64,000 nucleotides of DNA from Acidocella sp. (lineage in GTDB: Bacteria > Pseudomonadota > Alphaproteobacteria > Acetobacterales > Acetobacteraceae), in assembly GCA_027308685.1 (NCBI GenBank), contig DAIDEE010000014.1:1-64000 (forward strand), written 5' to 3'. Every line of letters begins with the position of its first letter. The first letter of the stretch is position 1. Under the pieces are notes generated by a model. The model did no database searches. It was not told the origin of the DNA and saw only the letters and a list, made by a program, of their open reading frames with translations. Positions 1 through 64,000 of this stretch are shown here, one piece after another. A program made the translations under genes and the position numbers.

Positions 1-1041
1 GCGGACAAGTTTGAGAAGTCGGGTGGGGTGCGGTTTACCAAGTGGTGGGAGCTTGGGGTGATGGGGCTGGCGGCGCTGGGGCTTTTGGCGGGCAATATTG
101 GCGCGTTGTTGGTGGTGTTGTTCGGCTTGGGGGTGCAGGCGGCGTTTTTTTCACCGGTGAAATACGGGATTTTGCCAGATTTGCTGGCTGAGGCGGAGCT
201 GGTGGGTGGCAACGGCTTAATTGAGGCCGGGACGTTTTTGGGGATTTTGGCGGGCACGGTGTTGGGTGGCGCGTTGATTGTGCTGAGCGATGGCCCGGCC
301 GTGGTGGCGGTGGCGGGGCTTTTGATTGCGGTGGCAGGGCTGGTGGCGGCGTATGGGGTGCCGGAGGTGGCGGTGGCGGCACCTGGGTTGCGGGTGGAGT
401 GGAATATTATTCGTGAGACCAGGGTGCTGGTGCGCGATGCGCGGGCCAACCGGCCGGTGTGGCTGGCGATATTGGGGATCAGCTGGTTTTGGGCGATGGG
501 CGCGACGGTGCTGGCCGAATTGCCGACGGTGGTGCGCGATAATTTACGTGGCTCCGGGCATGAGGTGACGTTGTTGCTGCTGGTGTTTTCGGTGGGGATT
601 GGGGTTGGCTCGGTAGTGTGCGGCTGGTTGATGCGCGCTGGGGTTTCGGTGCGGCTGGTGCCGTGGATGGGGCTGGGGATTTCGGGGTTCCTGCTGGGGT
701 TTGCGCAACTGGCGCGGGTAGCGGGGGTTTTGCCTGGGGTGAACGCGGTGCTGGGCAGTGGCAATGGTTGGTTGATGCTGCTGGATTTGTTCGGGCTGGC
801 GGTGTGCGGCGGAATCTTTTCGGTACCGTTATATGTGGTTTGCCAGGAGAGGTCCGCGCGGTCGCACCGCGCGCGGATGATCGCCACCAATAATATTCTC
901 AATGCGGCGGCGATGGTGGTGGCGGCTTTGGTGGCGGCTGGGTTGTTTGCGGCGTGGGGGTCGGCACCGGTGATTTTGGTGGTGACGGCGGCGTTGAACC
1001 TGCTGGTGGCGGGCGCTTTGGCGCGGCGGTTGAAAAATTAG
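1..1041 (+). CDS. MFS transporter, LplT-like, 5' end outside window
   Basis: The frame is open from the first base, so the start lies upstream; 346 codons are visible. The protein is a string of hydrophobic membrane segments. The stretch SPVKYGILPDLL followed by GGNGLIEAGTFLGILAGT is typical of the lysophospholipid transporter (LplT) branch of the major facilitator superfamily, which flips lysophospholipids across the inner membrane, often together with an acyltransferase. The opening residues ADKFEK resemble the cytoplasmic loop between the second and third transmembrane helices. It precedes mreC by about 100 bases on the same strand. Family assignment is good; the substrate is inferred from similarity and an acyltransferase partner upstream cannot be seen. 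Confidence 0.75.
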   Translation, partial: ADKFEKSGGVRFTKWWELGVMGLAALGLLAGNIGALLVVLFGLGVQAAFFSPVKYGILPDLLAEAELVGGNGLIEAGTFLGILAGTVLGGALIVLSDGPAVVAVAGLLIAVAGLVAAYGVPEVAVAAPGLRVEWNIIRETRVLVRDARANRPVWLAILGISWFWAMGATVLAELPTVVRDNLRGSGHEVTLLLLVFSVGIGVGSVVCGWLMRAGVSVRLVPWMGLGISGFLLGFAQLARVAGVLPGVNAVLGSGNGWLMLLDLFGLAVCGGIFSVPLYVVCQERSARSHRARMIATNNILNAAAMVVAALVAAGLFAAWGSAPVILVVTAALNLLVAGALARRLKN

Positions 1042-1148
1042 TATGAGCCATGTGGAAAAAACTGATTCCAAGCGGTTAAACCCCTGTGCGGCTACAACAA
1101 ATGCGTCTAGACGAACGCTTACGCTCATCATTTTGGAGAATTGCGCCG

Positions 1149-2036
1149 GTGATCAGGTTATCGGTCCCGTTTAGACAGGCCCTATCCCGGTTAACATTGC
1201 CGGTGATGCTGGTGCTGTCTCTGGGGGCGGTGTTGATTGGCCGCGCTGACCAGGGCCTGGCCGACCGTTTGCGTGGCGTGCTGGATGATGTGCTGGCTCC
1301 GGCTTATGCGCTGGTGACGGCACCGGTGGTGGCGCTGGAACATGGCAGCGGCGTGGTGGGGCATTTATTCAGCCTGGAAGCGCAAAATCAGCAACTGCGG
1401 GCGGAGACCGCAAAGCTGCTGCAATGGCAGTCGGTGGCGATGGCGCTGGAGGCGCAGAATGATGCGTTGAAGACGGCGTTGAATTACACCCCCTCGCCTA
1501 TGCCGGTGTTTTTTACCGCCAATGTGGTGGCGGATCTGGGGGGAATTTATGCGCGCTCGGTTTTGGTTTCACTGCCGCCGGGGCTGACCCAGAGCGGTGC
1601 CAATGTGGTGGGCGCGATTGCGATGGATGGCCGTGGCGTGGCGGGCCGGGTGGTTGAGGCCGGGGACCGGAGTGCGCGGGTGTTGCTGATTACCGATTTG
1701 AACAGCCGGATTCCGGTGGCGCTGGGCGTGCATGGTTTGCCGGCCTTGATGGCTGGAACCAATGGGGCTGACCCGTCGTTGTTGTATTGGGCGCCGGGCA
1801 AGCCGCCGGCCGAGGGTGATATGGTGCTGACCAGCGCCGAGGGCGGGGTGTTTCCGCCTGGTTTGCCGGTGGGCGTGGTGCATTATGATGCGCAGAACGA
1901 CCCGGTGGTGCTGCCGCTGGCGGATATTGACGGGCTGCGGATGGTGCGGCTGTTTTGTTATCCCAGTAATCAGCCGGTGCTGGCGCCGGAGCATGACACG
2001 CCCAGAACAGCGGCGAAGTCTCATAGGAAACACTAA
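1149..2036 (+). CDS. mreC: Rod shape-determining protein MreC
   Basis: MreC is a periplasmic scaffold of the elongasome that links MreB/MreD to the peptidoglycan synthases PBP2 and RodA. The protein (295 aa from this start) has a short cytoplasmic N-terminus, one membrane helix (about residues 15-33), a coiled-coil region rich in EAQNQQL-like heptads (about 70-110), and the beta-domain with DLNSRIPV and GDMVLTSAEGGVFPPGLPVG. I chose the GTG at 1149 because GGAG lies 10 bases before it and family members begin with a similar IRLS-P-RQAL stretch. An in-frame GTG at 1086 and ATG at 1101 would add about 20 residues. mreD starts 2 bases after the stop. No mreB is seen next to it. Confidence 0.93.
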   Translation: MIRLSVPFRQALSRLTLPVMLVLSLGAVLIGRADQGLADRLRGVLDDVLAPAYALVTAPVVALEHGSGVVGHLFSLEAQNQQLRAETAKLLQWQSVAMALEAQNDALKTALNYTPSPMPVFFTANVVADLGGIYARSVLVSLPPGLTQSGANVVGAIAMDGRGVAGRVVEAGDRSARVLLITDLNSRIPVALGVHGLPALMAGTNGADPSLLYWAPGKPPAEGDMVLTSAEGGVFPPGLPVGVVHYDAQNDPVVLPLADIDGLRMVRLFCYPSNQPVLAPEHDTPRTAAKSHRKH

Positions 2037-2038
2037 GC

Positions 2039-2584
2039 GTGGTGCGTAGGGCAAGTGTCCGGCGGGACATGAATATCTGGCGGCGGTTGGATATGGCGTC
2101 GCGCTATGTATGGCCGGCGGCGTTCACCATATCAGGGTTATTGCTGATCGGGGTGCCGCTCGGGCTGCCGGGGCTGGCGGCGTTGCGGCCGGCTTATGTT
2201 ATGGCGTGCGTGTATTTTTGGTCGCTCTACCGGCCGGTTTCAATGCCGGCACCGGTGGTGGCGCTGACCGGGTTGCTGTTGGATTTGCTGGGGATGTCGC
2301 CATTGGGGATGTGGGCGGTGCTGTTGCTGTTGCTGCAAGGTGCGACCCTGGTTTCGCGGCGGCGGTTGGTGACCTGGAGTTTCAAATTGAACTGGACGGC
2401 GTTCAGCGGGTTTGCGGCGGTGGTATCGCTGCTGGCCTGGGGGTTGCAGTCGGCGTTGGAGTTGCGGGCCCTGCCCTGGTTGCCGCTGGTGGTGCAGATG
2501 TTCATGGCATTTGGGGTTTACCCGCTGCTGGCTTGGATATTCATTAAGGCGCATCGCGGTGCGGCGGCGGTTGAATTGGCATGA
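2039..2584 (+). CDS. mreD: Rod shape-determining protein MreD
   Basis: MreD is a small integral membrane protein of the elongasome that works with MreC and the RodA-PBP2 synthase. The product (181 aa from GTG 2039, or 171 aa from ATG 2069) is almost entirely hydrophobic with five or six predicted helices. It shows the family-typical segment LTGLLLDLLGMSPLGMWAV and an early RPAYVMACVYFWSLYRP. Identification rests on this pattern plus its fixed place between mreC and mrdA; MreD sequences are poorly conserved, so position carries weight. The start is uncertain between the two codons given. Confidence 0.9.
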   Translation: MVRRASVRRDMNIWRRLDMASRYVWPAAFTISGLLLIGVPLGLPGLAALRPAYVMACVYFWSLYRPVSMPAPVVALTGLLLDLLGMSPLGMWAVLLLLLQGATLVSRRRLVTWSFKLNWTAFSGFAAVVSLLAWGLQSALELRALPWLPLVVQMFMAFGVYPLLAWIFIKAHRGAAAVELA

Positions 2585-2597
2585 GGGTGCCGGGGCG

Positions 2598-4466
2598 ATG
2601 AAGCGTGATACCAAAAAGCAGGCAGGGTTCACCAAGCGGGCGTTGCTGATCGGGACGGCGCAGGCGGCGATTTTTGGCGCGATCGGTACAAGGCTGTATA
2701 AATTACAGGTTGATGAACACAGCAAATACCAACTGCTGGCGGAACATAATAGTATTTCAGAGCGGCTGACGGCGCCGGAGCGCGGTTTGATTACCGACCG
2801 TTTTGGCGTGGTGCTGGCGGGCAATCAGCAGCATTGGCGGGCATTGTTCATGGCAGCGCAGGCGCCGGACCCGGCCTCGGTGCTGGATAATTTTGCCAAG
2901 CTGGTGCCGCTGGATGCTGATGAGCGGGCGCGGATTGCCGCTGATATCGGGGGTCGGCCAGGTTATATTCCGGTGCTGCTGAAGGATTATCTGGAATGGC
3001 CCGAGATGGCGGCGTTGGAGGTAAACACGCCGAACCTGCCAGGGGTGATTGTGGAGGTGGGCACCAGCCGGGTGTATCCGTTTGGTGCTGGTTTCGCGCA
3101 TCCGGTGGGGTATGTGGCGCGGCCTGATCAGGCTGAGGCTAAGGCTAATAATGTGCTGGCGCTGCCGGGTATGCGGGTGGGGCGCTCAGGCGCGGAGGCC
3201 GCGAATGATGACGTGCTGCGCGGCTCGCCCGGTTATGTGCAGACCGAGACCAATGTGCATGGCGAGGTGGTGCGCCAGGTGGCGCATGATAACGGGATTC
3301 CGGGGCAGACGGTGGCGCTGTCGCTCGATAGCGGGATGCAGACTCTGGCCGTGCAGGCACTGGGTACCCAGGCCGGGGCGGCGGTGGTGCTGGATGCGCT
3401 GACCGGTGAGATTTTGGCGATGGCGAGTAATCCGGGGTTTGACCCGGGATTGTTCGATAAGGGAATACCGACGGATGTGTGGAAGGGGTGGATGGCCGAC
3501 CCGATGCACCCGCTGCAGAATAAGGCGATTGCCGGGTTGTTTGCGCCGGGGTCCACCTTCAAGCCGACAGTTGCGCTGGCGGCGTTGAAATATGGCTCGC
3601 TGACGCCTGATAAAATTCTTACCTGTAACGGCTCGTTCCAATTGGGCGACCATGTGTTCTGGTGCGACAACCACACGGCGCACGGGAGCATAACGATGAC
3701 CACCGCGTTGCAGGTGAGTTGCGACGTGTTTTTCTATCAGGTGGCGCTGGGCGTGGGCGTGGACCGGATTGCCGAGATGGCGCACACGCTGGGAATTGGC
3801 GTGGATTTGCAACTGGATATTCCGCACGCCTCACCAGGGCTGGTGCCGACGATTGAATGGGCGGCGGCGCGGGGCGTGCATTGGGCACCGGGCAATACCG
3901 TGGTGCAGGGCATCGGGCAGGGCTACACGCAGGTGACGCCGATGGCGCTGGCCACCATGATGGCGCGGGTGGCGACCGGCGTTGAGGTGGGGCCGCATAT
4001 GGCGCGCCGGATTGATGGCAATTTGCAGGATGGCTCGGATATTGGGGACTGGCCGGCGCTGGATGTGGATGACCGGCATCTGGCGGTAGTGCGGCAAGCT
4101 TTGTTCGAGGTGGTGAATACGCCGAGCGGCACGGCGTATGGGTCGCGGCTGGATTTGCCGAACATGCAGATGGCCGGGAAAACCGGCACCGCGCAGGTGC
4201 ATGATAATACTGCAGCCGAAAAGCAGAAAAATTTTAACGACGCCACGATGGCCTGGGCGGACCGGCCGAATGGCTTGTTTGTGGGTTTCGCGCCTTATAA
4301 CGCGCCGCGTTATGCGGTGGCGGTGATTGTGGAGCATGGGTTGTTTGGCGCCCAGGTGGCAGCGCCGATCGCCAAGCAGTTGATGACCTATGCGCTGACC
4401 AACGACCCCGCCGGGCGGGATATACCGTTGACCACCAAGGTCTCGGATGCCGGGACGCCTTCATGA
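2598..4466 (+). CDS. mrdA: Penicillin-binding protein 2 (elongasome transpeptidase)
   Basis: PBP2 is the class B transpeptidase that cross-links peptidoglycan during side-wall growth, partnered with RodA. From ATG 2598 it is 622 aa: an N-terminal membrane anchor (about 15-32), a dimerisation region, and a C-terminal penicillin-binding domain. The catalytic serine motif GSTFKP places the nucleophile at Ser319 and Lys322; the second motif is S-C-D at 374-376 and the third is KTGT at 528-531. The reading frame extends upstream to 2412, but that part is out-of-frame mreD sequence and the ATG at 2598 fits the usual start of the family. Its stop overlaps rodA by four bases (ATGA), indicating coupled translation. 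Confidence 0.97.
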   Translation: MKRDTKKQAGFTKRALLIGTAQAAIFGAIGTRLYKLQVDEHSKYQLLAEHNSISERLTAPERGLITDRFGVVLAGNQQHWRALFMAAQAPDPASVLDNFAKLVPLDADERARIAADIGGRPGYIPVLLKDYLEWPEMAALEVNTPNLPGVIVEVGTSRVYPFGAGFAHPVGYVARPDQAEAKANNVLALPGMRVGRSGAEAANDDVLRGSPGYVQTETNVHGEVVRQVAHDNGIPGQTVALSLDSGMQTLAVQALGTQAGAAVVLDALTGEILAMASNPGFDPGLFDKGIPTDVWKGWMADPMHPLQNKAIAGLFAPGSTFKPTVALAALKYGSLTPDKILTCNGSFQLGDHVFWCDNHTAHGSITMTTALQVSCDVFFYQVALGVGVDRIAEMAHTLGIGVDLQLDIPHASPGLVPTIEWAAARGVHWAPGNTVVQGIGQGYTQVTPMALATMMARVATGVEVGPHMARRIDGNLQDGSDIGDWPALDVDDRHLAVVRQALFEVVNTPSGTAYGSRLDLPNMQMAGKTGTAQVHDNTAAEKQKNFNDATMAWADRPNGLFVGFAPYNAPRYAVAVIVEHGLFGAQVAAPIAKQLMTYALTNDPAGRDIPLTTKVSDAGTPS

Positions 4467-5617
4467 ATGGTTCCACACTCTCATTGCATAGGCCGTTCAA
4501 GGACCGCTCGTTCGGGCTGGTGCGGAAGTTTATGCGGATCAACTGGCTGTTCGTGATTTGTGTGTGCGCGCTGGCCGGGATTGGTTATGTGGCGCTGTAT
4601 TCGGCGGCGGGGGGGTCAACCACACCTTATGCCAACAGCCAGTTGATCCGGTTTTGCACGGCGCTGATCATGATGTTTGCGATTGCGATGGTGGATATCA
4701 GGCTGATCGCCAAGGCGGCGTGGCCGAGTTATGTGCTGGGTATATTGCTGCTGGTGGTGGTGATGAAGTTTGGCCACACCGGGCTAGGTGCCAAGCGGTG
4801 GATGAGCGTGGGCGGGGTGGAAATTCAGCCAAGCGAGTTGATGAAATTGTTTTTGGTGCTGGCGCTGGCGGCATATTTTCATCGGGCCAGCCATGAGCGG
4901 ATTGGGAATGTGTTTTTTTTGCTCCCCGCAGTGGTGGTGATTTTGATACCGGTGGGGTTGATATTGAAGGAGCCGAACCTGGGCACGGCGGTGATCACCG
5001 CGGCGATTGGTGCGACGGTGATGTTGGGTGCCGGTGTGCGCTGGTGGAAGTTTGCGATTGTGATTGCGGTGATCGCGATTGCGGCGCCGGTGTTGTATCA
5101 TCACCTGCATGATTACCAGAAGGCGCGGATTATTACGTTTTTGAATCCGGGTAGTGACCCGCTGGGGGCTGGCTATAATATTATTCAGTCGAAAATCGCG
5201 CTGGGGTCGGGTGGATTTTCGGGCCAGGGGTTTTTGCAGGGAACCCAGAACCAGTTGAATTTTTTGCCTGAAAAGCAGACCGATTTTGTGTTCACGATTA
5301 TTGCCGAGGAGTTTGGGTTTATCGGCAGTATTGCGACGCTGGCGCTGTTGTTTTTGATTGTGGCGATTGCGCTTTATACGGCGATGCGTTCGGAGAACCA
5401 GTTTGGCCGGCTGTTGGCGCTGGGGATTGCGACGAATTTTTTCCTTTATTGTTTTGTGAATTTATCGATGGTGATGGGGCTGATCCCGGTGGGGGGCGTG
5501 CCGCTGCCCTTGATTTCCTACGGCGGGTCGGCTCTGACAGCGGTGATGCTGGGGTTTGGGGTGCTGATGTCGGTGCATGTGCACCGGGATGCCGAATTTG
5601 CGGTTGATGAGTTCTGA
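4463..5617 (+). CDS. rodA: Peptidoglycan glycosyltransferase RodA
   Basis: RodA is the SEDS-family polymerase that extends glycan strands from lipid II at the cytoplasmic membrane, working with PBP2. The 384-aa product has about ten membrane helices. Family signatures include GAKRWMSVGGVEIQPSELMK near residue 110, the KEPNLGTAV segment, FLPEKQTDFVFTIIAEEFGF near 270, and the C-terminal GGVPLPLISYGGSA. It overlaps mrdA by four bases and is followed 19 bases later by murI, so murI is probably in the same transcript and the whole block supplies cell-wall synthesis. Confidence 0.97.
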   Translation: MNGSTLSLHRPFKDRSFGLVRKFMRINWLFVICVCALAGIGYVALYSAAGGSTTPYANSQLIRFCTALIMMFAIAMVDIRLIAKAAWPSYVLGILLLVVVMKFGHTGLGAKRWMSVGGVEIQPSELMKLFLVLALAAYFHRASHERIGNVFFLLPAVVVILIPVGLILKEPNLGTAVITAAIGATVMLGAGVRWWKFAIVIAVIAIAAPVLYHHLHDYQKARIITFLNPGSDPLGAGYNIIQSKIALGSGGFSGQGFLQGTQNQLNFLPEKQTDFVFTIIAEEFGFIGSIATLALLFLIVAIALYTAMRSENQFGRLLALGIATNFFLYCFVNLSMVMGLIPVGGVPLPLISYGGSALTAVMLGFGVLMSVHVHRDAEFAVDEF

Positions 5618-5636
5618 TATTTAAGTTTGGTATTGC

Positions 5637-6410
5637 ATGATCCTGGTATTTGACTCCGGCATTGGCGGCCTGGGCGTGGTGCGGCAGATACGGCGGCACA
5701 CGCCGGAATTGCCGTTGGCGTATCTGGCTGATAACGGTTTTTACCCGTATGGCGAAAAATCCGACGAGGTGCTGCTGGCGCGGGTAATGAAGCTGGTCGG
5801 CGAGGCGATTAACATGTTGCAGCCGGGAGCGGTGGTGATTGCCTGCAATACCGCGAGCACCATTGCCCTGGCTTCGTTGCGCCAGGCTTATCGGGTGCCG
5901 TTCATCGGCTGTGTGCCGCCCATAAAGCCCGCTGCTGCGGCGAGCCAGACGCGCCAGATTGGGTTGCTGGCGACGCCGGCGACGATCAGGCGGCCGTATT
6001 TGCAGGATTTGCTGGATAAATTTGCCGATGATTGCCAGGTGCACAGCCTGGGCACGCCGCTGTTGGCTGACATGGCGGAGGCGAAATTCCGCGGTGAGGC
6101 GGTGGATCTGGCAGCGCTTGAAGCTGCGGTGGCACCGATGTTCATGGCGGGGCCGCGGATTGATGCGGTGGCGCTGGGCTGCACGCATTATACGTTTTTG
6201 CTCAATGAGTTGAGGGTTTTATACCCCGGTGTGACCTGGTTTGACCCGGCCGGGCCGGTGGCCCGCCAGACCGAGGCGGTGACGGCGCGGCAGGAGCATG
6301 TGGCGGCGGGGCCGGAGCGGGCAATTTTTACGGGTAAGCTGCCGGATTTGGAGATTATGAAGACGGCGCTGGCGGACTACGGGTTTCGTGAGGTTATGGT
6401 GGCGGGCTGA
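5637..6410 (+). CDS. murI: Glutamate racemase
   Basis: Glutamate racemase makes D-glutamate for the peptidoglycan stem peptide in the cytoplasm. The 257-aa protein matches the usual size. It begins with FDSGIGGLGV (Asp6 in the conserved DSG motif) and carries both catalytic cysteines, Cys70 in ACNTAST and Cys182 in GCTHYT with the neighbouring His184. The substrate-binding YPYGEKS motif is also present (as FYPYGEKS). It lies directly downstream of rodA, a sensible place because MurI feeds the same pathway. The start ATG at 5637 removes only a few residues compared with homologues and gives an immediate ILVFDSG strand. Confidence 0.95.
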   Translation: MILVFDSGIGGLGVVRQIRRHTPELPLAYLADNGFYPYGEKSDEVLLARVMKLVGEAINMLQPGAVVIACNTASTIALASLRQAYRVPFIGCVPPIKPAAAASQTRQIGLLATPATIRRPYLQDLLDKFADDCQVHSLGTPLLADMAEAKFRGEAVDLAALEAAVAPMFMAGPRIDAVALGCTHYTFLLNELRVLYPGVTWFDPAGPVARQTEAVTARQEHVAAGPERAIFTGKLPDLEIMKTALADYGFREVMVAG

Positions 6411-6474
6411 GGCCGCATTGCCATGCGTCAAGTGGGGCGGTTAAACAGGGGTTGAGTTTGTAGAGAGTGTTTTT

Positions 6475-9057
6475 GTGACCGAATTGCCCGAACGACCCGC
6501 CGAAACCGTCGCCCCTAAATATGATTTTGCCCATGCTGAGCCGGCCTGGCAGGCGGCCTGGGATAAGGCCGGGTGTTTTACCGCGGTGGATGTGCCAACC
6601 GGCGATAAGCCGAAATATTATGTGCTGGAGATGTTCCCGTATCCGTCGGGCAAAATCCATATGGGGCATGTGCGCAACTATACGTTGGGCGATGTGGTGG
6701 CGCGTTACAAGCGGGCACGCGGTTTTGATGTGCTGCACCCGATGGGATGGGATGCGTTCGGGCTGCCCGCCGAGAATGCGGCGCGCCAGCGCAAGACCGA
6801 CCCGGCAAGCTGGACCTATGAAAATATCGCCACCATGCGGGGCGAGTTGAAGCGGATGGGACTATCGCTTGATTGGTCACGCGAGTTTGCCACCTGTGAC
6901 CCCGAATATTACGGCCAGCAGCAGCAGTTGTTTTTAGATTTCTGGGCGGCGGGCCTGGTGGAGCGCAAGCAGAGTGCCGTGAATTGGGACCCGGTGGATA
7001 ACACCGTGCTGGCCAATGAGCAGGTGATCGACGGGCGTGGCTGGCTTTCGGGCGCACTGGTGGAGCGCAAAATTCTCTCGCAATGGTTTTTGAAGATCAC
7101 CGATTTTGCGCCGGACCTGCTGGCGGGCCTGGCCGACCTGCCGCGCTGGCCGGAGCGGGTGAAGCTGATGCAGGAGAACTGGATTGGGCGGAGCGAGGGG
7201 GCCGAGGTGACCTTCCCGCTCGTGGGGGCGGATGCGGGCATCACGGTTTATACAACCCGGCCTGATACGTTGTTCGGGATGAGTTTTTTGGCGATTGCAC
7301 CGGAGCACCCTGTTGCGAGGACACTCGCGGAGAGCAATGCAGCGGTGGCGGCGTTTGTAGCCGATTGTGCCAGCCAGGGGACATCCGAGGCGGCGATTGA
7401 GACGGCGGAGAAGAAGGGGTTTGATACCGGGCTGAAGGTGGTTAACCCCTTCAACGGTGAGACATTCCCCGTATGGATCGCCAATTTTGTGCTGATGGAA
7501 TATGGCACCGGGGCGATTTTTGGCTGCCCGTGCGGTGACCAGCGCGATTTGGATTTTGCCCGGAAGTATAATCTGCCGGTGCCGGTGGTGGTCTCTCCCA
7601 CTGCGGGTGAGGTGCCGGAGATTGGCAATAAGGCGTTGGATGGCGATGGGTTTATCGTCAATTCCGGGTTTTTGGATGGTATGACCACCAAAGCTGCCAA
7701 GGGCGCTGCCATTGCGAAGCTGGAAGAGCTTGGTGCGGGAAAATCGGTGGTGAACTGGCGGTTGCGCGACTGGGGCATTTCGCGCCAGCGCTATTGGGGC
7801 TGCCCGATCCCGGTGATCCATTGTGCTGCCTGCGGGCCGGTGGCGGAAACCAAATTGCCGCTGGTGCTGCCGAAGGATGTGAGCTTCGATAAGCCGGGCA
7901 ATCCGCTGGATCATCACCCGCATTGGAAGCATGTGACCTGCCCGAAATGCGGCGGCAAGGCCACGCGCGAGACCGATACGTTTGATACGTTCATTGATAG
8001 CTCATGGTATTTTGCCCGCTTCACCGCGCCGAAATCCGCCACGCCGACAAATATGGCGGCGGTAAACCATTGGCTGCCGGTGGACCAGTATGTAGGCGGC
8101 ATCGAGCACGCGATTTTGCATTTGCTGTACGCCAGGTTTTTCACCAGGGCGATGCGCCAGACCGGGCATCTGGCGGTGGGCGAGCCGTTTGCCGGGTTGT
8201 TCACGCAGGGCATGGTGACCCATGAATCCTACAAGGATGCCGATGGGAACTGGTTGTACCCCGAGGAGGTGACCAAGCACGCTGATGGGCGTGCGACGAC
8301 CGAAGATGGCCGGGAGGTCACGGTGGGGCGGATTGAGAAGATGTCGAAATCCAAGCGCAACACGGTGGACCCTGGTGTGATCATCGAGCGGTTTGGCGCG
8401 GATGCGGCGCGCTGGTTTGTGCTTTCAGATAATCCGCCTGAGCGCGATGTGGAATGGACGGAGACCGGGGCGCAGGGCGCTTTCAGGTTTGTGCAGCGCC
8501 TGTACCGAATTGCCGAGACCATCGCGGGTGAGCCAAAGGTTGCGATGCCGGCGGTGTTTGAGGGCGAGGCGAAAAAGCTGCGGCAGCTCACGCACCGCAG
8601 CATCGCGGCCGTGACCGAGGCGTTGGAGACGTTCGCCTTTAATGTGGCGGTGGCGCGGGCTTATGAATTATTGGGCGCGCTGGTGGGCGACCGCCCGGCA
8701 GATGCGGCGTTGCTGTGGGCCAGGCGGGAAGCCATCGAGATTTTGGCGCGGCTGGTTTCACCAATGATTCCGCATGTGGCGGAGGCCGCGAATATGCTGT
8801 TGAACCCTGGTGCGGCGTTGGTGGCGATGCAGCCTTGGCCGGAGCCGGAGCCGGCTCTGCTGGTGAAGGATGAACTGACGGTGGCGGTGCAGGTAAATGG
8901 CAAGCTGAAGGGCACGATTACCATAGCTGCCGGGACTGACGCGGCGGTGGCCGTGGCGATTGCCAAAGCGGCGGTGGCGGGCGCATTAAAGGGCCAGACT
9001 ATCGTGAAGGAAATTTATGTGGCAGGCAGGATCGTGAACTTTGTCGTCAAACCGTAA
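6475..9057 (+). CDS. leuS: Leucyl-tRNA synthetase
   Basis: LeuS charges tRNA-Leu with leucine using ATP. The 860-aa protein starts at GTG 6475 and has normal length for bacteria. The class I HIGH motif appears as HMGH (62-65), preceded by FPYPSGKI. The KMSKS motif is intact at 622-626. Between them lies the CP1 editing domain (roughly 220-415) with TTRPDTLFG and [16 protein letters not shown], which removes mischarged amino acids. A small zinc-knuckle-like region with CAACG and CPKCGGK sits around 445-505. The C-terminal anticodon-binding domain ends with VQVNGKLKG. The 3' end overlaps lptE by 17 bases. Confidence 0.98.
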
Positions 9058-9565
9058 ATTTTTGCCCCTGCTGGGGCTTCTGGCGCTGGCCGGTTGCGGG
9101 TTCACGCCGTTGTATGCGGGAGCTGATGGCACGGCGGTGCAAGGCCAGCTTGAGCAGGTGAAGATTGCGAACATTCCTGAACGCCCCGGCCAGTTGCTGC
9201 ATGAGGCGCTGGAGGCGCAGATGCAGCGCCAAGGTAGCCCGACCCAGCAGCTTTATGTGTTGAATGTGAACTATGTGATCACGCCGGAAGTGATTGGTGT
9301 GCAGGCCGATACGTCGGCTTCACGGGAACGCTTCAACGCAACGGCCGCCTGGTCGCTGGCACCGATTGGTGCGCCGTCTCAGGTGCTGGTGCGTGGCCAG
9401 GCCGCGACGTCGGATGCGCTGAATATTATCGACCAGCAGTATTTCGCGCAGTCATTGCAGACCAGCACGGTGAACCAGCAACTGGCTGACCAGATTGCCG
9501 CGCAGATTGCGCAGCAGGTATCGGTATATTTTAAAACCCATCCGGCGGCGCCCGCGCCGGGATGA
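9041..9565 (+). CDS. lptE: LPS-assembly lipoprotein LptE
   Basis: LptE is the outer-membrane lipoprotein that plugs the LptD barrel, through which lipopolysaccharide reaches the cell surface. The 174-aa product has a lipoprotein signal peptide with lipobox LAGC and acylated Cys19, followed by GFTPLYA, a segment found at the same place in alphaproteobacterial LptE proteins. The body is small and poorly conserved otherwise. It starts at TTG 9041 inside leuS and its stop overlaps holA by four bases. The leuS-lptE-holA order is conserved widely, which supports the call. An ATG alternative does not exist near the signal peptide. Confidence 0.9.
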
Positions 9566-10569
9566 AGATTGATGCCGCAAGGGTTGAGGCGTTTTTAAAA
9601 AACCCTGGTGCTGCCAATGTTGTATTGATTTATGGCCCGGATGGCGGGTTGGTGGCTGAGCGGGCGCTGGCGCTGGTGAAGGCGGTGGTGGGCAGCACTG
9701 ATGATGCGTTTAATTATGCCGAATTGCATGAGGCGGGGCGTTTGCTGGAAGAGGCGAGCGCGGCATCATTGATGGGCGGGCGCCGGGTGGTGCGGCTGCG
9801 CGATGCTGGCGAGGCGGCTGTGAAGCCTGTTGAGGCGCTGCTGAAAACCGGGTTGGATGCGCTGGTGATTCTGGAAGGCGGTGAGCTGACCCCGAAATCG
9901 AAATTGCGGGCGTTGGCGGAAAAATCACCGGCGATGGCGTGCATCGCCTGCTACGCAGTGGATGCGGCGCGACTGCCGCGCGCGATGACCGAGCGGCTGC
10001 GGGCGTTAGGGGTAGCTATTGATAGCGATGCCGCGGCCTGGGTGGGGTTGAACCTGGTGGGGGAGGAAGGTGCGATCCGCCAGGCGGTGGAGCTGCTGTA
10101 TTTATATGCCGGTGAGACCCGGCGGCTGAGCCTGGCCGATGTGCAGGCGGCGTTGACCGACGGTGGTGAGACCTCGATGCAGGATGCCATTGACGCGACA
10201 TTGACGGGTGACACAGCGGGTGCGGACCGGGCGTTGGCGTTGGCGTTTGAGGCCGGGGAGTCGCCGGTGGCGGTGGTGCGGATATTGCTGGGCGAATTGA
10301 TGCGGCTGAAGGTACTTGCGGCGCAGATCTCGCCGGGGGATTCGATCTCGGAGGCGGTGGCGGGGCTGCGTCCGCCGGTGTTTTTCAAGCGGGTGCCGGT
10401 GGTGACCAAGGCGTTGGGGCTGTGGAGCGTGGCGGCGCTGACGCAGGCAATTACGGCGGCGCTGACCGCCGAGGCAGCGTGCAAAACCACCCATGTTCCT
10501 GATACCGCCTATTGCCGGCAGATGATGTTGGGGCTGGCCTCGCGCGCGCGTAATGCCGGGCGGCGTTGA
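9562..10569 (+). CDS. holA: DNA polymerase III delta subunit
   Basis: The delta subunit belongs to the clamp-loader complex and opens the sliding clamp during replication. The 335-aa protein begins [12 protein letters not shown] and has the AAA+-like fold expected of HolA, without a functional P-loop. Recognisable features are NVVLIYGPDGGLVAERA near the N-terminus, a SLMGGRRVVRLRDA segment near residue 75, and a C-terminal helical collar domain. The ATGA overlap with lptE and the conserved leuS-lptE-holA arrangement support the assignment. The next gene begins 17 bases before its stop, in a different frame. Confidence 0.94.
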   Translation: MKIDAARVEAFLKNPGAANVVLIYGPDGGLVAERALALVKAVVGSTDDAFNYAELHEAGRLLEEASAASLMGGRRVVRLRDAGEAAVKPVEALLKTGLDALVILEGGELTPKSKLRALAEKSPAMACIACYAVDAARLPRAMTERLRALGVAIDSDAAAWVGLNLVGEEGAIRQAVELLYLYAGETRRLSLADVQAALTDGGETSMQDAIDATLTGDTAGADRALALAFEAGESPVAVVRILLGELMRLKVLAAQISPGDSISEAVAGLRPPVFFKRVPVVTKALGLWSVAALTQAITAALTAEAACKTTHVPDTAYCRQMMLGLASRARNAGRR

Positions 10570-11230
10570 GGTGGCTGAGGATTGGATGGCGGAGGTTCCG
10601 GCACTGGCGGGGCTGGATGCGCCGGGCCGGGCGCTATTGGGCGCGCTGAGCCATGCGATGACGGCGCCTGCGGGGATGCGGGTGTTTGGCGAGGGCAGCC
10701 CGTGCCAGGCGTTTTTGATTGTGAGCTCCGGCCAGATACGGGTGTGCAAAACCGGCGAGACCGGGCGCGAAATTGTGCTGTACCGGGTGGGGCCGGGCGA
10801 GACCTGTATTGTGACAACCGCCTGTTTGATGACCGGCACCGATTACGATGCCGATGGGGTGGCCGAGAGCGATATTGTGGCGCAGGCGCTGCCGTTGCCG
10901 GGGTTTATGCGTTTGCTCGCGCAGTCCGCCGGGTTCCGGCAATTCGTGTTTGCGGCCTATGGGGCGCGGATCGCTGATTTGCTGCTGCGGATCGAGGAGG
11001 TGGCGTTTGGCAAAATCGACCAAAGGCTGGCGGCAATGCTGGGCGAGCGGGCCGATGCGCATGGGCTGCTGGCGATGACGCATTACGACATGGCGGTGGA
11101 GCTGGGCACGGCGCGGGAAGTGGTGAGCCGGCAGTTGAAGGAATTTGAGCGCAATGCCTGGGTGCGGCTGGGGCGTGGGCAGATGCAACTGACGAATGCC
11201 AAGGCGCTGGCGGCGCTGGCGCAAAAATAA
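10553..11230 (+). CDS. Crp/Fnr family transcriptional regulator
   Basis: This 225-aa protein has an N-terminal cyclic-nucleotide-binding-like beta-barrel (about 20-120), a long dimerisation helix, and a C-terminal winged helix (about 150-215) with the recognition segment ELGTAREVVSRQLKEFE. The sensor domain holds four cysteines, including two in GETCIVTTACLM, a motif shared by a Crp/Fnr group often found beside small DUF2892 membrane proteins. It lacks the N-terminal Cys cluster of classical FNR. I infer redox, NO or sulfur sensing rather than cAMP binding, but this is not shown by the sequence. It overlaps holA by 17 bases and sits upstream of a DUF2892 gene with dyads between them. Confidence 0.85.
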   Translation: MPGGVEVAEDWMAEVPALAGLDAPGRALLGALSHAMTAPAGMRVFGEGSPCQAFLIVSSGQIRVCKTGETGREIVLYRVGPGETCIVTTACLMTGTDYDADGVAESDIVAQALPLPGFMRLLAQSAGFRQFVFAAYGARIADLLLRIEEVAFGKIDQRLAAMLGERADAHGLLAMTHYDMAVELGTAREVVSRQLKEFERNAWVRLGRGQMQLTNAKALAALAQK

Positions 11231-11240
11231 TGTTGCGATG

Positions 11241-11255
11241 TGTGACTAGATCACA
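11241..11255. promoter_or_regulatory. Candidate Crp/Fnr-type operator
   Basis: The sequence TGTGA-CTAGA-TCACA is an inverted repeat with five-base arms and a five-base centre, just after the Crp/Fnr gene and about 55 bases before the DUF2892 start. It resembles the Crp consensus, which has a six-base centre, so the spacing is one base short. Binding by the neighbouring regulator is an inference. Confidence 0.4.
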
Positions 11256-11268
11256 GACATCGCGGCAG

Positions 11269-11297
11269 GCCTATCGTATCGCGATGAAACGATAGGC
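11269..11297. promoter_or_regulatory. Inverted repeat before DUF2892 gene
   Basis: GCCTATCGT (11269-11277) pairs perfectly with ACGATAGGC (11289-11297) across an 11-base loop. It lies between the Crp-like dyad and the ribosome-binding region of the DUF2892 gene, so it could be a second operator or a 5'-leader hairpin. Its function is unknown. Confidence 0.4.
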
Positions 11298-11311
11298 AAA
11301 GGAACCTAAAA

Positions 11312-11500
11312 ATGATGAAGAACGTGGGTGGACTTGACCGGATTTTGCGGGTGACCGTGGGGTTGGTGCTGATTATTGCGACCGGGCTGCATGCGCTGCC
11401 GGTGTGGGGTTATATTGGCGTGGTGCCGTTGATGACCGGGCTGATCGGCTGGTGCCCGGCCTATATGCCGTTTGGCATTAAAACCTGTAGCACGAAGTAG
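11312..11500 (+). CDS. Small DUF2892 (YgaP-type) membrane protein
   Basis: The 62-aa product starts MMKNVGGLDRILRV, has two hydrophobic segments (about 12-28 and 32-48), and ends with the family-typical GWCPAYMPFGIKTC. DUF2892 modules occur alone or fused to rhodanese domains (YgaP) and are often linked to sulfur or redox stress. The two C-terminal cysteines are conserved in the family. The AGGAACC stretch before ATG 11312 serves as the ribosome-binding site. The Crp/Fnr gene and two dyads directly upstream suggest local regulation. The molecular function is not established. Confidence 0.8.
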   Translation: MMKNVGGLDRILRVTVGLVLIIATGLHALPVWGYIGVVPLMTGLIGWCPAYMPFGIKTCSTK

Positions 11501-11529
11501 CGACCGCCGCCCGCATCGGGCGAACCAAG

Positions 11530-11988
11530 CTACAGGGCCTCGTGCGTGTGCGGCGGCGCATCGGGCGCGTGGTGGTGGCTGTGCGCGGTGAGCCGCAGCG
11601 GCACGATGTGCAGATTGGCGTGACGGACCCCGCGTTGGGCGGTGAGTTCGTCCGCCATTTTTTTGATCGCATCGATGGGGCCGCGCAGGATGGACACTTC
11701 CAGGCAGCTTTCATGGTCGAAGTGGACATGGGTGGTGGCGATGCCGAGGTCGTGGTGGTCGTGCTGGGCGTTGACCAGGCGCTGCGCAAGGTCGCGGGTG
11801 GAATGGTCGTACACATAGGTAAGCGTGGCGACGCAGGGGGCGCGGCCGGCGGTGGCGTAGTCGTTTTTGGCGGCCTCGCGCACCAGCTCGCGGATGGCTT
11901 CCGAACGGCTGGGGTAGCCGCGTTTTTCCACCAGGGCGTCAACCGAGGCGAGCAGGTCGTCGTCGATGGTGATGGTGATGCGTTCCAT
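11530..11988 (-). CDS. nikR: Nickel-responsive regulator NikR
   Basis: NikR is a ribbon-helix-helix repressor that binds nickel and shuts off nickel import. The 152-aa protein has the N-terminal RHH DNA-binding domain (about 1-45, beginning ERITITIDDDLL) and a C-terminal ACT-like metal-binding domain. The four square-planar nickel ligands of E. coli NikR, His76, His87, His89 and Cys95, fall at exactly the same numbers here. The C-terminal tail is His-rich (HSHHHAP, PPHTHE), beyond the core domain, and might add metal affinity. It is divergently transcribed from a nickel/cobalt permease with a perfect NikR operator between them. Confidence 0.96.
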   Translation of the reverse strand: MERITITIDDDLLASVDALVEKRGYPSRSEAIRELVREAAKNDYATAGRAPCVATLTYVYDHSTRDLAQRLVNAQHDHHDLGIATTHVHFDHESCLEVSILRGPIDAIKKMADELTAQRGVRHANLHIVPLRLTAHSHHHAPDAPPHTHEAL

Positions 11989-12086
11989 GGTCTGGCTCCG
12001 GCGGCTGGCGTTGGGGTATTCTGACCGGTTGCGGGGCGCGGTGCAATGTTCGTATGGCGGACGAAAAGTTCAATGATTGACGTGGG

Positions 12087-12114
12087 GTATGATGGATTGT
12101 AAAGAAGATCATAC
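12087..12114. promoter_or_regulatory. NikR operator, GTATGA-N16-TCATAC
   Basis: GTATGA (12087-12092) and TCATAC (12109-12114) are separated by exactly 16 bases, identical in half-site and spacing to the operator known for E. coli NikR. It lies about 100 bases upstream of nikR and 23 bases before the permease ATG, so a bound repressor would cover the permease promoter or early leader. This also supports both neighbouring calls. Confidence 0.9.
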
Positions 12115-12137
12115 CAAACCCGGAGGGTATTGACCGT

Positions 12138-13199
12138 ATGTTGGCGCGTTTGCGGCATGTTTTGAGCGATAGCAGCCAGAGCCTGCGCGGCAAGATTACG
12201 TTGATGTATGTGTTTTTGGTGGCGGCGAACGTGGGCTTGTGGGGCGTGGCGGTTATCACCTTCCGGCATTACCCGGTGCTGCTGGGGACCAGCTTTTTGG
12301 CCTATAGTTTTGGGCTGCGCCATTCGGTAGATGCTGACCATATTGCCGCGATTGATAATGTGACCCGTAAATTGATGGGCCAGGGCCAGCGGCCGGTGGG
12401 CATTGGGCTGTATTTTTCGCTGGGTCATTCCAGTGTGGTGTTTGCGCTCTCTGCTGCGGTGGCGCTGGGCGCGGTGGCGTTGAAAAACCATTTCGGCGAC
12501 TTGCAGGCCTTTGGCACGATTGTTGGTACTTTGGTCTCGGCGCTGTTTCTGTTTGGCATCGCGCTGATGAATTTTATGGTGCTGGCGGGTATTTTCAAAA
12601 CCTTCCGGCGTGTCAAGGCCGGTGGCCTGTATGAGGATGAGGATTTGAACCTGTTGCTGGCCAAGCGCGGGTTTTTTGGCAGGATGTTTCGCGGGTTGTT
12701 TAAGCTGGTGGACCAGAGCTGGCAGATGTATCTGGTGGGGTTTTTGTTTGGGCTGGGGTTTGATACCGCCACTGAAGTGGGGCTGCTGGGAATTTCTGCG
12801 GCGGAGGCATCGCATGGGTTGCCGGTCTGGTCGATTATGGTGTTTCCGGCGTTGTTCACCGCCGGCATGGCGCTGATTGACACCACCGATAGTATTCTCA
12901 TGCTGGGTGCTTATGGCTGGGCTTTTGCGAAACCGCTGCGCAAACTTTATTATAATATTACCATCACCTCGGTTTCGGTGCTGGTGGCGGTGATTGTGGG
13001 CGGGCTGGAAACCTTGGGGCTGGTGCAGGGGGAGATGAATTTCTCAGGGCCATTCTGGCGGGCGATTGCTGGTTTGAACAATAATTTCGGCATGCTGGGT
13101 TATGTGATTATTGGAATCTTCATGGTGAGCTGGTTGGTTTCCGTGCTGGTTTATAAGTTTAATGGGTATGATGAGATTGAGGTGCGGGCGGCGGAGTGA
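12138..13199 (+). CDS. NiCoT-family nickel/cobalt transporter (HoxN/NixA type)
   Basis: This inner-membrane permease takes up Ni2+ and/or Co2+. The 353-aa protein has about eight membrane helices and the NiCoT signature RHSVDADHI (H-X4-D-H at His62, Asp67, His68), which forms the metal selectivity site. A second family signature, LGFDTATEVGLL, lies near residue 210, and a third, GMALIDTTDSILM, near 245. A strong GGAGG precedes ATG 12138. NikR and its operator directly upstream argue that nickel is the main substrate. No urease or hydrogenase genes are visible in the window, so the nickel user is elsewhere. Confidence 0.95.
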   Translation: MLARLRHVLSDSSQSLRGKITLMYVFLVAANVGLWGVAVITFRHYPVLLGTSFLAYSFGLRHSVDADHIAAIDNVTRKLMGQGQRPVGIGLYFSLGHSSVVFALSAAVALGAVALKNHFGDLQAFGTIVGTLVSALFLFGIALMNFMVLAGIFKTFRRVKAGGLYEDEDLNLLLAKRGFFGRMFRGLFKLVDQSWQMYLVGFLFGLGFDTATEVGLLGISAAEASHGLPVWSIMVFPALFTAGMALIDTTDSILMLGAYGWAFAKPLRKLYYNITITSVSVLVAVIVGGLETLGLVQGEMNFSGPFWRAIAGLNNNFGMLGYVIIGIFMVSWLVSVLVYKFNGYDEIEVRAAE

Positions 13200-13224
13200 G
13201 CCGGCTGCCCCTTACCTTATCCTT

Positions 13225-13596
13225 GTGCGTGGCGCGCTGGGCGGGCTTGTGGATGGCGAGCATTTTTTCGATGTTGTCGCCGAAGATATCACATATGAGG
13301 TTCTCCATGACGTTCCGGGTTGGCCTCGTGGTTTCCAGGGGCGACCCGAGCTGATGGAAAAGTTTTTGGGCTATGCCGGTAATATCGCGCTGCAGTCCGC
13401 TGACAGGCTGAGGGTCCACAAGACCGATAATGGCGGTGTTGTTGCGATCGAATACGAAGTTCACGGGACTATTTTGGCGACTGGCGTGACATACAATAAT
13501 CGGTTTTGCTCGATTATTACAATTGAAAACCGCAAAATTGCGCTTTGGCGGGATTATATGGACTCGCTGGCGGCCTGGAATGCATTAACGGCGTAG
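13225..13596 (+). CDS. NTF2-like / SnoaL-type small protein
   Basis: A product of about 123 aa resembles NTF2-like (SnoaL, ketosteroid-isomerase fold) proteins: FFDVVAEDITYEVLHDVPGWPR near the start (cited here only as a pattern of conserved Asp, Tyr and Pro-Gly-Trp residues), then GRPELMEKF and a C-terminal ENRKIALWRDYMDS strand. Such proteins are small enzymes or binding proteins with varied substrates. The frame is open back to 13162, inside the permease gene, so the true start is unclear; GTG 13225 is the first plausible codon after that gene, but no good ribosome-binding site precedes it. The N-terminus looks short by one helix compared with typical members, so a 5' deletion is possible. 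Confidence 0.5.
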   Translation: MRGALGGLVDGEHFFDVVAEDITYEVLHDVPGWPRGFQGRPELMEKFLGYAGNIALQSADRLRVHKTDNGGVVAIEYEVHGTILATGVTYNNRFCSIITIENRKIALWRDYMDSLAAWNALTA

Positions 13597-13912
13597 GGTG
13601 GATGACGTAGCGCTTATCCGCCTTACGCTGGTTGAGGTTTTCTGCCGTTCCCGCGGGAGCGGGACGCTCCCTGACGAGAGAAGATTCCCGCCTGCGCGGG
13701 AATGACGCATTAAAGCTATGGGAATGACGGGTCGAAGGCGGGGGAGTAATGAGTGGAGGGCCGGGAGGCTTTGTTTGACCTGGTTGCCGCCTTAAACTTG
13801 ACCTGAGGGCGTAGCTGGCGCAAAGGGGGGCTTGGACGTTGACGTCGTGCTGCGAGGGTTCGCACCACGGCGCGTTTTGCGTTGTTTTGGGCTTTTAGCC
13901 GGGGGTGTTTGC
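13597..13912. repeat. Gene-free stretch with REP-like palindromes
   Basis: No convincing gene is seen in these 316 bases. Near 13595-13632 there is a GTAGGGTGGATGACG stretch typical of dispersed proteobacterial palindromes. ATTCCCGC (13684-13691) and GCGGGAAT (13696-13703) form a hairpin with loop CTGC, followed by TGACG; a degenerate second half, GGGAATGACGGG, follows at about 13719. The same hairpin occurs upstream of leuB. The rest presumably contains the ffh promoter, which I could not define. Confidence 0.6.
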
Positions 13913-15307
13913 ATGTTCGACTCGCTGTCGGGCAAGTTTGGTGAGGTTTTTGATCGGCTCCGCCGCAGGGGAAGCCTGAGCGAAGCTGACGTGACCGAGG
14001 CGCTGCGGGAAATCCGGGTGGCGCTGCTGGATGCGGACGTCGCCCTTTCGGTGGTGAAGGACTTTATTAACCATGTCCGGGTGAAAGCCGTGGGCGCAGA
14101 GGTGCTGCGCTCGGTCTCGCCAGGGCAGATGGTGGTTAAAATCGTCAATGACGCGCTGGTGGCTGCCCTGGGCGGGACCGCCGTGCCGATTAACCTGCTG
14201 GCGCCATCGCCGATCCCTATTTTGATGGTGGGTTTGCAGGGTTCGGGTAAAACCACCACCTCAGGTAAGCTCGCGCTGCGGCTGAAGACCAAAGAGCGCA
14301 AGAAGGTGCTGCTGGCGAGCCTGGATACCCAGCGCCCCGCCGCGCAATTGCAGTTGGAGCAGTTGGCGCAGCGGGCTGAGGTTGTATCCCTGCCGATTAT
14401 TGCCGGGCAGAGCCCATTGCAGATTGCTCAGCGGGCGATGGATACGGCGCGGCGCGAAGTTTTTGACGTGGTGATTCTCGATACCGCCGGGCGCTTGTCG
14501 ATCGACATGGCGTTGATGGAGGAAGTGAAGGCCATTCGCCGGGCGGTGAACCCGGTAGAAACCCTGCTGGTGGTGGATGCCATGACCGGCCAGGACGCGG
14601 TGGCCACCGCCACGGCGTTCAACGAGGCGCTAGGGATTTCTGGCATCGTGATGACGCGCCTCGATGGTGATTCCCGCGGCGGTGCGGCGCTTTCGATGCG
14701 GGCTGTGACCGGCGCACCCATTAAATTGGTGGGCACCGGCGAGAAGCTGGATGCGCTGGATAATTTCGACCCCGAGCGCGTGGCCGGGCGGATTCTCGGC
14801 ATGGGCGATATCGTTGGGCTGGTGGAACGCGCGGCTGAAAATATCGACCAGGCGGAAGCCGAGAAATTGGCCAAGCGGATGGCCAAGGGCAAGTTCGACC
14901 TGGAAGATTATGCCAGCCAGCTCCGCCAAATTTCCAAAATGGGCTCGATGTCGGGCATTTTGGGCATGTTGCCGGGTGTGGGCAAAATTAAAAAACAGAT
15001 CGAGGATGCCAACCTTGATGTGACGATGTTCAAGCGCCAGGCCGCGATTATTGGGTCGATGACCAAGGCCGAGCGCAAGAACCCGGATTTGCTGAAGGCG
15101 AGCCGCAAGAAGCGGATTGCAGCGGGTTCGGGAACCTCCGTGCAGGATGTAAATAAATTGCTCAAGCAGTTTGATGACATGTCCACCATGATGAAGCGGA
15201 TGAATAAAATGGGCGGCCAGGCTGCGATGATGCAGCAGATGCAGGCCGCGATGAATCCCGGTGGCGGAGGCCTCCCAGGAATGCGAGGCGGGCGTCGTCC
15301 GTTTTGA
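13913..15307 (+). CDS. ffh: Signal recognition particle GTPase Ffh
   Basis: Ffh binds signal sequences of nascent membrane proteins and, with 4.5S RNA and FtsY, delivers ribosomes to the membrane. From ATG 13913 it is 464 aa. It has an N-terminal helical domain, the G domain with P-loop GLQGSGKTTT (107-116), DTAGR and TRLDGDSRGGAALS, and a methionine-rich M domain with SKMGSMSGILGMLPG and a C-terminal run of Met-rich residues ending PGMRGGRRPF. The frame is open upstream to 13832 but ATG 13913 gives the normal MFDSLSGKF beginning. It heads the conserved ffh-rpsP-rimM-trmD-rplS block. Confidence 0.97.
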   Translation: MFDSLSGKFGEVFDRLRRRGSLSEADVTEALREIRVALLDADVALSVVKDFINHVRVKAVGAEVLRSVSPGQMVVKIVNDALVAALGGTAVPINLLAPSPIPILMVGLQGSGKTTTSGKLALRLKTKERKKVLLASLDTQRPAAQLQLEQLAQRAEVVSLPIIAGQSPLQIAQRAMDTARREVFDVVILDTAGRLSIDMALMEEVKAIRRAVNPVETLLVVDAMTGQDAVATATAFNEALGISGIVMTRLDGDSRGGAALSMRAVTGAPIKLVGTGEKLDALDNFDPERVAGRILGMGDIVGLVERAAENIDQAEAEKLAKRMAKGKFDLEDYASQLRQISKMGSMSGILGMLPGVGKIKKQIEDANLDVTMFKRQAAIIGSMTKAERKNPDLLKASRKKRIAAGSGTSVQDVNKLLKQFDDMSTMMKRMNKMGGQAAMMQQMQAAMNPGGGGLPGMRGGRRPF

Positions 15308-15338
15308 AAACTTTTAATTTTTAACTGGAGAAAATACG

Positions 15339-15680
15339 ATGGCTGTAAAAATTCGTCTGGCGCGTGCTGGGGCTAAAAAGCGTCCGTTCTATCATATCGT
15401 GATCGCTGATGCGAACAGCCCGCGCGATGGCAAGTTCATTGAGCGGGTTGGCACCTATAACCCGATGCTGCCGGCTGACCATGCTGACCGCGTGACTTTG
15501 GTGACGGATCGTTTGACCCATTGGATTGCCAATGGCGCGCAGGCGACCGACCGGGTGGCGCGTTTTCTCGGCAAGGCCGGCTTGATCAAGATGCCGGTGT
15601 ATGCCGCGCAGCCGGTGCAATCCGCGCCGAAGAAGAAGGCGCAGGAACGCGCTGCTGAACGCGCGAAAGCTGCGGCGTAA
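15339..15680 (+). CDS. rpsP: 30S ribosomal protein S16
   Basis: S16 is an assembly protein of the small ribosomal subunit. The 113-aa product begins [20 protein letters not shown], the hallmark of the family, and continues with [15 protein letters not shown]. The C-terminal 25 residues are an Ala/Lys-rich extension ([16 protein letters not shown]) common in alphaproteobacteria. CTGGAGAA before ATG 15339 is a clear ribosome-binding site. It lies 31 bases after ffh and 10 bases before rimM. Confidence 0.98.
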
Positions 15681-15690
15681 GGTCTTTTAA

Positions 15691-16203
15691 GTGAATGAGC
15701 GGTTGGTACTGATGGGCGTGATCGGCAAGCCACATGGCGTGCGGGGATTGGTGCGGGTGAATGCCTTCACTGAGGACCCGGCGGCATTGGCCGATTACGC
15801 GCCGCTGACCGACCGCACGGGCCGGACATTTGCGCTGGAATGGGTGATGGAGAATGTCGCTCAGCTTAGCGAGGTGACTGGGTCCACCAAGCGTAAAATC
15901 ACTGACCGCACTGAGGCGGAACGTTTGACCAACGTGGAACTGTTCGCGCCACGCTCGGCACTACCGGCAACCGATGAGGAGGAATTCTACCTCGCGGATT
16001 TGATCGGGATGAGCGTGCTTGGGGCGGATGGGGTGAAGTTGGGCAGCGTGGCGGCGGTGCATGATTATGGTGGCGGCACGAGTTTGGAGATTTCGCCGGG
16101 TGCGTTGCTGGTGCCGTTCACCAAGGCCGCCGTGCCGGAAGTGAATATCGCCGCGGGACATATTGTAGTGGTGCCGCCTGCTGAAGTGGTGGTTGCGCCA
16201 TGA
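15691..16203 (+). CDS. rimM: 16S rRNA processing protein RimM
   Basis: RimM helps mature the 3' domain of 16S rRNA and binds S19. The 170-aa protein opens with [20 protein letters not shown], the conserved RimM N-terminal barrel, and includes LTDRTGRTF and a C-terminal PRC-barrel region with [10 protein letters not shown] and [10 protein letters not shown]. It starts at GTG 15691 and overlaps trmD by four bases. Operon position between rpsP and trmD is as in most bacteria. Confidence 0.95.
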
Positions 16204-16949
16204 ATGGGCATCAAGAAGATGCTCGCCTTCGCGCGCATGACGGTGTGGTCTGCTGGCGGGCGGATGTTCTCACCATTTTTCCGACCATGTTTCCGGGGCC
16301 GCTGGGTGAAAGCTTGGCGGGCAAGGCCCTGGAGGCCGGGAGGTGGTCGGTTAAAGCTACTGATATCCGGGAGTTTGGCCTGGGGAAGCATCGCAGTGTT
16401 GACGACACGCCGTTTGGTGGTGGCGCCGGTATGGTGATGCGGCCGGATGTGCTGGATGCGGCGATTGCCTCTGTTGCCGACGAGCGCCCACTGATCGTTC
16501 TCACCCCGCGCGGCGTGCCGCTTACCCAAAAGCGGGTGACCGAACTGGCGGCAGGACCCGGTGTGGTTTTGCTGTGCGGGCGGTTTGAAGGCATCGACCA
16601 GCGCGTGATTGACGCCCGCAATGCCGAGGAAGTCAGCATCGGAGACTACGTGCTCTCTGGTGGTGAAATTGCCGCACTCGCTTTGCTGGATGCCGCGGTG
16701 CGGCTGCTGCCCGGCGTGATGGGGGCAGCCGCCAGCGCCGATGAGGAGAGTTTTGCCACCCCCTTGCTCGAATACCCCCACTATACCCGCCCGGCTGTCT
16801 GGGCGGACCGGGCCGTGCCGGAAACCCTTACCTCCGGCAACCACCAGGCCATTGCCGCCTGGCGCCACGCTCAAGCCGCCGACATCACCAAAAACCGCAG
16901 ACCCGACCTTTATAACCAATATGTTGCATCTGGGGCGCAAGCCCCCTAA
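16200..16949 (+). CDS. trmD: tRNA (guanine37-N1)-methyltransferase
   Basis: TrmD methylates G37 of tRNAs next to the anticodon with S-adenosylmethionine, preventing frameshifts. The 249-aa product is a SPOUT enzyme: after about 20 unusual N-terminal residues it shows [18 protein letters not shown], the substrate motif [13 protein letters not shown], and the trefoil-knot cofactor site with [15 protein letters not shown] and [11 protein letters not shown]. The ATG at 16200 overlaps rimM; a later internal start near the ADVLTIF segment would match family length better but no ATG/GTG lies exactly there. Codon use changes within the gene from G-ending to C-ending around 16480. Confidence 0.96.
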
Positions 16950-16976
16950 ACACCTCGCCGAAAAGGACCTCTAACT

Positions 16977-17360
16977 ATGAACATCATTCAGACCATCAAC
17001 GCCGAGCAGATCGCGAAGCTGACCGAAGGCAAACCAATCCCCACCTTCGCCCCCGGCGATACGCTGCGCGTGTCGGTCAAGGTGAAGGAAGGCGAACGCT
17101 CGCGTATCCAGGCCTTTGAAGGTGTGTGCATCGCCCGCTCCAACCGCGGCATCAACTCATCCTTCACCGTGCGGAAAATCTCCTACGGCGAAGGCGTGGA
17201 ACGTATCTTCCAGCTGTACGCCCCCACCATCTCAGAAATCCACGTGATGCGCCGTGGCGATGTGCGCCGCGCCAAGCTGTACTACCTGCGCGGCCGCCGC
17301 GGTAAATCCGCCCGTATCGCCGAAAAAGCCCGCGAAGTTGAAACGCCGGCTGCTGAGTAA
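16977..17360 (+). CDS. rplS: 50S ribosomal protein L19
   Basis: L19 lies at the subunit interface of the ribosome. The 127-aa protein has the family core: [52 protein letters not shown] and [29 protein letters not shown] before ATG 16977 serves as ribosome-binding site. Codon usage is strongly C-ending, as expected of a highly expressed gene, and unlike most of its plus-strand neighbours. It ends the ffh-rplS block; several hairpins follow. Confidence 0.98.
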
Positions 17361-17370
17361 GGTTAAGTTC

Positions 17371-17530
17371 AGGGGGCTTTGCCCCCCGAACCCCCCACTA
17401 AGGGCTCGCCCTTAGAACCGACTAATTAAGGGTAAGAAAAGGGGGCCACTCGCAGGTGTTGAAACACCCAGGGGTGGCCCCCTTTTCTTACCCTTCACTA
17501 ATGGATTCCAAAGGCTCAGCCTTTGGCGGG
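17371..17530. repeat. Cluster of palindromes after rplS
   Basis: The gap between rplS and leuC (241 bases) is packed with hairpins. GGGGGC-TTT-GCCCCC (17373-17387) comes first and may end rplS transcription. CTAAGGGC and GCCCTTAG pair across a TC at about 17398-17415. A large perfect repeat follows (separate entry). CCAAAGGC and GCCTTTGG pair near 17508-17526. Short G/C-rich hairpins of this style are frequent in Acetobacteraceae intergenic DNA as far as I know. Confidence 0.65.
17428..17495. repeat. 22-bp perfect inverted repeat with nested hairpin
   Basis: Bases 17428-17449 are the exact reverse complement of 17474-17495. The 24-base loop contains GGTGTT-GA-AACACC, a second hairpin. The structure could act as a transcription terminator or as a dispersed mobile palindrome; it lacks a clean run of T after the stem. 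Confidence 0.8.
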
Positions 17531-17601
17531 GGCGTCATGCCGAAGGCGTGCATTCGCACGACGGGCAGAGCCCCTGGCCTTAACTAACTAAGGAGACGGC
17601 G

Positions 17602-19008
17602 ATGGCAGCTTCACGGACTTTGTTCGACAAGATTTGGGATGCGCATGTGGTGGACCGGATGGGGGACGGCACGTGTGTTCTCTATATTGACCGGCATTTG
17701 GTGCATGAGGTGACCAGCCCGCAGGCGTTTGAGGGGTTGCGTTTGGCGGGGCGGAAGGTTCGCCGGGTGGATGCGACGATTGCGGTGGTGGACCATAATA
17801 TTCCGACTGAGGACCGGCGCAGCGGGATTAACGAGCCTGAGAGCAAGCTGCAGATTGAGACGCTGGAGAAGAATGTGGCGGACTTCGGCGTGCCGTATTT
17901 TCCGGTGCTGGATGACCGGCAGGGGATTGTGCATGTGATTGGACCTGAGCAGGGGATTAGCCTGCCGGGGATGACGATTGTGTGTGGGGATTCTCATACC
18001 AGCACCCACGGCGCCATGGGCGCGCTGGCGTTTGGGATTGGGACTTCAGAAGTTGAGCATGTGCTGGCGACGCAGACTTTGTTGCAGAAGCCGGCGTTGA
18101 ATATGCTGGTGCGGGTTGATGGCGCGGTGGGGCCGGGTGTGACCGCGAAGGATATTATTCTGGCGGTGATTGGCGAGATTGGAACCGCCGGTGGCAATGG
18201 CCATGTGATTGAGTATGCCGGTGAGGCGATTCGCGCGCTCGACATGGCGGGGCGGATGACGGTTTGCAATATGAGCATCGAGGCGGGGGCGCGGGCTGGG
18301 TTGATTGCGCCGGATGATGTGACGTTTGCGTATATCAAGGGCCGCCCGTATGCGCCGCAAGGCGATGATTTTGCAAAGGCCGTGGATTATTGGCGAACAT
18401 TGCCGAGCGATGATGGGGCGCATTACGATAAAATTGTGGTGCTGGATGCGGCTTCGATTATTCCGCAGGTGAGTTGGGGCACGAGCCCAGAGGCGGTGGT
18501 GCCGATTACGGGTGTTGTGCCTGATCCGGCTTCGGAGGCTGATGAGGCCAAGCGCGCGCAGATGCAGCGGATGCTGGATTATATGGGGCTGACGGCGGGG
18601 CAGAAGCTGGCGGGCACCAAGGTTGATGTGGTGTTTATCGGCTCCTGCACCAACTCGCGCATCGAGGATTTGCGGGCGGCGGCGGCTGTTGCGGCTGGTA
18701 AGCATGTGGCCGATGGCGTGCGGGCTTTGGTGGTGCCTGGCTCGGGGCTGATTAAAAAGCAGGCGGAAGTTGAAGGTTTGGACAAGATATTTTTGGATGC
18801 CGGGTTTGAATGGCGGGAGGCTGGGTGCTCGATGTGTCTGGGCATGAACCCCGATAAGCTGACGCCGGGGCAGCGTTGCGCCAGTACCTCCAACCGCAAT
18901 TTTGAAGGCCGGCAGGGGCCAGGGGGACGCACGCATCTGGTCTCACCGGCGATGGCGGCGGCGGCGGCGGTGACGGGTGTGCTCACGGATGTGCGGGAGC
19001 TGGCATAA
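17602..19008 (+). CDS. leuC: 3-isopropylmalate dehydratase large subunit
   Basis: LeuC and LeuD together isomerise 2-isopropylmalate to 3-isopropylmalate in leucine synthesis. The 468-aa protein is of the aconitase superfamily. The [4Fe-4S] ligands are Cys349 in GSCTNSR and Cys409/Cys412 in CSMCLGMNP. Other hallmarks are [37 protein letters not shown] (shown here in two conserved parts, SHTSTHG and GTSEVEHV) and [15 protein letters not shown] precedes ATG 17602. The stop overlaps the leuD start by one base (TAATG). Confidence 0.97.
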
Positions 19009-19622
19009 TGGATAAGTTTAATGTCCTCACGGGTGCCGCAGCGCCTTTGAATATGGCGAATGTTGATACCGACAAAATTATTCCGGCGCGGTTTTTGAAG
19101 ACCATCAAGCGCACGGGGTTGGGCAAGGATTTGTTTTCCAACCTGCGGTATAATGAAGATGGCTCGGAAAAGCCGGAGTTTGTGTTGAACCAGCCGAAGT
19201 ACCGCAAGGCCGAGATTTTGGTGGCGGGTGAGAATTTTGGTTGTGGCTCCTCGCGCGAGCACGCGCCGTGGGCGCTGCTGGATTTTGGTATTCGCTGTGT
19301 AATTGCACCGAGCTTTGCCGACATCTTCCATGGGAATTGCTTCAAGAACGGCATTTTGCCGGTGGTGCTGCCCGCCGATGCTTGTGAGCAACTGATGGCG
19401 GATGCGGCGCTGGGCACCAACGCGCGGCTGACCGTGGATTTGGACCGCCAGGTGGTGGTGCGTCCGGATGGGCAGGAGATTCACTTTGAGGTCGATGCAT
19501 TCCGCAAACATTGTTTGTTGAATGGGCTGGATGATATTGGGCTGACGCTGGAGCATGTGGTGGCGATTGATACGTATGAGAAAAATGAGCCGGCCTGGAT
19601 GCCGGTGATTGCGGGAGTTTGA
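19008..19622 (+). CDS. leuD: 3-isopropylmalate dehydratase small subunit
   Basis: This is the swivel-domain partner of LeuC. The 204-aa protein has the usual motifs: [14 protein letters not shown] near residue 23, [15 protein letters not shown] near 80, and [17 protein letters not shown] near 105. Translation is coupled to leuC by the one-base overlap. leuB follows after 270 bases that contain a tandem repeat, so leuB may be transcribed partly from its own promoter. Confidence 0.96.
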
Positions 19623-19706
19623 TACGGGCGGCTTTTCGACACTGGCACTAACGCGCCCCAATCGTCATACGTGCGTAGGCGCGTATGCTCTTGTGGGCGT
19701 AAGAAG

Positions 19707-19885
19707 ATTCCCGCCTTCGCGGGAATGACGGTTGGGAAAGCGGGAATGACGGTTGGGAAAGCTGGAATGGCGGTTTTGGCAGCGGGAATAACGGTTGGAG
19801 AGCGAGCGTAACGATTGGGGAAGCGGCTATAACGTTGCGGAAAGCCGGGATGACCCTTCGAAAATGTGGGAATGGCTTGAGGGGA
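19707..19885. repeat. REP hairpin plus eight-unit 21-nt tandem array
   Basis: ATTCCCGC (19707-19714) and GCGGGAAT (19719-19726) form a hairpin with loop CTTC. From 19719 to 19885 the DNA then divides into eight units of 21 bases (one of 20) based on GCGGGAATGACGGTTGGGAAA. Units 1 and 2 are identical; later units diverge step by step. The last unit supplies the GAGGGGA that serves as ribosome-binding site for leuB at 19893. Confidence 0.85.
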
Positions 19886-19892
19886 TACCATA

Positions 19893-21002
19893 ATGATTGC
19901 GAATAAAACGATTTTGATGTTGCCGGGTGACGGCATTGGTCCGGAAGTGATGGCGCAGGCCAAGCGCGTGTTGGGCTGGTTGCAGGATACCAAGCGGGCC
20001 AGCTTCACTATCACCGAGGATTTGGTGGGCGGTGCCGCGGTTGATGTGCATGGCGTGCCGATTACCGAAGCCACCATGGAAAAAGCATTGAGCGTTGATG
20101 CGGTGCTGTTTGGTGCCGTCGGTGGGCCGCAATATGACAAATTGAGCTTTGATATCCGCCCGGAAGCGGCCTTGCTGCGGCTGCGCAAGGACCTGGGCGT
20201 GTTTGCCAATTTGCGGCCTGCGAAGGTGTTTGACGCGCTGGTGGATTCCAGTTCGCTGAAGCCCGAGCTGGTGCGCGGCTTGGATATCATGATCGTGCGC
20301 GAATGCATCGGCGGCGTATATTTTGGCGAGCCGCGCGGGATTGAAACATTGCCGGATGGCACCAAGCGCGGCGTGAATACTGAAGTTTACACCACGATGG
20401 AAATTGAGCGTGTTGGGCGAGTGGCGTTTGAGCTGGCTCGTAAGCGCAACAACATTGTGTGCAGCGTGGAAAAAGCCAACGTGATGGAAAGCGGCCTGCT
20501 ATGGCGCCAGACCATGCAGGCGCTGCGTGATGCCGAATACCCGGATGTGACGCTGAGCCATATGTACGCCGATAATTGCGCGATGCAGTTGGCGAAGAAC
20601 CCCAAGCAGTTTGATGTGATCGTTACTGGCAATCTGTTCGGCGATATTTTGTCTGATCTCGCCGCGATGCTCACCGGCTCGCTGGGGATGCTGCCCTCGG
20701 CCACGCTGGGCGCTGTGGATGCCTCTGGGCGGCGTCATGCGTTCTATGAGCCCATCCATGGCTCGGCGCCGGACATTGCGGGCAAAGGGCTGGCCAATCC
20801 GCTGGCGCAGATACTGAGCCTCGCCCTGCTGCTGCGCTATTCGTTCGACATGGAGGAGGATGCCGCCGCGATCGAGGCGGCGGTGGAGCGGGTGCTGGCC
20901 ACCGGTGGCCGCACCGCCGATATCCCCGCCGAGGGCCGGGAGCGCCTCAGCACCGCGCAAATGGGTGACGCTTTATTGGCGGAATTGGCTAAATCCGCCT
21001 GA
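19893..21002 (+). CDS. leuB: 3-isopropylmalate dehydrogenase
   Basis: LeuB oxidises and decarboxylates 3-isopropylmalate with NAD+ and a divalent metal, the third dedicated step of leucine synthesis. The 369-aa protein starts [20 protein letters not shown]. Further signatures are [10 protein letters not shown], the substrate-binding [37 protein letters not shown], and the metal and NAD regions [20 protein letters not shown] and [15 protein letters not shown]. It is separated from leuD by a repeat array rather than by the usual short spacer. Confidence 0.97.
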
Positions 21003-21068
21003 ATGGCTTGTATGTAAGGCTCGCATATTGCCGTATGATGTCGCTTCCGCTACATCACGCGGCGTGCT

Positions 21069-21145
21069 GCACCCGTAGCTCAATTGGATAGAGCACCAGA
21101 CTACGAATCTGGGGGTTAGGGGTTCGACTCCCTTCGGGTGCGCCA
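21069..21145 (+). tRNA. tRNA-Arg (anticodon ACG)
   Basis: The acceptor stem GCACCCG (21069-21075) pairs with CGGGTGC (21135-21141), followed by discriminator G and an encoded CCA (21143-21145). The anticodon stem CCAGA/TCTGG encloses the loop CTACGAA with anticodon ACG, whose first base would be edited to inosine. The D arm (GCTC...GAGC) and a T arm with TTCGACT are present. It reads CGU, CGC and CGA codons. Confidence 0.96.
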
Positions 21146-21280
21146 TTTTATTGCTTACAAATACTTCGGTTCGGCCATTTACCTCTACGGTGAGTGGCCG
21201 TTTGTTTTGGCTTTGAGATAGATCAAAGCCTTCACTGCGCGGTTCTGTTTTGTGGGGCGTTCCCTGAGACGAGAGTGACA

Positions 21281-21691
21281 ATGACCGCTGCGACCGTGAC
21301 GCTGACTCCTTATGACAAGATTGGCGGGGCTGATGCCGTGCGGCGGTTGGCTGCGGCGTTTTATGATGTGATGGAAGCGCCGGACTATGCCGCGTTGCGG
21401 GCTATGCATGAGCCGGACCTGGGGTCGATGCGGGTGGCATTGGCGGGGTTTTTAACGGCCTGGCTGGGCGGACCGCGCGATTGGATTACCAGCCAGGGCG
21501 GGTTCTGCATTATGTCCCGCCACGCCGGCATGGGCATTACCGAGACAACCAGGGCGCAGTGGATGGCGGCGATGCGAAGCGCATTGGCGCAGGCTGAAAT
21601 TGCACCGCAATGGGCGGAGAAGATGGTGCAGGCGCTGGAGCCCATATCGCGCGGGATGCTGCGACGCGGCGTGGGTGCGTTGCCGGCTTAA
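21281..21691 (+). CDS. Truncated haemoglobin-like globin (group II type)
   Basis: From ATG 21281 the product is 136 aa. It begins with PYDKIGGADAVRRLAAAFYDVME, the truncated-globin helix B/E pattern (listed as pattern only), and has FLTAWLGGP, SRHAGMGI and a C-terminal helix with WMAAMRSAL. The His in SRHAGMGI is in the position of the proximal haem ligand of group II truncated globins, and the WLGG...H spacing fits that group. Such proteins bind O2 or NO and often protect against nitrosative stress. The frame opens further upstream (21194) but that part overlaps the tRNA-leader region and looks random. It stands alone between tRNA-Arg and a convergent acetyltransferase gene. Confidence 0.82.
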   Translation: MTAATVTLTPYDKIGGADAVRRLAAAFYDVMEAPDYAALRAMHEPDLGSMRVALAGFLTAWLGGPRDWITSQGGFCIMSRHAGMGITETTRAQWMAAMRSALAQAEIAPQWAEKMVQALEPISRGMLRRGVGALPA

Positions 21692-22122
21692 AATTGTTTG
21701 CGCAGGAAAATCCGCCGGGCATTGTTGGGGTAGTTGGGAAGCTCACCGAAACTCTCGAAGCCGTGGCGTAGATAAAACGCCAGGGCGGCGGGGTTTAATG
21801 TATCAAGCCAGAGGCCGGTGCAGCCGCGTTGTTTGGCTTCGGCCTCGGCGCTGGCGAGCAGCAGATGGCCAAGCCCCTGGCCGCGCTGTGCTTCAGGCAC
21901 AAAGAGCAATTCGATAAACAGCCAGTTCTGCCAGCTTCGGCCCACCAGCCCGCCTTGCCACGCGCCGGCGGTGTCACGCAGCATGATGGCGAGCGGCAGG
22001 CTGCTGACCGGGGGCAGGAAATCCGCATGGTGGGCGGTGATGCCGTCGATGAGATAGCTGCGGAAATCTGCATCTGGCGTTGCGGTGCGCGTGAGGCTGA
22101 GGTTGGGGGGGAGCGGGCGCAT
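21688..22122 (-). CDS. GNAT-family N-acetyltransferase
   Basis: The 144-aa protein shows the acetyl-CoA-binding motif of GNAT enzymes: LFVPEAQRGQGLGHLLL (R/Q-x-x-G-x-G/A at about 80-92), preceded by the beta-strand FIEL, and the C-terminal LNPAALAFYLRHGFESFGEL, typical of motif B. The acceptor substrate cannot be read from the sequence. Its start overlaps the deacetylase stop by one base (TGATG), so the two are translated together. Its stop slightly overlaps the convergent globin gene. Confidence 0.82.
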   Translation of the reverse strand: MRPLPPNLSLTRTATPDADFRSYLIDGITAHHADFLPPVSSLPLAIMLRDTAGAWQGGLVGRSWQNWLFIELLFVPEAQRGQGLGHLLLASAEAEAKQRGCTGLWLDTLNPAALAFYLRHGFESFGELPNYPNNARRIFLRKQF

Positions 22123-22865
22123 CAGGTGGTGATGTCGGTGAGGTGGATAAAGCGGGTGCCGCTTTGCTGCAGTTTGATCAGCCCGGCGGCGATGCCCGCC
22201 CCGCTGGCGCGGCCGGGCTGGTTAATGTGGCCTTCGATGACATCGGTATTTTGGGCTGCACTGATGCGGGCGGCAACCGTGGCGGTGGGGAGGGACGCAC
22301 CTTCGTCGGAATTGAGCGAATAGCCGGCGATGCGAAAGCCCAGGAATTCAATGAAGGGAATGGTCTCGGGGCTGTAGAGCGCTGCGGCGCCACGGTACCA
22401 GGTGGGGGCCTGGCCGGTGGCGGCGGTGATGGCGGCAGCCCCGTTCAGCACTTCGGCGCGGATGGCATCGAGCGACCCAGCAGGGGTGAGGCCGAAGATT
22501 TTATCATGGCCGAGAACCGGCGGCAGGTGCTGGGCGCCATGGTTTTGCAGGCTGAAAATATCCGGGTGGGCCTTGAGCAGCGCCAAAGCGGCCGGGTTCT
22601 GGCGCATCCATATCGCGGTGAGGAACAAAGTGGCGGGGATGTTGTGGCTGATCAGCACGCTGACGATGCGCTGGTCGAAGTGGCCGGGGCAGCAGTCCAG
22701 GGTAATGGCAACGGTGCGGGTGGCGCTGCCGGTGCCGGTAAGGCGCAGGGCGGGTTCAAGCAGCGGTGGCGCACCGGCCGGCCGGTGGCCGAGGCGGGTG
22801 AGCGGCAACGTAAGTGCGCCACCGCAGAAGGCGCGCCGGGAGATGGGGGTGCACAGGTTGCACAT
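22122..22865 (-). CDS. Polysaccharide deacetylase family protein, exported
   Basis: The 247-aa protein has a short signal with SRRAFCGGAL, a plausible twin-arginine motif, followed by a hydrophobic stretch. The NodB-like core starts VAITLDCCPGHFD: the catalytic Asp is kept but the second metal-binding Asp of the usual T-F-D-D motif is a Cys. HGAQH gives the H-x3-H metal motif, and a WYRGAAALYSP segment follows where the family has R-x-P-x-G/Y. It probably removes acyl groups from a cell-surface sugar or related amide, but the substrate is unknown and the altered motif leaves activity open. It is last but one in a minus-strand gene row. Confidence 0.72.
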   Translation of the reverse strand: MCNLCTPISRRAFCGGALTLPLTRLGHRPAGAPPLLEPALRLTGTGSATRTVAITLDCCPGHFDQRIVSVLISHNIPATLFLTAIWMRQNPAALALLKAHPDIFSLQNHGAQHLPPVLGHDKIFGLTPAGSLDAIRAEVLNGAAAITAATGQAPTWYRGAAALYSPETIPFIEFLGFRIAGYSLNSDEGASLPTATVAARISAAQNTDVIEGHINQPGRASGAGIAAGLIKLQQSGTRFIHLTDITT

Positions 22866-22916
22866 TTGATGAGGTCCGTGTTGCTGGGGCAGATGTGCGG
22901 CGGCGGGCGGGCGGCG

Positions 22917-23861
22917 TCAATGCGCCAGCCATGCCACCAGAGCGGAGACGGTAACGAGTGAGAGCACGGTGGAGACCAATATGGCGCGGGAGGTGACAGC
23001 GGCTTCTCGGTTATAGAGTTTGGCCAGCATGAAGGGGCCGGTGCCGATGGGTAATGCGCTGAGGATCAGGGCGCTGTGCGACCAGATTGCTGGCATATTG
23101 AATAGTTTGAAGGCGATGAGATAGGTAACGGTCGGCTGCACCAGCAGTTTCAGCCCCACCAGCCGGGTGATCAGGCCTTTGTTGTTGGCGGGTTCTGACT
23201 GCGCGAGGAACAGCCCGATGGTGACCAGGGCACAGGGCGAGGCGGCATCTCCCAGCAGGGTGGTGTAGCGGAACACCGGTGCAGGCAAAGTGAGGCCGGT
23301 TTGGGCGTGCAGCACCGCCACGCCGACGCCCAGAACCGGCGCGATCAATAACGGGTTGCGTGCCAGCGAGCGGGCGACTTTGTAGAGCGTGGCGGTGAGT
23401 TGTGGGGTTTGGGCGAGGTCTGTCTCGATCAGGATGATGGCGGCGGCAAACAGCACGCAGGCGGTGAGGATGGTGGCAATGATGGCAGGAACCAGGGAGC
23501 CCTGCCCCAATGCCGCCAGGCAGAGGGGGATGCCCATGAAGCCGGTGTTGGCGTAGGCGGCGTCCAGCCCTTCGATGCTGCGGTCTGCCAGGCGATGATG
23601 AGCGCGGGTGCCGAGCAGGAATGAGAGCAGGAAGGTGAGCATCATGCCGCCGGTGAAGGCAGCGAGAAAACCGGGGTGATTGAAGCCGTTCCAGGTGATG
23701 TTGGCCATGGCCTGAAACAGCAGTGCCGGGAGGGCCAACCACACCACGAACAGATTGAGCGTTTCGGTAGCGGCGGGGCCGAGGATGTTGCGGCGGGCGC
23801 AGATGTAGCCGGTGAGGATGAGCGCAAACACCGGGAACACCGAGGTAAAGACAATGGTCAT
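22917..23861 (-). CDS. AEC-family (auxin efflux carrier-like) transporter
   Basis: The 314-aa protein has about ten membrane helices in two halves of five, the layout of the AEC family that includes bacterial malonate and other carboxylate carriers. Characteristic parts are the N-terminal FPVFALILTGYICARR, NLFVVWLALPALLF, YANTGFMGIPL with the broken-helix Asn, and the second-half SPCALVTIGLFLA. It lies 60 bases downstream of an acyl-CoA ligase gene, so it may move the acid that the ligase and CoA-transferase activate. Direction and substrate are inferred. Confidence 0.85.
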   Translation of the reverse strand: MTIVFTSVFPVFALILTGYICARRNILGPAATETLNLFVVWLALPALLFQAMANITWNGFNHPGFLAAFTGGMMLTFLLSFLLGTRAHHRLADRSIEGLDAAYANTGFMGIPLCLAALGQGSLVPAIIATILTACVLFAAAIILIETDLAQTPQLTATLYKVARSLARNPLLIAPVLGVGVAVLHAQTGLTLPAPVFRYTTLLGDAASPCALVTIGLFLAQSEPANNKGLITRLVGLKLLVQPTVTYLIAFKLFNMPAIWSHSALILSALPIGTGPFMLAKLYNREAAVTSRAILVSTVLSLVTVSALVAWLAH

Positions 23862-23921
23862 GTCCTGTTTTCCTGCATGGCGGCCGGTGCGGCAAGGGGC
23901 GGTGCGGCAAGGGGGCGAAGA

Positions 23922-25562
23922 TTAGCCGCCGGCGATGATGGCCTGGGCGCGTTTGCGTAAAATATGTTTTTGGATTTTGCCGGTGGAGGTTTTGGGGAGG
24001 TCCTCGAAGATATAGCGTTTGGGGATTTTGAAGCTGGCCAGATGCTGGCGGCAGAAGTCAGTGAGTTCGGCGGGCGTGGCGGACATATCGGTTTTGAAGG
24101 TGACAACGGCGAGCGGAATTTCACCCCATTTTTCATCCGGCGCGGCGACCACGGCGGCTTCGCGGATGGCGGGGTGGCGGTAGAGGATTTCCTCGACCTC
24201 AAGGGAGGAGATGTTCTCGCCGCCGGAGATGATGATGTCCTTGGCGCGGTCTTTGATTTCAACATAGCCATCAGGGTGCAGCACGCCGAGGTCGCCGGTG
24301 AGGATCCAGCCGTTTTTGAAAGCATCGTTGGTGGCGCTGGGGTTTTTGAGGTAGCCTTTCATCACCACATTGCCGCGGAAGGCGAGTTCGCCGACCGTGA
24401 CGCCGTCTGGCGGGACTGGTTCACCGGCGGGGTCGAGGATGGTGAGGTCCTCCTGGGTGATGCAGGGTACGCCCTGGCGGGCCATCAGGCGGGCGCGCTC
24501 AGGCAGCGGCAGGCCAGCCCAGTCGGGCTGGGTTTCGCAGGTGCCCGACGGGCCGTACACTTCGGTGAGGCCATAGACGTGCTGGACCGCAAAGCCGAGC
24601 AGTTCGGTGCCCGCGATGATGGCGCTGGGGGGCGCGGCACCGGCGGTGGCTAACACCACTTTATGCGGCAGTGGCTTTTGCAGGGTTTTGGGGGCGTTGA
24701 TGAGCATACCGAGCACGATGGGGGCGCCGCACATATGGGTGACATTGTGGCGGACGATGTGCTCGAAGATGGCCCCGGGTTCGACCTTGCGGATACAGAC
24801 ATGCGTGCCGCCCAGTGCCGTGACGGCCCAGGTGAGGGTCCAGCCGGAGCAATGGAACATCGGGAGAGTCCAGAGGTAGCGGCTCTCGGGGGTGAGGTTG
24901 ATGGCGAGCGCGATGCCGAGCGCGCCGAGATACGCGCCGCGATGGTGATACACCACGCCCTTGGGGTTGCCGGTGGTGCCGGAGGTGTAATTCACCGCGA
25001 TGGCTTGCCATTCATCCGCCGGCAGGCCCCAGGCGTGCGGCTGGTGCGGGGCGATCCAGTCTTCGTATTCCGGGGCGTCGAGGGTAAGGCCGGCGGGGGC
25101 GGCCTCGTCGGCGATTTCGACCAGCGAGATTTTATGGGGCAACAGGTCGAGGGCGGCGCGGGCGCGCGGTGCCCATTCGCGGTCCACCAGAAATAATTTG
25201 GCCTCGGCATGTTCGAGGATGAAGGCGATGGCGGTGGGGTCGAGCAGGGTGTTGATCATGCCGAGCACGGCCCCGGCCAGCGGCACGGCGTAATGGGCTT
25301 CCAGCGGCACCGGGCCGTTGGGGGCGAGTACGGCGACGCATTCACCTGGCTTGACGCCGGCGGCCTTGATGGCGGTGGCGAATTTGCGGATGCGGGTGGT
25401 GAATTGCGCGTAGCTGTAGGCGCGGTCGTGATGGGTGACGGCGCATTTTTGCGGGAAGATGCGCTCCGCCCGGCGCAGGAAGCTGAGCGGTGACAGCGGT
25501 ACGTGGTTGGCGTGGTTTTGCGGCAGCCCGGCTTCAAAAATTGAGTGTGAGATATCGGGCAT
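23922..25562 (-). CDS. AMP-forming acyl-CoA ligase
   Basis: The 546-aa protein is an ANL-superfamily adenylating enzyme. The ATP-binding P-loop YTSGTTGNPKGVVYHH, the A4/A5 region HVYGLTEVYGPSGTCE, the hinge GDLGVLHPDGYVEIKDRAKDIIISGGENIS (given here by its GDLG and DRAKD cores), and the catalytic lysine in SKTSTGKIQKH are all present, so it should be active. The length and motifs match the medium-chain or DmdB-like acyl-CoA synthetase subgroup; the substrate cannot be read. It sits between the class III CoA-transferase and an AEC carrier on the same strand, suggesting an organic-acid uptake and activation unit. Confidence 0.88.
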   Translation of the reverse strand: MPDISHSIFEAGLPQNHANHVPLSPLSFLRRAERIFPQKCAVTHHDRAYSYAQFTTRIRKFATAIKAAGVKPGECVAVLAPNGPVPLEAHYAVPLAGAVLGMINTLLDPTAIAFILEHAEAKLFLVDREWAPRARAALDLLPHKISLVEIADEAAPAGLTLDAPEYEDWIAPHQPHAWGLPADEWQAIAVNYTSGTTGNPKGVVYHHRGAYLGALGIALAINLTPESRYLWTLPMFHCSGWTLTWAVTALGGTHVCIRKVEPGAIFEHIVRHNVTHMCGAPIVLGMLINAPKTLQKPLPHKVVLATAGAAPPSAIIAGTELLGFAVQHVYGLTEVYGPSGTCETQPDWAGLPLPERARLMARQGVPCITQEDLTILDPAGEPVPPDGVTVGELAFRGNVVMKGYLKNPSATNDAFKNGWILTGDLGVLHPDGYVEIKDRAKDIIISGGENISSLEVEEILYRHPAIREAAVVAAPDEKWGEIPLAVVTFKTDMSATPAELTDFCRQHLASFKIPKRYIFEDLPKTSTGKIQKHILRKRAQAIIAGG

Positions 25563-25638
25563 GGGTGTCTCCTGCGGGCGGCTTATTGGTTATGGCGTTT
25601 GAGCAGTTGCAGCTTGCTTGGTGTGAATCAAGCGTGGG

Positions 25639-26874
25639 TCAGATAATGCCGTCGTGCTGCCATTGGGCGAGTTCAGCTTCGGTGGCGTTGAGGTGCTGCA
25701 AGAGAATGTCGCGGGTGTGCTGGCCAAGTGTGGGTGGTGCGGTATCGTCGTGCGTGGGGCTGCGCGAGAAGCGCAAGGGGCTGGCGACGGTGCGCATGGT
25801 GCCGCCGCTGGGGTGGGGGATGGTTTTGAAAATGCCGCGGGCGGCGATTTGCGCGTTGGCATCCAGATCAGGTAGCTGGTTGATCGGGCCGCACGGCACG
25901 GATGCTGGTTCAAGTTGTGAAATCCATTGGGCGGTGCTGCGGGTTTGCATGATGGACTGGAGGAGTGGGACTAAAACAGTGCGGTGTTTTACCCGCGCGG
26001 GGTTGCTGGCGTAGGCGGGGTTTTCGGCGAGTTCGGGAGCCCCGGCGATGGCGCAGAAGCGGCGGAATTGCTCGTCGTTGCCGATGGCGAGGATGGCGTA
26101 ACCGTCGAGCGTTTTGAACACCTGATAGGGGACGATGCTGGGGTGTGCGTTGCCGTGCCGGGGTGGTTGCGCGCCGGAGACCAGGTACGAGCTGATCTGG
26201 TTGGCCAGCGTGGCGATTTGGACGTCGAACAGCGCGATGTCGATATGTTGGCCGAGGCCGCTTACGTGGCGCTCGTTGAGGGCGGCGAGGATGGCGGTGG
26301 TGGCGTACATGCCGGTGAATACATCGGTCACCGCGACGCCGACTTTCATCGGCTCGCCTGACGGTTCGCCGGTGAGGCTCATCAGGCCGCCCATGCCTTG
26401 CATCAGGAAGTCGTACCCGGCGCGGGCGGCGTAGGGGCCGGTTTGGCCGAAGCCGGTGATGGAGCAGTAGATCAGGCGGGGGTTGAGAGCCAGCAGGTCC
26501 TCGGGGCCGAGGCCGAGTTTGGTGAGGCCACCGAGCTTGAAGTTTTCCAGCACTATATCGGAACGTGCGGCGAGGCGTTTGATGAGGGCTTGGCCGGCGG
26601 GTTTGGCAAAGTCGATGGTGGCGGATTTTTTGCCGCGGTTGGCGGCGAGGAAATAGGCGCTCTCGCCGCGCTGTGCGGGGTTTTGCGTGTCGGGCAGGAA
26701 GGGCGGGCCCCAGGCGCGGGTGTCATCGCCCGCACCGGGGCGCTCGATTTTGATGACTTCGGCGCCGAGGTCGGCGAGGGTCTGGCCGGCCCAGGGGCCA
26801 GCGAGAACGCGGCTGAGGTCGAGGACCCGGATGCCGTGCAGGGGGGGGCGTGCCGTCGTTGGGGGCGGTGTCAT
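25639..26874 (-). CDS. Class III (CaiB/BaiF) CoA-transferase
   Basis: The 411-aa protein, from ATG at 26874, begins with GIRVLDLSRVLAGPWAGQTLADLGAEVIKIERP in family style (key parts DLSRVLAGP and GADVIK-like), and has the NRGKKS and DFLMQGMGGLMSLTGEP segments. The catalytic Asp is expected in the GVAVTDVFTGMYA region (Asp near residue 180). CaiB-type enzymes move CoA between carboxylic acids. A few residues upstream (MYQTSL) are in frame but ATG 26874 is preferred. It heads a minus-strand row with a ligase and a carrier. Confidence 0.9.
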   Translation of the reverse strand: MTPPPTTARPPLHGIRVLDLSRVLAGPWAGQTLADLGAEVIKIERPGAGDDTRAWGPPFLPDTQNPAQRGESAYFLAANRGKKSATIDFAKPAGQALIKRLAARSDIVLENFKLGGLTKLGLGPEDLLALNPRLIYCSITGFGQTGPYAARAGYDFLMQGMGGLMSLTGEPSGEPMKVGVAVTDVFTGMYATTAILAALNERHVSGLGQHIDIALFDVQIATLANQISSYLVSGAQPPRHGNAHPSIVPYQVFKTLDGYAILAIGNDEQFRRFCAIAGAPELAENPAYASNPARVKHRTVLVPLLQSIMQTRSTAQWISQLEPASVPCGPINQLPDLDANAQIAARGIFKTIPHPSGGTMRTVASPLRFSRSPTHDDTAPPTLGQHTRDILLQHLNATEAELAQWQHDGII

Positions 26875-26931
26875 GAGGCTGGTTTGATACAAAAACCGGG
26901 CGCTGAAAAGCGCCCGCCTTGCCCGAAGCTG

Positions 26932-28900
<1,969 letters not shown>

Positions 28901-29000
28901 GCATCAGATGCCAGGTGGCGGGGTTTGTCAAATTTTGGGTGGGTATGGGTGCGTAGGGGCGAAGAGGGCGGAAGGCACAGCGCGTTCCGCCCTGCGCGGA

Positions 29001-29891
29001 CTAATTTTTCTCCCCAATCTCATGCCCCGCCAGCATTTCCAGCACTTTTATCATCCCTGAATGGTCCCACGCTTTGCCGCCATTGGCGGAGGCGGCGTTG
29101 AAAAGTTCTTGTGCTGTCGCGGTATTCGGCAAACTGATCCCCAAAGCGCGGGCACCGGTGAGGGCGAGGTTGAGGTCTTTCTGGTGAAGCTCGATGCGGA
29201 AGCCTGGCGTGAAATTGCGGTTGATCATGCGCTCGCCGTGAACTTCGAGGATGCGTGAATTGGCGAAGCCGCCCATCAGGGCTTGGCGCACACGGGCGGG
29301 GTCGGCGCCGGCTTTGGAGGCGAATAAAAGTGCTTCGCCGACGGCTTCGATGGTGAGCGCTACGATAATCTGGTTGGCAACTTTGGTGGTCTGGCCGTCG
29401 CCGTTGCCGCCGACGAGGGTAATGTTTTTGCCCATCAGTTCGAATAAGGGTTTGACTTTGGCGAAGGTGGCTTCCGCACCGCCGACCATGATGGTGAGCG
29501 AAGCGGCTTTGGCGCCGACCTCGCCGCCGGAAACCGGGGCGTCGAGATACGCGCAGCCAAGGTCGTTGATTTTAGCAGCGAAGTTTTTGGTCTCGATCGG
29601 GGAGATCGAGCTCATATCGACGACGATTTTGCCCTTGCTCAGCCCTTCGGCAACGCCATTTTCGCCGAATAGAGCGGCTTGCACATTGGGTGTGTCTGGT
29701 ACCATCAAAAACATGATGTCGGATTGTTCGGCAACGCTGCGGCTATGCGGGCAAAGCGTGGCGCCCTGGTCGATGAGGGTTTGCGGGGTTTTGCCGTTGG
29801 CATAGAGGAATAATTTATGGCCGCCCGCGATGAGGTGCGCCGCCATCGGCGTGCCCATGATGCCGAGGCCGATGAAGCCGAGATTGCTCAT
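29001..29891 (-). CDS. garR: 2-hydroxy-3-oxopropionate (tartronate semialdehyde) reductase
   Basis: This beta-hydroxyacid dehydrogenase reduces tartronate semialdehyde to D-glycerate with NAD(P)H. The 296-aa protein opens with the Rossmann motif GFIGLGIMGTPMA and has DAPVSGGEVGA for substrate binding, GQTTKVANQI with the catalytic Lys (in the GxxxKxxxN pattern), and KDLNLALTGARALGISLP near the C-terminus. A hydroxypyruvate isomerase gene lies just upstream on the same strand (12 bases apart), matching the glyoxylate-to-glycerate pathway; the glyoxylate carboligase gene itself is not in the window. Related 3-hydroxyisobutyrate dehydrogenase is the main alternative, made less likely by the neighbour. 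Confidence 0.9.
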   Translation of the reverse strand: MSNLGFIGLGIMGTPMAAHLIAGGHKLFLYANGKTPQTLIDQGATLCPHSRSVAEQSDIMFLMVPDTPNVQAALFGENGVAEGLSKGKIVVDMSSISPIETKNFAAKINDLGCAYLDAPVSGGEVGAKAASLTIMVGGAEATFAKVKPLFELMGKNITLVGGNGDGQTTKVANQIIVALTIEAVGEALLFASKAGADPARVRQALMGGFANSRILEVHGERMINRNFTPGFRIELHQKDLNLALTGARALGISLPNTATAQELFNAASANGGKAWDHSGMIKVLEMLAGHEIGEKN

Positions 29892-29902
29892 GTTAAAGCT
29901 CC

Positions 29903-30685
29903 TTAAAGTTTGATGTGGTGAGTGGCGAGCCAGCTAAGGCCATCGATGGTGGCGGCTTTGGGTTTGTATTCGCAGCCGATCCAGCCGGTGTAGCCAAGCT
30001 CGTCGAGTTTTTTGAACAGATAATGATAGTTGATTTCGCCGGTGCCGGGTTCATGGCGGCCGGGGTTGTCGGCGAGTTGGATGTGACCGATTTGGGCGAG
30101 ATTCGCCTCGATGGTGCGGGCCAGATTCCCCTCCATGATTTGCGAATGATAGATGTCGTATTGCAGTTTGAGGTTGGGGGCGGCGACCTCGTTGATGATG
30201 GCTAGCGCCTGGGCGGAGCGGTTGACGAAGAAGCCGGGAATATCGGTGGTGTTGACCGGTTCCAGCAGCAAATTCAGCCCGGCCTTTTGCAAGGCTTCAG
30301 CGGCGAAGTGGAGATTTTCAACCAGGGTGGCGCGGGCGGCGGCTTCATCGCCTGGCTGTACGATGCCGGCGAGGCAGTTGAGTTGCGGGCAGTTCAGCGC
30401 GGTGGCGTAGCTGATGGCTTTGGCGACGCCCTCGCGGAATTCGCTGATGCGTGCGGGGGCGCAGGCGATGCCGCGCTCGCCGCCCGCCCAGTTGCCGGCA
30501 GGGAGGTTGTGCAGGACCAAAGTGAGGTTGTTGGCGTGCAGAGCGTCATTGATGGTTGAGGCTTCGTAATCATAGGGGAACATGAATTCGACCGCCTTGA
30601 AGCCGGCTTGCGCGGCGGCGGCGAAGCGTTCGAGGAAGGGGAGTTCGTTGAACAGCATCGTCAGGTTGGCGGCGAATTTGGGCAT
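29903..30685 (-). CDS. hyi: Hydroxypyruvate isomerase
   Basis: Hyi interconverts hydroxypyruvate and tartronate semialdehyde. From ATG 30685 the product is 260 aa, the usual size; the frame extends upstream to 30775 but those residues are not family-like. It begins PKFAANLTMLFNELPFLERF, and has VEFMFPYDY, LLLEPVNTTDIPGFFV (metal-binding Glu), LQYDIYHSQIMEG and ANPGRHEPGTGEINY-like (here ADNPGRHEPGTGEINY), all typical of this xylose-isomerase-like TIM barrel. It is paired with the tartronate semialdehyde reductase gene. Confidence 0.93.
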   Translation of the reverse strand: MPKFAANLTMLFNELPFLERFAAAAQAGFKAVEFMFPYDYEASTINDALHANNLTLVLHNLPAGNWAGGERGIACAPARISEFREGVAKAISYATALNCPQLNCLAGIVQPGDEAAARATLVENLHFAAEALQKAGLNLLLEPVNTTDIPGFFVNRSAQALAIINEVAAPNLKLQYDIYHSQIMEGNLARTIEANLAQIGHIQLADNPGRHEPGTGEINYHYLFKKLDELGYTGWIGCEYKPKAATIDGLSWLATHHIKL

Positions 30686-30779
30686 GGTTGGTCCTTGCGG
30701 GGCTAGTGGATTTACAAATGGGGATAAACCAGAATCGCAATAGGGCGAAATGTGGTGGGTGGTTTTAGGAAGCAATAAG

Positions 30780-30840
30780 ATACTCGCCTTCGCGAGTATG
30801 ACGGGGTGGTGGTACGGGAATGACGGGGAGGGGGGACGGG
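30780..30840. repeat. REP-like hairpin with TGACG tail
   Basis: ATACTCGC (30780-30787) pairs with GCGAGTAT (30792-30799) around loop CTTC, followed by TGACGGGG and a degenerate copy GGGAATGACGGGG. It is a sequence variant of the hairpin found before leuB and ffh: two arm bases changed and both were compensated. It fills most of the gap between hyi and the GMC dehydrogenase gene. Confidence 0.7.
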
Positions 30841-30846
30841 TTCAGG

Positions 30847-32454
30847 TTAGTGGCGGGCGTCCTGCAGGATCATCTCGGCGGCTTTTTCGCCGACCATGAT
30901 GGCGGGGGCGTTGGTGTTGCCCGAGGGGATGATGGGCATGATGGAGGCATCTGCCACGCGCAGGTTGCGGATGCCACGCACGCGCAGGCGGGGGTCCACC
31001 ACCGCTTGCTCGTCAATGCCCATTTTGCAGGTGCCGACCGGGTGGTAGATGGTGGTGGCGGTGTTGCGGATGGACTCCAGCAATGCGGCGTCGGTTTGCA
31101 TCTGCGGTCCGGGTACTAATTCGCCTTTGACATAGTGCGACAGCGGCGGGGTTTCTGCGAGGCGGCGGGATAGTTTGACGCCCGCGACGATGGTTTGCTG
31201 GTCGGTTTGTGTGGCGAGGTAGTTGGGGTGGATGGCGGGCTGGGTGCGGGGGTCTGGTGAGGTGAATTTCAGCCAGCCGCGGCTTTCTGGGCGGAGCTGA
31301 CAGACTGAGGCGGTGAAGGCGGCGTAGCGGTGCAGGCCTTTGCCGGGTGCGTCGGTGGAAAGCGGCTGGATGTGGAATTGAATATCCGGCCGGGTCATCT
31401 CCGGGCTGGTGCGGGCGAAGATGCACACCTGGCTGACGCCCATCGCCATCGGGCCGCTGCGTTTGAAGATATATTGCAGGCCGATGCGGGCTTTCAGGAG
31501 CGGGTTGTTCACCTCGTTATTCAGGGTGGGCACGTTGCTGGCGTAAATCGCGCGGGCTTGCAGATGGTCCTGCAAATTGGCCCCGACGCCGGGGAGGTTT
31601 TCGATGACCTCGATGCCAGCCTGCGCGAGGTCCGCCGCCGGGCCGATGCCGGAGAGGGCGAGCAGATGTGGCGAGTGGATGGCGCCGGCGGAGAGGATAA
31701 CTTCGCCTGCCGCATGGGCGGTGAAGTTTTCGCCGCTCACTTCATAGGCGATACCGGTGGCGGTGTGGTTTTCAATGATGATGCGTCTCACCAGCGCGTT
31801 GGTGACGATGCGCAAATTCGGGCGGCTTTTGATCGGGCGCAGATAACCTACGGCAGCACTGCAGCGCAGGCCGTTGCGGGCGGTGAGCTGAAAATAGCCT
31901 GCGCCTTCCTGGGTGGCGCCGTTGAAGTCGTTATTGGCGGGGATTTGCAAGGCGCCTGCGGCTTCGATGTAGGCATCGCAAATGTTGCGTTTGGCGCGGA
32001 TGTCGGAGACGGCGAGCGGGCCGCCGCTGCCGTGGTATTTACTGGGGCCGCGCTCTTGGTCCTCGGCGCGTTTGAACAAGGGCAGCACATCGGTGTAGCT
32101 CCAGCCGGTGCAGCCGAGGGCGGCCCAGTCGTCGTAGTCTTCGGCCTGGCCACGGATATAAAGCAGCCCGTTAATCGAGCTGGAGCCGCCCAGCACCCGG
32201 CCGCGCGGCCAGTCGAGGCTGCGGCCGTTTAGCCCCGGGTCTGGCTCGGTGTGCAGGCACCAGTCGGTTTTGGGATTGTGCATGGTTTTGAAGTAGCCGA
32301 CCGGGATGTGAATCCAGGGGTAATTATCCTTCGGCCCGGCTTCGAGCAGCAGCACTTTGTTGGCCGGGTCGGCGGAGAGGCGGTTTGCGAGAACGCACCC
32401 CGCCGACCCGGCACCAACGATGATGTAGTCGTAAGTCTCAGCAGGCGGCATCAA
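30847..32454 (-). CDS. GMC-family FAD dehydrogenase, candidate isethionate dehydrogenase
   Basis: The 535-aa protein is a glucose-methanol-choline oxidoreductase. It has the FAD dinucleotide motif GAGSAGCVLANRLS near the start, GGSSSINGLLYIRGQ near residue 90, SGIGPAADL near 270 and a C-terminal HPVGTCKMG with the catalytic His. By overall sequence it would be labelled choline dehydrogenase-like. Its partner gene encodes an MHS-type importer (four-base overlap), and the pair diverges from xsc. Isethionate dehydrogenase (IseJ) is, as I recall, also a GMC-type protein feeding Xsc, so I infer oxidation of isethionate or a similar hydroxy-sulfonate to an aldehyde. Choline or another alcohol remains possible. 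Confidence 0.85.
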   Translation of the reverse strand: MMPPAETYDYIIVGAGSAGCVLANRLSADPANKVLLLEAGPKDNYPWIHIPVGYFKTMHNPKTDWCLHTEPDPGLNGRSLDWPRGRVLGGSSSINGLLYIRGQAEDYDDWAALGCTGWSYTDVLPLFKRAEDQERGPSKYHGSGGPLAVSDIRAKRNICDAYIEAAGALQIPANNDFNGATQEGAGYFQLTARNGLRCSAAVGYLRPIKSRPNLRIVTNALVRRIIIENHTATGIAYEVSGENFTAHAAGEVILSAGAIHSPHLLALSGIGPAADLAQAGIEVIENLPGVGANLQDHLQARAIYASNVPTLNNEVNNPLLKARIGLQYIFKRSGPMAMGVSQVCIFARTSPEMTRPDIQFHIQPLSTDAPGKGLHRYAAFTASVCQLRPESRGWLKFTSPDPRTQPAIHPNYLATQTDQQTIVAGVKLSRRLAETPPLSHYVKGELVPGPQMQTDAALLESIRNTATTIYHPVGTCKMGIDEQAVVDPRLRVRGIRNLRVADASIMPIIPSGNTNAPAIMVGEKAAEMILQDARH

Positions 32455-33806
32455 TCGGCGGCCCCGCTGAAAACCGGCACGGTGTCGTGCATGGCGTCGT
32501 TGGCATCGACCTTGGGGTTGGGAATCCGCATGGCGGTGACGGAGACAAAGCTGATGACCCCGACCACGCCGATATAGGCAACGATGTACCAGGGCTTGCC
32601 GCCGTCGTACCCTAGCAGGAGGGTGGCGATGATAGGGGTAAGGCCGCTGGCGAAGATGCCAGAGAACTGATACGCGAACGAAACGCCAGAGTAGCGCACC
32701 CGCGCATCAAACTGGCTGGCAAACAGCGAAGATTCGGTGGCGTACACCATGGGGTAGATGAACGACAGCGGGATGATGATGGCGAGCCAGACCAGACCTG
32801 GTGTGGTGCGGCCGTAGGTTTCCATGACGTAGAACGAAACCCCGGTTGCAATGGCAACCAGCAGCGAGCCGATGCCGAACATGCGCTTGAGGCCCACGCG
32901 GTCAGCGTAGGCGCCGTAGATGAAGATCATCGGGATCATCAGGCCCGACGCGAGGATGACGCCATTGAGGGCGAACCCGCGGGAGAGATGCAGCGTGCCG
33001 GTGACATAGGCGAAAATAAACACGCCGAAGATGTTGAAGCAGGCGCCTTCAATGTAGCGGGCACCCAAGGTGAGGATGACTTCCACAGGGTACAGCTTGA
33101 ACATCATGGCGGCGGGGACGGCGGCTTCGCGCTTGGTATTCTTCACCGCCTGGAATTCCGGGGTTTCACTGATGCGCAGGCGGATGAACAGACCAACGGC
33201 GACCAGCAAGGCGCTGAGCATGAAGGCGGCGCGCCAGCCCCAGAGCAGGAACTGGTCGTTCGGCAGCAGGTTGAACAATGCCACGGCCCCCGCGCTGGTC
33301 ATCAGCCCGGCGGGCACGCCGACCTGTGGGAAGCTGCCGTAGAAGCTGCGGTGGCCTTTGGGCGCATGCTCGATGGCCATGACCACCGCGCCGCCCCACT
33401 CGCCGCCGATGCCGATGCCCTGGAAGATGCGGAGCAGCAACAATAAAATGGGCGCGGCGATGCCGATGGTGGAATAGCCGGGCAGGCAGCCGATGAGGAA
33501 GGTGGCGACGCCCATGATGAGCAAGGTGAGGATCAGGACGGTTTTACGGCCGATGCGGTCGCCGAAATGGCCGAAGATGAGGCCCCCGACCGGGCGGGCG
33601 ATAAAGCCGATGGCAAAGGTGGTGTAGGAGAGCAGCGTACCGATCAGCGGGCTGAAGTTCGGGAAGAAGATATGGTTTAACACGATCGAGGCGACCACCC
33701 CGTAGAGGAAGAAATCATACCATTCGATGGTGGTGCCGATGGCGCTGGCGAACGCGATCCGGCGGATGCGTCTGGCTTCATTTTCACTGAGGCGATTTGG
33801 CTGCAT
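32451..33806 (-). CDS. MHS-family MFS symporter
   Basis: The 451-aa protein has twelve membrane helices and the metabolite:H+ symporter signatures: ASAIGTTIEWYDFFLYG in helix 1, ARPVGGLIFGHFGDRIGRK in the loop between helices 2 and 3, and RIFQGIGIGGEWGGAV in helix 4. Members carry organic acids and osmolytes such as shikimate or betaine. It is co-transcribed with the GMC dehydrogenase and faces xsc, so a sulfonate such as isethionate is a reasonable guess, analogous to IseU. The substrate cannot be read from the sequence. Confidence 0.88.
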   Translation of the reverse strand: MQPNRLSENEARRIRRIAFASAIGTTIEWYDFFLYGVVASIVLNHIFFPNFSPLIGTLLSYTTFAIGFIARPVGGLIFGHFGDRIGRKTVLILTLLIMGVATFLIGCLPGYSTIGIAAPILLLLLRIFQGIGIGGEWGGAVVMAIEHAPKGHRSFYGSFPQVGVPAGLMTSAGAVALFNLLPNDQFLLWGWRAAFMLSALLVAVGLFIRLRISETPEFQAVKNTKREAAVPAAMMFKLYPVEVILTLGARYIEGACFNIFGVFIFAYVTGTLHLSRGFALNGVILASGLMIPMIFIYGAYADRVGLKRMFGIGSLLVAIATGVSFYVMETYGRTTPGLVWLAIIIPLSFIYPMVYATESSLFASQFDARVRYSGVSFAYQFSGIFASGLTPIIATLLLGYDGGKPWYIVAYIGVVGVISFVSVTAMRIPNPKVDANDAMHDTVPVFSGAAD

Positions 33807-33840
33807 GACGAGACCTTTCCTTGACCTGTAGACTTATTAT

Positions 33841-33861
33841 AATTCTCATTTAATGAGAATT
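33841..33861. promoter_or_regulatory. Palindrome, candidate IclR operator
   Basis: AATTCTCAT and ATGAGAATT are perfect inverted repeats separated by TTA. It lies about 35 bases upstream of the MHS transporter start. Two IclR-type regulators are encoded nearby, and IclR proteins bind short dyads of this kind; the link is inferred. Confidence 0.5.
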
Positions 33862-33863
33862 TT

Positions 33864-33879
33864 TCCCGCTATAGCGGGA
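33864..33879. promoter_or_regulatory. Perfect 16-bp palindrome, candidate operator
   Basis: TCCCGCTATAGCGGGA is its own reverse complement and starts three bases after the preceding palindrome. A near-copy of one half occurs 30 bases further toward xsc. It could also fold as a short hairpin. Function unknown. Confidence 0.5.
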
Positions 33880-34173
33880 TTTTAGTGAAAAAAAGCATAG
33901 TCAGCTATTGCGGGAATGTATAGATACAACATATCGCCAAGTGATAATTTATTAACCATTTCACGCGGAAAAAGCCTGGAAACCACTGTTTCTGTCGGGT
34001 GCGGCGCAACAAACTCTCAAATTTTGATATAAAAATTATTGACTGATGAGACGCCTTGATCATCTACATGAATCATATTAAGGCTGCCGCTCATACAGCG
34101 CGGACTGAGCGGCCCGGTTCTGGCGTTTTAATGCGCTTTGCGGCGGATGGTTTATCAAGGGGAGAGAAATCCG

Positions 34174-35952
34174 ATGAAAATGACGACTGAAGAAGCATTT
34201 GTGAAAGTTTTGCAGCGGCATGGGATTGAGCATGCCTTTGGTATTATCGGGTCTGCTTTTATGCCGATTTCCGATTTATTTCCGCAGGCCGGCATTACCT
34301 TTTGGGATGTGGCGCATGAAACCAACGGCGGGTTGATTTGCGATGGTTACACGCGCTCAACCGGCAAGATTGCGATGGCGATTGCCCAGAACGGCCCTGG
34401 CGTGACCGGCTTTGTGACAGCGATCAAGACCGCCTACTGGAACCATACGCCGATGTTGCTGGTGACGCCGCAGGCGGCGAACCGGACCATTGGGCAAGGC
34501 GGGTTCCAGGAAGTTGAGCAGATGGCGCTGTTCCGCGACATGGTGTGCTACCAGGAAGAGGTGCGTGATGCCTCGCGGGTGGCTGAAGTTTTGAACCGGG
34601 TGATTTTGAAGGCCAAGCGGCTTTCAGCACCGGCGCAGATTAACATTCCGCGCGATTATTGGACGCAGGTGATCGACGTGCCGATGCCGGCGATTGTGGA
34701 GTTTGAGCGTCCTTCCGGTGGGGCGCAGGCCATTGCCGAGGCCGCGCGGTTGTTGTCAGCGGCGAAATTCCCGGTGATTTTATCAGGCGCTGGTGTGGTG
34801 CTGGCGAATGCGATTCCGGCGCTGGCGGCGTTGGCGGAGCGGTTGGATGCGCCGGTGTGCAACAACTATCAGCATAACGACAGTTTTACCGGCAGCCACC
34901 GGCTGGCGGTTGGGCCGCTGGGGTATAATGGCTCGAAGGCGGCGATGGAGCTGGTGGCGAAAGCCGATGTGGTGCTGGCGCTGGGAACCCGGTTGAATCC
35001 GTTTTCCACACTGCCGGGCTACGGCATTGATTACTGGCCGAAGGATGCGAAGATTATTCAGGTGGATATCAATGCCGACCGGATTGGTCTGACCAAGCCG
35101 GTGAGTGTTGGTATTTGTGGTGATGCCAAGATGGTGGCGGAAAGCCTGCTGGCGCAGTTGAGCCCCAGCGCTGGCGATGCCGGACGTGAAGACCGTAAGG
35201 CGCTGGTTCATCAGACCAAGTCTGCCTGGTTGCAGACTTTGTCCAGCATGGACCATGAGCAGGATGATGAAGGGACAACCTGGAACCATGACGCGCGTGA
35301 GCGTGACAAGGACCGGATGTCGCCACGCCAGGCCTGGCGGGCAATTCAGGCGGCGATGCCGCGTGATGCGATTATCTCAAGCGATATCGGCAATAATTGC
35401 GCGATTGGCAATGCCTACCCGATGTTCGAGCAGCCCCGGAAGTATTTGGCGCCGGGCCTGTTTGGTCCGTGCGGCTATGGGTTTCCGGCGATTATCGGCG
35501 CGAAAATTGGTAACCCGGATGTGCCTTGCATCGGCTTTGCCGGCGACGGTGCGTTTGGTATTTCGATGAGCGAAATGAGCTCGATCGGGCGCGAGGAATG
35601 GCCGGGGATCACCATGGTGATTTTCCGTAATTACCAATGGGGTGCGGAAAAGCGCAACACGACGTTATGGTATAGCAATAACTTTGTTGGCACCGAGCTT
35701 GACCCGCATTTGAGCTACGCCAAGGTGGCGGAAGGTTGCGGATTGCGGGGCGTGCAGGTGCGCACCCAGGCTGAGTTGACCGCAGCGCTGCGGGAAGCCT
35801 GTGAGGTGCAGAGCCAGCGGGTGACCACCTTCATTGAGGTGATTCTCAACCAGGAACTTGGCGAGCCGTTTCGCCGCGATGCGATGAAGAAGCCGGTGGT
35901 TGTAGCGGGCATCGACCGGGCGGATATGCGCCCGCAGATGGCGGCTGAGTAA
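34174..35952 (+). CDS. xsc: Sulfoacetaldehyde acetyltransferase Xsc
   Basis: Xsc is a thiamine-diphosphate enzyme that converts sulfoacetaldehyde and phosphate to acetyl phosphate and sulfite, the desulfonation step of C2-sulfonate breakdown. From ATG 34174 it is 592 aa, normal for the family. It opens MKMTTEEAFVKVLQRHG and has GSAFMPISDLFP, AIAQNGPGVTGF, QGGFQEVEQM, LGTRLNPFSTLPGYG, the ThDP-binding GDGAFGISMSEMSSI with FRNYQWGAEKRN, and the C-terminal INQELGEPFRRDAMKKPV, all Xsc hallmarks that separate it from acetolactate synthase. The catalytic Glu region reads AHETNGG where other Xsc proteins, from memory, have HEGSAG. It fits the phosphotransacetylase and SauS-like genes downstream. Confidence 0.97.
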   Translation: MKMTTEEAFVKVLQRHGIEHAFGIIGSAFMPISDLFPQAGITFWDVAHETNGGLICDGYTRSTGKIAMAIAQNGPGVTGFVTAIKTAYWNHTPMLLVTPQAANRTIGQGGFQEVEQMALFRDMVCYQEEVRDASRVAEVLNRVILKAKRLSAPAQINIPRDYWTQVIDVPMPAIVEFERPSGGAQAIAEAARLLSAAKFPVILSGAGVVLANAIPALAALAERLDAPVCNNYQHNDSFTGSHRLAVGPLGYNGSKAAMELVAKADVVLALGTRLNPFSTLPGYGIDYWPKDAKIIQVDINADRIGLTKPVSVGICGDAKMVAESLLAQLSPSAGDAGREDRKALVHQTKSAWLQTLSSMDHEQDDEGTTWNHDARERDKDRMSPRQAWRAIQAAMPRDAIISSDIGNNCAIGNAYPMFEQPRKYLAPGLFGPCGYGFPAIIGAKIGNPDVPCIGFAGDGAFGISMSEMSSIGREEWPGITMVIFRNYQWGAEKRNTTLWYSNNFVGTELDPHLSYAKVAEGCGLRGVQVRTQAELTAALREACEVQSQRVTTFIEVILNQELGEPFRRDAMKKPVVVAGIDRADMRPQMAAE

Positions 35953-36077
35953 AGCAGATGCGCGGCAGGGGCGATATTGGAAAATACGGCTCCTGCCGTA
36001 CTGAATTAAAAGAGGTGAGCACCGTGTGGGGTTAAGTTGACACGGCAAGAGAAGTTTTTAAGATTTGAATACGCCTT

Positions 36078-36092
36078 TTTCACTAGGTGAAA
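36078..36092. promoter_or_regulatory. Dyad before IclR gene, possible autoregulatory site
   Basis: TTTCAC and GTGAAA form a perfect inverted repeat around TAG, six bases before the regulator's ATG. Such a position fits autorepression by the IclR protein. The arms differ from the palindromes before xsc, so they may not share a binding protein. Confidence 0.4.
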
Positions 36093-36098
36093 TTACCA

Positions 36099-36920
36099 AT
36101 GGAATCGTCTGAGGTCCCTCTTGATATTGCTGACACGAAATTGAGCGTTGAGCCGGATGATCGGCTGAAGGTGAATGTGTTTCAACGCTCGTTTGCGGTA
36201 CTGGAATATGTGGTAAGGGCAGGGCACCCGGTAGCGCCCGCGGATATTGCCGAGCATCTGCATCTGCCAAAGCCGACAGTGTACCGCATGATTGAAAGTT
36301 TTGAGGCGCAGGGATTTTTGCGGCGGCAGTTTGCCTCGCGCCGGATTGGTATTGGGCCGCGGTTAGCTGATTTTGGCTTTGATGTGGTGCGGGCATCGAT
36401 CCAGCACGCGCCGCGCCGCTCAATTTTGAACGCCTTGGTGGCCGAGGTTGGCGAGACCTGTAATATCGGGACGCTTGAGGGCAACGAGATTGTGTATCTC
36501 GACCGTGTGGAGGCCAAACATTGGCCGCTGCGCTTGAATTTTCATATTGGTTCGCGGGTGCCGCTGCATTGCACGGCTATCGGTAAGTTGTTTTTAGCGA
36601 ATCTGCCCGCCAACCAGCGGGAGAAATTATTGTCGGCGATGGATATGACCGCCCTGACGCCGCACACAATTGTGGATAGGGCGGCGCTGGAGATGGAATT
36701 GCAGGCGGTCGCGACGGCTGGGCTGTCGGTGGATCGGGAAGAATATACCATTGGCGTGGTTTGTGTGGCGGCGCCGATTTTTAATAAAAAAGGTGAAATT
36801 CAGGCCGGTGTGGCGATTCAAGCGCCAGCGGCGCGGATGTCGGTTGCGGATGCTGAGCGGCATCGTGAGGCGTTGCTACAGGCGGCGAAGGAAATAGGGG
36901 CCAGCTTCATGCTGAAGTGA
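36099..36920 (+). CDS. IclR-family transcriptional regulator (first of two)
   Basis: The 273-aa protein, from ATG 36099, has an N-terminal winged helix (about 30-90) with AEHLHLPKPTVYRMIESFEAQGFL and a C-terminal effector domain with RVPLHCTAIGKLFLA, VDREEYTIGVVCVAAPIFN and AARMS. IclR proteins sense small organic acids or aldehydes and usually repress or activate adjacent catabolic genes. It stands between xsc and the phosphotransacetylase gene, all on the same strand. A second, clearly similar IclR protein is encoded at 42249-43088, suggesting a duplicated regulator for the two halves of the island. The effector is unknown. Confidence 0.92.
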   Translation: MESSEVPLDIADTKLSVEPDDRLKVNVFQRSFAVLEYVVRAGHPVAPADIAEHLHLPKPTVYRMIESFEAQGFLRRQFASRRIGIGPRLADFGFDVVRASIQHAPRRSILNALVAEVGETCNIGTLEGNEIVYLDRVEAKHWPLRLNFHIGSRVPLHCTAIGKLFLANLPANQREKLLSAMDMTALTPHTIVDRAALEMELQAVATAGLSVDREEYTIGVVCVAAPIFNKKGEIQAGVAIQAPAARMSVADAERHREALLQAAKEIGASFMLK

Positions 36921-36948
36921 GCGCTTAAAATTGTAAGGGGGAAAGTTC

Positions 36949-36996
36949 ATGAATAAATTACCGGCCGAAAAACCGGCAACATGGCGCGCGGCATAG
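36949..36996 (+). CDS. Possible 15-residue leader peptide before phosphotransacetylase
   Basis: A short frame MNKLPAEKPATWRAA starts at ATG 36949 behind a strong TAAGGGGG ribosome-binding site and stops five bases before the phosphotransacetylase ATG. Its DNA contains ACCGGCCGAAAAACCGGC, a small hairpin. It could couple translation to the next gene. It is too short to judge from composition, and may be chance. Confidence 0.35.
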   Translation: MNKLPAEKPATWRAA

Positions 36997-37000
36997 GTTG

Positions 37001-37939
37001 ATGGCAGATCTGCCCGCAGATTTGGCGTATCTGTGTCCGCCTTCGTTGTTGTTGCGGGCACGGGCGATGGGCCGGGTGCCGATGGCGGTGGCCGCCGCGA
37101 ACGCGGTGCATGTGCTGGACAGTATTCGTTGGGCGCGCGCGTTTGGTTTGATTGAGCCGATTTTGGTGGGTGATAAAGACTGGATTACGCGGCATCTGGG
37201 GGGGCCAGGCGGTTCGCTGCGCGATACGCGGATTGTTGCGGCCGCTGACGAGGAAGAGGCGGCAAAGCTGGCGGTTGCGCTGGTGCATGAGGGCGAGGCC
37301 CAGTTGCTGATGAAGGGCCATTTGCATACCGATGTGTTGATGAAAGCGGTATTGCAACCGCAAGGTGGTTTGCGAACCGGGCGGCGGTTGAGCCATGTTT
37401 TTGCAATGATCTGGCCGGGCGCGCCGGGCTATTTGCTGATCACCGATGCGGCTTTGAATGTGGCCCCGAACCCGGCCACCATGCTGCATATTGTGCGTCA
37501 TGCCGTGATGGTGGCGAAGGTGCTTGAAATTACCGCGCCGCGAATTGCGATGCTCTCGGCGACCGAGGAACGCAATGCCGCGATGGCGTCTTCAATGGCG
37601 GCCGGTGCATTTGCCGACGCGTTTCAGGCTGAGGCAGCCGCGTTGGGGTGCGCGATTACCGGGCCGTTGGCGCTGGATGTGGCGATTTCAAAACATGCTG
37701 CGAGCATCAAAGGATTGCAGCATGATAAAGTGGCTGGTGCGGCGGATATTTTGGTGGTGCCGAATATCGAGACTGGCAATGGCTTGTTTAAAATGCTGGT
37801 GCATTTGAGGCAGGCAACCGCAATAGGCGTGGTGCTGGGTGCCAGCGTGCCGATCATTTTGAATTCGCGGGCCGACCCGGCGGAGGCCAAGCTGGCCTCG
37901 ATTGCATTGGCGCGCTTGGCAGCGGCGGAGACGACTTAA
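37001..37939 (+). CDS. Phosphate acyltransferase (phosphotransacetylase type)
   Basis: The 312-aa protein belongs to the phosphate acetyl/butyryltransferase family. It shows TAV-type N-terminal VPMAVAAANAVHVLDSIRWA, the central LLMKGHLHTDVLMKAVL, RLSHVFAM, and the C-terminal ADILVVPNIETGNGLFKML, typical of bacterial Ptb/Pta enzymes. Next to Xsc the natural substrate is acetyl phosphate, giving acetyl-CoA and phosphate, as known for sulfonate pathways. The ATG 37001 start follows a TTG 36998 and a tiny leader frame. It leads into the SauS-like dehydrogenase gene (43 bases apart). Confidence 0.9.
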   Translation: MADLPADLAYLCPPSLLLRARAMGRVPMAVAAANAVHVLDSIRWARAFGLIEPILVGDKDWITRHLGGPGGSLRDTRIVAAADEEEAAKLAVALVHEGEAQLLMKGHLHTDVLMKAVLQPQGGLRTGRRLSHVFAMIWPGAPGYLLITDAALNVAPNPATMLHIVRHAVMVAKVLEITAPRIAMLSATEERNAAMASSMAAGAFADAFQAEAAALGCAITGPLALDVAISKHAASIKGLQHDKVAGAADILVVPNIETGNGLFKMLVHLRQATAIGVVLGASVPIILNSRADPAEAKLASIALARLAAAETT

Positions 37940-37981
37940 GAGTTTTGATTGTGCGGGATAAACCGTGACCGGAGGAAACAA

Positions 37982-39406
37982 ATGGATCAGATAACAGCGA
38001 TAGATATGGAAAGCAAAGAGGCCGGGATTATTGCGCCTCTGATCACGCGGGCGCGTACAGCGATGCAGCAGATCGCGCATTACGACCAGGCGCAGACTGA
38101 TGAGTTAGTGATCGCGCTGGCATGGTCGTTGTATCAGCCAGAGCAGGCTGAGCGGTTGGCAAAACTGGCGGTGCAGGATACCGGACTTGGGAATGTGCCG
38201 GATAAAATCATCAAGAACCAGCGTAAGACGTTTGGGACATTGCGTGACCTGCTGCGGGCGAAATCGGTTGGGGTGATTGAAGAGAATGCAGCACTAGGGT
38301 TGGTAAAGTTTGCCAAGCCGATTGGTGTGGTGGCGGCAGTGACACCTTCAACCAACCCGGCGGCAACCCCGGTGAATAAGGCGATGATGGCGTTGAAGGG
38401 CCGCAATGCGATTATTATCGCGCCGTCACCGGCGGGAAGTGAGACGACATCGCAAACCGTGGATGCGATGCGGGCGGAATTGAAACGGATCGGCGCGCCG
38501 GAAGATTTGGTGCAGATTTTGCCGCCACCACCTTCCAAGGCGTTGACGGACGCGTTGATGAAGGCGGCCGATTTGGTGGTAGTGACGGGTTCGCAGGATA
38601 ATGTGCGCCGCGCCGCCATGAGCGGAACCCCAGCAATTGGCGTGGGGGCGGGCAATGTGCCGGTGATGATTGACGAGACTGCGGATTTTGATGATGCGGC
38701 GGCGAAAATTCTGGCTTCCAAAACCTTCGATAATTCCACGTCTTGCTCATCAGAAAACGCTGTCGTGATCGTTGATGCCGGGTATGACCAGGCAATTGCT
38801 GCATTGGAAAAAATGGGCGGGTATATGTGCACCGCTGAAGACGCCAAGCGGATTGAATCGATTTTATGGCAAAAGGGGAATTTAAACCGGCATCTGATTG
38901 CCAGGGACGCGGCAATTTTGGCGGAGGCGTTTGGTTTGCCGGAAGCGGCTGCAAAGGCAAAGTTTTTCATGGTGCCAGAAAGCGGTTATGGCAAGGCGCA
39001 TCCGTTCTCGGGTGAGAAATTGTCGCTGGTGCTGGCGGTGTACCGGGCTAAGAATTTTGAGGATGCTTGCGGTATTATCAGGAATATTCTGGATTACCAG
39101 GGACGGGGACATTCCTGCGGGATTCATACGCGCGATTTGAATCGGGCGTGGAAGATGGCCGAGACGCTGGATGTTGTGCGGGTGCTGGTGAATTTTGCGC
39201 ACACGTTTGGCAATGGCGGCGGGTTTAACAGTGGCTTGAACTTCACGCTTAGCATGGGTTGCGGGTCGTGGCAGAAAAATTCGATCAGTGAGAATCTCAG
39301 CTACAAGCATTTTCTCAACATCACGCATCTGGTGAAGCCGATACCCGAGGACAAGCCGGCGGAAGCGGATTTGTTTGGCAACTATTGGGCAAAGTACGGC
39401 AAATGA
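37982..39406 (+). CDS. sauS: CoA-acylating sulfoacetaldehyde dehydrogenase, SauS-like
   Basis: The 474-aa protein is an aldehyde dehydrogenase of the CoA-acylating branch. The catalytic cysteine is Cys255 in STSCSSENA, with GVGAGNVPVMID before it and TPSTNPAATPVNK near residue 118. The end, GCGSWQKNSISENLSYKHFLN, matches the CoA-acylating (EutE/SauS-type) group. SauS of Cupriavidus interconverts sulfoacetyl-CoA and sulfoacetaldehyde with NADP(H). Its place between Xsc-phosphotransacetylase and a CoA ligase fits this role exactly. AGGAGG precedes ATG 37982 and the stop overlaps the next gene by four bases. Acetaldehyde or succinic semialdehyde activity is the main alternative. Confidence 0.85.
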   Translation: MDQITAIDMESKEAGIIAPLITRARTAMQQIAHYDQAQTDELVIALAWSLYQPEQAERLAKLAVQDTGLGNVPDKIIKNQRKTFGTLRDLLRAKSVGVIEENAALGLVKFAKPIGVVAAVTPSTNPAATPVNKAMMALKGRNAIIIAPSPAGSETTSQTVDAMRAELKRIGAPEDLVQILPPPPSKALTDALMKAADLVVVTGSQDNVRRAAMSGTPAIGVGAGNVPVMIDETADFDDAAAKILASKTFDNSTSCSSENAVVIVDAGYDQAIAALEKMGGYMCTAEDAKRIESILWQKGNLNRHLIARDAAILAEAFGLPEAAAKAKFFMVPESGYGKAHPFSGEKLSLVLAVYRAKNFEDACGIIRNILDYQGRGHSCGIHTRDLNRAWKMAETLDVVRVLVNFAHTFGNGGGFNSGLNFTLSMGCGSWQKNSISENLSYKHFLNITHLVKPIPEDKPAEADLFGNYWAKYGK

Positions 39407-40524
39407 TTTTAAATGAAGGCGATGCTAAAAAACTGGTGTTGGCTCCAGCCGGGATCAACATGCTGCAAGGCGAGATTTGCGCGACAGCGGCGCAGGCGGC
39501 GGCAGCGGTGCAGCGGTTAGGGCGCTGTGTGATCAAGGCGCAAGTGCCGGCCGGCAAGCGCGGAAAGGCAGGTGGGATTAAACTGGTATCCACCGCCGCC
39601 GAGGCTGAGAACGTGGCGGCCGAGATTCTGGCGATGCGGATTGGTGATTACGCGGTGCAAGGTTTGCTGGTTGAGCAATGCGCTGCGATTGCCCAGGAAT
39701 ATTATGTGGCGGTTTTGCATGCGCCGGTGGAACGGGCCACGCTGATTTTATTTTCGGCGGAAGGCGGCATGGATATTGAGGAGTTGGCCGCCACCAAACC
39801 AGAAGCGATCCGACGGTTTATTGTGCGTACGCCCGATGATTTTAGCGTTGAAGATGCTAAGTCGATGCTGACCGGGTTGGATGTTGATATTGCCGGGATC
39901 AGTGATTTGCTGGTTAAGCTATATAAGCGCTATCGGCAGACCGATGCTGAACTCGTGGAAATTAACCCGCTGGCGTTGCTGGAAGATGGCAGGCTGGTGG
40001 CGCTTGATTGTAAATTTATCCTCGATGATGCGGCGACGTATCGCCAGAGCGAATTAGCGTCGGCGGCGGCTTCCGAAGAGCCGACAATGTTGGAGGCAAA
40101 AGGGGCCTCGCAGGGGCTGAAGTTTATTGAGCTGCCAGGTAATGTTGGGATTCTGGCGAATGGGGCCGGGCTGACGATGACGACCATGGATGTGGTGCAG
40201 CATTTGGGGGGCACGCCTGCCAATTTTATGGAAATTGGCGGTGATGCCTATACCAAAGGTGAGGCGGCATTGGCGCTGGTGTTGGCGAACCCGAACGTGC
40301 AGAGCCTGGTGGTGAATTTTTGCGGTGCTTTTGCACGGACTGATGTGATGGCGAAAGGTGTGGCAGACGCTTGGAAGGTTTTGAAGCCTGATATTCCGGT
40401 GTTCTTCTCGGTGCATGGCACGGGTGAGGATGAAGCTGTGGCGCTGATTGAGGATGAATTTGGCGTGACGCCATTTGATTTTATGGAAGACGCCGTTCAG
40501 GCGGCGATTGCGGTGACAAAATGA
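39403..40524 (+). CDS. ADP-forming acyl-CoA ligase beta subunit (SucC-like)
   Basis: The 373-aa protein has an ATP-grasp domain (about 1-230: [44 protein letters not shown]) and a C-terminal CoA-ligase domain with [29 protein letters not shown] and [12 protein letters not shown]. It is the SucC/MtkA type. With the following alpha-like gene it should form a CoA thioester from a carboxylic acid with ATP. Its tight coupling to sauS (ATGA overlap) and xsc context point to sulfoacetate as substrate, giving sulfoacetyl-CoA; ordinary succinate or malate is possible. Succinyl-CoA synthetase of the TCA cycle would normally sit with other TCA genes. Confidence 0.87.
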
Positions 40525-41426
40525 GTGATTTTCCGATTATCCGGCGTACCGACCGGGTGCTGGTGCAAGGCATGACGGGCGGCCAGGGAACCTTCTGGAC
40601 CGAGAAGATGATTGAGTGTGGTACTTGTGTGATAGGCGGTGTGAATCCGAAGCGGGCTGGGAGTTCGCATTTGGGGTTGCCGATTTTTGGCTCGGTGGCT
40701 GAGGCCGTTAAAACTGAGCAGGTTGATGTCACACTGATGTTCATTCCGCCGACCCTGGCGAAGGATGCTGCACTTGATGCGATAACAGCGGGTGTGCGCG
40801 GGATGGTGATTTTGACGGAACATATTCCATCGCACGATGTGTTGGAAATTTTTGCAGCGGCAGCCAAACACGGCACCAAGATCGTGGGGCCGAATACTGC
40901 CGGGCTGGTAACGCCTGGGGCTGGGTTTGTGGGGATTATGCCTGGGCATAACAGCAATATTTTTAAGCCGGGCCGGACCGGCGTGATCTCGCGCAGTGGC
41001 AGCTTGGGGACGTTGATTTGCTTGAACCTGACGCGCGCGGGGTTTGGGCAGTCGAGCTTTATCGGCATTGGCGGTGATCCGATGATCGGGACCACCACCA
41101 AGGATGCGCTGGTGGCGCTGGACCATGATGAGTGTACCGATGCGGTGGTGATGGTGGGTGAAATTGGCGGCGGCATGGAGGAGGAAGCGGCGCGCTATGC
41201 GGTGAGCATGAAGAAGCCGATTGTGGCCTTTATCGCGGGGCGTGCGGCACCACCGGGCAAACGGATGGGTCATGCGGGTGCGATTACCGCCGGTGATGCC
41301 GGTAGCTATGCCGGTAAGCGCAAGGCGCTAGAGGATGCCGGCGTGATTGTTGTTGATGCACCACGTGATATCGCCACGGCGTTGGCGCACGCGACGAAGC
41401 AGAAGAGAGCCTATCATACAGCGTAA
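40521..41426 (+). CDS. ADP-forming acyl-CoA ligase alpha subunit (SucD-like)
   Basis: The 301-aa protein pairs with the preceding SucC-like subunit. It has the CoA-binding Rossmann region with [17 protein letters not shown] and [14 protein letters not shown], and the phosphohistidine segment [11 protein letters not shown] with His251 as the phosphorylated residue. [22 protein letters not shown] is the family's active-site loop. It overlaps the beta subunit gene by four bases. In the xsc cluster it would complete a sulfoacetate-CoA ligase of the SucCD type; such ADP-forming ligases have been described in sulfoacetate users as far as I recall. Confidence 0.88.
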
Positions 41427-41457
41427 AATGATCTGACGCAGTGGGACCTTGGGGTTT

Positions 41458-42231
41458 TTATGAGATGGTGCGGCCACCATCGACATAGAGAATTTGCCCG
41501 GTCAGAAATTGGGCGCCGGGGGCGAGTAAAAACACCACGGCGGCGAGCAGGTCGTAGGGCGTGCCAAAGCGCTGCATGGGGATTTTTGCCAGCGCGTTTT
41601 GGCGCGTGGTGGGGTCATCGATGATCTGTGCAGCCAGCGGGGTGGGGGTTACGGCGGGGCCGATGGCGTTGACCCGCACGCCTGCAGCGGCCCATTCCAG
41701 GGCGAGGACGCGGGTGACATGAGCCGCGCCCGCTTTGCTGGCGGCGTAGGCGGCGTAGTTGGGGTTTGCAACGCTGCTTGAGACCGAGGTGATGGTGATG
41801 ATGCTGCCGGATTTTTGAGGCACCATGAGCGCACCGGCGGCGCGGGCTAGTTGGAAGCTGCCGGTGAGGTTGATGTCGATGGAATTTTGCCAGTCCTGGT
41901 CTGGAAGATTTAGAGCAGGGCCGACGCGGTAGATGCCGCTGGCGTTGACCAGACCGTCAAGGCGGCCCCAGCTTGTGGCGACATGCTGGCAGGCGGCCTC
42001 GCATGAGGTGCGTTGGGTGACATTTAGGCCAATGGCCAGCGCCTGGCCGCCGTTGTTCGATAGAGTTTCAGCACAGGCGGCGGCTTTTACGGAATCGAGG
42101 TCGGCGATGGCGATATTGGCACCGCGCTGTGAGAGCTCCTGCGCGATGGGCCAGCCCAGGCCACCGGCCCCCCCTGCGATGAGGATGTTTTGTCCGGCGA
42201 TGGAAAATAATGGGTCTGGGGTAACAGACAT
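41458..42231 (-). CDS. Short-chain dehydrogenase/reductase
   Basis: The 257-aa SDR protein has the cofactor motif GGAGGLGWPIA at residue 20, NASGI, the catalytic YAASK (Tyr-x3-Lys) with the preceding Ser in TSVSSS, and the C-terminal FLTGQILYVDGG. Asp at the end of strand beta-2 (ADLDS) suggests NAD rather than NADP. Its stop faces the SucD-like gene and its start is 17 bases from an IclR gene on the same strand. It could oxidise a hydroxy-sulfonate to the corresponding ketone, or reduce sulfoacetaldehyde; neither can be read from the sequence. Confidence 0.9.
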   Translation of the reverse strand: MSVTPDPLFSIAGQNILIAGGAGGLGWPIAQELSQRGANIAIADLDSVKAAACAETLSNNGGQALAIGLNVTQRTSCEAACQHVATSWGRLDGLVNASGIYRVGPALNLPDQDWQNSIDINLTGSFQLARAAGALMVPQKSGSIITITSVSSSVANPNYAAYAASKAGAAHVTRVLALEWAAAGVRVNAIGPAVTPTPLAAQIIDDPTTRQNALAKIPMQRFGTPYDLLAAVVFLLAPGAQFLTGQILYVDGGRTIS

Positions 42232-42248
42232 GGCTGTCTCCTGAAATT

Positions 42249-43088
42249 TTATGTGGCGCGCTTGGAAGGTGTTGAAATGGTCAGGGTATCCTGGATTTTG
42301 GCGGCGGCCTCGCGCAGACGAGGGACGTGATGCAGCCCTTGTTGCAACGACATGCGTGCAACTGGGGCCGATACCGCGATGGCGGCGACGACGGTGCCGT
42401 TATCAGCGTGGATTGGCACGGCGACGCATACCACGCCGGCCAGAAATTCCTGGTTATCAGTGGAAATTCCGGTTTTGCGAATGGTATCAAGCTCGCGCGT
42501 GAGGGCAGCGGAATCGGTGATGGTGGTGGCGGTGTAAGGGTGCAGGGGGCAGGTGTTGAGGAGGCGCCGCCGGGTTTCGGCCGGCATGTAGCTGAGGAAA
42601 AGTTTGCCCATCGATGTGCAGTGTAATGGCACGCGCGAGCCGGCCTCGAAGCGCAGGCCGAACGGCCATGCCGCCTCGACGCGGTCGAGATACACCAGAT
42701 TGTTGCCGGAGATCACACCAAAATTGCAGGTTTCGCGCAGTGCTTCGGAAAGATCTTTCAGGATGGCATGGCGAGGTGCCGAGCGTACGGCAGCAGAGAG
42801 CAGGCCGAGGCTGAGATGGGCAAGCCGTTCGCCGGGGCCGTAGCGGCGGCTGCCGGGCTCGCGCACCAGCAGACCCTCGCCAACGAGCATGTGGACGATG
42901 CGGTGCGCGGTGGGCTGGGGGATGTCGAGAAGCACGCTGAGGTCGAGAATGCTGAGCGGGCGCTGCGCTTTGGCGACGGCTTCGAGAAAGGCGAAGGCCT
43001 TCATCGAGGGGGCGGCCGTTGTTTTGCCGTCAGCTTCGAAGACGATATCTTCCGATGTTGCGGGGGCTTCTTTCATTTTTTTGGTCAT
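42249..43088 (-). CDS. IclR-family transcriptional regulator (second of two)
   Basis: The 279-aa protein has the IclR winged helix (about 30-95: LDIPQPTAHRIVHMLVGEGLL) and effector domain with RVPLHCTSMGKLFLSYMP and GVVCVAVPIHADNGTVVAAIAV. It strongly resembles the IclR protein at 36099-36920 in the effector domain. It is divergent from the biotin carboxylase gene, so it probably controls both its own SDR operon and the carboxylase operon from the 107-base gap. That gap is A/T-rich and holds two GTGGATTNT direct repeats. Confidence 0.92.
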   Translation of the reverse strand: MTKKMKEAPATSEDIVFEADGKTTAAPSMKAFAFLEAVAKAQRPLSILDLSVLLDIPQPTAHRIVHMLVGEGLLVREPGSRRYGPGERLAHLSLGLLSAAVRSAPRHAILKDLSEALRETCNFGVISGNNLVYLDRVEAAWPFGLRFEAGSRVPLHCTSMGKLFLSYMPAETRRRLLNTCPLHPYTATTITDSAALTRELDTIRKTGISTDNQEFLAGVVCVAVPIHADNGTVVAAIAVSAPVARMSLQQGLHHVPRLREAAAKIQDTLTISTPSKRAT

Positions 43089-43195
43089 TTTTGGCCTTAG
43101 AGTGGATTATCAAAATATGGATATTAATTACTTGCATTGTGGATTTTAATTTGGCAAGTTTTTGCTGCAATAGAAAAAATCAATCGAGGAAGCCT

Positions 43196-44545
43196 TTGAA
43201 GAAAGTCCTGGTTGCGAACCGAGGGGAAATTGCACTTCGCATCATTCGAGCCTGCCGGAAGCTGGGGCTGGAAAGTGTGGCGGTGTATTCAGATGCGGAT
43301 GAGAATGCCGCTCATATATGGGCGGCGGACCGGGCGGTGCGGATCGGCCCGCCGGCGGCGGCTAAAAGTTATTTAGATAGCCGGATTATTCTGGAAGTTG
43401 CGAAAGCGACAGGGTGCGATGCGTTGCATCCGGGCTATGGATTTTTGTCGGAGCGGGCGGCGTTTGCGGCGGAATGCGCGGCGGAGGGGGTTGTATTTGT
43501 GGGGCCGTCGGCGGAAGCGATTTCGCTGATGGGGGACAAGGCCGAGGCGCGGCGCTCGGCGATGAAATGCGGTGTGCCGGTTGTTCCTGGCTCTGAGGAC
43601 GCTTTTTTGGATGCTGAGGCGGCGGCGAAGGCAGCGCCGGGGATTGGGTTTCCGATATTGTTGAAGGCCAAGGCTGGCGGCGGCGGGCGCGGGATGCGGA
43701 TTGCGCCGGATATGGGCTCGTTCCGTGCTGCGTTTGTGCAGGCCACCAGCGAGGCTGAGGCGGCGTTTGGGGATGGCGGGATTTACCTGGAGCGCTTTAT
43801 CGGCCGGGTGCGGCATATTGAGGTGCAGGTGTTTGGTGATCGTGCCGGGCGGGTGGTGCATCTGCTGGAGCGCGATTGCAGCGTGCAGCGGCGGCACCAG
43901 AAATTGGTGGAGGAGGGGCCTTCGCCAGTATTGGATGAGGGCGTGCGCCATGCGATATGCGCGGCCGCGGTGAAGCTGGCGTCGTCGATCAATTATGTGG
44001 GGGCCGGCACGGTCGAATTTATTTTCGACGTGGAAAGCCGGGCGTTTTACTTCATCGAGATGAATACGCGGATTCAGGTGGAGCATCCGGTGACGGAGAT
44101 GTTGACCGGGACCGATTTGGTGGCCGAGCAATTGTTGGTGGCGGCGGGTGAGACATTGTCGTTTCCGGAGGCGCCTTTCAAGGCCAATGGTCATGCGATT
44201 GAGTTGCGGATTAATGCCGAGGACCCGGCGCGGGGATTTATGCCAAGCCCGGGGGTTTTCACGCAGTGGCGGGTGCCCGAAATGCCGGGGGTGCGGTTTG
44301 ATAGCCATGTTTACCGAGGCTATGAGATGCCGCCGTATTATGACTCGCTGCTGGGTAAGCTGATTGTTCATGCGCCAGACCGGTCGCAATGTATTGCGCG
44401 GGCGCTGGATGCTCTGGGTTGCTTCAAGGTTGCTGGTGTTGCCACGACCATACCGTTTTTGCGGAATTTGTTGACGACGCCGGATTTTATTGAATCGGCC
44501 ATTCACACGCGCTGGGTTGAAACGGAATTTAATCATGCCGCCTAA
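43196..44545 (+). CDS. Biotin carboxylase subunit
   Basis: The 449-aa protein carboxylates biotin on the carrier protein with ATP and bicarbonate. It starts at TTG 43196 behind GAGGA, giving the canonical KKVLVANRGEIALRIIRA opening; a frame extension to 43019 lies inside the IclR gene and is not used. The ATP-grasp features are KAKAGGGGRGMRI near residue 160, EMNTRIQVEHPVTEM near 285 and DSLLGKLIVHAPDR near 380. It overlaps the carboxyltransferase gene by 11 bases. It resembles AccC, but the partner carboxyltransferase is of the pyruvate carboxylase type, so fatty-acid acetyl-CoA carboxylase is not the obvious role. Confidence 0.93.
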   Translation: MKKVLVANRGEIALRIIRACRKLGLESVAVYSDADENAAHIWAADRAVRIGPPAAAKSYLDSRIILEVAKATGCDALHPGYGFLSERAAFAAECAAEGVVFVGPSAEAISLMGDKAEARRSAMKCGVPVVPGSEDAFLDAEAAAKAAPGIGFPILLKAKAGGGGRGMRIAPDMGSFRAAFVQATSEAEAAFGDGGIYLERFIGRVRHIEVQVFGDRAGRVVHLLERDCSVQRRHQKLVEEGPSPVLDEGVRHAICAAAVKLASSINYVGAGTVEFIFDVESRAFYFIEMNTRIQVEHPVTEMLTGTDLVAEQLLVAAGETLSFPEAPFKANGHAIELRINAEDPARGFMPSPGVFTQWRVPEMPGVRFDSHVYRGYEMPPYYDSLLGKLIVHAPDRSQCIARALDALGCFKVAGVATTIPFLRNLLTTPDFIESAIHTRWVETEFNHAA

Positions 44546-45995
44546 AAACCGCCAGGTTGGGGTTATTGATGTCACGCTGCGCGATGCGCATCAATGCCTG
44601 TGGGCGACACGGATGACGACGGCGATGATGCGCGATATTGCGCCGCGATTGGATAATGCCGGGTTTGAGGCGATTGATCTGGTGGGCGGTGCGGTGTTTG
44701 ACGTGGCGGTGCGGTATCTGCGCGAGGACCCGTGGGAGCGGATGCGGATATTGTCGCAATGGGTGACGAAAACACCGCTGATTATTCATACACGCGGGCA
44801 GAGCCTGTTCACGTTTGAGTTTTTTGCCGATGATGTGGTGGAGTTGGCCGCCGCGCGGTTTGCGGCCAATGGGATGCGCTACCATACGCCCTATGATGCA
44901 TTGAACGATATGCGGAATTTGGAAATTCCGGTAAAAGCGGCAAAGCGGCACGGCATGTATGTGGTGGGCGGGTTGGTTTACAGTTTCAGCCCGGTGCATA
45001 CGGATGCGTATTACACACGGAAGGCCAAGGAATTATTGGCGCTTGGTGTTGATGCGCTATTTTTGAAAGATGCCAGCGGGTTGTTGACGCCCGAGCGCGT
45101 GGCGACGCTGGTGCCGGCGGTAAAGGCGGTTATGGGCGGCAAGCCGTTGCAGATCCATACGCACTGCAATTCGGGTCTTGCCCCTTATGTGGTGTTGCAG
45201 GCGGTTGAGTATGGGGTTGATATTGTCCACACTGCGACATCAACTTTGGCGAATGGAGTTTCACATTCGCCGACCGAGCGGGTGGTGCGCAATTTACGCC
45301 GCCGGGGGTATCAGGTGCCGGTTGATCTGGCGCCGGTGGAGGAGGTGGCGGAATTGTTGGCGTATATTGCCGCCAAGGAAGATAAGCCGGTTGGTACGCC
45401 GAACGAATATGATGATTTCCATTTTTTGCATCAGTGCCCCGGCGGGATGGTCTCGAATCTGGCGTATCAGCTTGAGACGATGGGGTTGCGCAATAGGTTG
45501 GAGGAAATTCTTGAAGAAGCCTGGCATGTGCGGGAAGACTTGGGGTATCCGATTGTCGTGAGCCCGTTTGCGCAGTATATTGTTACACAATCGGTATTGA
45601 ATGTTGTGGGGCGCGGGCAGGGACGCGAGCGTTATGACAACGTGCCCGACGAGATAAGGCTGTATGTGCGTGGCGGGTATGGCGAGATCGCCGGGCCGAT
45701 TGATGCGAATTTATACGATAAGATTACCAAGGGTGCGCCACAGATTACTGAGCGTCCCGGGGCGCTGGTGCCGCCCGCTTTGCAACGTCTGCGGGCGGAG
45801 CGGGGGCCGTTTACGTCAGATGATGATTTGTTGCTGGCGGCGTTTTATGATGACGGCAATTATCGCGCATTGAAAGATGCCGGACCGATCAATACCGACT
45901 ATCCGATTATGGCGACGCCGCTGGCGACATTGATTAAGGAAATCAGTGACAGGCCAGCGATTAAATATTTTCACTTCAAACAGGGTGTCGCGTGA
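44535..45995 (+). CDS. Carboxyltransferase subunit, pyruvate carboxylase type
   Basis: The 486-aa protein is a DRE-TIM metallolyase-like carboxyltransferase of the pyruvate carboxylase B / oxaloacetate decarboxylase alpha / transcarboxylase 5S group. The TLRDAHQ motif (14-20) supplies a metal ligand; LFLKDASG holds the Lys178 expected to be carbamylated; QIHTHCNSG provides two metal-binding His residues. It ends without a biotinyl domain, which is supplied by a separate gene downstream. Substrates in this family are keto acids such as pyruvate. Because ppc is also present close by, and because the operon contains a beta-keto acid cleavage enzyme, another methyl-ketone substrate is conceivable. 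Confidence 0.88.
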   Translation: MPPKNRQVGVIDVTLRDAHQCLWATRMTTAMMRDIAPRLDNAGFEAIDLVGGAVFDVAVRYLREDPWERMRILSQWVTKTPLIIHTRGQSLFTFEFFADDVVELAAARFAANGMRYHTPYDALNDMRNLEIPVKAAKRHGMYVVGGLVYSFSPVHTDAYYTRKAKELLALGVDALFLKDASGLLTPERVATLVPAVKAVMGGKPLQIHTHCNSGLAPYVVLQAVEYGVDIVHTATSTLANGVSHSPTERVVRNLRRRGYQVPVDLAPVEEVAELLAYIAAKEDKPVGTPNEYDDFHFLHQCPGGMVSNLAYQLETMGLRNRLEEILEEAWHVREDLGYPIVVSPFAQYIVTQSVLNVVGRGQGRERYDNVPDEIRLYVRGGYGEIAGPIDANLYDKITKGAPQITERPGALVPPALQRLRAERGPFTSDDDLLLAAFYDDGNYRALKDAGPINTDYPIMATPLATLIKEISDRPAIKYFHFKQGVA

Positions 45996-45999
45996 GGCG

Positions 46000-46866
46000 A
46001 TGACCAGCATAGCGAAAGAAACTGCGATGACACCGATTATTATCACCACCGCCATCACCGGTGCGATTCCGCGGAAAAAGGATAATCCAGCATTGCCGGT
46101 GACACCCGCTGAGCAGATTGAATCCACGCATGCGGCGTATGAGGCGGGTTCGGCGTTGGTGCATATTCATGTGCGCGATGAGCAGGAGAACCCTTCCTCC
46201 TCGCCTGAATTGTTTGCGCAGGTGCAGGAAGGGGTGCGGAAACATTGCCCGGGAATGATTATTCAATTCTCGACAGGTGGGCGCGGGCGCGAGGCTTCCA
46301 AGCGCGGGGCGAGTTTGTATTTGAAGCCGGATATGGCGTCGTTGACGACTGGGTCAGTAAATTTTCCGAATCAGATTTATGAGAATACCCCGGAGTTCAT
46401 TGATGAGTTGTGCAAGGACATGCTGACGTATCACATCAAGCCGGAAATTGAGGTGTTTGACGCGGCGATGCTGTATAACGCGGTGAATTTGTCCAAGCGC
46501 GGGATGATTGCGGAACCGTTGCACGTGCAGTTTGTGATGGGTGTGCCGAACGCGATGCCGGTGCGGCGCAGTTTGCTGGAATTTTTATTGAGCGAGTTGA
46601 AGGCGATGGCGCCCAATGCAACGTGGTCAGCGCTTGGTATGGCGCGGCAGCAATTGGAAGTGAATAAATGGTGCCTTGAACTGGGTGGCCATACGCGCAC
46701 TGGCTTTGAGGATAATCTCAGGATCAGCAAGGACCGCCTTGCTACGAGCAATGCCGAATTGGTGTCGCTGGTGGTGGAGAATGCCGCCGCTTATGGCCGC
46801 CGGCCGGCCACCCCGGCGGAGGCGCGCGAAATTCTTGGGCTGGCCGCAGAGGGAGCGCCGACATGA
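46000..46866 (+). CDS. Beta-keto acid cleavage enzyme (BKACE, Kce-like)
   Basis: BKACE enzymes split a beta-keto acid with acetyl-CoA into acetoacetate and the CoA thioester of the remaining chain. From ATG 46000 the protein is 288 aa; ATG 46027 is an alternative. It has PIIITTAITGA at the N-terminus, the zinc motif HIHVRD (His55, His57), IIQFSTGGRG, FVMGVPNAM and GHTRTGFEDNLRISK, matching 3-keto-5-aminohexanoate cleavage protein closely in layout. The substrate-pocket residues differ from Kce, so the side chain R in R-CO-CH2-COO- is unknown. It lies between the carboxyltransferase and the BCCP genes, overlapping the latter by four bases. Confidence 0.9.
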   Translation: MTSIAKETAMTPIIITTAITGAIPRKKDNPALPVTPAEQIESTHAAYEAGSALVHIHVRDEQENPSSSPELFAQVQEGVRKHCPGMIIQFSTGGRGREASKRGASLYLKPDMASLTTGSVNFPNQIYENTPEFIDELCKDMLTYHIKPEIEVFDAAMLYNAVNLSKRGMIAEPLHVQFVMGVPNAMPVRRSLLEFLLSELKAMAPNATWSALGMARQQLEVNKWCLELGGHTRTGFEDNLRISKDRLATSNAELVSLVVENAAAYGRRPATPAEAREILGLAAEGAPT

Positions 46867-47339
46867 CACTGAGTTACAAGGATGTTGCGGATATCATCAA
46901 AATTATCGATGCCAGTCGTTGCGACGAAGTGATCGTGGAGCTGGCGGATGTAAAAATTGTGGTGCGCCGTGGGGGTGGCGCGGGTGCGGTGGCGCCAGTG
47001 ACGGTACCTGCTGCGCCGGTTGAGCGGGCACGTCCGACGCCGGTAGCAGCGCCTAAGGCGTCGACCAGTGCGGTTGCCGCACCAAGTCCTGAAGGGCAGA
47101 TTATCGTTCGGGCGCCGATGACGGGAACGTTCTATCGTGCGGCGTCGCCGAAGGACCCGCCGTTTGTTGACGTGGGTAGCGTGGTGGCAGTGGGTGATAC
47201 GTTGTGCAGCATTGAAGTGATGAAATTATTCACCACGATAACCGCCGAAGCGGCTGGTAAAATTTCACGCATTTTCCCGAATAATGCGGAACTTGTGCAA
47301 TATGATCAGCCGCTTTTCGCGATTGAATTGACGACTTGA
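46863..47339 (+). CDS. Biotin carboxyl carrier protein
   Basis: The 158-aa protein has a short N-terminal domain (VADIIKIIDASRCDEVIVE), a Pro/Ala-rich linker (about 45-75) and a C-terminal biotinyl domain with the modified lysine Lys121 in EVMKLF. The thumb-type insert PKDPPFVDVG is typical of AccB. It would shuttle carboxyl groups between the biotin carboxylase and the carboxyltransferase encoded upstream. Genes for the three parts of the enzyme are split by the BKACE gene. Confidence 0.92.
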   Translation: MTLSYKDVADIIKIIDASRCDEVIVELADVKIVVRRGGGAGAVAPVTVPAAPVERARPTPVAAPKASTSAVAAPSPEGQIIVRAPMTGTFYRAASPKDPPFVDVGSVVAVGDTLCSIEVMKLFTTITAEAAGKISRIFPNNAELVQYDQPLFAIELTT

Positions 47340-47545
47340 GGTTGTAAGTTTTCAAATTAATATAAAAGATATAATTCACCCTTTTCAAGGACGATCGTTT
47401 TGAAGTAGGTTTTATGTGGCGGATCGTGCTCCCGATGACGTTCAGGCGATCTGGGGCTGCGGCGTGTTCCGCAGATTTGGCGAGTTGAGCTGCAATTATT
47501 GGCTGATTGAACGACTAAAAACCAAAATATTGGGGAACCAAGAAA

Positions 47546-48958
47546 ATGTCTGGAACGACCGAACAATCGATTTATGCCCAAGAAAACCTGTTAGCGCGTC
47601 TTGATCGTATTCCGTTTAATCGAAAAATATTTTTTCTGACCTGCCTGCTGGGTATTGTATGGCTGCTGGAGGCATTTGATATCGGAATTATCGCGCCGGT
47701 ATTGTTTCTGTTGAAATCAACCTGGCAGTTGGCGCCGAAGCAAGTGGGGCTGGTGGCAAGTGCCGGAACGTTGGGAATTGTGATCGGCCTGTTGCCGGCG
47801 GGACGGTTGGCCGACCGGTTTGGCCGCAAGACCACGTTACTGGCGGGCATTGTTATTTTCAGCGTTGTAACGTTTCTCGCAAGCTTCTCGCAGAATGTCG
47901 AGCAACTGGTCATTTGCCGGTTTGTGGCTGGGCTGGGGCAAGGCGCGGTATTTCCGGTGCCATATTTGCTGCTCTCGGAATTTGTTGGCAAAAAATGGCG
48001 AGGGACGGCGGTGGGATTATCGAACGCCATGCTGGGGTTTTCGTATGGGTTGAACACGCTGATCGGGGCGTTGATTGTGGGCAAGGTGCCTGACGCTGAA
48101 GCCTGGCGGATATTGTTAATTCTGGGTGGTTGCACGATATTCATCATACCGATTCTGATTAAATATTTGCCGGAGTCGCCGCGGTTTTTGTTGAAGGCCG
48201 GGCGTATCGACCAGGTGCGTAAGTTTGTGGAGGGGCTGGAAGATGTCAGTAACCTTGCCCATGATACATCGCTGATCGATAAATCATCGTTACAGGTGCT
48301 GGAAGCCACGGCGCACCGGCGCGTGTCATTGAGTGATTTTTTGAAGCCGCCTTATCTGGCACGCTGCATCATATCCTATGCCTCGTTGTTGTCGCCATTC
48401 ATCGTGTTTTATGTGATCACGATTTATGGGCCGACGATCATTGCGCGGATGGGCGCTACCAAGGAGAATGCGCTTTATTACACATCGGCACTGCTGTTCT
48501 TCACGGTCATCACGACCGCAGCGGCTGGGCTTGCGGGTGATAAGATAAGCCGTCGTTCAGGGCTGACAGTGATCATGACGCTGGCGGGTATTGGCGCGGT
48601 CGCGTTGGGACAATCATTGTCACAGGTCGGGACGATATTTGCGGCCATGGTGGTTTGGGGTTTGGTGTATGCGGCGTTCCCACTGGCTAAGCTCTACATG
48701 GCCGAGCAATTCCCCACCCGGCTGCGGGCGACGGGTTCGATGATCGGTGAGAGCATCACGCGCTTTTTAACCGGCGTGATTCTGGTTTATTACTTCCCGA
48801 CGTTACAGGCAGATTTTTCATCGAGTGCCGTATTTGCGTTCCTCGGCGTGCTTACGGTGATTGCGATTGTGCCGATTGCGCTGTTTGGTGTGCAGACATC
48901 GAATTTGAGTGTTGAGCAAACCGGGACTGATATTACGAAGCTGCAAACGCAGTCATAG
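47546..48958 (+). CDS. MFS transporter, likely sulfonate or organic-acid importer
   Basis: The 470-aa protein has twelve membrane helices with the MFS loop motif GRLADRFGRKTTLL between helices 2 and 3 and PESPRFLLKAGR after helix 6, the style of sugar-porter and aromatic-acid carriers. IVWLLEAFDIGII in helix 1 holds an acidic residue typical of proton-coupled import. It follows the carboxylase/BKACE operon after a 206-base gap in which I see no gene. In analogous sulfoacetate clusters the importer SauU is also an MFS protein, so this is a reasonable sulfonate importer; the substrate is not shown. Confidence 0.87.
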   Translation: MSGTTEQSIYAQENLLARLDRIPFNRKIFFLTCLLGIVWLLEAFDIGIIAPVLFLLKSTWQLAPKQVGLVASAGTLGIVIGLLPAGRLADRFGRKTTLLAGIVIFSVVTFLASFSQNVEQLVICRFVAGLGQGAVFPVPYLLLSEFVGKKWRGTAVGLSNAMLGFSYGLNTLIGALIVGKVPDAEAWRILLILGGCTIFIIPILIKYLPESPRFLLKAGRIDQVRKFVEGLEDVSNLAHDTSLIDKSSLQVLEATAHRRVSLSDFLKPPYLARCIISYASLLSPFIVFYVITIYGPTIIARMGATKENALYYTSALLFFTVITTAAAGLAGDKISRRSGLTVIMTLAGIGAVALGQSLSQVGTIFAAMVVWGLVYAAFPLAKLYMAEQFPTRLRATGSMIGESITRFLTGVILVYYFPTLQADFSSSAVFAFLGVLTVIAIVPIALFGVQTSNLSVEQTGTDITKLQTQS

Positions 48959-49059
48959 CATTATCAGTCGTGTGAGGATGCGGGGTTCGTGCTGGCTTGC
49001 CAAAGGCAGCATGAACCCTTCGTTGATTTTTATGAGCTGATGATAGATCGCTGAAACCG

Positions 49060-49809
49060 ATGTTCACGCTGCCGGTTGATATTGCTGTTGGTCTTGCCAT
49101 GCTGTTTTTGGCGGGCCTGGCGCGGGGGTTTGCCGGGTTTGGCATGGGTATTGTGGCGATACCGTTACTTAGCCTGATGATGCCGCCGACCGATGCGGTG
49201 GTGATTGTGTTGCTGTTGCAGGTTTTTGTAAGCCTGTTGAATTTCAATACTTCGGTGAAGCTTTGCCATTGGCCGTTGGTGAACCGATTAACGATAGGGT
49301 CGATTGTTGCAACCCCCTTTGGCTCCTGGGCATTGCTATATTTTTCCGCCAATGTGTTGCGGTTCTGTATTGCGGTGATCGTGCTGGCGACCGCCGTGAC
49401 TTTGGTGGCCGGCTATCGGCTGAAGGTGATCCCTGCGGGGTGGCGGGTACTGGGGCTCGGCCTGGCGTCGGGGGTTTTGAATGGTTTGGCGGGAATGTCC
49501 GGCCCACCGGTGGTGGCATTTTTTTTAGCAGCGCCGGTGAGCGTGGCCGTGGCGCGGGCGTCGATGATTATGTTTTTTCTGATCAGTTCGATACTGGCAC
49601 TTATCCCATTGGCGATATTCGGGAAATTTCACCTGTGGGGGGTGGCTGGCGCGGTGGCGGGATTGCCGGTGGTGTTGTTGGGGTCAGTGGTTGGTACCAA
49701 GCTCTATTTGTCCAGCCATGAGGGGCACTTCAGGTTCATATCCATCGGGTTATTGGTGCTGGCAGCCGTGCTGGCAGGGCTTCGCGCGTTTGGCGGCTTC
49801 GTGGTGTGA
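49060..49809 (+). CDS. TauE/SafE-family exporter, candidate sulfite exporter
   Basis: The 249-aa protein has about eight membrane helices and the TauE/SafE repeats: AGLARGFAGFGMGIVAIPLLSL at the N-terminus and LGLASGVLNGLAGMSGPPVVAFFL in the middle. Members export sulfite, sulfoacetate or other organosulfur compounds; TauE is regularly found beside Xsc because desulfonation releases toxic sulfite. This context supports sulfite export. It ends the sulfonate island; about 120 bases later ppc begins. Confidence 0.88.
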   Translation: MFTLPVDIAVGLAMLFLAGLARGFAGFGMGIVAIPLLSLMMPPTDAVVIVLLLQVFVSLLNFNTSVKLCHWPLVNRLTIGSIVATPFGSWALLYFSANVLRFCIAVIVLATAVTLVAGYRLKVIPAGWRVLGLGLASGVLNGLAGMSGPPVVAFFLAAPVSVAVARASMIMFFLISSILALIPLAIFGKFHLWGVAGAVAGLPVVLLGSVVGTKLYLSSHEGHFRFISIGLLVLAAVLAGLRAFGGFVV

Positions 49810-49928
49810 ACCGGCCGGGCCGGTTATGGGCGATTAAACGGACCTATGGCCTGGGCCAAGCCGAATATGGCTTGCGCGGAATATTTTAAGGAGGCTTTAT
49901 AACGGTATATTTATTGCATGGTTGAGAC

Positions 49929-52694
49929 ATGGACATAGCGCACACACCGAAACACCGCACTGAAATGATGGATGAAGCGCTGCGGGAGGATATCCGGTTG
50001 CTGGGGCGCATTCTCGGCGAGACGATTCGTAGCATTGAGGGTGTGGCGGTTTATGAGCGGATCGAAACGATCCGGCAGTTGGCGGTGCGGTTTCATCGTA
50101 ACCAGGATCAGGCGGCGCAAGCCGAGCTTGAAGACATACTGGCCGGGTTGTCGGATGGTGAAATCAACAAGGTTACCCGGGCCTTCGGGTATTTTTCCAT
50201 TTTGGCGAATATCGCCGAGGATCATCATCACACCAGGCGTTGGCGGGCGCATCAGGTGGCGGGCTCTCCGCCGCGTGAGGGTAGTTTGGCGGCGGGGTTG
50301 GCGCTGGCACGGGCGGTGGGGTTCGACAACGAGGCGTTGCAGGCGTTTTTTAGAAGTGCCTACATCGCGCCCGTGTTGACGGCGCATCCAACCGAGGTGC
50401 AACGCCGGAGCATTCTCAACAGCCTTGATGAAATAAAGCGATTGTTGAACCGGCGTGACCGGGCCGAGGAGACGGCTGACGAGCGCGGCGAGATGGACCA
50501 GGGGCTACGGATGCTGGTGCTCACCTTGTGGCAGACGCGCACATTACGGACCAGCAAGCTGTCGGTGCTTGATGAAGTTGAGAATGCGCTGAGCTATTTC
50601 AGTGCGACATTTTTTGCTGAAGTGCCAAAACTTTATGCAGCGGTGGCGCGGGCGATTGGGGTTTCCGGTGCGCCGTTGCCGGCATTTTTAGAAATTGGCA
50701 CATGGATCGGCGGTGACCGCGATGGCAACCCGTTTGTGGATGCCACGGTGTTGACCGAGACTCTGGCGCGGCAGGCGCAGCGGGCGATTGGGTTTTACAT
50801 CGGGCAGGTCGGCCAGCTGCGGAGCGAACTTTCGATTGCGGCGCTGCTGGCGGATGTGACGCCGGAATTACTATTGTTAGCCGCAGCCTCGCCGGATAGG
50901 TCTGACCATCGGGCTGATGAACCATATAGGCTGGCACTGGCAACGATTGAAGCACGGCTGGTGGCCACACAGGCGGTTTTGAAGGGTGGGGCGGCGGCGG
51001 CGATGGCGCCTTATGCGGCGCCGGAGGCGTTTATTGCAGATTTAACGGTGATCGAAAGCTCGCTGTTGAACCACGGTGCGGGGCTGTTGGCACAGGGCCG
51101 GCTGGGTAACTTGCTACGGGCGGTGCGGGTGTTTGGCTGGACCCTGGCGCCGTTGGATTTACGGCAGAACGCGGCGGTGCATGAGCAGACAGTTGCGGAG
51201 CTGTTGGAGCGGGCGCACCCGGGCACCGGCTATTTGCAGCAGACCGAAGCGGGACGGTGTGCGATTTTATTGCATGAATTGGCGACGAGCCGGCCTTTGG
51301 TGTCGCGTCATATGACTTACAGTGCCGAGACAACCAAGGAACTCGCGATCTTTGATGCGGCGCGGGCGGCGCATCTGCGTTATGGGCAGCGGGCGATCCG
51401 CACCATGATCATTTCCAAGACGGATGATGTCTCGGATTTGCTGGAATTGGCGATTTTGCTGAAGGAGGCGGGATTATTGCGGCCTGACGAGCCGGCGCTC
51501 GATGTGAACATTGTGCCGTTGTTCGAGACGATTGATGATTTGCGGGCGGCGGCGCGCATTATGGAGGCGTTGTTCAGTCAGCCATTGTATCGGGCGTTGT
51601 TGGCGAGACGTGATGAGACCCAGGAGGTGATGCTGGGGTATTCCGACAGTAACAAGGACGGTGGATTTTTAACGTCCGGTTGGGAATTATACCGCGCCGA
51701 GGTGGGGCTGGTGGAAGTGTTTGCCAGGCACGGCGTGCGGTTGCGGCTTTTCCATGGTCGCGGCGGCTCGGTGGGGCGCGGTGGCGGCCCAAGCTATCAG
51801 GCGATATTGGCACAGCCGAAAGGCGCGGTGCAGGGGCAAATAAGGCTCACTGAGCAGGGCGAGGTAATTGCCGCTAAATATGGCAACGCTGAAGTTGGTA
51901 GGCGAAACCTGGAGGTTATGGTTGCCGCCAGTTTGGTGGCGACTGCCGAGCCGGGGCTGGCGGAGCCGCTCTCACCACGTTTTGTAAATGCGATCAGCGA
52001 GCTTTCTGATGCGGCTTATGCGGCTTATCGGGATTTGGTTTATGAAACCCCGGGGTTTGAGGATTATTTTTGGCAATCGACTGTGATTGCGGAAATAGCC
52101 AGCTTGAATCTCGGCAGCCGGCCGGCGTCGCGCGCCAAGGGCCGCTCGATTGAAGATTTACGCGCGATACCCTGGGTGTTTTCATGGGCGCAATGCCGGG
52201 TGATGCTGCCGGGCTGGTATGGGTTTGGCAGTGCGGTGGATGCGATGGTGGCCAAGCACGGTGAGCGCGGGATGTGGCTGTTGCAGTCGATGTTTCAGGA
52301 TTGGCCGGTGTTTTCCACGTTGTTGTTGAATATGGATATGGTGCTGGCGAAGGCCGATATGGGCATAGCGGTGCGTTATGCGGCGCTGGTGGAGGATGAT
52401 GCGTTACGCGAACGAATTTTCCCCCGGATAAAAGCTGAGTATGAACGCACCTGCGCGCATCTGCTCACCATCACTGGGCAGCGTGCGTTGCTCGACCGCA
52501 ATCCGCTGTTGCGGCGCTCAATTACCAATCGGTTTCCGTATCTGGACCCGCTGAACCATGTGCAGGTGGCGATGTTGCAGCGTTGCCGAGACCAGGCAGC
52601 CTCGGACGGACAGGGCGAGGTGAGCGAGCGATTGCGCCGGGGCGTGCATATCTCGATCAATAGCATCGCAGCGGCGCTGCGTAACAGTGGATAA
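49929..52694 (+). CDS. ppc: Phosphoenolpyruvate carboxylase
   Basis: Ppc converts phosphoenolpyruvate and bicarbonate to oxaloacetate, refilling the TCA cycle. The 921-aa protein has normal length. The catalytic His153 is in LTAHPTEVQR; Lys576 is in YSDSNKDGGF; RLFHGRGGSVGRGGGPS supplies the phosphate-binding glycine loop, and the C-terminal QCRVMLPGWYG and LNHVQVAML segments are typical. The last codons and stop lie within a 24-nt tandem repeat. Presence of Ppc makes a purely anaplerotic role for the split carboxylase upstream less necessary. Confidence 0.98.
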   Translation: MDIAHTPKHRTEMMDEALREDIRLLGRILGETIRSIEGVAVYERIETIRQLAVRFHRNQDQAAQAELEDILAGLSDGEINKVTRAFGYFSILANIAEDHHHTRRWRAHQVAGSPPREGSLAAGLALARAVGFDNEALQAFFRSAYIAPVLTAHPTEVQRRSILNSLDEIKRLLNRRDRAEETADERGEMDQGLRMLVLTLWQTRTLRTSKLSVLDEVENALSYFSATFFAEVPKLYAAVARAIGVSGAPLPAFLEIGTWIGGDRDGNPFVDATVLTETLARQAQRAIGFYIGQVGQLRSELSIAALLADVTPELLLLAAASPDRSDHRADEPYRLALATIEARLVATQAVLKGGAAAAMAPYAAPEAFIADLTVIESSLLNHGAGLLAQGRLGNLLRAVRVFGWTLAPLDLRQNAAVHEQTVAELLERAHPGTGYLQQTEAGRCAILLHELATSRPLVSRHMTYSAETTKELAIFDAARAAHLRYGQRAIRTMIISKTDDVSDLLELAILLKEAGLLRPDEPALDVNIVPLFETIDDLRAAARIMEALFSQPLYRALLARRDETQEVMLGYSDSNKDGGFLTSGWELYRAEVGLVEVFARHGVRLRLFHGRGGSVGRGGGPSYQAILAQPKGAVQGQIRLTEQGEVIAAKYGNAEVGRRNLEVMVAASLVATAEPGLAEPLSPRFVNAISELSDAAYAAYRDLVYETPGFEDYFWQSTVIAEIASLNLGSRPASRAKGRSIEDLRAIPWVFSWAQCRVMLPGWYGFGSAVDAMVAKHGERGMWLLQSMFQDWPVFSTLLLNMDMVLAKADMGIAVRYAALVEDDALRERIFPRIKAEYERTCAHLLTITGQRALLDRNPLLRRSITNRFPYLDPLNHVQVAMLQRCRDQAASDGQGEVSERLRRGVHISINSIAAALRNSG

Positions 52695-52730
52695 GCGGCG
52701 CTGCGTAATAGTGGATGAGCGGCGCTGCGT
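52670..52730. repeat. 24-nt tandem repeat across the ppc stop
   Basis: Units 52670-52693 and 52694-52717 differ at two positions; a third partial copy (13 bases) follows at 52718. The repeat begins AGCGGCGCTGCGTAA and carries the ppc stop codon TAA at the junction. The copies beyond the stop are untranslated. Confidence 0.85.
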
Positions 52731-52748
52731 CACGGGGCCTGAAAAACC

Positions 52749-54008
52749 TTACGGAAACAGGCCACGGATTTTTTTGGCGGCGTAAACTTTCTCGACGCCG
52801 ATGGCCATCGCGGCGGTGCGGTGGCTGATGCCCTCGCGGGAAACGCGCGACATCATCTGCGTGAAGGCGCGGTCGAGTATTTGCGCGAGACGGCTGTTGA
52901 CCTCTGCTTCCTCCCAGAAAAACTGTTGTAAATCCTGCACCCATTCAAAATAGCTCACCACCACACCGCCGGCGTTGCAGAGAATATCAGGCAGCACGAA
53001 GATCTCGTCCCGGCGTTGGTCCAGAACCAAATCGGCATCCGGGGTGGTGGGGCCATTGGCACCTTCGGCCAAAATACGGCAGCGCAATTTGGCCGCCATC
53101 GCCGCATCGATAACGCGCTCAATCGCGGCGGGAACCAGGATGTCGCACGGTTGCGCCAGCAGGGCTGTGGGGTCGAAGGCGGCTTCAGGGGAAAATCCGG
53201 CGAGACCGTGATTGGCGGCGACGTGCTTGAAAATCTCGGCCATAGGCAGGCCGCGTGCATCAAACAGGCAGGCGGTGTGGTCGCTCAGGCCGATGATTTT
53301 AACGCCGCGTGCCGCAAGTTCGGCGGCGGTGATGGAACCGACATTGCCGAAACCCTGTACGATGGCGGTTGCACCTTGCGGGTTCAGCCCGATTTTTTCG
53401 GCGGCCCGTATCACCAGATGCACCACGCCACGGCCGGTGGCCTCGCGGCGGCCGACGGTGCCGCCGGCGGCGACCGGTTTGCCGGTGACGATTTCAGTGA
53501 CGGTTTTGCCCTGGTAGATCGAGTAGGTGTCCATGAACCAGGCCATCACCTGTTCATTGGTGCCCATGTCGGGCGCCATGACATCGGTGTGCGGCCCGAC
53601 GAAGGGGATGAGTTCCTGCATGTAGCGGCGCGATAGCGCTTCGAGTTCGCGTAGCGAGAGGCTATGCGGGTCAACGGTAACGCCCCCCTTGGCGCCGCCG
53701 TACGGCAGGCCCATCAGGGCGCATTTCCAGCTCATCCACACCGCCAGGGCCGCTACTTCGCCGATATCGACTGAGGCGGCAAAGCGCGTGCCGCCTTTGG
53801 TTGGGCCGAGGGTGAGATGGTGCTGCACCCGGTAGCCTTGAAAGACGGCGGTGGTGCCGTCATCGCGGTGGATTGGGCAGGAGACGGTGACGGCACGCTT
53901 GGGATACAGCAGGCGGTCGCGTTCGTCGGCGGGGATGTTGATGTGGTCGGCAATGACCTGGAATTGCCGCCGCGCCATGTCGAAGACCGGGCCGGTATAG
54001 ATGCTCAT
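52749..54008 (-). CDS. gdhA: Glu/Leu/Phe/Val-type dehydrogenase, glutamate dehydrogenase
   Basis: From ATG 54008 the product is 419 aa, the length of NAD-type glutamate dehydrogenases. It has RVQHHLTLGPTKGGTRFA, the catalytic lysine in LPYGGAKGGVTVDP, APDMGTNEQVMAW, the Rossmann glycine motif QGFGNVGSITAAEL, and NAGGVVVSYFEWVQ. Upstream in-frame residues to 54107 do not match the family. It oxidises glutamate to 2-oxoglutarate and ammonia, or the reverse. It is divergent from katG. Leucine or phenylalanine specificity is less likely but cannot be ruled out by eye. Confidence 0.92.
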   Translation of the reverse strand: MSIYTGPVFDMARRQFQVIADHINIPADERDRLLYPKRAVTVSCPIHRDDGTTAVFQGYRVQHHLTLGPTKGGTRFAASVDIGEVAALAVWMSWKCALMGLPYGGAKGGVTVDPHSLSLRELEALSRRYMQELIPFVGPHTDVMAPDMGTNEQVMAWFMDTYSIYQGKTVTEIVTGKPVAAGGTVGRREATGRGVVHLVIRAAEKIGLNPQGATAIVQGFGNVGSITAAELAARGVKIIGLSDHTACLFDARGLPMAEIFKHVAANHGLAGFSPEAAFDPTALLAQPCDILVPAAIERVIDAAMAAKLRCRILAEGANGPTTPDADLVLDQRRDEIFVLPDILCNAGGVVVSYFEWVQDLQQFFWEEAEVNSRLAQILDRAFTQMMSRVSREGISHRTAAMAIGVEKVYAAKKIRGLFP

Positions 54009-54123
54009 GATGCGCTTCCTGGTTTTTATGGCGATGTCTGGCGTGCTGAATGTGGGCGCGTAACGCGTGAAAGGAAAGGGTGGGGAATTTGAGTGTGGCT
54101 CCTTCAACCGGGCGGGATCAATG

Positions 54124-54138
54124 ATAGGCTATGCCTAT
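54124..54138. promoter_or_regulatory. OxyR-like site ATAG-N7-CTAT before katG
   Basis: ATAGGCTATGCCTAT matches the OxyR half-operator ATAG-N7-CTAT and is itself symmetrical (ATAGGC/GCCTAT around TAT). It lies about 90 bases upstream of katG. A second dyad, GAGTTATAACTC (54163-54174), follows. The pair may control katG in response to peroxide. No oxyR gene is in the window. Confidence 0.6.
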
Positions 54139-54185
54139 TACTCTAACCCATAAAATCAATTTGAGTTATAACTCGCGCGGCGTAA

Positions 54186-56432
<2,247 letters not shown>

Positions 56433-56435
56433 TTT

Positions 56436-56472
56436 ATTTGGGGTTGCGCCACGGAGCGGCGTAACCCCAAAT
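56436..56472 (+). terminator. Hairpin terminator after katG
   Basis: ATTTGGGGTTGCGCC (56436-56450) pairs with GGCGTAACCCCAAAT (56458-56472), 15 pairs including one G-T, around a seven-base loop. There is no strong T-run, so Rho independence is uncertain, but the position 3 bases after the katG stop supports transcript ending or stabilisation. Confidence 0.7.
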
Positions 56473-56585
56473 GCTTGCAGCACCCGTGCATTAGAATTTA
56501 GGCCCAGCACCGGGCAGATTGCGCGGTGGGGGATGGATGTGCTCTCGTGCCGACCAAGGCTATAAACGGGGAGCATGAACAGACA

Positions 56586-57875
56586 ATGACTGGAATCAGT
56601 TCAACGCAGGCCGCCAGTGGCGTGCGCGGTAGCCCGCCGCGTACGCACTATGCGGCGCTCGCGGTTCTGGCCTCGGTGTTTTTCATGTGGGGCTTTATTA
56701 CCGCGCTGAATGATATTCTGGTGCCGCATTTGAAGGCGGTGTTCGCGTTGGATTACGCGCGCTCAATGCTGATCCAACTGGTGTTTTTTGGGGCGTATTT
56801 TTTAATGGCGCTGCCGGCTGCCAAGCTGCTGGAGTTGACCGGCTATAAAAACGCCATTGCCCTGGGGCTGGTGACAACCGGCGCGGGTGCGTTGATTTTT
56901 ATCCCAGCGGCCACCATGCCTTCGTACGATGTGTTCCTCGCCGGATTGTTTGTGCTGGCGACCGGGATCACGATTTTGCAGGTGGCGGCCAACCCGTATG
57001 TCACGTTGCTTGGCCCGCCGGTGACAGCGTCCTCGCGGTTGAACCTGGTGCAGGCATTTAATTCGCTGGGTACCACGGTGGCCCCGCTGTTCGGCGGGGC
57101 GCTGATTTTGGCCCATAGTGTTTCGGGCACGGCGGTAAATGGCGGCGGCGTGTTCACGCTCGATGAGCGGATGGCCGACGCATTAGCGGTGCGTTTACCT
57201 TATGTTGGTATCGCAGTGGTGCTGTTTTTACTGGCGCTGGTAATTTTCATCTGGCGGTTGCCAGCGTTGCCAACCCGGCGCGAGCCGCGCGAACTGGGGC
57301 AGGACAGCGTGTGGCGGCATTCGCGGCTGGTGGCAGGGCTGGGCGCAATCTTTTTCTATGTGGGCGCTGAAGTTTCAGTGAGTAGTTTTCTGATCAATTA
57401 TATTTCATCGCCGCGCGTGGGAGCCATGAGCCATGCGGCGGCGGCTTCCTATGTCAGTGTGTTTTGGGGTGGGGCGATGCTGGGCCGGTTTGTGGGCTCG
57501 GGCGTGATGCGGCGGGCGCCGGCGGCATCCGTGCTGGCGGCGGTGGCGATTGGTGCGATGGCGCTGTTGGCAACCACCATGCTGGCCAGCGGTTATATGG
57601 CTTTGTGGGCGATTGTGCTGGTGGGGTTGATGAATTCCATTATGTTTCCGACAATTTTTTCACTGGCGATCGAAGGATTGGGAACATTGACCGCGCAGGG
57701 TTCCGCATTGCTGATTATGGCGATTGTTGGCGGGACCCTGGTGCCGCTGCTGCAAGGCGTTTTAGCTGATCATCTCGGTTTGCGTATTGCCTTTACGCTG
57801 CCGTTGGTTTGTTATTTGTATATATTATTTTTTGCTGGCCATTGTGGGCGTTCGGCCGTGGGGGTTGTGGCCTAG
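56586..57875 (+). CDS. FucP/GluP-type sugar MFS transporter
   Basis: The 429-aa protein from ATG 56586 begins with a helix FFMWGFITALNDILVPHLK, the signature of the fucose/glucose/galactose:H+ symporter family. It has twelve hydrophobic segments; AANPYVTLLGPP and FNSLGTTVAPLFGG are typical helix 4-5 motifs. It likely imports a hexose or a related sugar. The frame opens upstream to 56526 (GTG), but no similarity supports the extra residues. It stands alone, followed by a gap with the eroded start of the sensor kinase gene. Confidence 0.9.
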   Translation: MTGISSTQAASGVRGSPPRTHYAALAVLASVFFMWGFITALNDILVPHLKAVFALDYARSMLIQLVFFGAYFLMALPAAKLLELTGYKNAIALGLVTTGAGALIFIPAATMPSYDVFLAGLFVLATGITILQVAANPYVTLLGPPVTASSRLNLVQAFNSLGTTVAPLFGGALILAHSVSGTAVNGGGVFTLDERMADALAVRLPYVGIAVVLFLLALVIFIWRLPALPTRREPRELGQDSVWRHSRLVAGLGAIFFYVGAEVSVSSFLINYISSPRVGAMSHAAAASYVSVFWGGAMLGRFVGSGVMRRAPAASVLAAVAIGAMALLATTMLASGYMALWAIVLVGLMNSIMFPTIFSLAIEGLGTLTAQGSALLIMAIVGGTLVPLLQGVLADHLGLRIAFTLPLVCYLYILFFAGHCGRSAVGVVA

Positions 57876-58244
57876 TCGTTGAGCCAGCGTCATCTGTTCA
57901 GGCCGGTGATATTGAGCTAGCTGGCGTCGGAGAATTTGACCGAATGGTTTTTGCGACGTTGCGTTCAGAAGTGAGAGACGCTGCCAGGAAAGGCGATGGG
58001 CGGTTTTTGGGGTGTGTTAGCGGCGCTGGCAGCCTGGGGATCAATCTAGTATTATAAGTCTTCGACTTATGGTATAGCTTGTGCCATAAATGGTTTATCC
58101 GCCATTTGGCACAACTCAGAGACAATTTCATGCCCGCACGCGATCCGGCAATGGCCGACACGGCCAGCCAGCGGCCACGCGCCTTGTGCCCGCACTGTCT
58201 GCATTATTTTATCAGGCACCGGGGCTGGCGCCGAGTCCGACGGT
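57876..58244 (+). pseudogene. Gap with CheB remnant upstream of the hybrid kinase
   Basis: The first 170 bases show no gene. ATAAGTC-TTC-GACTTAT (58054-58070) is a perfect dyad, and GTGCCATAAATGG pairs imperfectly with CCATTTGGCAC (about 58081-58112). From 58050 the frame of the hybrid kinase is open, with no usual start codon until 58245. Residues read ARTVCIILSGTG then AESDGVPRR, which correspond to two separate parts of a CheB methylesterase domain (ILSGTGSDG... and AEYDGMPRS...) joined with about 25 residues missing. This suggests an ancestral CheB domain lost by deletions. Confidence 0.6.
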
Positions 58245-61200
58245 GTGCCGCGCCGCACGATTGCGTGCGGACAGGTGGATCTGGTGCTGCCGGCGGATGA
58301 AATTGCAAGCTATTTGATGAATTTGAATGGTGACGAAAAGGAGCGCAATCATCGTGTTACGGATATATTGATTAACGTGACAAGTTTTTTCGGCGATCCA
58401 AAAATATTTGATACACTGGCGGCGCTCGTTATTCCTGAGTTGATGGGCAATGTTGAAAAGCCGGTTCGGGTGTGGGTGGCTGGCTGCAGCAGTGGCGAGG
58501 AAACGTACTCGCTGGCCATGCTGTTTCATGAATACAACGAGACTGGCCACACCGGTTTGAAGCTACAGATTTTCGCCTCGGACGTTGATGCCGAGGCGGT
58601 GGCGATTGCGCGCGAGGGATTTTATCCTTTAACGATTGAGGCGCATGTTTCGGCCGCTCGTCTCGCACGATTTTTCAGCAAGGAGGATAACGGTTACCGG
58701 GTATCGTCGGCGCTGCGGAATCATATTATATTTGCGGTACAGGATGTGCTGGCGGACCCGCCGTTTTCAAAACTTGATTTCATCTCCTGCCGGAATTCGA
58801 TGATTTACCTGCGCCCGCAAGCCCAGGCCAAGGTTATCTCCATTTTCAACTTTGCGCTTCGGGAAAGCGGTATATTGCTGCTGGGCAGTGCGGAGGCGGT
58901 GGGAGTAACTGATGGAGGGTTTGCCGTTATATCAAAGCCGGCCAGGTTATATCGCAAAATTGCCGCGGGAGGGATTACTGATTTAACGGTGTCCACCAGC
59001 GAGCTTGACCCACTGCGCACGGTTGCGCGGCTGGGAAGTGAGCGCTTGACGCCGCGCAACATGGATATTGCCGAATTTTGTAAAAGGCTGGTGCTGGAAG
59101 CCTTCGCACCGGCGGCGATATTGATCAATTTGAGACTGGAATGTTTATATTCCTTTGGGCCAACCGCCCAGTATTTGCGGGTGGCGCCTGGTTACCCCAC
59201 GCATGACCTGCTGGCGATGATACGGCCAGCCTTACGGACGCGGGTGAAGGCTGCGATTGGCAATGCGATTAAAAATAACACCCGCGTTGTGGTATCAGGA
59301 GGGCGTGTGACGCGGGCTGGGCATCGCGTGCCGTTCAATATCGATGTGAAGCCGGTGGTGCAGGATGCCGAGGCGCTGCTGCTGATATGTTTTGTGGATC
59401 AGCCTGAGCCCAACCGTCGGCTAAGTACCTCGATGTTGCCGAACGCTCCCGCCTTGGTCAGTGAGTTGGCGCATGAGCTGGCTGCGGTGAAGCGAGACTT
59501 GCAAGCAGCTTTGCAGAGTGTTGAAATGTCCACACAAGAGCCAAAGGCGATCAATGAAGAAGCATTGTCGGTTAATGAGGAATATCAATCGACCAATGAG
59601 GTACTGCTGAATTCCAAGGAGGAACAGCAATCATTGAACGAGGAATTGACAGCGCTCAACAGCCAGTTGCAGGAGACGCTGGAGCGTAGCCGCATGACGT
59701 CGTATGATTTGCAGAACGTGTTGTATAGCACCGATGTGGCGACGTTGTTTTTAGACCCCAATCTGAATATCCGGTTTTTCACGCCGGCCACGCGCTTGCT
59801 GTTTACATTGATCCCCGGCGACGTGGGTCGTCCGCTGGCTGATTTACACTCGCTGGTGGCGGATGACGGGCTGCTGAATGATGCGCGTTGCGTGCTGACA
59901 CATTTTGTACCGATCGAGCGCGAGGTTCTGACGGTGGATGGGACATGGTTCAACCGTCGCATTTTGCCGTACCGTACGCATGATGACAGTGTGGCGGGTG
60001 TGGTGATTACTTTCACGGATATTACCGACCGCAAAAATATCTCGATGAGTTTGCAGGCAGCCCAGCGCAGTGCCGAGCAGGCCAATATTGCAAAATCACG
60101 GTTTCTGGCCGCAGCCAGCCATGATCTTCGCCAGCCCATGCAGACATTGACGTTGTTGAACGCATTGCTGAGCAAGGTTGTTGATGGTAGCCGCGCCAAG
60201 GAGCTTTTGAAAAAGCTCGATGATGCGACGACTGCGATGACCGGTATTTTGAATTCATTGCTTGATATCAACCAGATTGATTCAGGAATTATTCAGCCAG
60301 AGTTTGAGGATTTTGCGATAGGCGCGTTGTTGCATAAATTAGGCGATGAATTTGCCGAGGTTGCAGCGGCGCAGGGTTTGCGGCTGCGGGTGGTGCCGAG
60401 TGGTTTATATATCCGTACCGACCCGAAAATTCTTGAACAAATGATACGGAATTTGCTCTCGAATGCTTTGAAATATACCACCGTGGGCACCGTGCTGATG
60501 GGATGCCGCCGACATGGCACGCGGCTGTTGATCGAGGTTTGGGACACCGGTATCGGGATTCCGCAAGCTGAGCTGGCGGCAATTTTTGATGAGTATCATC
60601 AGGTGGATAATATTGCGCGTGAGCGGAGTTTGGGGCTGGGGCTTGGTCTTTCCATTGTGTTGCGGCTGGGGAATTTGCTCAAGCACAAGGTGAGCGTGCG
60701 CTCGGTGCATAAAAAGGGCTCGGTGTTTGTGATTGAAGCGGCACTGGCGGCAACACCGCTTGCGCTGGCGCCCGGACCAATGCCGCCGGCCTCGGAGATT
60801 GAAGGCGCATTGCCGCACGCCAAGATTGGCAAGATTCTGGTGATTGAGGATGACCCTGATATTCGCCAGCTTCTGGAATTATTTCTCATCGAAGAAGGCC
60901 ATAAGGTGGCGGTGGCCCGTGATGGCGCGGCGGCGGTTAACCTGATTGCCTCGGGCGTGATGGTGCCGGATATGATTTTGGCCGATTATAATTTGCCGAA
61001 TGGATTTAATGGTTTGCAAATTGCGGCCCGGCTGCGCGAGATGTTAGGGCGGATGGTGCCGGTGGTAATTGTGACCGGCGATATTTCGTCGGAGACGATG
61101 CGTACCATTGCGCATGCGGCGTGTATGCAAATGAATAAGCCGATCAAGTTGATGGACCTCAACGAGGTGATCCAGGAGTTGCTTGATGTTGGTGCGCCGG

Positions 61201-61841
61201 TGGTGGCGGTGGCACCGCTCAGCAACGGGCTGACGCACGATGTTCCTGGAAATATCTATGTGGTTGATGACGACCCTAGTATTCGCGATTCCATGCAGGC
61301 GGTGTTTGAAGCCGAGGGGCGCCATGTTGAGGTGTTTGCCGACGGTGAGGCCTTTGTTCAGGCGCACCCGGTGGAGCGCGAGGGCTGCGTGCTGGTGGAT
61401 GGCCGGCTGCCGGGAATGAGCGGGCTGGAGTTGCTGGCGGTGTTGCGGCGCACTTACCCGCAGCTTGGCGCGGTGATGATTACCGGCCAGGGCGATGTGA
61501 AAATGGCGGTTCAGGCAATGCGGGCCGGTGCGTTGGATTTTATCGAAAAGCCGGTGCGGCATGATGAATTATTGGCGTGCGTGAACCGGGCGTTTGAGCA
61601 GCCGAAGGATATTGTGCAGTCAACCGAGCGGCGTGATGATGCAGCGGCCAAAATTGCGCTGCTCACCGCACGGCAGCACCAGATTATGGATATGGTGCTG
61701 AGCGGCCAGGCCAGCAAAAACATCGCCGCGGATTTGGGAATTAGCCAGCGGACCGTGGAAAACCACCGGGCGTCGATCATGCAAAAGACCAATACAATGT
61801 CGATCCCGGAGTTGGTGAGGCTGGCGCTGACGGCGGGGTGA
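58245..61841 (+). CDS. CheR-PAS-histidine kinase-REC-REC-LuxR hybrid sensor/regulator
   Basis: The 1198-aa protein, from GTG 58245 (ATG 58317 is also possible), combines a whole signalling chain. Residues 30-240 are a CheR methyltransferase catalytic domain (AGCSSGEETYS, FASDVDAEAV, SCRNSMIYL); 400-490 is a coiled coil rich in NEE repeats; about 490-590 is a PAS domain; His626 in ASHDLRQP is the phospho-acceptor; NLLSNALKY and GLGLGLSIVLRLG mark the ATPase. Receiver 1 has Asp914, receiver 2 (FixJ-like) has Asp1052, and a LuxR helix-turn-helix ends the protein (about 1140-1195, TARQHQIM, SQRTVENHR). The CheR N-terminal helical domain is missing and CheB is only a remnant. Signal and targets are unknown. 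Confidence 0.88.
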   Translation: MPRRTIACGQVDLVLPADEIASYLMNLNGDEKERNHRVTDILINVTSFFGDPKIFDTLAALVIPELMGNVEKPVRVWVAGCSSGEETYSLAMLFHEYNETGHTGLKLQIFASDVDAEAVAIAREGFYPLTIEAHVSAARLARFFSKEDNGYRVSSALRNHIIFAVQDVLADPPFSKLDFISCRNSMIYLRPQAQAKVISIFNFALRESGILLLGSAEAVGVTDGGFAVISKPARLYRKIAAGGITDLTVSTSELDPLRTVARLGSERLTPRNMDIAEFCKRLVLEAFAPAAILINLRLECLYSFGPTAQYLRVAPGYPTHDLLAMIRPALRTRVKAAIGNAIKNNTRVVVSGGRVTRAGHRVPFNIDVKPVVQDAEALLLICFVDQPEPNRRLSTSMLPNAPALVSELAHELAAVKRDLQAALQSVEMSTQEPKAINEEALSVNEEYQSTNEVLLNSKEEQQSLNEELTALNSQLQETLERSRMTSYDLQNVLYSTDVATLFLDPNLNIRFFTPATRLLFTLIPGDVGRPLADLHSLVADDGLLNDARCVLTHFVPIEREVLTVDGTWFNRRILPYRTHDDSVAGVVITFTDITDRKNISMSLQAAQRSAEQANIAKSRFLAAASHDLRQPMQTLTLLNALLSKVVDGSRAKELLKKLDDATTAMTGILNSLLDINQIDSGIIQPEFEDFAIGALLHKLGDEFAEVAAAQGLRLRVVPSGLYIRTDPKILEQMIRNLLSNALKYTTVGTVLMGCRRHGTRLLIEVWDTGIGIPQAELAAIFDEYHQVDNIARERSLGLGLGLSIVLRLGNLLKHKVSVRSVHKKGSVFVIEAALAATPLALAPGPMPPASEIEGALPHAKIGKILVIEDDPDIRQLLELFLIEEGHKVAVARDGAAAVNLIASGVMVPDMILADYNLPNGFNGLQIAARLREMLGRMVPVVIVTGDISSETMRTIAHAACMQMNKPIKLMDLNEVIQELLDVGAPVVAVAPLSNGLTHDVPGNIYVVDDDPSIRDSMQAVFEAEGRHVEVFADGEAFVQAHPVEREGCVLVDGRLPGMSGLELLAVLRRTYPQLGAVMITGQGDVKMAVQAMRAGALDFIEKPVRHDELLACVNRAFEQPKDIVQSTERRDDAAAKIALLTARQHQIMDMVLSGQASKNIAADLGISQRTVENHRASIMQKTNTMSIPELVRLALTAG

Positions 61842-61902
61842 TGGGTTGGGAGGGCGATCACCAGGGCACCCCCGGCCCCATCGCGTCATTCCCGCGTCGT
61901 GG

Positions 61903-61984
61903 GTAGAATGGGCAAGCGCAGCGCCACCCATCAGTGTTGTGCCGAAAGATAGTCGATGGGTTACGCGCCGCTTGCCCATCCTAC
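61903..61984. repeat. Dispersed palindromic element
   Basis: ATGGGCAAGCG (61908-61918) is the exact reverse complement of 61969-61979, with GTAG/CTAC pairing outside after one mismatch and a second inner pairing ACCCATC/GATGGGT. Such GTAG-x-TGGGC...GCGC elements occur in many proteobacteria as repeats. A half REP, TCATTCCCGCG, lies just upstream at 61886. Confidence 0.65.
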
Positions 61985-62002
61985 GGCTTGCTGCGGGCCA
62001 TA

Positions 62003-62032
62003 AAAAAGGCCGGGGTTGCTCCCGGCCTTTTT
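62003..62032. terminator. Bidirectional terminator between hybrid kinase and acs
   Basis: AAAAAGGCCGGG (62003-62014) pairs with CCCGGCCTTTTT (62021-62032) around GTTGCT. With T-runs on both strands it can end both the plus-strand kinase transcript and the minus-strand acs transcript, which converge here. Confidence 0.9.
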
Positions 62033-62052
62033 GTTACGTGTCAGGCTAAAAT

Positions 62053-63987
62053 CTACCCTGCCCGGTTGTCCACCAAATCGGTCACCACGCCTGGGTCAGC
62101 CAGGGTGGATGTATCGCCCAGGCTGTCGGTTTCATTGGCGGCGATTTTGCGCAAGATTCGGCGCATGATTTTGCCGGAGCGGGTTTTTGGCAGCCCAGGC
62201 GCCCACTGGATCACGTCCGGTGCCGCGATCGGCCCGATTTCCTTACGGACCCAGGCGACCAACTCCTTGCGGAGTTCTTCGCTCGGGGTCGCGTCGGCGA
62301 TCAGGGTGACGTAGGCGTAAATGCCCTGGCCCTTAATGTCGTGCGGGTAGCCCACCACAGCGGCTTCGGCCACCAAAGTATGCGCCACCAATGCAGATTC
62401 AACTTCCGCCGTGCCCATGCGGTGACCGGATACGTTGATCACGTCATCGACGCGGCCGGTGATCCAGTAATAGCCATCGGTATCGCGGCGCGCACCGTCA
62501 CCTGTGAAATACAGGCCCTTGAAGGTGGAGAAGTAGGTTTGCGCGAAGCGGGCATGGTCGCCGTAGATGGAGCGCATCTGGCCGGGCCAGCTATCGGAGA
62601 TGCAGAGGTTACCTTCTGTGGCGCCGTGCAGTTCCTTGCCCTCGGCATCCACCAGTATGGGCTTCACGCCCGGCAGCGGCAGGGTGGCGGAACCCGGCTT
62701 CTGAGCAATCGCGCCCACCAGCGGGGAGATGAGGATACCGCCGGTTTCGGTCTGCCACCAGGTATCCACAATCGGGCAACGGTTATCGCCCACCACGCGG
62801 TAATACCAGTTCCAGGCTTCCGGGTTGATCGGCTCACCGACCGAACCCAGCACGCGCAGGGATTTGCGCGAGGTTTTTTTCACCGGGCCTTCGCCGTCGC
62901 GCATCAGGGCGCGAATGGCGGTGGGGGCGGTGTAGAAAATATTCACCTGGTGCTTATCAATTACCTGCCAGAAGCGCGAGGTGTCGGGGTAGTTCGGAAT
63001 GCCTTCGAACATGAGGGTCGTCGCGCCGTTGGCGAGCGGGCCGTAAACGATATAGGTGTGGCCGGTGACCCAGCCCACATCCGCCGTACACCAATAAACT
63101 TCGCCGGGGTGATAATCGAACACGTATTGATGGGTAAAGCTGGCCCATACCATGTAGCCGCCGGTGGTGTGCAGCACGCCCTTTGGTTTACCGGTGGAAC
63201 CCGAGGTGTAGAGGATGAACAGCGGGTCCTCGGCGTTCATTTCGGCGGGGGTGTGGATGGGCGAGGCTTTGGCGGTGACATCCTCGTACCACACGTCGCG
63301 GCTGGCCTGCATGTTTACATCGCCGCCGGTGGCTTTCACCACAATCACGTTGCGGACCGACGGGCAGCCTTTCAGCGCGGCGTCGGCATTCACTTTCAGC
63401 GCCACTTTGCGGCCCCCGCGGCGGCCTTCATCAGCGGTGATGAGGGCGACGGAGTTGCAATCCTCGATGCGGTTGGCAAGGCTGTCTGGTGAGAAGCCGC
63501 CGAACACCACGGAGTGGATGGCGCCGATGCGCGCGCAGGCCAGCAAAGCCACAGCAGCTTCGACGATCATCGGCAGGTAAATGGTAACAACATCGCCCTT
63601 TTTAATGCCAAGGTCGGTCATGGCGTTGGCCAGGCGGCAAACCTTTTCATGCAACTGGCGATAGGTGACTTTTTGTGAGGTGTTGGGGTCATCGCCCTCC
63701 CAGATGATCGCCACCTGGTCGCCGCGCTCGGCTAAATGCCGGTCCAGGCAGTTGGCGGATGCGTTCAGCGTGCCGTCCTCGAACCATTTGATCGAGACGT
63801 CGCCGGTGTAGGAGGTGTTTTTGATCTTGGTGGGGGTTTTCATCCACGTAATGCGCTTGCATTCCTCAGCCCAAAACGCGTCCGGCTGGGTCGCGGCCCG
63901 TTCGTACATATCCTTGTACTGGGCAGCGTTTATAAGCGCATGCACAGCAATTTCGGGCTTAATCGCAACGATATCAGCGTCAGACAT
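62053..63987 (-). CDS. acs: Acetyl-CoA synthetase
   Basis: Acs activates acetate to acetyl-CoA with ATP through acetyl-AMP. The 644-aa protein is full length: N-terminal IRDA-like [15 protein letters not shown], the P-loop [27 protein letters not shown], the hinge [28 protein letters not shown] (core GRVDDVINV), and [15 protein letters not shown] with Lys606, the regulatory acetylation site. GAGGAGCC precedes its ATG near the window end. It can recover acetate generated by acetyl phosphate or sulfonate metabolism. Confidence 0.98.
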
Positions 63988-64000
63988 AGTTTGGCTCCTC

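Follow-up and report, generated by a model that had tools for sequence, protein, structure and literature searches.

The window analysed here, a stretch of 64,000 nucleotides from Acidocella sp. (contig DAIDEE010000014.1), carries a gene in which a CheR methyltransferase domain, a PAS domain, a histidine kinase, two receivers and a LuxR domain follow one another in a single frame, preceded by scraps of CheB. This raises the question of whether the gene is a signalling protein that has shed its front by reductive evolution, as the original prediction held, or a gene on its way to being lost, a product of faulty assembly or a member of a separate sub-family. The open frame spans 58050-61841 on the forward strand (1,263 codons; preceding in-frame stop TAG at 58047), with GTG 58245 as its earliest usable start. 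ORF 58245-61841 is real; its 1,198 codons are uninterrupted by any stop or frameshift, and they encode, in this order, a CheR catalytic domain, a coiled coil, PAS_10, HisKA/HATPase, REC, REC and LuxR (Table 1). CheR, PAS_10, HisKA, HATPase_c, both Response_reg domains and GerE each scored above the Pfam gathering threshold in a scan of this ORF, so the predicted union of all these parts in one polypeptide stands. The boxes of a hybrid kinase are all present, namely His626, NLLSNALKY (N), DTGIG and GLGLGLS (G), and the receiver Asp/Thr/Lys with D914; the FixJ-like part has the receiver aspartate D1052 and the GerE helix-turn-helix (E 1e-16). The best NCBIfam matches both fall below their curated cut-offs: the HK-REC core is like that of NahK/ErcS-type hybrid kinases (NF041832; 348.2 bits, cut-off 400), from which the window protein differs in its sensor part, and the REC-LuxR portion of ~200 aa is like FixJ response regulators (224.7 bits, cut-off 255) but is fused here to a kinase.

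Table 1. Features of the kinase gene and of its eroded front (window coordinates).
Feature	Position	Strand	Evidence and remarks
Probable native start and N-terminus, MPARDPAMADTASQRPRA...	58130..58300	+	Frame of 56 codons, stopped by TGA 58298-58300 and not in register with the kinase; DNA match to relatives
CheB remnant 1, CARTVCIILSGTGAG	58185..58229	+	Lies in the main frame; the region of the catalytic Asp is cut; tblastn hit, aligned with full-length relatives
CheB remnant 2, AESDGVPRRTIACGQVDLVLPADEIA	58230..58307	+	CheB C-terminal end; 22 codons missing ahead of it; contains GTG 58245
CheR catalytic (SAM-binding) domain	58308..58964	+	Pfam CheR 3e-47; PDB alignment; column counts
Linker and coiled coil with EALSVNEEYQSTNE-type repeats	58965..59696	+	Conserved family-wide
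PAS_10 domain	59697..60038	+	Pfam 1.4e-25; 0/43 conserved positions changed
Histidine kinase core (HisKA His626, HATPase_c), NahK/ErcS-like	60039..60794	+	Pfam; NCBIfam NF041832; residues
Receiver 1 (D914, T944, K965)	60795..61199	+	Pfam Response_reg
FixJ-like receiver 2 (D1052) and LuxR/GerE DNA-binding domain	61245..61841 (including stop codon)	+	Pfam Response_reg, GerE; NCBIfam FixJ

The chain of domains had been considered unusual. On the contrary, the complete arrangement is common among Alphaproteobacteria, and the fusion of sensing to a LuxR output is normal in the CheB-CheR-PAS-HK-REC-REC-LuxR family. Searches of the genus, the family, the class and named genomes yielded 79 relatives, counted by hand and each reaching both ends, that hold this whole chain in one frame of 1,415-1,615 aa, against 1,263 codons in the window (Pfam order CheB, CheR_N, CheR, PAS_10, HK, REC, REC, GerE). 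They are ~42-58% identical to the window protein up to query position 1196-1198, with the PAS_10-HK-REC-REC-LuxR core aligned along its whole length; named examples of such relatives come from Telmatospirillum, Rhizobium, Bosea and Sphingobium and from Methylocystis and Lichenicola plasmids. These hybrid kinases with a fused FixJ-like REC-LuxR, annotated as 'chemotaxis protein CheB' in Methylocystis and Lichenicola, for example, share with the window protein the domain order from CheR to LuxR over nearly the whole length, whereas in the window CheB is destroyed, CheR_N is missing, Arg98 of CheR has become glycine and the native start lies in another frame. A two-gene form also exists: in genome G036, a CheB-CheR-PAS-HK-REC gene matches the window in its sensor and kinase core up to REC1 but has a complete front and leaves REC-LuxR unfused, as a separate gene (L053:8695-9456) that overlaps its end. 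On an Acidiphilium cryptum plasmid, where the front is likewise complete, the match to the window protein stops after REC1.

The window gene thus belongs to a known and widespread family, of which it is a privately truncated form. Its truncation occurs in 0 of the 38 genomes of a genus survey, and no close relative has the same N-terminus; the original prediction had named such a shared N-terminus as something that would count against it. A conserved gene neighbourhood was not found across 15 loci, and the acs, katG and transporter neighbours are not shared. The gene at 62053-63987 on the reverse strand, an acetyl-CoA synthetase gene by its sequence, is convergent to the kinase gene and is absent beside the relatives; as it is not shared by them, there is probably no functional link between the two. 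No experiments on kinases of this type with a fused CheB-CheR module were found in a literature search.

Alignment to the full-length relatives divides the loss of the front into three deletions of ~130, 22 and 61-76 codons, which together remove CheB and CheR-N sequence. The first comprises most of CheB up to CARTVC; the second takes 22 residues within CheB, a count that is identical against every relative; and the third takes 61-76 residues holding CheR_N, so that the CheR catalytic domain directly abuts the end of CheB. What is left of CheB amounts to ~41 residues at 58185-58307 (tblastn E 1e-7), in agreement with the prediction that CheB fragments lie upstream in the same frame. None of the CheB active-site residues remains, and the ORF has no Pfam match to CheB, whereas relatives score ~1e-52. 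The absence of the CheR N-terminal domain was likewise correctly foreseen, as the ORF lacks any match to PF03705, the domain being present in the relatives. With 79 full-length relatives on one side and a private three-part deletion on the other, the view that the window gene is a CheB-CheR-PAS-HK protein deprived of its front is well supported.

The remaining CheR domain has been affected in a different way. Its SAM-binding domain is retained (PF01739, E 3e-47, 161 bits), as is the tyrosine of the CRNxxIY motif, but FFRD reads FFGD, and alignment to Salmonella CheR (PDB) places glycine (residue 50, codon 58392-58394) at the position of Arg98. Arg98 and Tyr235 are reported to be key catalytic residues of CheR, and R98A cells did not swarm (PMC3447774; see also PMC5907407); of this pair, the window protein lacks the arginine. 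All full-length relatives have arginine in this column when correctly aligned; one member of the 59-sequence set, L077, is a misread frame; this accounts for the largest mismatch values and, in all likelihood, for the single 'A' in the Arg98 column. By its residues, the window CheR is very probably inactive. Because CheB and Arg98 are both lost, neither methylesterase nor methyltransferase activity would be expected. The prediction of a fully intact set of downstream catalytic residues is thus accurate for the kinase, the receivers and the LuxR domain (His626, the N and G boxes, D914 and D1052) and wrong for CheR.

The internal deletions had also been said to keep the frame open. This is correct for the second and third deletions but not for the first. 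ATG 58130 is probably the native start: its product, MPARDPAMADTASQRPRA, resembles the MPERDPP... beginning of relatives L048, L051 and L054, and the DNA matches theirs at 17 of 19 positions and over 10 identical bases, with an identical ACGCGATCCG. Read from this ATG, however, the N-terminus is joined to the CheB pieces out of frame, and translation is computed to terminate at TGA 58298-58300; therefore, the kinase would require an internal start. The candidates are GTG 58245 and ATG 58317, the latter just past the TGA, both in frame, and neither has a recognisable Shine-Dalgarno sequence. It is possible that ribosomes re-initiate after translating the short ATG 58130 frame.

At positions conserved in at least 90% of 57 relatives, the window gene is changed at 3/13 in the CheB remnant, 4/79 in CheR, 0/43 in PAS, 3/78 in HK, 3/25 in REC1 and 6/73 in REC2-LuxR; with the exception of the CheB remnant, these counts fall within the family range. 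In a smaller set, 5 of 18 remnant positions were changed in the window as against 18 of 266 in relatives (Fisher p 0.009). Across the two sets, the remnant comparison covers 13-18 positions, part of them at junctions. The terminal branch length of each domain is ordinary for the window gene; as the nearest relatives are ~55% identical, synonymous sites are saturated. A faster decay of CheR than of the kinase core in the window, which the small set seemed to indicate (11/95 against 9/181), disappeared in the larger set (4/79 versus 6/146, p 0.74). Taken from these alignments, the pattern suggests that the core was kept under constraint once the front was released.

A protein in the unrelated genome G075 offers a parallel (L124:2813-6415, G075:C1; 1,201 aa). 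Like the window protein, it has lost CheB, CheR_N and Arg98, here replaced by aspartate, and has kept the kinase core. In the tree it is sister to a full-length congener (L125 of G264; support 1.0), and its front must therefore have been lost independently of that of the window gene. In contrast to the latter, it has a clean in-frame start and no CheB remnant, and its CheR (22/77 conserved positions changed), coil (20/51) and PAS domain (11/43) are strongly eroded, whereas HK (6/78), REC1 (2/25) and REC2-LuxR (6/73) are kept, although the phospho-acceptor aspartate of REC2 has become asparagine. Other members of the family also deviate. The 808-aa frame in G542 (L123:4016-6439) comprises coil-PAS-HK-REC-REC-LuxR only, with neither CheB nor CheR, and a paralogue in G022 (L057:2144-6664) is without CheB but retains CheR_N and the arginine and has extra PAS domains ahead of the kinase. 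The front is broken in G194, G635 and G741 as well, some of these cases perhaps being draft errors. In G194, a one-contig genome, a single frameshift in CheR (L088:395-4593) yields a CheB-CheR-half and a CheR-half-PAS-HK-REC-REC-LuxR frame; in L126 (G741:C424) and L122 (G635:C57), the CheR catalytic domain is wholly or partly deleted, with frameshifts in the front and the kinase part mostly open. An apparent CheR loss in G646 proved to be a contig end, and G697:C143 likewise abuts one. As the query was the back part only, the sample is biased and does not allow breaks in the front and the back to be compared.

We consider it probable, with moderate confidence, that the window gene is a lineage-specific, front-deleted kinase-regulator with a dead CheR, derived from the widespread CheB-CheR-PAS-HK-REC-REC-LuxR protein. 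Its main rival is an early-decay pseudogene, whose front was lost and frameshifted and whose remainder is not usefully translated and is too young to have collected stops. The broken frame of the native start, the poor internal starts, the missing Arg98, the unconserved neighbourhood and the breaks elsewhere in the gene family (G194, G635, G741) are all in keeping with such decay; 1,198 codons free of stops and frameshifts, PAS, HK, REC and LuxR domains conserved as in intact relatives beside a more changed CheB remnant, and a branch length that is not in excess speak against it, and we regard it as a serious though doubtful alternative. The reductive evolution foreseen by the original prediction is no more than plausible: the arguments first given for it fail on Arg98 and on the native start, and better ones are provided by the G075 parallel and by the normal conservation of PAS, HK, REC and LuxR.

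The other two explanations carry much less weight. It is unlikely that the gene is truly full length and lost its front through an error of assembly or sequencing: the source is a 73-contig draft and all close relatives found are full length, but such an error would have to account for three separate junctions, one of just 66 bases, with substituted remnants in between, in a gene internal to the assembled window and away from the contig start, and for an additional and unrelated change at Arg98. A stable, separately evolved sub-family without CheB and CheR_N, common to the relatives, is largely refuted and highly improbable. The architecture of G075 is similar, and G022 has a CheB-less paralogue, albeit one with CheR_N and Arg98; against this, the genus survey found the truncation nowhere else, and the position of G075 as sister to a full-length protein means that the losses were independent.

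On the favoured reading of a front-deleted kinase-regulator, at least three deletions would have taken away almost the whole of CheB together with the N-terminal domain of CheR, with the catalytic arginine of CheR lost as well. Translation would begin at the internal GTG 58245 or ATG 58317, and the remaining protein would most likely be a soluble hybrid kinase under PAS control. His626 is predicted to autophosphorylate and to pass the phosphate to D914 of REC1 and/or to D1052 of the protein's own FixJ-like REC2, and the LuxR domain is predicted to bind DNA.

Taken alone, these results concern a single truncated gene from a single draft genome. Together with G075, they raise the more tentative idea, which we hold as possible rather than probable, that the CheB-CheR front is a dispensable regulatory module, and that loss of CheB and CheR_N brings with it loss of Arg98, leaving a kinase-regulator with a non-catalytic CheR, a state at which at least two lineages, those of the window gene and of G075, would have arrived independently. 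If the front is indeed dispensable, the effect of a methyl-enzyme front on the kinase would become testable. Natural variants that lack the front and keep the kinase and DNA-binding parts hint at a modular role and may serve as ready-made constructs.
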